The translations under genes were made by a program, and so were the position numbers. A model generated the notes under the pieces. It searched no databases. It saw only the letters and a list, made by a program, of their open reading frames with translations, and was not told where the DNA came from. From a virus, in IMG/VR virus record IMGVR_UViG_3300046458_000056, positions 1-21,749 of that record: a DNA stretch of 21,749 nt; one strand, written 5' to 3'. This document shows, piece after piece, positions 1 to 21,749 of the stretch (positions within the stretch are counted from its first letter, which is position 1; each line of letters begins with the position of its first letter).

Positions 1-23
1 ACTGCGTAATCCTGTTCGCGCAT
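1..23 (-). CDS. Bax inhibitor-1/YccA family protein, N-terminal codons only (host gene)
   Basis: Only eight codons are visible, reading MREQDYAV on the minus strand and running off the window. An AGGAG ribosome site lies seven bases before the ATG. The peptide matches what I recall as the conserved N-terminus of Pseudomonas Bax inhibitor-1/YccA membrane proteins. A gene of that family lies next to a tRNA-Ser gene in P. aeruginosa (PA2604 beside PA2603.1, from memory). Both the position and the divergent orientation fit. The call rests on a very short peptide plus context, so it is tentative. It marks the host side of the prophage junction. Confidence 0.5.
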
Positions 24-100
24 GGCGCTACTCCTGATGGTTTGAAATCTCACGTTGCAAAGATCATAACAGAGCCACAGGGGCACGCGAGCCAGAGAGT

Positions 101-128
101 TTGACAGCTTGTTTCATTACGGTATTAT
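101..128 (+). promoter_or_regulatory. Promoter of tRNA-Ser
   Basis: A perfect -35 TTGACA (101-106) is followed after 16 bases by TATTAT (123-128). The bases after the -10 are GC-rich (GGCGCCC), as is typical of stable-RNA promoters under stringent control. The tRNA begins at 146. The promoter lies on the host side, so it is untouched by integration. Confidence 0.75.
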
Positions 129-145
129 GGCGCCCGCAACGCAAT

Positions 146-233
146 GGAGGTGTGGCCGAGTGGTTTAAGGCAGCAGTCTTGAAAACTGCCGACTGTAACA
201 GGTCCCTGAGTTCGAATCTCTGCGCCTCCGCCA
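146..233 (+). tRNA. tRNA-Ser (anticodon UGA)
   Basis: The acceptor stem pairs GGAGGTG (146-152) with CGCCTCC (223-229), followed by discriminator G230 and an encoded CCA (231-233). The anticodon stem GCAGT/ACTGC encloses loop CTTGAAA, giving anticodon TGA at 180-182. A long variable arm and a GTTCGAATC T-arm fit a class II serine tRNA of 88 nt. The gene is complete although it is the likely integration target, so the prophage must carry or restore the 3' end. Confidence 0.96.
178..233. other. Probable attL core within the tRNA-Ser 3' half (inferred)
   Basis: The integrase gene lies directly downstream of the tRNA and reads toward it, the standard layout when a tyrosine recombinase uses a tRNA gene as attB. 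The crossover segment in such systems usually lies between the anticodon loop and the 3' end. The exact core cannot be set without attR, which lies outside the window. The limits given are therefore an estimate. Confidence 0.35.
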
Positions 234-246
234 TTTTTTGTACGTC

Positions 247-272
247 AAAGCCCTGATTATTCAGGGCTTTTT
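247..272 (+). terminator. Intrinsic terminator after tRNA-Ser
   Basis: A 10-bp stem AAAGCCCTGA/TCAGGGCTTT with a TTAT loop is followed by a short T-run. It ends transcription of the tRNA. It could also weakly stop leftward transcripts leaving the integrase gene, though the T-run on that strand is only three bases. Confidence 0.8.
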
Positions 273-313
273 CGTTTCTGGCTTTATTGATAATTCGCCG
301 CAACAACTCCAAA

Positions 314-346
314 GCGTTCCGAAACTTTTACAGGCGTTCCGAAACT
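314..346. repeat. Direct repeat GCGTTCCGAAACT x2, candidate integrase arm sites
   Basis: The 13-mer GCGTTCCGAAACT occurs at 314-326 and 334-346, 20 bp apart start to start, about two helical turns. It lies between the tRNA and the integrase stop codon, where arm-type binding sites of tyrosine integrases are found. The repeat is seen directly; the binding role is inferred. Confidence 0.5.
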
Positions 347-361
347 CCCATGTTTTAGGGC

Positions 362-1429
362 CTATTTGGTCGGTGTGACAATCTCACCGACGCGACGGTA
401 AACGATCTCCGTAATACGCTTATCCGAGTGTCCGAGAAGCTTGCTCGCGACCGCCAGGTCTTCAATTTCGCTCGCGGCCTTGGGCCGGATATCGCGGAAT
501 TGAAACGCCTTGATGTCGGCCGCCAGCTTATGGTCGAGCGCTTCGGTCGCTGCCGCTGCGGCTTTTCGGCGAGCTTCATCGAAGCGCAGGCGGAGCATGG
601 CCTTCGTCACATTTCGGCCATCCTCGGTCACGATCAGGTACGGGTTGCGCACGCCGCGCTCCCTGCGTTGCCTGAGTAGCCGCTCAACCAGGACGCCGAG
701 TTCGTTGGTGCCGTTCGCATGCGTCAGCCTGATGCGTAGCTTCTTGGTGGTCTTGCTTTGGCTGACTTGCAGGTACTCGCCGATGGCGTCTGTTGCGCGC
801 ATCGACAAGACGTCGGCCGGTCGTTGGGCGCTCAGATACGCCAGGTCCATCGCGTCTTTCAGCTCGGGCGCTGCCTCGCCGTAGACAGCTGACCAGATCT
901 CGTCGCTTGCATAGAATTCCCTGGGCTTCTCCTTGTTCTTGCGTACGCCCGTCACGGGGTTGTCGCACGTGATGACGCCCCATTCTCGCCCGGTGTTGTA
1001 GATATGGGAAAGCAAGGCCAGCTCTCGGTTCGCCCTGACTTTCGCAGATCGGGCATCCCGATATTGCGCACAGACGTGAGGGGTGACTGCTTCGGGTGGG
1101 GCGTCGGCAAAGGCCGCTCGCAGCTGTTTCAGTGCCAGGCGGTTTTCGCGCTGAGTGCTGCCTTTCTTGGTGGGGATGATGTCCCTGTCGTAACGATCAA
1201 AGATCGGCCCCAGCAGCTTCATGACTTTCGGGATGGCCTTGCCGTCCAGCTTCGCCCATTCGATTTTCGCGATGTCCAGATCGGTACCAAGGGAGATTTC
1301 TACCTGCTTTCCCTCCGGGCCTTTCGCTGAATAGAAGTAGCAGACGTAGTCAGGGCCATTTTTGCGTTTGCGGATCCTCCGCAGCATGCGTGGCGGAAGA
1401 TCACGGTTCTGAGCTTTCCTCGGTCGCAT
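362..1429 (-). CDS. int: Phage tyrosine integrase
   Basis: The 355-residue protein is a tyrosine recombinase that would integrate and excise the prophage at tRNA-Ser. The C-terminal catalytic half shows box I Arg203 (YLSAQRPADVLSM), a beta-hairpin Lys near 226, a box II segment FRDIRPKAAS with Arg315, His334 in LLGHSDKRIT and the nucleophile Tyr344 (EIVYRR). The usual box II His is Arg312 here, a substitution found in some phage integrases. The N-terminal half carries the arm-binding and core-binding regions. Length is normal for phage integrases. Its ATG lies three bases after the stop codon of the DUF4224 gene, so it is the last gene of the leftward operon. It has no clear ribosome site and probably relies on translational coupling. 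Confidence 0.95.
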   Translation of the reverse strand: MRPRKAQNRDLPPRMLRRIRKRKNGPDYVCYFYSAKGPEGKQVEISLGTDLDIAKIEWAKLDGKAIPKVMKLLGPIFDRYDRDIIPTKKGSTQRENRLALKQLRAAFADAPPEAVTPHVCAQYRDARSAKVRANRELALLSHIYNTGREWGVITCDNPVTGVRKNKEKPREFYASDEIWSAVYGEAAPELKDAMDLAYLSAQRPADVLSMRATDAIGEYLQVSQSKTTKKLRIRLTHANGTNELGVLVERLLRQRRERGVRNPYLIVTEDGRNVTKAMLRLRFDEARRKAAAAATEALDHKLAADIKAFQFRDIRPKAASEIEDLAVASKLLGHSDKRITEIVYRRVGEIVTPTK

Positions 1430-1432
1430 GCT

Positions 1433-1681
1433 TCAGCTCACACGCGTCAGGTCAAATGACCAGGTTTCGGTAGTTGCATTCACCACAGTTGGCCTGAGTC
1501 CGGCCAGCTTCAGACGGGTATATACGCGGCCAACAATTGGGCGTTGCGCTCCCGACAGTGTGTAGTGCCAACCGTGGCTGGCGAGCCAGGCGATCTGCTT
1601 GGAGGGGGTCTTGTAACCGGTGATGCTGGCCAGCTCATCTGCGGCGAGAATCTCCGATCCAATATCGGGGGCCGATGTCAT
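1433..1681 (-). CDS. DUF4224 domain protein, possible excisionase-like factor
   Basis: This 82-residue protein begins MTSAPDIGSE and carries the DUF4224 signature LAADELASITGYKTPSKQ followed by AWLASHGWHY. DUF4224 proteins are common just upstream of integrase genes in proteobacterial prophages, and a DNA-binding, excisionase-like role has been assumed from that position. I chose the ATG at 1681 because it has a good AGGAG site and forms an ATGA overlap with the preceding gene; a longer in-frame opening to 1786 exists but runs through that gene. The integrase follows after three bases. Function is inferred from position only. Confidence 0.85.
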   Translation of the reverse strand: MTSAPDIGSEILAADELASITGYKTPSKQIAWLASHGWHYTLSGAQRPIVGRVYTRLKLAGLRPTVVNATTETWSFDLTRVS

Positions 1682-1863
1682 TCGGGGATCTCCTGTTCTC
1701 TTAGTTGAGCTCGCCGTGTGATGCCGGCTGCTTGCCGGATACGGCTGCATTTCTGGTGCTTGCCTTTGTTGCGCGGGATGCCGCATTGATCACAGATGAC
1801 GTTGCAATCGATATTCAAACCCATGTTGTTGAGGCGCGCTTTGCGGCGCAGAGGGAGGTTCAT
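1678..1863 (-). CDS. Small Cys-rich phage protein, putative zinc-binding
   Basis: The 61-residue basic protein contains C24-x2-C27 and H36-x2-C39, which could form a zinc knuckle, followed by an Arg-rich tail (RIRQAAGITRRAQ). I recall near-identical small proteins in other Pseudomonas prophages but know no function. Its stop overlaps the DUF4224 start (ATGA), and its own start overlaps the stop of the upstream 35-residue gene. A nucleic-acid-binding role is plausible given charge and motif but is not shown. Confidence 0.8.
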   Translation of the reverse strand: MNLPLRRKARLNNMGLNIDCNVICDQCGIPRNKGKHQKCSRIRQAAGITRRAQLREQEIPE

Positions 1864-1967
1864 GCCGTGGCGTCCAGTCGAAGGCTGGTCTGCTGCAAAG
1901 CATCGATGCAGTCGGTTGGGGCCAGCAGATCGAAGCGGCGCCCGGTGTAGGTGAGAGTCCAGCTCAT
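1860..1967 (-). CDS. 35-residue peptide, apparent N-terminal remnant of a YfdR-type HD phosphohydrolase
   Basis: The frame starts at 1967 after a strong AGGAGA site and reads MSWTLTYTGRRFDLLAPT before a divergent tail and a TGA. That opening resembles the N-terminus of phage HD-domain phosphohydrolases (YfdR family), which start with a similar TYTGRxFDLL stretch and continue for about 180 residues with His and Asp motifs. None of those motifs are here. It starts within the upstream stop (ATGA) and ends within the downstream start (ATGA), so it may persist as a translational coupling link. A YfdQ gene upstream supports a decayed yfdP-Q-R cassette. The homology is from memory. Confidence 0.6.
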   Translation of the reverse strand: MSWTLTYTGRRFDLLAPTDCIDALQQTSLRLDATA

Positions 1968-2341
1968 GCTGCTTTCTCCTGAGCTACCGGTGCGTCGATG
2001 ACGATGGCCTGGCCTTCCTCCCGAATGCGCCGTGCGATCTTATCCAGCGCTTTGAGGTTCACGGCCACGCGCGCTCGATAGGCATCTGTGTTCGGGAGGG
2101 CGCACCAGGTCTGATGCGCAACGTGCAGCGTGTTGGAGATCTCCAGCAGCGTTTGTAGGTCGGCCAGTTGCAGGGCGTTGTGTTCACTCACACGTGCCGA
2201 GCGGCCCTCGATGCGGCCTGCGGTTTTGCCAGCTGCGAACTGGCGGCGGCGGTCGGCGGCGAGCGCCTTGATGGTAATGAGGAACAGGCTGGTAACCAGC
2301 GCGATCACGAGTGCGAGAATCAGGAAGTGAGTAGTTTGCAT
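1964..2341 (-). CDS. Small single-pass membrane protein, unknown function
   Basis: The 125-residue protein opens MQTTHFLILALVIALVTSLF, a clear N-terminal membrane helix (about residues 6-27), followed by a basic, mostly helical domain. Its topology resembles a signal anchor with a short tail on one side. I placed the start at the ATG of 2341, with an AGGA ten bases upstream; a GTG nine codons earlier (2368) is possible but has no better site. The start sits in a repeated GCACAGCACATG context also seen at 3623-3612. Its stop overlaps the next gene. I do not recognise the family. Confidence 0.75.
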   Translation of the reverse strand: MQTTHFLILALVIALVTSLFLITIKALAADRRRQFAAGKTAGRIEGRSARVSEHNALQLADLQTLLEISNTLHVAHQTWCALPNTDAYRARVAVNLKALDKIARRIREEGQAIVIDAPVAQEKAA

Positions 2342-2378
2342 GTGCTGTGCGTCCTGTTTGGGTGCCACCGCCGTGATC

Positions 2379-2388
2379 GTGGTGAGAG
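2379..2388 (-). repeat. CTCTCACCAC element, copy 1 (leftward)
   Basis: This copy lies between the YfdQ stop and the membrane protein start, reading in the direction of leftward transcription. It is one of five related copies in the two early transcripts. Confidence 0.5.
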
Positions 2389-2411
2389 GCCGGCGGTGGA
2401 CTTATGACTGG

Positions 2412-3236
2412 TTAGGCGAGGGTGGCTTCGTACATTGGTACGTCACCGATGGACTGCTGAACCTTGGCGCGGACAGTCGTATAGGCTTCTTCCAGAACCT
2501 TGTCTGGGCGCACCAGCTCGTACCACATGATTAGGCGACCTTCCTGAATGCGGTAGCGGAAGCGCGCTGGCACGCAGAACGCATCGCCGCCGAGGAAGGG
2601 GCGCACAGCGATGTAGAACTGTTCCGGAATGTTCAACTGGCCCGACTCGCCAGCGCGTCCGTCGATGTCTTCGTTGTAGGTCAACTGCACTTGGCCGTTG
2701 TCCAGGCGGGTGCCTTGGCGGAAGTTGATGTTCTTCTTTGCTTCCAGGGTGCGGCTGATCTCCAGCATGTCGGCTGCGGATGGTGCCGCCGGGGTGTTGT
2801 CAGGGATGGTGATGTCTTTGACGTTCTCTTCGATGAACTCTGCGAATTCGGCCTGGCTCAGTCTCTTGCGGTCGGCAGCTTTCCAGCGGCCCCATTCGAT
2901 GCTGATCGGGCAGCAGTAGACGGCCTTGTGCTGCCCCCAGGACGGTGCATCTGGCTGGTGGTAGTCGAGCACTGCGGTAAAGGTGCGACCTTCAGGGCCA
3001 TCGCAGAACACGGCGGCAGCTGGGGAGGAAAAGCGGTTGACGTAGGTGATGAACGTGTCGGCGTCCAGCACCTTCAACGCCTGGCGAATCCGCGACGGCG
3101 CGGGCAGCAGGCCTTCAAGATCCTGCAGCTTCACGTCATGAGGAACCAGCGCAAACGGGGCGTGGAGAGAGGGATGGTCGACCGGCTTGCCGATGGCCTG
3201 TGCCAGGGTAACCAGTTGCTTCAAAGCTTCTTGCAT
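2412..3236 (-). CDS. YfdQ/DUF2303 family protein
   Basis: The 274-residue protein resembles the DUF2303 family, whose E. coli member is YfdQ of prophage CPS-53. Family features seen here are an early LEGLLPAPSRIR segment, a mid-protein FCDGPEGRTFTAVLDYH stretch and a C-terminal region ending in a beta-rich GRLIMWYELVRPD. Its biochemical role is unknown. Length matches the family. The ATG at 3236 follows a GGAG site, and a CTCTCACCAC element lies 19 bases upstream. In E. coli the order is yfdP-yfdQ-yfdR; here a small gene precedes it and a YfdR-like remnant follows. Confidence 0.85.
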   Translation of the reverse strand: MQEALKQLVTLAQAIGKPVDHPSLHAPFALVPHDVKLQDLEGLLPAPSRIRQALKVLDADTFITYVNRFSSPAAAVFCDGPEGRTFTAVLDYHQPDAPSWGQHKAVYCCPISIEWGRWKAADRKRLSQAEFAEFIEENVKDITIPDNTPAAPSAADMLEISRTLEAKKNINFRQGTRLDNGQVQLTYNEDIDGRAGESGQLNIPEQFYIAVRPFLGGDAFCVPARFRYRIQEGRLIMWYELVRPDKVLEEAYTTVRAKVQQSIGDVPMYEATLA

Positions 3237-3254
3237 TGGAGTAGCTCCGGGGTT

Positions 3255-3264
3255 GTGGTGAGAG
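3255..3264 (-). repeat. CTCTCACCAC element, copy 2 (leftward)
   Basis: The copy lies in the 33-bp gap between the 114-residue gene and the YfdQ gene, followed by AACC and the GGAG site of YfdQ. Confidence 0.55.
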
Positions 3265-3269
3265 AGGTG

Positions 3270-3614
3270 TTACGAGGAAACGTGGCGCAAGCTGGCGGGT
3301 ACTTCGTCTTCTTCTACGGGCCGCAGAGCCAAGTCTTGCTGACGTGGGTCGCGGCGGGTCAGGTTGCCTTCCGGAGTGAGGAAGAAAAGCGACGTGCCAC
3401 GAGACATCTTCGGTTCGTTCACCTTAATGTCGGCCTTGATGTTCATCTGGCCGCGACCGTCGGGCTTGTAAGCGAGCTTGATCACCAGCTCGCCGCCTTT
3501 GCCCGCCAGGCGGATAGCGTCGATCAGTCGATGCTGGCTGTCGGACAGTTCGTCCAGCAGGCCGCCCGATTCCAGATCGCGCAGGGTGTCCATGAATGGT
3601 CGTGCTTTGCTCAT
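3270..3614 (-). CDS. Conserved phage protein of unknown function, in the YfdP position
   Basis: The 114-residue protein has an N-terminal helical segment (SDSQHRLIDAIRLAGKGGEL), a basic beta-rich centre (IKLAYKPDGRGQMNIKADIKV) and a charged tail. It sits immediately upstream of the YfdQ homologue, where E. coli CPS-53 has yfdP, and the two may share the KGGELVIKL-type core; I cannot confirm homology. The ATG at 3614 follows AAGG after eight bases. No catalytic motif is visible. Confidence 0.8.
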   Translation of the reverse strand: MSKARPFMDTLRDLESGGLLDELSDSQHRLIDAIRLAGKGGELVIKLAYKPDGRGQMNIKADIKVNEPKMSRGTSLFFLTPEGNLTRRDPRQQDLALRPVEEDEVPASLRHVSS

Positions 3615-3659
3615 GTGCTGTGCCTTGTTGAATGCCCCGCTGAAAGGCAGCGGCTACCT

Positions 3660-3667
3660 GTGGTGAG
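3660..3667 (-). repeat. CTCACCAC element, copy 3 (leftward, 8 of 10 bases)
   Basis: This partial copy follows directly after the TGA of the PrtN-family gene, 46 bases before the next start. The two leading bases differ (GA in place of CT). Confidence 0.4.
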
Positions 3668-3904
3668 TCATGCAGCGCGTGTGGCCTGAAGTTCGAGGTA
3701 GTCAGCCAAGTCGTGTAGGTACACGACACGTTGACCCTGTCGCCCGCCGAGGCGCGTGACCTTGAGCTGGATCGATCCGGAGTTGATCTTGCGCATCAGG
3801 TAGGTGTCGCTGGTGATGTGCGAGAAGTACCGCTCCCGAACTGCCTTAAGCGTTGGGCAAGGGGTGGTGAACTCCTTGCGCAGCTGGTCGAGGGTTTGGT
3901 TCAC
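3668..3904 (-). CDS. Pyocin activator PrtN family protein
   Basis: The 78-residue protein matches the PrtN family: a segment with VRERYFSHITSDTYLMRKINSG, then an IQLKVTRL strand, then VVYLHDLADYLELQA. In P. aeruginosa PrtN activates pyocin genes and is repressed by PrtR until DNA damage. A prophage copy could control phage genes or act on host pyocin genes; the sequence does not say which. The start is a GTG at 3904 with a GGAGG site seven bases upstream, overlapping the previous stop as GTGA. Length is slightly below the roughly 90-100 residues of host PrtN. Confidence 0.85.
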   Translation of the reverse strand: MNQTLDQLRKEFTTPCPTLKAVRERYFSHITSDTYLMRKINSGSIQLKVTRLGGRQGQRVVYLHDLADYLELQATRAA

Positions 3905-4275
3905 GCTGGTGCCTCCCCGAGCCCCTCACCCGAGGGCAGCAGCTGCAAGCGGATCAGTTCGGCGAGCCCGTGTGGGGTCTTGCCAGTGGCGGTGGCCAGC
4001 AGGCGACCTTGGGTGTCGGCTACGACGGCGCCGAACGGGCGCTCGGGACTTTTGGTCGGGGTCACGTAGGCCACCTGGCCATCACGGACAACGGCGTCCA
4101 CCAAGCGAAATGCTTCGGCCAGTTCAGTGGTTGCAGTCGGAAGTGCTTCCAGCATGGTCAGCGCTTCCGATGTCGCGCCGATCAGTGTTGCCCGACTGAT
4201 GATGGTCGGGTGGTTGAGGAACATCGGTACCAGTTTCAGGGCGCCTACGGCGTGGCTGATGGCTGTCTGGTTCAT
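3901..4275 (-). CDS. Hypothetical phage protein (124 residues)
   Basis: The protein begins MNQTAISHAVGALKLVPMF. Its first half is helical and Ala/Leu-rich, and its second half has short strands (GAVVADTQGRLLATATG) before a Gly/Glu tail. I do not recognise a family and see no cofactor or nucleic-acid motif. The ATG at 4275 overlaps the upstream stop (ATGA), and its stop overlaps the GTG of the PrtN gene, so all three are translationally coupled. A longer in-frame opening to 4332 exists but lies inside the upstream gene. Confidence 0.8.
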   Translation of the reverse strand: MNQTAISHAVGALKLVPMFLNHPTIISRATLIGATSEALTMLEALPTATTELAEAFRLVDAVVRDGQVAYVTPTKSPERPFGAVVADTQGRLLATATGKTPHGLAELIRLQLLPSGEGLGEAPA

Positions 4276-4553
4276 GCTGCGTCGTCCTTGTTCATCTTGG
4301 TGACGTTGATGTCGAGTTTCTTCGCCAGCCATGCCACGCCGTCTTCTTTAACCATCACTACCGAATAGTGCCGGTAAGCGTTCAGTTTCGGATTCCAGGT
4401 GCTGCGAGCGTCTGCGAACAGATAGCCGCGGTCACGGTGATGACTGGCCAAGTCGCCGCTGGGAGTCAGAATGCGCAGTTCGCGCAGCCTGGTCCTGAAT
4501 GCGCGTGGCTTGAAGCCAAGCACGGCGGCGGTTTCGTCGAGAGTGCGATTCAT
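4272..4553 (-). CDS. KilAC/antirepressor C-terminal domain-like protein
   Basis: The 93-residue protein opens with a winged-helix-like stretch (ETAAVLGFKPRAFRTRLREL) and ends VVMVKEDGVAWLAKKLDIN, which resembles the C-terminal KilAC (ANT) domain of phage antirepressors, where a similar GxAWLAKKL ending is typical. Free-standing KilAC domains occur in phages, where they may bind DNA or interfere with the repressor. The start at 4553 lies ten bases after the upstream stop, with only a weak ribosome site. The assignment is from motif memory. Confidence 0.7.
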   Translation of the reverse strand: MNRTLDETAAVLGFKPRAFRTRLRELRILTPSGDLASHHRDRGYLFADARSTWNPKLNAYRHYSVVMVKEDGVAWLAKKLDINVTKMNKDDAA

Positions 4554-4563
4554 GGCTGAACGC

Positions 4564-5139
4564 TCAGGCGGCGGGCCGAATGCGGCCGGCGCGCTGTGCC
4601 AAGGTTTGCTGCAAGCGTTCGATCTGCGCATACAGCGTTGGCAGGTCACCGTCATTCACCAGCACTAGGTCATCCTTGTGCAGTGATACGCCGGCTTCGC
4701 TCGCATGTGGATTGACTTTCGGTGCGTCGGACCGCTGCAAGTGGACGATCACGCCGCCGTGCTGCCGAATGAAGTCGGCTTCGTTCTCGAACCGGACGTC
4801 GCTGATTACAAAGTTGGGCGTTTCCCACGTACCGGACGCGCTTGCCTCAAGACGTTGTTGGGTCAGATCAAGCCAGAGGTTTGCACTGATCATGTGACGG
4901 CCCCACTCGGTGCCGAGCAGCTGCATTAGTTGACGTGGTGAACGGCCCAGCCACGCAATCGGCTGCTCCTTTTTCTCACCCTCGAAGTCCCCTGGCTCGA
5001 GTTGGAACATCGACATCAGCGCGTCGCGAATGGGGTCTGCGAAGGCGTAGCACTCGAAACCGTGCTCCAGCACCAGGTGTTGAGCAGTCGTGGTTTTGCC
5101 TGTGCGTGCAGGGCCGGTCAAACCGATAAAGAGATTCAT
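4564..5139 (-). CDS. Deoxynucleoside monophosphate kinase
   Basis: The 191-residue protein starts with a P-loop (GLTGPARTGKTT, residues 6-17, Lys15), followed by a dNMP-kinase type FADPIRDAL segment and a later FVISDVRFENEADFI strand-helix. These match phage deoxynucleotide monophosphate kinases related to T4 gene 1, which phosphorylate dNMPs to dNDPs for phage DNA synthesis. Length fits small phage members. The ATG at 5139 has a GGGGAGG site upstream and overlaps the previous stop (ATGA). It is the only clearly metabolic gene in the leftward operon. Confidence 0.88.
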   Translation of the reverse strand: MNLFIGLTGPARTGKTTTAQHLVLEHGFECYAFADPIRDALMSMFQLEPGDFEGEKKEQPIAWLGRSPRQLMQLLGTEWGRHMISANLWLDLTQQRLEASASGTWETPNFVISDVRFENEADFIRQHGGVIVHLQRSDAPKVNPHASEAGVSLHKDDLVLVNDGDLPTLYAQIERLQQTLAQRAGRIRPAA

Positions 5140-5333
5140 GCTGCGTCACCTCCCCAAGGCCCCAGGTCGGTGGTTGCGTTGGTAGGGGCAGGGATTGCGG
5201 TCGCGAAGCTCTTTGCGCCCGGGACAATCAGCAGCATGCCGGTGCGGCTCTGAATGCTGGCAATCGCTTGGGGCTTGGAAGAAAGGGCCGGGTGGATGTA
5301 CACCCGGCAAGGTGTTGCGTGCTGTGCTGTCAT
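5136..5333 (-). CDS. Hypothetical protein, first gene of the leftward operon
   Basis: The 65-residue protein begins MTAQHATPCRVYIHPALSS. It has no membrane helix or recognisable domain; a short hydrophobic stretch (GMLLIVPGA) is too small to span a membrane. I recall similar small proteins in Pseudomonas prophages without function. The ATG at 5333 lies about 28 bases after the predicted PL start site, and a CTCTCACCAC element lies in that leader. The ribosome site is weak (GGGCATAACG). The stop overlaps the kinase start. Confidence 0.7.
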   Translation of the reverse strand: MTAQHATPCRVYIHPALSSKPQAIASIQSRTGMLLIVPGAKSFATAIPAPTNATTDLGPWGGDAA

Positions 5334-5344
5334 CGTTATGCCCT

Positions 5345-5354
5345 GTGGTGAGAG
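5345..5354 (-). repeat. CTCTCACCAC element, copy 4 (PL leader)
   Basis: The copy lies in the 5' leader of the leftward early transcript, about seven bases after the predicted start site and 11 bases before the first ATG. Confidence 0.55.
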
Positions 5355-5367
5355 GTCGACGATGAAG

Positions 5368-5396
5368 ACAATACAATACGTATTTGACCTTATCAA
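5368..5396 (-). promoter_or_regulatory. Leftward early promoter PL
   Basis: On the minus strand TTGATA (5396-5391) and TATTGT (5373-5368) are 17 bases apart, a strong sigma-70 match. One operator covers the -10 and another overlaps the -35, so CI or Cro binding should shut off the integrase operon. Confidence 0.8.
5370..5384. promoter_or_regulatory. Operator OL1 (CI/Cro site)
   Basis: AATACAATACGTATT matches the 15-bp dyad AATACAANTTGTATT at 12 of 14 arm positions and overlaps the PL -10. Its centre is 25 bp from that of OL2. Confidence 0.7.
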
Positions 5397-5409
5397 TACA
5401 ATTTGTATT
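5395..5409. promoter_or_regulatory. Operator OL2 (perfect dyad)
   Basis: AATACAATTTGTATT is a perfect 7+1+7 palindrome, the best copy in the window, touching the PL -35. It defines the consensus used for the other operators. Confidence 0.75.
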
Positions 5410-5436
5410 TTTATTGATTCCAGCGGGTATTGGCCC

Positions 5437-5685
5437 TCATTCGCCTGGAGTTATGAACCAGGAAACGAGATAGCTTCCGTCCTCCCGCTGCTTGATAGAT
5501 ACGCCCTCTGCGTCACGGATTTCTCCCACCAACCGCTCCCAATTCGAGCGGGCTTCGCCAGGCTCTGGTTTGATAATCGCCTGATGATCAATCTGAGATT
5601 TAGGGCTGCTGATTACGGCTTGGATGCGTTGGGCAAGCGCCACGTATCCGCCGTGTTGTGGTTGCTCTGGGGTCCAACTACTCAA
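5437..5685 (-). CDS. DUF1654 family protein under LexA control
   Basis: The 82-residue protein starts at a TTG (5685) seven bases after a perfect AGGAGG, the only good start downstream of the LexA box. It contains ALAQRIQAVISSPKSQ, a WERLVGEIRDAEGV segment and a DGSYLVSW ending, which match the Pseudomonas DUF1654 family (typical pattern RVQxIINxPKAQ, WxxVLEEI, DGSVxVxW). Function is unknown; I recall DUF1654 genes among LexA targets in P. aeruginosa. It lies between cI and PL, the place of rexAB in lambda, and no clear terminator separates it from PL and the leftward operon. Confidence 0.85.
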   Translation of the reverse strand: MSSWTPEQPQHGGYVALAQRIQAVISSPKSQIDHQAIIKPEPGEARSNWERLVGEIRDAEGVSIKQREDGSYLVSWFITPGE

Positions 5686-5700
5686 AATGAAACCTCCTTT

Positions 5701-5720
5701 TACTGTTTTTATATACAGTA
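5701..5720. promoter_or_regulatory. LexA (SOS) box
   Basis: TACTGTTTTTATATACAGTA has both CTGT and ACAG arms with an 8-bp A/T spacer and matches the SOS box consensus fully. It overlaps the promoter of the DUF1654 gene and lies 16 bp upstream of its start. Binding of host LexA should keep the gene off until DNA damage. Confidence 0.9.
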
Positions 5721-5743
5721 TTCTGGGATCCATTTGACTGCAA
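5715..5743 (-). promoter_or_regulatory. SOS promoter of the DUF1654 gene
   Basis: TTGCAG (5743-5738) and TACTGT (5720-5715) are 17 bases apart on the minus strand, and the -10 forms one end of the LexA box. An alternative -10 (TATAAA) lies inside the box. In either case LexA would block it. Confidence 0.65.
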
Positions 5744-5797
5744 TAGGCGACGAGCGGTCCGGCAGTGAACCGTGCGTATTTCCTACGCATGAAGACG

Positions 5798-5822
5798 AAA
5801 AAAAACCCTGCTGGGCAGGGTT
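5798..5822 (-). terminator. Intrinsic terminator of the cI gene
   Basis: An 8-bp stem AACCCTGC/GCAGGGTT with a three-base loop is followed on the minus strand by eight T residues. It lies 20 bases past the cI stop and isolates cI transcription from the SOS gene downstream. A second small hairpin (TGCGTA/TACGCA) lies at 5773-5789. Confidence 0.85.
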
Positions 5823-5842
5823 CTATGTCTTCGAGGGCGACT

Positions 5843-6484
5843 TCACAAAGCCATTTTCGCCTGGCTGACTACACCGATAAGTCGACACTGTTCTGTGACA
5901 GGGATCAGCGGATACGCGGGGTTGAGGGCTTTTAGAAAGTAGTGGCCAGAGTCCTCAATGAGCTTCTTGAACGTCGCTTCATTGCTTTCAGGTAGCTTAG
6001 CGATGATGAGCTTTCCTGGCGTGGGCTCAATGCCAGTATCCACCAAGATCAGCATGCCTTCTGAAACGCTTTGCCCAACCTGCGATGTCATCGAATCGCC
6101 ACGAACCTTCAACCAAAAGGCTGGGCCTTTGGCTTTGTAATCAGTGACTTCGAATTCGTCCGCTGCGCCAGGCTCGTAAGGTTCTGTGGCTTCGGCCCAT
6201 TCGCCCGCGCTGACCCAGCTGATTACTGGATATCGATAGAGGCGATCCGGCGGAGCAACAGTTGACGGTGGGGGAATTTCCGGCGTTTCAGGGACGATTA
6301 TCGCTAGCCCTGGAACGCCTAGGACGGCGAGCAGCTTGTTGATCATCTCAAGCTTGGGCTCACGTTTTCCATTCAGCCAGTGTCCCACCGCGCCCTGTGT
6401 GACGCCCAGCCGTTCGGCCATCTGCTCCTGGCTGATGTCCTGGGCTTCCATGATTTTCTTGACTACTTCATACCATTCGCTCAT
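5843..6484 (-). CDS. cI: CI-type phage repressor with S24 self-cleavage domain
   Basis: The 213-residue protein has an N-terminal helix-turn-helix (residues 19-43, QEQMAERLGVTQGAVGHWLNG) and a C-terminal LexA/CI-like S24 domain. The cleavage site is Ala93-Gly94 (WVSAGEW), the nucleophile Ser131 (VRGDSM) and the general base a Lys near 173 (ATFKKL). RecA-stimulated self-cleavage would induce the prophage. The ATG at 6484 has no ribosome site, and a good -10 lies seven bases upstream, so the mRNA is probably leaderless as in lambda PRM. An in-frame opening reaches 6559 but would run through the operators. It faces Cro and is followed by a strong terminator. Confidence 0.95.
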   Translation of the reverse strand: MSEWYEVVKKIMEAQDISQEQMAERLGVTQGAVGHWLNGKREPKLEMINKLLAVLGVPGLAIIVPETPEIPPPSTVAPPDRLYRYPVISWVSAGEWAEATEPYEPGAADEFEVTDYKAKGPAFWLKVRGDSMTSQVGQSVSEGMLILVDTGIEPTPGKLIIAKLPESNEATFKKLIEDSGHYFLKALNPAYPLIPVTEQCRLIGVVSQAKMAL

Positions 6485-6491
6485 GCCCAAA

Positions 6492-6519
6492 ATAATACAG
6501 GGTGTATTGTTATGGGCAA
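6492..6519 (-). promoter_or_regulatory. Promoter of cI (PRM-like), leaderless
   Basis: TTGCCC (6519-6514) and TATTAT (6497-6492) are 16 bases apart, and the ATG starts seven bases after the -10, at the expected transcription start. An operator overlaps the -10, suggesting autoregulation. Confidence 0.55.
6494..6508. promoter_or_regulatory. Operator OR-a beside cI
   Basis: AATACAGGGTGTATT matches the dyad in six of seven arm pairs. It covers the proposed cI -10, so occupancy would repress cI itself. Confidence 0.65.
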
Positions 6520-6534
6520 TCGACAGACTGTATT
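6520..6534. promoter_or_regulatory. Operator OR-b (half site)
   Basis: The right arm CTGTATT is intact but the left arm keeps only ACAG. Its centre is 26 bp from OR-a and 33 bp from OR-c. It may be a weak or cooperative site. Confidence 0.4.
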
Positions 6535-6540
6535 GAGAGC

Positions 6541-6569
6541 TTGCATGAAAAAAATACAAAGCGTATTGT
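6541..6569 (+). promoter_or_regulatory. Rightward early promoter PR (cro)
   Basis: TTGCAT (6541-6546) and TATTGT (6564-6569) are 17 bases apart. An operator overlaps the -10 and most of the spacer. The predicted start at about 6576 gives a short leader before the cro ribosome site. Confidence 0.75.
6553..6567. promoter_or_regulatory. Operator OR-c over PR
   Basis: AATACAAAGCGTATT has five of seven arm pairs and the same AATACAA left arm as both PL operators. It covers the PR -10. Confidence 0.65.
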
Positions 6570-6595
6570 CTCGGTCGAACATCAAGGAGGTTGCC

Positions 6596-6829
6596 ATGAG
6601 CGCCCTAAGTACTGCTCGAAAGGCTGCGAATCTCACGCAGCAGGAGCTGGCTGACAAAGTCGGTCTTACACAATCGGCAATCGGACATTACGAAACGCTG
6701 CGGCGGACGCCGCGCTTGGCAGATTGCCGTCGGATCGTATCGGTGTTGAGAGCTGCAGGTGTGGATTGCAACTTGGAAACAGTTTTTCCAGCAGACGAAA
6801 TGGGCGTTGAAGCCAAGACGGCTGCTTAA
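6596..6829 (+). CDS. cro: Cro/C1-type helix-turn-helix regulator
   Basis: The 77-residue protein begins MSALSTARKAANLTQQELADKVGLTQSA..., an HTH_3/XRE fold with the recognition helix in residues 26-37 (LTQSAIGHYETL). It is divergent from cI and first behind PR, the place of Cro. The ATG at 6596 has a perfect AAGGAGG five bases upstream. It lacks the S24 domain. It should compete with CI for the shared operators and favour lytic growth. Confidence 0.9.
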   Translation: MSALSTARKAANLTQQELADKVGLTQSAIGHYETLRRTPRLADCRRIVSVLRAAGVDCNLETVFPADEMGVEAKTAA

Positions 6830-6857
6830 ACCTGATTGAAGTCGCCGGGCAGGGGCC

Positions 6858-6867
6858 CTCTCACCAC
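6858..6867 (+). repeat. CTCTCACCAC element, copy 5 (rightward)
   Basis: The only copy on the plus strand, again oriented with transcription. It lies 28 bases after the cro stop codon. Confidence 0.55.
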
Positions 6868-6955
6868 AAGATCACCCCCGCCCAGCTACGACGATACACA
6901 GCACATGCACATCGGTCGTGGTCGTAGGATAGGGCGTGCCCGCTCCTATGGCTAC

Positions 6956-6978
6956 ACCGTAAAAGGGGATTTTACGGT
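6956..6978 (+). promoter_or_regulatory. Hairpin with the CII ribosome site in its loop
   Basis: ACCGTAAAA (6956-6964) pairs perfectly with TTTTACGGT (6970-6978), leaving the loop GGGGA, which is the only purine-rich ribosome site before the ATG at 6980. A GGA in a hairpin loop over a ribosome site is the layout bound by RsmA/CsrA proteins. The structure is seen; the regulator is inferred. Confidence 0.6.
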
Positions 6979-6979
6979 T

Positions 6980-7468
6980 ATGAGTCGCACAGACCTTTTG
7001 CCGGACTGCGGTCCGGTCCTTTCCTTGCGCCAAGCGCTTTACCGCGCCGGGCGCGACTTCAAGGGCGGTGTCACTGCTCTTGCTTTCGAGATGGTGATCG
7101 ACAACGACGCCCTGCAGAAGAAACTCAAGCTTGATGAAGAGCGCCGCTGGTTGTCGCCGGATGAGTTGGAAGATGTAATCCGCCTGACCCGCGATCCACG
7201 TTTGCTCGATGCCTTGGTCCGTCCTGCCGGTGCCGTTTGGTACAAGCCAACACCGGTTCCAGCGACATGCGCAGCGTTGAAGGCTGTTGGCAAGCTTCTG
7301 GAGGAGTCTGGTGAGTTCGTCGCCTGCATGCACGACGGGGCCGCTGACAACGTGTGGGAGCTGCACGAAGTCATGGCTCTGGAAAAGCAGGGGATGGATG
7401 TCATCCGCGAGGTCCTCGGCATCATGGCCGGCGCCCGTCAGGCGATGGAGGCGAAAGACAATGGCTGA
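6980..7468 (+). CDS. Phage regulatory protein CII (CP76) family
   Basis: The 162-residue protein begins MSRTDLLPDCGPVLSLRQAL and contains VTALAFEMVIDNDALQKKL and WLSPDELEDVIRLTRDPRLL, which fit the phage CII/CP76 regulatory family found after cro in many Pseudomonas prophages. It probably influences the lysis-lysogeny choice or early transcription. Length is typical. I chose the ATG at 6980 because the family similarity starts there; two upstream in-frame ATGs exist. Its end overlaps the TraR-like gene by eight bases. Confidence 0.8.
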   Translation: MSRTDLLPDCGPVLSLRQALYRAGRDFKGGVTALAFEMVIDNDALQKKLKLDEERRWLSPDELEDVIRLTRDPRLLDALVRPAGAVWYKPTPVPATCAALKAVGKLLEESGEFVACMHDGAADNVWELHEVMALEKQGMDVIREVLGIMAGARQAMEAKDNG

Positions 7469-7664
7469 TGAAGTCGATATCGCCAATGATTACGCCCAGC
7501 GCATGCTTGATGGCGCCTTGCAGCAGCGTGCAATTCGGCCGGTTCGCGCCAGCGCCCAGTTCTGCGCAGACTGCGATGATCCGATCCCGTCTCTCCGTCG
7601 CCAGTTGGTTCAGGGTTGCGATACCTGTGTTGACTGCCAGGGGTTGCGGGAGCGGCGTAAATGA
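7461..7664 (+). CDS. TraR/DksA-family C4 zinc finger protein
   Basis: The 67-residue protein has a short N-terminal helix (EVDIANDYAQRMLDGAL) and a C-terminal zinc finger with C35-x2-C38 and C56-x2-C59, plus PIPSLRR between them, as in phage and plasmid TraR proteins. TraR binds the secondary channel of RNA polymerase and mimics DksA with ppGpp. Length is close to TraR (about 73). It overlaps the CII gene by eight bases and the primase gene by four (ATGA), so it is translated as part of the early rightward operon. Confidence 0.88.
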   Translation: MADEVDIANDYAQRMLDGALQQRAIRPVRASAQFCADCDDPIPSLRRQLVQGCDTCVDCQGLRERRK

Positions 7665-10342
7665 CCAAAGCCTCGAACCCAAGCAGTACAGCAGTATGGG
7701 CTCGGCGATACATTGAAACCTTCAACCTGGCTCTGGTCGCAATCGAGCCGGGTGAGAAGGCGCCGAAGGGAATGGGCTGGAACCAGCCGGGTGGGTACTT
7801 TACGGACCCGGCGAAAGCAGAAGCATTCTGGAACTCACATCCTGGGCACAACCTCGGTGTCGTGCTTGGGCCGAGCCGTGTCTGCTCGCTAGACGTGGAT
7901 GATGTTGAGTACACCCGCGTGGTGCTGGCCGATCTCCTGGGTCTGGATGTCGACGCCATGGCGGTCGCGTATCCGACCGTGGTTGGTAATCCGGCTCGTT
8001 TCCGCGTCCTGTTTGCGATGCCTGATGGTATCGATCTCTCCCGTCATTCTCTCGCGTGGCCAAACCCGAATGATCCTGATGGGTCGATCTACAAATCGTG
8101 GTCAACCAAGGCCAATGAGGCGAAAAAGGCCGGAGAATTTGACCGCGAGAAACTGTACCGCGCCGAGGCGCAGAAGTACTCACGCATCACTGTGTTCGAG
8201 CTGCGGGCCGGAGGCGTGCAGGACGTATTGCCGCCGTCGATCCATCCCGGAACGGGGCAGCCCTACGCATGGCGTACGGCGCCATCCGCCGAAGGTCTGC
8301 CAGTGCTGGACAGTCAACTGCTGGACGTCTGGCGGAACTGGGACATCTTCAAGCGTGATGCCGAGGCTGCGTGCCCATGGGCGCCACGGATCGAACAGCC
8401 GAAGCCCAAGCAGAAGACTGCAAGCCCATCCGTGCCTACCGGTAAGGGGCCGTCCGTCATTGATGAGTTCAACCGGTGTCATGACGTGGAGGCGCTGCTG
8501 AAGGCGAACGGCTACATCCGGCGCGGCAGAAAGTGGCTGTACGCTCAGTCAAGTACTGGCCTGCCGGGGATTACCGTTACCGACGGCAAAGTGTACTCCC
8601 ACCACGGCGCAGACCCCTTGGCGAACGGACATCAAAACGATGCGTTCGAGGTGTACTGCCTGCTGGAGCACGGCGGGGATCAATTGCGGGCGGTGAAGGA
8701 AGCTGCCCGCCTTTTGGGTATGCAGACTTCACGCACAGTTTCTCCTGATCTTCCCCCGGCCCCATCACCCGAACCGGCCGCGCTGGATAGCGATGCGGCG
8801 GCGGCTCCTGCCGATTCCGGGGGGGCGGGGGAGGAGTTGAAGTTGGACCAGGTGCTCCGTCGGTTTGCTTTGGTCGAGGGCACGACGCAGGTATGGGACA
8901 CCGACAAAGCCAGGGTGATGAAGAAGTCAGCATTCGAGGCGCTGGTAGGCAAGACCCAGGCAAAAGAGTGGCTCGAGAACACCGGCAAGAAGCTGATCGC
9001 TGATGACCAAGTGAGGGAATTCGAGCAGGCCAAGAAAATGGCGGGCAAGAAGGGCGGCGCGTTTGGGATGGCGCCTGTTGAGCGGTACGTGTACATCGAC
9101 GGCACGAAGGACGTCTGGGACCGTGAGAAGAAACGTCGCGTGCCGGAAGGCGCCGTGAAGATGGCGCTGGGCGATGCGTACGCTTTGTGGCTTAACAGCG
9201 TAGAGCGGCGCGTTGTGGATGTAGATCACATCGTGTTCGATCCGACCATGACTAAAGATCCGTCGGTGTACATCAACACGTTCGAGGGGTTGCCGCTGCA
9301 GCCTGTTGATGATGACGAAGCGTGCGCGAACTTGCGTTGGCTAATCGCCTTCCTGTGCAACCATGATGAAGGCGCGACCCAATGGTTGACGCGCTGGCTT
9401 GCTTTCCCGCTTCAGCACCTCGGCGCGAAGATGGATACCGCCGTACTGATGCACTCGACCATGGAAGGCTCGGGTAAAAGTCTTCTGTTCGCCGATACCT
9501 TCGGCGCGTTGTACGGCCAGTACGCCGCGACTGTGGGGCAGACCCAGCTGGAGAGCAATTTCAACGCCTGGCAAAGCCGCAAGCTCTGGTCGGTCTTCGA
9601 GGAGGTCGTGAGCCGTGACCAGCGTTACAACCAGGTCGGCAAGATCAAGCACCTGGTCACTGGCAAAACGGTGCGTATGGAATCGAAGTTCATCAACGGT
9701 TGGGAGGAATCCAACCACATGAACGCGGTGTTCCTCAGCAACGAGATCCTGCCGTGGCCAATCAGTGACAGCGACCGGCGCATGCTGGTGATGTGGCCGA
9801 TGGAAACGCTACCGGTAGCTAGACAGAAGGCGATCGGTCAGGAGTTAAAAAGCGGTGGCGTTGCGGCGTTGTACGGCTGGTTGTTGCGGGTAGACCTCGG
9901 CGATTTCGATCAGCGCACACGCCCGCCCAGTACGCAGGCGCGGGAGCGTCTGGTCGCGCTCAGTCGGGCCGGGTGGCAGACCTTCCTGCAGCTGTGGCGC
10001 ATTGGTGAGCTTGGCAAAGACCTTTGGGGTATGTGTCTCACCAGCGACCTGTACGCGCTGTTCATTGAGTGGTGCCACCGCAACAAGGAGCACTCGATGA
10101 GCCAGACGAAGTTCTCTCTGTTCCTAAGTTCCGAGGTTGAGAAATCGCGTTCGATACCGTGGACCGAGGGTAACAATCGCAAGTTCGGAGCGTTCTTCTT
10201 CCCTGAAGATCCGGATGCTTCCCTCGCCCCATCGCTGAAGGCGGCCGACCTGGGCAAGGCGGTCGAGGCCTGGCGAGCAAAGGCCAAGTTGGCCGGCTGG
10301 AATGTGGAGTCGTGGGATCACGTCAAGGCGGCTGCAGCATGA
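7661..10342 (+). CDS. Bifunctional primase-polymerase/helicase (replication protein)
   Basis: The 893-residue protein joins an N-terminal archaeo-eukaryotic Prim-Pol domain (residues about 10-235) to a D5/DUF5906-type superfamily 3 helicase. Prim-Pol signs are LDVDD (Asp78, Asp80) and FELRAGGVQDVLPPSIHPGT. After a Pro/Ala/Asp-rich linker (about 360-395), the helicase shows Walker A MEGSGKS (Lys606) and a Walker B-like WSVFEEV (Glu647-648). It should prime and unwind phage DNA at the origin. The start overlaps the zinc finger stop (ATGA). The iteron-like repeats just downstream could be its origin. Confidence 0.93.
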   Translation: MTKASNPSSTAVWARRYIETFNLALVAIEPGEKAPKGMGWNQPGGYFTDPAKAEAFWNSHPGHNLGVVLGPSRVCSLDVDDVEYTRVVLADLLGLDVDAMAVAYPTVVGNPARFRVLFAMPDGIDLSRHSLAWPNPNDPDGSIYKSWSTKANEAKKAGEFDREKLYRAEAQKYSRITVFELRAGGVQDVLPPSIHPGTGQPYAWRTAPSAEGLPVLDSQLLDVWRNWDIFKRDAEAACPWAPRIEQPKPKQKTASPSVPTGKGPSVIDEFNRCHDVEALLKANGYIRRGRKWLYAQSSTGLPGITVTDGKVYSHHGADPLANGHQNDAFEVYCLLEHGGDQLRAVKEAARLLGMQTSRTVSPDLPPAPSPEPAALDSDAAAAPADSGGAGEELKLDQVLRRFALVEGTTQVWDTDKARVMKKSAFEALVGKTQAKEWLENTGKKLIADDQVREFEQAKKMAGKKGGAFGMAPVERYVYIDGTKDVWDREKKRRVPEGAVKMALGDAYALWLNSVERRVVDVDHIVFDPTMTKDPSVYINTFEGLPLQPVDDDEACANLRWLIAFLCNHDEGATQWLTRWLAFPLQHLGAKMDTAVLMHSTMEGSGKSLLFADTFGALYGQYAATVGQTQLESNFNAWQSRKLWSVFEEVVSRDQRYNQVGKIKHLVTGKTVRMESKFINGWEESNHMNAVFLSNEILPWPISDSDRRMLVMWPMETLPVARQKAIGQELKSGGVAALYGWLLRVDLGDFDQRTRPPSTQARERLVALSRAGWQTFLQLWRIGELGKDLWGMCLTSDLYALFIEWCHRNKEHSMSQTKFSLFLSSEVEKSRSIPWTEGNNRKFGAFFFPEDPDASLAPSLKAADLGKAVEAWRAKAKLAGWNVESWDHVKAAAA

Positions 10343-10356
10343 GAACAACCAAAGGT

Positions 10357-10646
10357 GTGTCGGGTGTGTCGACGGTGTGTCGGGGTGTTTTTGGCAACCC
10401 AACACAGATGCAGGCCGCTAAACCGGTGGGATACATGCGGGTGTGCTGGGTGTGTTGGGTTTGTCTTCGCGCGTGCGCGTGCGCGCATCTTTTTTCGCTT
10501 AGAAATGATGCGAAAAATATTTCCCATGCGACTCCTGAAAAAGCCAACCAACCCAACACACTCAACACATATTCAATTAAAGGTCTGATTTATAGAGGTT
10601 TTTTGTGTGTTGGGTTTGTGTCGGGTATGGGTTTTTTGTGTTGGGT
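10357..10646. repeat. Iteron-like cluster GTGTYGGGT, candidate replication origin
   Basis: Nine copies or near copies of GTGTYGGGT lie in 290 bp: plus strand at 10357, 10377 (one extra G), 10443 (GTGCTGGGT), 10452, 10607, 10618 and 10638; minus strand at 10397-10405 and 10551-10559. Between them are an alternating purine-pyrimidine run (10468-10488), a TTTTTCGC/GCGAAAAA hairpin (10491-10517) and an AT-rich stretch (10562-10604). The segment fills the 328-bp gap between the primase and the Q gene. Repeats, AT-rich DNA and a neighbouring replication gene are the usual parts of an origin. Confidence 0.6.
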
Positions 10647-10670
10647 CGATGTTTTGTTGGGGGCGTGGTG

Positions 10671-11144
10671 ATGATTAAGGAAATAGAAGACCTGATGGTG
10701 CACTGGGGCGAGTTCCGCCGTCGGTACGGCCAGGGTGCCGGGATCGGCAGCCAGATGGGGTCGATCATGGAGTGGAAGGGATGCGCCCCGCGTGGCACGC
10801 CTGGCTCGCGAATCATCGGTGGCGGTGCAGGAATGGACCATCTGACAAGCGAAGTCGACGCGGCTATCGCCAAGCTCAACCGTAGCGGTGCAAAAGGGTC
10901 GGCCCTGGCTAGCCTGGCGCAGTACCGGTACTTGCAGCAGCTAACGGTGCGAGAGCAGATGCGCGCACTCTCCATCGCCGAAGGAGCGGACCGCACGTAT
11001 CGCAACTGGGTGACGCGCCTTCACCAGCAGGTGCTGTTGATCCTCGCGGATAGGAACAGTGCGGCGCGCGGAGCGGGTGGCCAAACCCAGAAGCACAGTC
11101 ACAGCCGAGCGCTGGTTGCGAAAGCCAGCAAGGATCGTGCATGA
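10671..11144 (+). CDS. Q-type antitermination protein
   Basis: The 157-residue protein starts MIKEIEDLMVHWGEFRR and has a YGQGAGIGSQMGSIM segment, a middle VDAAIAKL helix and a C-terminal VREQMRALSIAEGADRTYRNW helix-turn-helix-like region, matching the phage antiterminator Q family. It would let RNA polymerase pass the terminator at 11345 and transcribe the late genes. Its position at the end of the early rightward operon, just before lysis and head genes, is the classic one. The ATG follows GGGGG by eight bases. Confidence 0.85.
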   Translation: MIKEIEDLMVHWGEFRRRYGQGAGIGSQMGSIMEWKGCAPRGTPGSRIIGGGAGMDHLTSEVDAAIAKLNRSGAKGSALASLAQYRYLQQLTVREQMRALSIAEGADRTYRNWVTRLHQQVLLILADRNSAARGAGGQTQKHSHSRALVAKASKDRA

Positions 11145-11156
11145 CCGTTCGTCGGG
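11142..11156 (+). repeat. 15-bp boundary repeat TGACCGTTCGTCGGG, copy 1
   Basis: It begins with the TGA stop of the Q gene. An identical 15-mer begins with the TGA of the HNH gene at 12416. Together they bracket the lysis/HNH block. Confidence 0.65.
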
Positions 11157-11344
11157 GCAACTTGTCGTACTCATGTCGAACTCATGCCAAAGTCGTGTCG
11201 AAGTCGAACCAACCGTTAAACAGTGCTTTTCGGTTTTTCCGGAGAAAGGTAAAAAGTCACCACGATATGCGAGAACCGCTCAGGTAGATCGCTCATTGAG
11301 CACAGTGCTGTGCAGCTTCATCGGCCATCCCCAGGCCGTCATCA
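11157..11344 (+). other. Late control region between Q and the holin genes
   Basis: No gene is visible. The segment contains two 12-bp repeats GTCGWACTCATG spaced 11 bp apart (11164-11186), further GTCGAA words to 11198 and an inverted repeat GCACAG/CTGTGC (11300-11313). With the terminator that follows, it fits a late promoter region with a Q-binding site, but I cannot pick a convincing -35/-10 pair. Confidence 0.45.
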
Positions 11345-11371
11345 AACCCCGCTCCGGCGGGGTTTTCTATT
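11345..11371 (+). terminator. Intrinsic terminator before the late genes (tR'-like)
   Basis: Stem AACCCCGC/GCGGGGTT with a four-base loop TCCG is followed by TTCTATTTT. It lies upstream of the first late gene and is the natural target of the antiterminator encoded just before it. Confidence 0.8.
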
Positions 11372-11404
11372 TTCGCCCCTCGGGTAACTGCATGGAGTAC
11401 GAGC

Positions 11405-11770
11405 ATGGGTGAGCCAGCAAGCACGACCGCATCTGTCGTCGTGGCCGGCGCCGCCGGTGCCGGATTCGCAGGGCTGATTGCCGGAGTTGATAGTTACGCA
11501 GCGGTCGGCGCGCTGGCTGGAGCAATCGTCTTCTTCATGACGACCGAAGAACTGCCGGTGTGGAAGCGTTTGGTGTTCTTCATGGTGTCGGTCGTGATGG
11601 GGTACTTGTTTGCTCCCGCGATGGCTGATGTGGAGGTCTGGGGGATTCGTCCCTTCAAGTACTCGGCGCCGGCAGCGTTCGGCGCGGCGGTGCTGGTGGT
11701 GACCGTCGCGCTCGCCGCGATCAAGCGGGGCGGCAAACTGGCGGAACAGCCCGGAGGCCATGATGGATAA
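11405..11770 (+). CDS. Putative phage holin, first of two
   Basis: The 121-residue protein has a Gly/Ala-rich N-terminal hydrophobic segment (about residues 10-48), a second membrane helix in LVFFMVSVVMGYLF (56-69) and a third in AAVLVVTVALAAI (94-106), with a charged C-terminal tail. Small size, three helices and position after Q fit a holin that opens the inner membrane for the endolysin, which is not in this window. A GGAG site lies seven bases before the ATG. Similar pairs of membrane genes precede HNH-terminase cassettes in Pseudomonas prophages. Confidence 0.75.
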   Translation: MGEPASTTASVVVAGAAGAGFAGLIAGVDSYAAVGALAGAIVFFMTTEELPVWKRLVFFMVSVVMGYLFAPAMADVEVWGIRPFKYSAPAAFGAAVLVVTVALAAIKRGGKLAEQPGGHDG

Positions 11771-12053
11771 CCCACTCGTACCAGCAGTGCTGACGCAGGC
11801 GACCTTCTGGCTCTGCCTGGTGTTGTTCGTTCGGCTGTTCACCTTCCGCCGTAATGGCGCACGGTTCCGTCGCAGTATGAGCGTGCTCGCCTGGTTGGTA
11901 ATGGCCAGTGCTGGATCGGTGCTGGTGTTCATCAGCAAAGGGTTGCTGGTCATGCAGGCACAGTCGGCGCCGCTGGTTGTGATCCTTGCTGTGTTCGTCG
12001 GCTCGGTGTGTCAGTCCTCCGGCAATCTGTCTCGCGTATGGAAGGTCGGCTGA
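11763..12053 (+). CDS. Putative phage holin family protein, second of two
   Basis: The 96-residue protein has three hydrophobic segments: TQATFWLCLVLFVRLF, SVLAWLVMASAGSVLVFIS and PLVVILAVFVGSV. This resembles the small three-helix phage holin family, and in a tandem pair one may be holin and the other antiholin. Two consecutive ATGs are available (11760, 11763); I chose the second since it is five bases from the GGAGG site, the first only two. It overlaps the previous gene by eight bases and ends TGATG against the HNH gene. Confidence 0.75.
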   Translation: MDNPLVPAVLTQATFWLCLVLFVRLFTFRRNGARFRRSMSVLAWLVMASAGSVLVFISKGLLVMQAQSAPLVVILAVFVGSVCQSSGNLSRVWKVG

Positions 12054-12418
12054 TGACCGGGCATGAGCGCACCAGTAGCGCCGCTCGAGGTTACGGCTAC
12101 CGATGGCAGCGGTCTCGTGATGCATTCCTGCGTCAGCATCCTCTGTGCTGCATGTGCTCGACGGAGCAGCGTCCGGTCGCGGCGATTATCGTCGACCACA
12201 AGACCGCGCCCAGGCTGAAGGATGCCAAGGCGAGTGGGGACTTCGAGCGGATAAAGGCTGCGTGGAAGCTTTTCTGGAACGAAGCCAACTGGCAGCCGCT
12301 GTGCAAGCTGTGCCACGACTCAACCAAGCAACGGCTGGAGAAGTCCGGGCGCATGGTTGGCTGTGCGGCAGATGGTAGACCGCTGGACCCGAACCATCAC
12401 TGGAACCGTGGCCGCTGA
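12053..12418 (+). CDS. HNH endonuclease next to terminase
   Basis: The 121-residue protein has a zinc-ribbon frame (C32-x2-C35 and C84-x2-C87) around an HNH core: Asp48-His49 in IIVDHKTAPR, Asn79 in NEANWQPLC and His88 in KLCHDSTK. HNH proteins encoded beside TerS/TerL in HK97-like phages help cut cos DNA during packaging. The ATG overlaps the previous stop (TGATG). The gap after it, before TerS, is the likely place of cos. Confidence 0.9.
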   Translation: MTGHERTSSAARGYGYRWQRSRDAFLRQHPLCCMCSTEQRPVAAIIVDHKTAPRLKDAKASGDFERIKAAWKLFWNEANWQPLCKLCHDSTKQRLEKSGRMVGCAADGRPLDPNHHWNRGR

Positions 12419-12430
12419 CCGTTCGTCGGG
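12416..12430 (+). repeat. 15-bp boundary repeat TGACCGTTCGTCGGG, copy 2
   Basis: Identical to 11142-11156 and again starting at the stop codon of the preceding gene, here HNH. The following bases differ. Confidence 0.65.
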
Positions 12431-12593
12431 ATTCGAGGGGCGAGGGTGCACCGAAATGGTGCGATTGAAAATCCCAATGGGTAGGGGGTATGAAAAAGTT
12501 TTTACCTATCCGTGACTAGACCGCCACTCGCCCTCCGTCCGCAAAATGCGGGAAAAATGGAGAGGGGGGGTATAGCGAAAATGAGGTGAAATC
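12431..12593. other. Candidate cos/packaging region between HNH and TerS
   Basis: This gene-free segment has strong strand asymmetry: GGTATGAAAAAG/TTTTTACC (12487-12506) forms an imperfect dyad, then CCGC/GCGG (12539-12551) sits inside CCTCC/GGAG arms, ending in a run of seven G. Position before TerS and next to an HNH gene is where HK97-like phages carry cos. No cut site can be chosen by eye. Confidence 0.4.
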
Positions 12594-13127
12594 ATGGCAG
12601 GAAACGGAAATTCCGGTCGTCCAGCGAAGCCGCCAGCATTGCACATTTTGCAGGGCAACCGCAGCAAGAAAAACTTCGAGGAGATGATCAACGAAATCAA
12701 GGCCCCGCCAGTGCCGGTAGCTGCGCCGCCAATGCCCAGCTTCCTCAACGACGAAGCGGTCCTCGAGTGGGAGCGCGTTGTGCCGGACCTGATCGCGCTC
12801 GGCCTGATCGCAACTCTGGACCTGATGGCGTTGGCCACGTATTGCCAGGCGTACGGTGACTGGCTGCGCTTTCAACGATTGATCGCGCAGAAGAACGCCG
12901 ACTCCGTTGATGGTCTGGGCGGCGACGTTCAGACCTTCAAGACCGGCGCCCAGCAGCTGCACGTCCTCCGGCAGCTGGCCAACGACGCCGAAAAACGTGC
13001 GAACGCCGCTGGCGCGCAGTTCGGGTTCTCACCCATGGCCCGCCGCAATCTGAAAACGGCCCCGGCGCCACAAGGTGAGCTTTTCCCGAATGAACAACGA
13101 GACGCCGCAAGCCGATACTTCACCTGA
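12594..13127 (+). CDS. Terminase small subunit, P27 family
   Basis: The 177-residue protein opens MAGNGNSGRPAKPPALHILQ followed by GNRSKKNF, the proline-rich N-terminus typical of P27-family small terminases, and has a central WERVVPDLIALGLIATLDL helix-turn-helix-like segment. TerS recognises the packaging site and guides TerL. A GAGGTG site lies seven bases upstream of the ATG. It overlaps TerL by 38 bases. The C-terminal GELFPNE motif is also common in the family. Confidence 0.92.
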   Translation: MAGNGNSGRPAKPPALHILQGNRSKKNFEEMINEIKAPPVPVAAPPMPSFLNDEAVLEWERVVPDLIALGLIATLDLMALATYCQAYGDWLRFQRLIAQKNADSVDGLGGDVQTFKTGAQQLHVLRQLANDAEKRANAAGAQFGFSPMARRNLKTAPAPQGELFPNEQRDAASRYFT

Positions 13128-14916
13128 TGATCGCGTGGCGGCATACGCTCATGCCGTCTTGGCTGGCAAGATCATCGCCGGTCCCGATGTTCGCAACGCA
13201 TGCAGGCGGCACCTGCAGGATCTGGAGCAAGGCCCCGAGCGCGGGTTGATCTGGGATCAGGACGCCGCTGATCGCGCCATCGGTTTCTTTGAGGACGTGC
13301 TGTGCCTCAACGGCGGCGACTATGAGGGGATGCCATTCCTTCTCGCACCTTGGCAGGCATTCGTGGTGGGCAGTCTGTTCGGCTGGATGACCGAAGACGG
13401 TTATCGCCGATTTCGCCTGGCGTACATCGAAACGGGCAAGGGGTCGGGAAAAAGCCCGCTGGTCGCGGGGATCGGGCTGTATGGGTTGGCGGCAGATGGC
13501 GAGAACCGCGCCGAAATCTACGCCGCCGCGACCAAACACGATCAGGCCATGGTGCTGTTCCGTGACGCTGTTTCGATGGTCAATATGTCGCCGCATATGG
13601 CGAGCCGCGTGGTGCAGTCGGGACGAAATGAGAAGGTCTGGAACCTGTTCTACCCGAACACTCATTCATTCTTCAAACCCATCAGCGCGGACGAAGGCCA
13701 GTCCGGCCCGCGTCCGCACATCGGCCTGCTGGATGAGCTGCACGAGCACAAGAACGCTACCACCGTGAACATGATGCGCGCCGGTACCAAGAACCGGCGC
13801 AAGGCAATGGTGGTGATGATCACCAACAGTGGCTCAGACAAGAAGACGGTCTGCGGCCAGTACCACGATCTGGGCGTGCGCATCTGCTCCGGGCAGGAGC
13901 GAGACGACAGCTTCTTCGCCTTCATCTGCTCACTGGATGATGGCGACGACCCGCTGAAGGATGAGAGCTGCTGGCCGAAGGTCAACCCGTCGCTGGACTT
14001 CATTGCGGAAGGGCAGAGCGACGGCATCCCTGGTCACAAGTACTTGCGTGAACAGGTGCAGTCGGCGCGTGGCCTGCCGGCGCAGGAGGCAGTGATCCGC
14101 CGTCTCAACTTCTGCCAGTGGACGCAGGCCGAGTCGCCGTGGATTTCGTGGGATGTCTGGAGCCAGGCGGAAGAGCGGGTGCGCATGCGCCTCCTCCGGG
14201 ATCGGCCTTGTGTCGGGGGGCTTGACCTGTCGAGCACCACCGACCTCACGTCGTTTGTGCTCCTGTTCTACCCCACGGCGGCGGATCCGCACTGGCGGCT
14301 GCTGCCGTACTTCTGGATACCGGACCATGACCTGGCTGAACGCGAGAAGCGTGACAAGGTGCCTTACGCACTCTGGATCAAGGAAGGCCATCTCGAAACC
14401 ACGCCGGGGCGGGCAATCAGCAAGCTGCACGTTTTGCGCCGCTTGCAGACGATCTGTGCGTACTTTGATGTCCGCAAGATGGCGTACGACCGCTGGCGGA
14501 TCGAAGACCTGAAGCAGCTGATGATCGAGCACGACATCGAGTTGCCGGAGATGGTGCCGTTCGGCCAGGGCTTCAAGGACATGGGCCCGGCGGTGGATGA
14601 GTTCGAGCGCCGCCTGCTTGGGCTGCCGACCCAACCGGATCAGGGCGAGGTCACTGACTTGAGCCCGGATGACTTCGAGGTGATCAGCGAAGTGCCCGAT
14701 GTCGAGACGCTACGGCACGACGGTAACCCGGTGATGACCTGGTGCGCCGGTAACGCGGTAATCGTTTGTGACCCGGCGAACAACCGTAAGGCCGACAAGG
14801 CGAAGGCTACCGGACGCATCGACGGCATCGTCGCCGGGCTGATGGCAACGGGTCTCAGCGGGACCGCCATCGAAGGCAGCGGCAAATCAATCTATGACGA
14901 AGGCGCAGGTATATGA
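13090..14916 (+). CDS. Terminase large subunit
   Basis: The 608-residue protein is the packaging motor. The ATPase domain has Walker A ETGKGSGKS (residues 114-122) and Walker B IGLLDE (211-216), then a VMITNSGS coupling segment. The nuclease domain opens with VGGLDLSSTTDLTSF, where the first Asp is a metal ligand, and ends with DGIVAGLMA. This matches the HK97-like/YmfN TerL family, and length is normal. I started at the ATG of 13090 with AGGTGAG upstream; a GTG at 13075 is an alternative. Confidence 0.96.
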   Translation: MNNETPQADTSPDDRVAAYAHAVLAGKIIAGPDVRNACRRHLQDLEQGPERGLIWDQDAADRAIGFFEDVLCLNGGDYEGMPFLLAPWQAFVVGSLFGWMTEDGYRRFRLAYIETGKGSGKSPLVAGIGLYGLAADGENRAEIYAAATKHDQAMVLFRDAVSMVNMSPHMASRVVQSGRNEKVWNLFYPNTHSFFKPISADEGQSGPRPHIGLLDELHEHKNATTVNMMRAGTKNRRKAMVVMITNSGSDKKTVCGQYHDLGVRICSGQERDDSFFAFICSLDDGDDPLKDESCWPKVNPSLDFIAEGQSDGIPGHKYLREQVQSARGLPAQEAVIRRLNFCQWTQAESPWISWDVWSQAEERVRMRLLRDRPCVGGLDLSSTTDLTSFVLLFYPTAADPHWRLLPYFWIPDHDLAEREKRDKVPYALWIKEGHLETTPGRAISKLHVLRRLQTICAYFDVRKMAYDRWRIEDLKQLMIEHDIELPEMVPFGQGFKDMGPAVDEFERRLLGLPTQPDQGEVTDLSPDDFEVISEVPDVETLRHDGNPVMTWCAGNAVIVCDPANNRKADKAKATGRIDGIVAGLMATGLSGTAIEGSGKSIYDEGAGI

Positions 14917-15098
14917 AACATCTTGAACTGTTGTCCTGGCTTGCCGGCCTGCTGGGCTTTGCCCTGTTGGTGGCCGGTGTCGCCCAGCTCAACGTACCGG
15001 CGGCTTTCATCGTTGCCGGGATCGCGCTGATCTTCTGGGCGTACTTGGCAGACAAGGCATCCGCCGTACCGGAGCGTGTGCATGAAGGGGGTGGCTGA
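14913..15098 (+). CDS. Small two-helix membrane protein between terminase and portal
   Basis: The 61-residue protein has two hydrophobic segments, LLSWLAGLLGFALLVAGVA and AAFIVAGIALIFWAYLA, and a short charged tail. The ATG overlaps the TerL stop (ATGA) and its stop overlaps the portal start (TGATG), so it belongs to the head operon by translation. I know no assigned function. A membrane protein here is odd among soluble head proteins; it could be a late membrane or exclusion factor, but this is a guess. Confidence 0.75.
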   Translation: MKHLELLSWLAGLLGFALLVAGVAQLNVPAAFIVAGIALIFWAYLADKASAVPERVHEGGG

Positions 15099-16372
15099 TG
15101 TTTCTGAGCAGACAGCGTGGCGTCGACGCAGGCTCTGTATCCGACCCGGGCGGGGGCTTCTGGCGTGGCCTGATCGGGTCAGGGCGCAACAGCTCCGGCG
15201 CGAAAGTAACCCATGAATCGGCAATGGCCGTGCCTATCATCCAAAACTGCGTCACGTTGCTGGCAGAGAGTATTGCGCAGTTGCCGCTGGAGCTTTACCG
15301 CCGTACTGGGAACGGCCAGCGCGATGCTGCCATCAACCACCCCCTTTACGACGTGCTGCGTTATCAGCCCAACGCATTTCAGACACCGTACGAGCATCGG
15401 GAAGGCAGCCAACTGGCTGCTGGCCTGCGTGGTAACAGCTACAGCTACATTGATCGACGCGAAGACGGGAACGTCGTCGGGCTTTGGCCGATTCACAACG
15501 ACAAAGTGCTCGTGCTCAAGGGCGGCGACATGATGCCGTATTACCAGGTCGGCTCGTTCCTGGATCGACTGCCGATGCGCCTGATTCATCACGTACGCTG
15601 GCAGTCCCACAATTTCTACGAGGGGCTGTCTCCGATCATGCTGCACGCGGAAGCGGTTGGCCTTGCCCAGGCGGTGCGGCAGTACACAGGCAAATCGTTT
15701 GCCAACGGCGTGAGCGTGTCGGGTGTCATCGAGCGGCCTCGCGAGGCACCAGCGATCAAGGATCAGGGCTCGATTGACCGTGTCCTTGACCAATGGGGCA
15801 ACAAGTTCGGCGGCATGGACAACGCGAAGAAGGTCGCGATGCTGCAGGAGGGCATGACGTTCAAGCCTGTCTCCATGACCAACGTTGACGCCGAGATCGT
15901 GGACATCTTGAAGCTTTCCGGCGTGGACTGTGCCCGGATCTACAAGATCCCGCTGCCCATGGTCAACGACCTGGACAAGGCCAACTACAACACCATCGAG
16001 CAGCTGCTGATTCAGTTCGTTGTCTTCGGCCTGCTGCCCTGGGTCAAGCGACATGAGCAGTCGATGATGCGCGATTTCCTGCTCCCGCAGGATCGGCGCG
16101 ACTACTTCATCGAATTCAATCTTGCCGGCCTGCTGCGCGGTGACCAGAAGAGTCGCTACGAAGCCTATGCCATTGGCCGCCAGTGGGGCTGGCTGTCGGT
16201 CAATGACATCAGACGCTTGGAAAACATGCCGCCGGTGCCGGGTGGTGACATCTACCTGCAGCCGCTGAACATGGTCGACGCGGGCAAGGGAATGTCCGAT
16301 CTCAAAGATCCGAAAGTGCGGGCGCAGCTGGAGCTGCAACAGCGCGAAATCGAAAGGATGCTTGCACAATGA
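15098..16372 (+). CDS. Portal protein, HK97 family
   Basis: The 424-residue protein has the family signature near the N-terminus: SAMAVPIIQNCVTLLAESIAQLPLEL, then YDVLRYQPNAFQT, followed by GNSYSYIDR and a C-terminal RRLENMPPVPGGD segment. It forms the dodecameric ring through which DNA enters the head. Length fits. A GGGGGTGG site precedes the ATG. The stop overlaps the protease start (ATGA). Confidence 0.95.
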   Translation: MFLSRQRGVDAGSVSDPGGGFWRGLIGSGRNSSGAKVTHESAMAVPIIQNCVTLLAESIAQLPLELYRRTGNGQRDAAINHPLYDVLRYQPNAFQTPYEHREGSQLAAGLRGNSYSYIDRREDGNVVGLWPIHNDKVLVLKGGDMMPYYQVGSFLDRLPMRLIHHVRWQSHNFYEGLSPIMLHAEAVGLAQAVRQYTGKSFANGVSVSGVIERPREAPAIKDQGSIDRVLDQWGNKFGGMDNAKKVAMLQEGMTFKPVSMTNVDAEIVDILKLSGVDCARIYKIPLPMVNDLDKANYNTIEQLLIQFVVFGLLPWVKRHEQSMMRDFLLPQDRRDYFIEFNLAGLLRGDQKSRYEAYAIGRQWGWLSVNDIRRLENMPPVPGGDIYLQPLNMVDAGKGMSDLKDPKVRAQLELQQREIERMLAQ

Positions 16373-17316
16373 AACACTACATCCGAGCGTCTGGCTTGCT
16401 GTTCAACCAGCCGCTGCTGTTGACGCCCGACATGCTCAGTCTGGGCGTCCGCTGGGCGAATCAGGCCATGAACCTGAACATTATCAACCTGGCGCCAGGC
16501 GGAGCGAATTTAGGCTTCTACGACGACGAAGCCGAGGACCGGGCCCTTCTCGAAGCCGAACAGGAGCGCGCCGTTGTGCAAGCCACCGGCGTGCAGGTCC
16601 TGCCTGTGCACGGTTTTCTGGTTAGCCGCGGTGCCCACATCAACGCCTGCGAAACGATGACCAGCTACGAAGGGCTGCGGCAGCAGCTGCGTGCCGCCGT
16701 CGCCGATCCCATGGTTGAGCGCATCGTGCTCGACATCGATACGCCCGGTGGCTCAGCTGTGGGCGCGTTCGAGCTAGCGGCAGACATCCGGGCGATGTCG
16801 CTGATCAAACCCATCACCGGAATCGTCAACTTCATGGCCTACAGCGGTGGTTACTTGATCGGTGCGGCCTGCAGCGAGCTGGTGGTCAGCCAGACCAGTG
16901 GGGTGGGTTCGGTAGGCGTGATTGCCAGTCACATGGAGCGCTCCAAGCAACTAGAGAATGCAGGCATCAAGGTAACCACCGTGTACGCCGGCGCCCATAA
17001 GAACGACCTCAGTCCAAACGAACCGATCAGCGATCAGTCGTTGCAGGTACTGCAGAACATCGTGCAGGAGAGTTACGAGCTGTTTGTCAACTCGGTCGCT
17101 CAATACCGTGGCATGAGCATCGAGGCGGTCCGGGCAACCGAAGCCGGTCTGTATCGCGGCCAGGCCGGCATCGCCGTTGGCTTCGCGGATCGTCTGCAAA
17201 ACCCGCAGGACGCCGTTGATGATCTGGCCCGTGCCGTGGCGCAGAGCCGAATGCAGCGGCAAAGCAGCCGAGTCAGCCTGCGAGCTTCGGCAATCAACAT
17301 TCAAGCAACACTCTGA
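16369..17316 (+). CDS. S49-family prohead maturation protease
   Basis: The 315-residue protein resembles single-domain SppA/SohB-like S49 peptidases used for capsid maturation. DIDTPGGSAVG (residues 122-132) forms the oxyanion strand, Ser159 in FMAYSGGYLIG is the likely nucleophile, and Lys193 in HMERSKQLE the likely base. It would trim the N-terminal delta region of the capsid protein encoded next. AAAGGA lies upstream of the ATG. A terminator-like hairpin follows the gene. Confidence 0.92.
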   Translation: MKHYIRASGLLFNQPLLLTPDMLSLGVRWANQAMNLNIINLAPGGANLGFYDDEAEDRALLEAEQERAVVQATGVQVLPVHGFLVSRGAHINACETMTSYEGLRQQLRAAVADPMVERIVLDIDTPGGSAVGAFELAADIRAMSLIKPITGIVNFMAYSGGYLIGAACSELVVSQTSGVGSVGVIASHMERSKQLENAGIKVTTVYAGAHKNDLSPNEPISDQSLQVLQNIVQESYELFVNSVAQYRGMSIEAVRATEAGLYRGQAGIAVGFADRLQNPQDAVDDLARAVAQSRMQRQSSRVSLRASAINIQATL

Positions 17317-17339
17317 CCGCGTTCGCGGCAGTGATCCAC

Positions 17340-17362
17340 AACCCGCTCCGGCGGGTTTTTTT
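17340..17362 (+). terminator. Terminator-like hairpin before the capsid gene
   Basis: Stem AACCCGC/GCGGGTT with loop TCCG is followed by seven T. It has every mark of an intrinsic terminator yet lies inside the head operon, 16 bases before the capsid start codon. Its CGCTCCGGCG core is shared with the terminator at 11345. Confidence 0.75.
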
Positions 17363-17378
17363 ATGCCCAGGAGGCACT

Positions 17379-18692
17379 ATGTCCCTTGTTACTCAACTGC
17401 GAAGCGAACGCGCCACGCTGAATGCGTCGATTCAGGCGCTGGCCAAGATCGAGGCCGATGGTGGCTCCCTGGCTGCAGAGCAGCTCACTCAATTCGGCGA
17501 GCTGGAAGCACAGTTCAAAGCGCTGAGCGAGAAGCTGGCTCGTGCGGAAACGGCAGAGCGTCTGGCGGCATCTACCGCCAAGCCGTTGAACGAAGACCCG
17601 CAGGCCGTCAACAACCCGACCGGTCATATCTCTGGCCCGTTCAACGAAGCTACCAAGCCGGGCGTGGCCATGGCGCAGATGGTGCGCTTGCTGGTCCAGG
17701 CGCAGGGCAATCAGCATGCCGCTGCCGAGATGGCGAAGACCGGCGGCTACGGCGCTGACGTACACATGGCATTGTCGACCGTGACACCAGGCGCCGGCGG
17801 TGTACTGGTCCCGGAAAACTTCAGTACCAGCGTGATCGAATCGCTGCGGCCAAAGTCGGTGGTGCGCAGCATGGGGGCGGTCAGCCTGCCGCTGAACAAC
17901 GGCAATCTGACGATGCCGCGAGTGCTCGGTAACACGCAGGTCACTTATATCGGTACCGAGCAAGACATCGCGGTCACAGATATGCAGTTCGGCGATCTGA
18001 AGCTGTCGTCGAAAAAGGCGGCGGCTATCGTGCCGATCTCCAATGACCTGCTGGCCTACGCGGGTGTTAGCCCACGCATCGATGCCCAGGTAAGCAATGA
18101 TCTGGCAACCAGCATGGGCCTGTCGGAAGATCTGCATTTCATCCGCAGCGCTGGCAGCGCGACCCTGCCGAAAGGCCTGCGCTACTGGGCACCTGCAGGA
18201 AACGTTTTGCCGGCGCCTGCCGGTGAAACCCTGCAGATCGTTGATCGCTACCTGGGCGGCATGATGCTGCGACTGGAAGCGTCCAACGTCGATCTGACGC
18301 AATGCGGCTGGCTCCTGGCGCCTCGCGTCCTTCGCTGGCTGCAATCGCTGCGCGATGGCAACGGCAACAAGGCGTATCCGGAAATCGATCTGGGCCTGCT
18401 CAAGGGCTACAAGTTCGCGCTCACCACGCAGATCCCGGTAAACCTCGGCGCTGGCGGCAACGAGTCGGAAATCTACTTCGTGAACTTCGCCGATTGCTAC
18501 ATCGGTGAGGACACCAATCTGGCAATCGCGATCAGTACTGAGGCGTCCTACAAGGACGGCAACGGCGACACCGTCAGCGCCTTCCAGCGCGATCAGACCC
18601 TGATCCGCGTTATCAGCAAGCACGACTTTGGCCCCCGCCATGTCGAGTCGGTATCGGTCGGTACCGGCATTACCTGGGGCTTCGGCATGTAA
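17379..18692 (+). CDS. Major capsid protein, HK97 fold
   Basis: The 437-residue protein has an N-terminal coiled-coil delta domain (about residues 1-65, Glu/Ala/Leu-rich) that acts as scaffold, then a linker and the capsid core beginning near STVTPGAGGVLVPENFS. This order is typical of HK97-type capsids cleaved by the upstream protease. Internal segments such as VVRSMGAVSLPLNNGNLTMPR and KAAAIVPISNDLL are standard for the family. AGGAGG lies four bases before the ATG at 17379. An in-frame opening to 17331 crosses the terminator and is not used. Confidence 0.96.
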   Translation: MSLVTQLRSERATLNASIQALAKIEADGGSLAAEQLTQFGELEAQFKALSEKLARAETAERLAASTAKPLNEDPQAVNNPTGHISGPFNEATKPGVAMAQMVRLLVQAQGNQHAAAEMAKTGGYGADVHMALSTVTPGAGGVLVPENFSTSVIESLRPKSVVRSMGAVSLPLNNGNLTMPRVLGNTQVTYIGTEQDIAVTDMQFGDLKLSSKKAAAIVPISNDLLAYAGVSPRIDAQVSNDLATSMGLSEDLHFIRSAGSATLPKGLRYWAPAGNVLPAPAGETLQIVDRYLGGMMLRLEASNVDLTQCGWLLAPRVLRWLQSLRDGNGNKAYPEIDLGLLKGYKFALTTQIPVNLGAGGNESEIYFVNFADCYIGEDTNLAIAISTEASYKDGNGDTVSAFQRDQTLIRVISKHDFGPRHVESVSVGTGITWGFGM

Positions 18693-18752
18693 GTCAGCCG
18701 GCCCTGCGCTTTTAGCGGGGCCATCACCATCGTCTGAACCGAGGTACTGAAC

Positions 18753-19178
18753 ATGAGCACGACTGTAGCTGTGCGCTTCACGAAGGCGTGGCGCACCTAT
18801 TTCCCCGGAGACGTGGCCGGGTTCGACAAGGAAATCGCGGATGCGCTGGTGGGCGGTGGTGTGGCTTCGGCCTACACCGGCAAGCCTGCCGCCGCGCAGG
18901 TCGACAAGACCGCGCAGACTGCACCCGCGCAGAAACCTAACAACGGCAAGCCGGGCAACAACAAGCGTGGCGGTGCCAGCAAGCCGGAAACCACCACGCC
19001 CGGCACTGGTTCGTTGCTGTCCGAGGCGCCTGCAGGTTCGCTGGTGGTTGCTGAATCGGAGTCCGACGAGGACTCCCCGACGAATCTCGAAGGCGGTGCC
19101 GAAGGTGACGACAACTCAGGTGCGGAGGCCGGCGCTGGTGGCGGCGACGGTGCTGATGACGACGACGAGAAGCCTTAA
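18753..19178 (+). CDS. Acidic head-associated protein of unknown function
   Basis: The 141-residue protein has a conserved-looking N-terminus (VRFTKAWRTYFPGDVAGFDKEIADALV) followed by a Lys/Ala/Pro linker and a long Asp/Glu/Gly tail ending DDDDEKP. I recall similar short proteins after the capsid gene in other phages. A GAGGT site precedes the ATG. The low-complexity tail suggests flexibility, perhaps a decoration or assembly role, but nothing more can be said. Confidence 0.8.
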   Translation: MSTTVAVRFTKAWRTYFPGDVAGFDKEIADALVGGGVASAYTGKPAAAQVDKTAQTAPAQKPNNGKPGNNKRGGASKPETTTPGTGSLLSEAPAGSLVVAESESDEDSPTNLEGGAEGDDNSGAEAGAGGGDGADDDDEKP

Positions 19179-19180
19179 CC

Positions 19181-19732
19181 ATGGCGCGCCGAATCGCTTA
19201 CATCGGCGAACCAGTGCTGACGCTGGAGCAGGTGGCGTATCAGTGCCGGCTTGAGCCGGAGGACACGGTGCCGGAGTTGATCGAGCAGATCATCATTCCC
19301 GGCGTTACTGCGCAGGCCGAAGAGCGCACCGGCGCCGGTATTCGCCTGGCCGAGTACGAAGAGGAATGGCCAGCACACTATCCGTCCGGTCACTCGCTCG
19401 ACATTGGCCAGGCCAGGACCGTCGTCGCCATCAGCCAGATCTTGGCCGATGGCAGCGAGCAGGAGCTTGCGGTGGCGTATTACCTGCGCAATCGCGGCAA
19501 AGAAAGCTTCCTGTTCTTCCCGGACGGTCGGCCGGGTGGCGAGCTGCTGATCCGCTACCAGGCCGGTACCGATCTCGACGTGGTCCCGTCGGTGCGCACC
19601 TGGTTGCTGATGCAGGCTGCCACTGCGCACGAGAACCGGGAGACGCTGGTGATCGGCACCATCCTGGCTGAATTGCCGGCGTCGATGCTCGACACCCTAT
19701 TGGCTCCGATCACCGTCCCGCCGAGGTTCTGA
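19181..19732 (+). CDS. Head-tail connector protein, gp6/phiE125 gp8-like
   Basis: The 183-residue protein starts with LTLEQVAYQCRLEP...ELIEQIIIPGVTAQAEERTG, the helical N-terminal pattern of the gp6-like connector family, and has a beta-rich middle (YYLRNRGKESFLFFPDGRP) seen in the phiE125 gp8 type. It forms a ring under the portal. The start lies two bases after the previous stop with a weak ribosome site, so coupling is likely. Confidence 0.85.
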   Translation: MARRIAYIGEPVLTLEQVAYQCRLEPEDTVPELIEQIIIPGVTAQAEERTGAGIRLAEYEEEWPAHYPSGHSLDIGQARTVVAISQILADGSEQELAVAYYLRNRGKESFLFFPDGRPGGELLIRYQAGTDLDVVPSVRTWLLMQAATAHENRETLVIGTILAELPASMLDTLLAPITVPPRF

Positions 19733-19733
19733 C

Positions 19734-20054
19734 ATGCGTGCAGGTCCGCTTGATCGTTGCTGCACCCTGCTGATGCCGGTGGGCGAAGCGCGCCCCGGAG
19801 GTGGTCGCGCCGAAGCCTGGGTGGCGGCAGGCAAGACCTGGGCAGAGATCACCATTCCTACCGGGCGCATTGAGGCCGTGGCCGGCCAGCTCACCGCCGT
19901 TGTCACGGCTGAGATTCGCGTTCGTTTCCGCAAGACCATCGTTGCGGGCATGCGGATCGTCAGTGGCGACACCACCTATCTGATCGAGGCAGCCCTGCCG
20001 GATGCCGGCAGGGTGATGCTGAGATTGCTCTGTTCGAACGTCATCAATCCGTAA
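19734..20054 (+). CDS. Head closure protein (head-tail joining)
   Basis: The 106-residue protein begins MRAGPLDRCCTLLMP, then WVAAGKTWAEITIPTGR and a beta-rich TAEIRVRFRKTIVAGMRIV stretch, matching the small phage head-tail joining family (SPP1 gp16/HK97 gp7-like) that plugs the connector. A GAGG site precedes the ATG, one base after the previous stop. Confidence 0.87.
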   Translation: MRAGPLDRCCTLLMPVGEARPGGGRAEAWVAAGKTWAEITIPTGRIEAVAGQLTAVVTAEIRVRFRKTIVAGMRIVSGDTTYLIEAALPDAGRVMLRLLCSNVINP

Positions 20055-20068
20055 CTGAGGGTTCCATC

Positions 20069-20239
20069 ATGAAAGTACGTGCCTTGGTCAGTATTTCTGG
20101 CCCTATGGGTAGCAAAGCCGCAGGCGAAGTGTTCACGCTCAATGCGGCGGACGCGAAAGACCTGTTGGATCGCAAGCTGGCTGAGATTATCGAAGACGTG
20201 CCTGCGAAACCCAATAAAGACGCCAAGGCTGAGGCCTGA
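20069..20239 (+). CDS. Small hypothetical head-tail region protein
   Basis: The 56-residue frame reads MKVRALVSISGPMGSKAAGE, then FTLNAADAKDLLDRKLAEII and a Lys/Ala tail. GAGG lies eight bases before the ATG, and it fills the gap between head closure and neck genes with correct spacing on both sides. Short proteins with a similar pattern (VxxxISGxxGxxxxGE, then a helix) are common at this place in siphophages. Function unknown. Confidence 0.8.
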   Translation: MKVRALVSISGPMGSKAAGEVFTLNAADAKDLLDRKLAEIIEDVPAKPNKDAKAEA

Positions 20240-20241
20240 TC

Positions 20242-20739
20242 GTGGCTGCCCGTCGCTCTCGACTGGACGGAGATTTCAAGCTGCGCAAGCTGCTTCGAAC
20301 GATCCACCAGACTGCAGACAATGAAGTCAAAAAGGCCATGGAAGAGTCTGCTGGCAAGCTGCTTGAGACGATGCGAGACCTCATCCCCAAGGACACGGGC
20401 GAGGGTGCGGCCGCGTTAACCGCATTCGTATCGAAAAGCGGCCTTGATGCCCAAGTGGGACTGCGCGGAAAGAAGGCCAACAAGCGTTTCTTTTACCTGC
20501 GATTCCTGGAGTACGGCACCAAGGGCTATATCGAAGGGAAGAAGCGGGCCGGTGGGCGCAACAAGCGGGTCACGAACAAATCGGACGGATCCCACTTCTT
20601 CGGTAAATATCCCGACATTCCAGCCAGGCCGGCACATCCGTGGCTACGTCCAGCGTATGACGTCAACCGGGAGTTTATCCAGGCAAATATCCGTGCCGCC
20701 GTAAACCGCACGCTGAAGCGTGCCAGCGAGGGTTTGTAA
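20242..20739 (+). CDS. HK97 gp10-like neck/tail protein
   Basis: The 165-residue basic protein has DLIPKDTGEGAAAL, FLEYGTKGY and PARPAHPWLRPAYD, the three signatures of the HK97-gp10 family. It acts at tail-to-head joining. The start is a GTG at 20242, with GAGG eight bases upstream and the prior stop two bases before. The stop overlaps the next ATG (TAATG). Confidence 0.9.
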   Translation: MAARRSRLDGDFKLRKLLRTIHQTADNEVKKAMEESAGKLLETMRDLIPKDTGEGAAALTAFVSKSGLDAQVGLRGKKANKRFFYLRFLEYGTKGYIEGKKRAGGRNKRVTNKSDGSHFFGKYPDIPARPAHPWLRPAYDVNREFIQANIRAAVNRTLKRASEGL

Positions 20740-21122
20740 TGGCTGATCCATCGTTCGCGCTTCAAGTCGCGATATTTGATCGGCTGGAGGCTGAGGTCTC
20801 CTGCCCAATCTACGACGGTGTGCCAATGAACGCCGATCCGCCCTACGTAACCATCGATTCCGAACTGTCGAGCAATAACGACATTTTGAACAAGCGCAGG
20901 GATCTTCGTCTTTTTTACCTCTCCATTTGGAGCGATTTCAAAGGGCAGGAGGAAGTGAAGCGGATCATGGGCGAAATCGATACTGCCCTGCATGAGCGTG
21001 CGCTCCCTCTGGAGACAGGCCGGGTGATATCCCTTCGGGTCGACCGCAAGCAAACTAATCGTGAGCCGGACGGCATCACATATCAGGGCAGCGTGACGCT
21101 GCGCATCCTCACAGAACACTGA
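20739..21122 (+). CDS. Tail completion/terminator protein, DUF3168 family
   Basis: The 127-residue protein begins ADPSFALQVAIFDRLEA and contains VPMNADPPYVTIDSE and IWSDFKGQEEVKRIMGEI, the pattern of DUF3168 tail completion proteins (lambda gpU-like) that cap the tail tube at the head side. It overlaps the previous stop by one base. Length is usual. Confidence 0.88.
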   Translation: MADPSFALQVAIFDRLEAEVSCPIYDGVPMNADPPYVTIDSELSSNNDILNKRRDLRLFYLSIWSDFKGQEEVKRIMGEIDTALHERALPLETGRVISLRVDRKQTNREPDGITYQGSVTLRILTEH

Positions 21123-21177
21123 ACCACTTCACACATGCCGCGCTGCGGCCTTTCACCTGTCCTCAGGAGGACTACCT

Positions 21178-21657
21178 ATGGCTATCAATACCGGCGCTGG
21201 CACGCGGATCTACATCGGCCCGCGCCTTACCGCCAATCTGCCCGCCGAGCATGCGGCTGCTGTCACGCTGCTTTCTGCGATCACTTACGTCGAGGTTGGC
21301 GAAGTGGAGAGCATCGGCGACTACGGCGACACCATCAATGACGTCACCTTTGCGGGCCTCGCAGCAGGCCGCGCGCAGCACCTGAAAGGTCTCGCGGATG
21401 CGGGCTCGTCAGAGCTTTCCATCGGTTTCGATGCTGGCGATGCCGGTCAGTTGAAGCTTGTGGAGGCCTTCATCGACCGTTCCCGCTTCGACTATCCGTT
21501 CAAGGTGGTGTACGTGGACGGTGAAACCGACTACTTCGCGGCCAAGGTCATGAGCAACAAGAAGACCGGCATCAGCGTTGAGGGCGTGCTGAAGCGCACC
21601 GTCACGTTGGGCATCAACTCGGAAATCTACGAAGTTGCCGCACCTGTAACTCCGTAA
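21178..21657 (+). CDS. Major tail tube protein
   Basis: The 159-residue protein starts MAINTGAGTRIYIGP, then VEVGEVESIGDYGDTINDVTF and later RFDYPFKVVYVDGETDYFAAKVMS, matching siphophage tail tube proteins with a beta-sandwich fold. It is preceded by a strong AGGAGG and lies between two small hairpins (21137-21149 and 21678-21695), consistent with high expression. Length is normal for the short type without an Ig domain. Confidence 0.88.
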   Translation: MAINTGAGTRIYIGPRLTANLPAEHAAAVTLLSAITYVEVGEVESIGDYGDTINDVTFAGLAAGRAQHLKGLADAGSSELSIGFDAGDAGQLKLVEAFIDRSRFDYPFKVVYVDGETDYFAAKVMSNKKTGISVEGVLKRTVTLGINSEIYEVAAPVTP

Positions 21658-21677
21658 CTGTCCCACTCATCGACCGG

Positions 21678-21695
21678 CGCCGCAGCGCTGCGGCG
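21678..21695. repeat. 18-bp perfect palindrome after the tail tube gene
   Basis: CGCCGCAGCGCTGCGGCG is fully self-complementary and would fold into a GC-only hairpin in RNA. No T-run follows, so it is more likely an mRNA-stabilising or processing hairpin than a terminator. Confidence 0.6.
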
Positions 21696-21730
21696 TCAAC
21701 CCACCTTCATTTCGCTAAAGAGATAATTCC

Positions 21731-21749
21731 ATGTCCAAGCTGAATCACG
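21731..21749 (+). CDS. Start of the next tail gene, partial
   Basis: Six codons (MSKLNH) are visible before the window ends. AGAGATAATTCC precedes the ATG, a modest ribosome site. In this gene order a tail assembly chaperone normally follows the tube gene, but six residues cannot show that. Confidence 0.5.

Follow-up and report, generated by a model that had tools for sequence, protein, structure and literature searches.

Two SOS inputs are encoded in the immunity region of the prophage in this window (the whole stretch of DNA analysed, an IMG/VR virus record of 21,749 bases), one through a self-cleaving type of CI repressor and the other through a DUF1654 gene that is almost certainly regulated by LexA. 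LexA control is a near-universal rule of the DUF1654 family, so that the control proposed in the earlier note is borne out by a box and a spacing found nearly family-wide, but is a property of the family and not peculiar to this prophage. The family-wide LexA rule, the placing of the Pseudomonas putida gene PP3901 in DUF1654, and the two-input layout are the new elements of this analysis.

The DUF1654 gene occupies positions 5437–5685 on the minus strand, with a TTG start at 5683–5685 and a stop codon at 5437–5439, and encodes 82 amino acids. The product matched the Pfam profile PF07867 (E = 1.1e-15, 57.5 bits vs a gathering score of 27) and phrog_2707 in PHROGs (E = 1.5e-18). A longer open reading frame is possible from an ATG at 5790; we placed the start at the TTG, because close relatives of the gene all start at that position, 15 nt past the SOS box and mostly with ATG. 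The ribosome binding site AGGAGG (5693–5698, minus strand), 7 nt before the TTG, is also kept in relatives. Gene, start codon and ribosome site are therefore as first described.

The putative LexA (SOS) box, TACTGTTTTTATATACAGTA at 5701–5720, ends 15 nt upstream of the DUF1654 start. It is the only sequence in the window with three or fewer mismatches to TACTGTATATATATACAGTA, where none was expected from 100 dinucleotide shuffles, and the only CTGT-N8-ACAG; it scores 18/20, and the next best 20-mer in the window scores 14. The box had been called perfect, which holds for the outer TACTGT/ACAGTA arms but not for the centre, which is not palindromic. On the minus strand, TTGCAG (5738–5743) and TACTGT (5715–5720), separated by 17 nt, form a putative promoter (5715–5743) in which the second hexamer is the first arm of the box. 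This pair was not listed by a consensus promoter scan of the window. Relatives diverge in the stretch from the terminator to the box, yet most of them retain the box itself, a TTG placed 17 nt ahead of its first TACTGT arm, and the ribosome site. The pair is likely to be the promoter of the DUF1654 gene, and we infer the proposed overlap of box and promoter from the kept TTG. A unique box at the promoter, as defines members of the LexA regulon, is thus found at this gene (18/20, none expected).

To see how far this arrangement extends, we collected relatives on the basis of their similarity to DUF1654, taking them from phage records, viral contigs and Pseudomonas genomes; a few came in through cI, yebG or a primer sequence, and the box was never used to choose them. 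Boxes were then counted as CTG-N10-CAG scoring at least 14/20. In the first 1.07 Mb of loci, 171 of 173 boxes immediately preceded a DUF1654 domain, and none of the upstream regions of 1,898 other open reading frames held one. The final set of 1.33 Mb had a box at 241 of 248 DUF1654 domains, with 213 of 222 boxes at DUF1654 and nine elsewhere; two of these nine appear to belong to a DUF1654 gene all the same, one that a frameshift has broken up in L045 and one truncated by the contig end in L222. After removal of 90% redundancy, 100 of 106 DUF1654 genes kept the box at its upstream position. The six remaining genes comprise two second genes of tandem pairs and four that keep decayed boxes, for example TACTGTATGTATATACATAA in L138. 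The distance from box to start was 11–20 nt in 157 of 198 cases, longer values coming mostly from phages of the P54 type, in which a single SOS box is shared by two DUF1654 genes in divergent orientation (L006:3563-4210). LexA control is strongly supported because the box and the 11–20 nt spacing are kept across nearly the whole family.

Among the genomes sampled, only those of Pseudomonadaceae had members of the family. In one Pseudomonas group, 102 of the 119 genomes carried DUF1654, and in the wider family 31 of 99 did. When 274 genomes were drawn from the class, DUF1654 occurred only in the Pseudomonas genome used as the centre of the draw. Phage records with DUF1654 were those of Pseudomonas phages, plus two without a name. 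One genome (G433, L209) gave at least seven matches to DUF1654, some of them near one another, and tandem pairs were seen in other genomes as well (L186, L188).

In the window, the DUF1654 gene lies within an immunity region of recognisable layout. The cI gene (5843–6484, minus strand) encodes HTH_3 and Peptidase_S24 domains; from knowledge of LexA and CI, we take the Ala-Gly of VSAGEW (SAGE) to be the cleavage site, and GDSM and TFKK to contain the catalytic Ser and Lys, respectively. A terminator scan placed an intrinsic terminator at 5802–5824 (minus strand), after cI and ahead of the DUF1654 promoter; in most close relatives this position likewise has a GC hairpin followed by a T run. Directly past the DUF1654 stop codon are two operator-like repeats of the AATACAxxxxGTATTG type in the left promoter region (5370–5410), kept in relatives, followed by the first gene of the leftward operon (5136–5339, minus strand; phrog_13491, function unknown). 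More such repeats occupy the cI–cro gap (6491–6569), again as in relatives, and on the plus strand lie a Cro-like gene (6596–6829, HTH_3) and a CII-like gene (6980–7468; Phage_CP76, PF06892, E = 8e-13). Further along, a Prim-Pol and DUF5906 primase-polymerase (7661–10342) is likely to be a replication gene of the phage. With the LexA box present and the S24 domain, Ala-Gly site and Ser/Lys pair all retained in CI, the sequence supports the earlier proposal of two SOS inputs.

The link between DUF1654 and S24 repressors is widespread. Of 80 viral loci, 79 encoded a CI with an S24-type C-terminus no more than 3.5 kb from DUF1654; the loci are not all independent and carry repressors of several kinds. 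Only two geometries occurred in these 79 loci, with DUF1654 either convergent to cI (n = 69) or downstream on the same strand (n = 10). The tree gives several lineages of DUF1654 phages, with many forks unresolved. Among annotated phages, F116, LESphi3, VW-6S, R656, zjk6, AUS531phi and D14S each have the box and an S24 CI.

PotUPM1 is the only relative examined without an S24 repressor: its repressor has 164 residues and lacks the domain (L212:2379-2873), no S24 match was found anywhere in the 35.7 kb record, and DUF1654 with its LexA box abuts the repressor gene. This layout is what a phage driven by an antirepressor, and so needing a route other than cleavage, should look like, as a single case. 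Three close relatives of the PotUPM1 repressor, fetched by cI, are S24 CIs with a box downstream; the DUF1654 gene is visible in two, and the third ends near the box. The PotUPM1 repressor also ends in a cysteine-rich tail. The same tail is found in LPPA36 (L224:2442-4175), where two SOS boxes precede two genes other than DUF1654, one with a weak GAF match; the first of the two carries the tail.

A precedent for the function of the gene comes from PP3901. PP3901 is described as a gene of a P. putida KT2440 prophage under the control of both LexA1 and LexA2, a PP3901-gfp reporter fragment from -146 to -1 was induced by nalidixic acid, and other prophage genes are reported to need PP3901 for their induction by DNA damage (Abella 2007, cited in PMC4595014). 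One IMG/VR record, IMGVR_UViG_637000222_000004, contains exact matches to three published PP3901 primers, and the gene they bracket there encodes an 86-residue DUF1654 protein (E = 1.7e-32); on this sequence evidence PP3901 belongs to DUF1654. Its box, TACTGTCTATGCATACAGTA, is 17 nt before a GTG start and inside the reporter fragment. Since PP3901 is a DUF1654 gene, one promoter of the family is known to be damage-induced and one gene of the family is reported to matter for prophage induction. This supports, by analogy, the earlier suggestion that the product may help or time induction, and we infer that the window gene could have the same role as PP3901.

Window gene and PP3901 are alike in belonging to the same Pfam family, in having a LexA box just upstream of the start, and in being carried by a prophage. 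The proteins share 36% identity over 75 residues (pairwise BLASTP, E = 8e-16). They differ in that the PP3901 promoter has, further upstream than the box, a GTAC-N4-GTGC site which we take to be the LexA2-type motif, whereas this motif is absent from the window. The neighbours also differ: PP3901 adjoins a HicAB toxin-antitoxin pair (L225:2302-3301), and its 14.7 kb locus yielded no CI, while the window gene sits beside cI.

Taken with this precedent, a role of DUF1654 in promoting induction appears reasonably probable. On balance we lean towards the window gene being a LexA-released, trans-acting helper that favours induction, most likely by weakening CI or by aiding its RecA-driven cleavage; that the protein acts directly on CI or on the RecA–CI reaction is a more tentative proposal. 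LexA would repress the DUF1654 gene from the gene's own promoter in the prophage. DNA damage would remove LexA, and the small acidic DUF1654 protein would be made alongside the RecA-driven self-cleavage of CI. It could then act in trans, by protein contact, to favour induction. The likeliest effect would be a weakening of CI, the S24 half being common to nearly all repressors beside DUF1654; alternatively, the RecA-driven cleavage of CI might be helped. The prophage would in this way read the SOS response twice, through CI cleavage and through a LexA-released helper, which may make the switch sharper or earlier. Such a helper would not be strictly needed, because the window CI looks cleavable. 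The identity to PP3901 of only 36%, the failure to find a CI in the locus around PP3901, and a fold search that returned nothing informative count against the helper reading.

Protein contact is favoured over DNA binding because DUF1654 proteins are almost all acidic (pI 4.1–5.3 in a sampled set, apart from a single protein at 7.0). In the family alignment, the invariant residues are one Arg and two Trp. The fold was predicted confidently (mean pLDDT 88.7, order H-H-E-H-E-E; the alignment for this job lacked one row, a sequence from a public phage record), and the best PDB fold matches, CtsR (Z 7.0) and ribosomal S8 (Z about 6), fall within the range of common arrangements. The fold search returned no viral match below E 0.001 and the PDB no sequence relative, so fold and sequence searches gave nothing diagnostic for DUF1654. 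PADLOC gave no match to anti-phage defence, and the literature searched describes no tested function for DUF1654 by name.

Chromosomal copies show a second setting of DUF1654, and for this reason we keep a role other than induction open. Of 53 DNVT-type host copies, 39 have a nuclease gene immediately downstream in the same orientation (33 of endonuclease I type, PF04231, E = 1.5e-36 for an example, and six of Exo_endo_phos type). The nucleases have an apparent signal peptide and mostly follow after short gaps. SOS box, DUF1654 and secreted nuclease appear to form an operon in L170:2432-3397 and 38 other genomic loci, and an SOS-controlled secreted DNase is likely in many Pseudomonas species. 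PA3414, which is damage-induced and lies beside a YebG-like gene (PMC1250226), was considered as a chromosomal DUF1654 gene and dropped; yebG and DUF1654 were far apart in sampled genomes. PA2288 was likewise not identified as a DUF1654 gene.

The host copies before secreted nucleases count against the helper reading, as the role of the protein may exceed prophages. DUF1654 could instead be a general SOS effector, such as a host nuclease inhibitor or damage-survival factor, which prophages picked up together with its LexA promoter and which protects the damaged cell or phage DNA without acting on the CI switch. A small acidic protein encoded before a nuclease gene is a classical inhibitor arrangement, and the presence of DUF1654 in most genomes of the one Pseudomonas group also fits a general effector. 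Against this, a nuclease gene follows none of 108 viral and none of 78 other genomic DUF1654 copies, viral copies hold a fixed place near cI, and it is a prophage copy, PP3901, that is reported to be required for induction of prophage genes. We regard such an effector as unlikely. About equally doubtful is a broader version of the helper, in which DUF1654 is a Pseudomonadaceae-wide SOS protein acting on the S24 module of LexA and CI, or on the RecA filament that cleaves them, with prophages keeping private copies beside cI that couple their exit to LexA directly. If true, one protein could trigger several prophages at once.

The box might also matter mainly as a start point of transcription, the LexA promoter feeding RNA polymerase into the leftward early operon after the loss of LexA and the DUF1654 protein being secondary. 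The scan reported no terminator in the short gap that separates the DUF1654 stop from the operator-like repeats (window positions 5370–5437), and in close relatives the operators follow DUF1654 at once. Convergence of DUF1654 with cI, which points it away from the left operon in 69 of the 79 viral loci, speaks against such read-through, as do the terminator-like hairpin that follows PP3901 and the possibility that CI bound to the operators blocks the polymerase; we consider it improbable. It is equally improbable that DUF1654, small, acidic and encoded beside S24 repressors, binds and stabilises LexA or CI and so dampens the response in the manner of the small phage protein gp7 of GIL01, which binds to LexA and inhibits cleavage of that repressor (PMC4551915), as DUF1654 would be made only once LexA is gone, and PP3901 is reported to be needed for induction, not to act against it.

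These results turn a domain without an assigned function, which occurs in most of the Pseudomonas genomes sampled and in many of their temperate phages, into a family wired near-universally to LexA. They connect the 2007 genetic observation on PP3901 with F116, phi297, LESphi3 and other phages in which the gene is still labelled hypothetical or DUF1654, suggest a two-input SOS switch within the immunity region, and point to SOS-controlled secreted nucleases in Pseudomonas.

LexA-controlled antirepressors are known from the Gifsy prophages (GfoA/GftA), phage 186 (Tum) and N15 (AntC), and the Gifsy repressors are not cleaved, with the antirepressor unit outside the immunity region (PMC3121763). 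The window gene resembles GfoA/GftA, Tum and AntC as a LexA-controlled small phage protein that would act on induction in trans. It differs from the Gifsy case in that its CI has S24 and the gene lies inside the cI–PL interval. A repressor lacking self-cleavage would be expected beside an antirepressor of this kind, whereas the window CI has Peptidase_S24 with its site and catalytic residues. Searches of Pfam and PHROGs profiles for kinship to Tum/DinI or the Gifsy antirepressors returned only DUF1654 and phrog_2707. We have not filed DUF1654 with Tum, GfoA/GftA and AntC, because no kinship was found in these profile searches and the repressor is of the cleavable type. DinI, like DUF1654, is small, acidic, SOS-linked and both chromosomal and phage-borne; the Pfam search of the window protein gave no DinI match. 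Lambda rex shares the cI transcript. The earlier note placed the window gene where lambda has rex, and the position agrees, with cI on one side and operator-like repeats on the other, but a rex-like linkage to cI does not hold. Pfam and PHROGs showed no sequence kinship to rexAB. The window gene thus has the map position of rexAB, between cI and PL, and differs in being cut off from cI by the terminator at 5802–5824 and in having a probable LexA promoter of its own.
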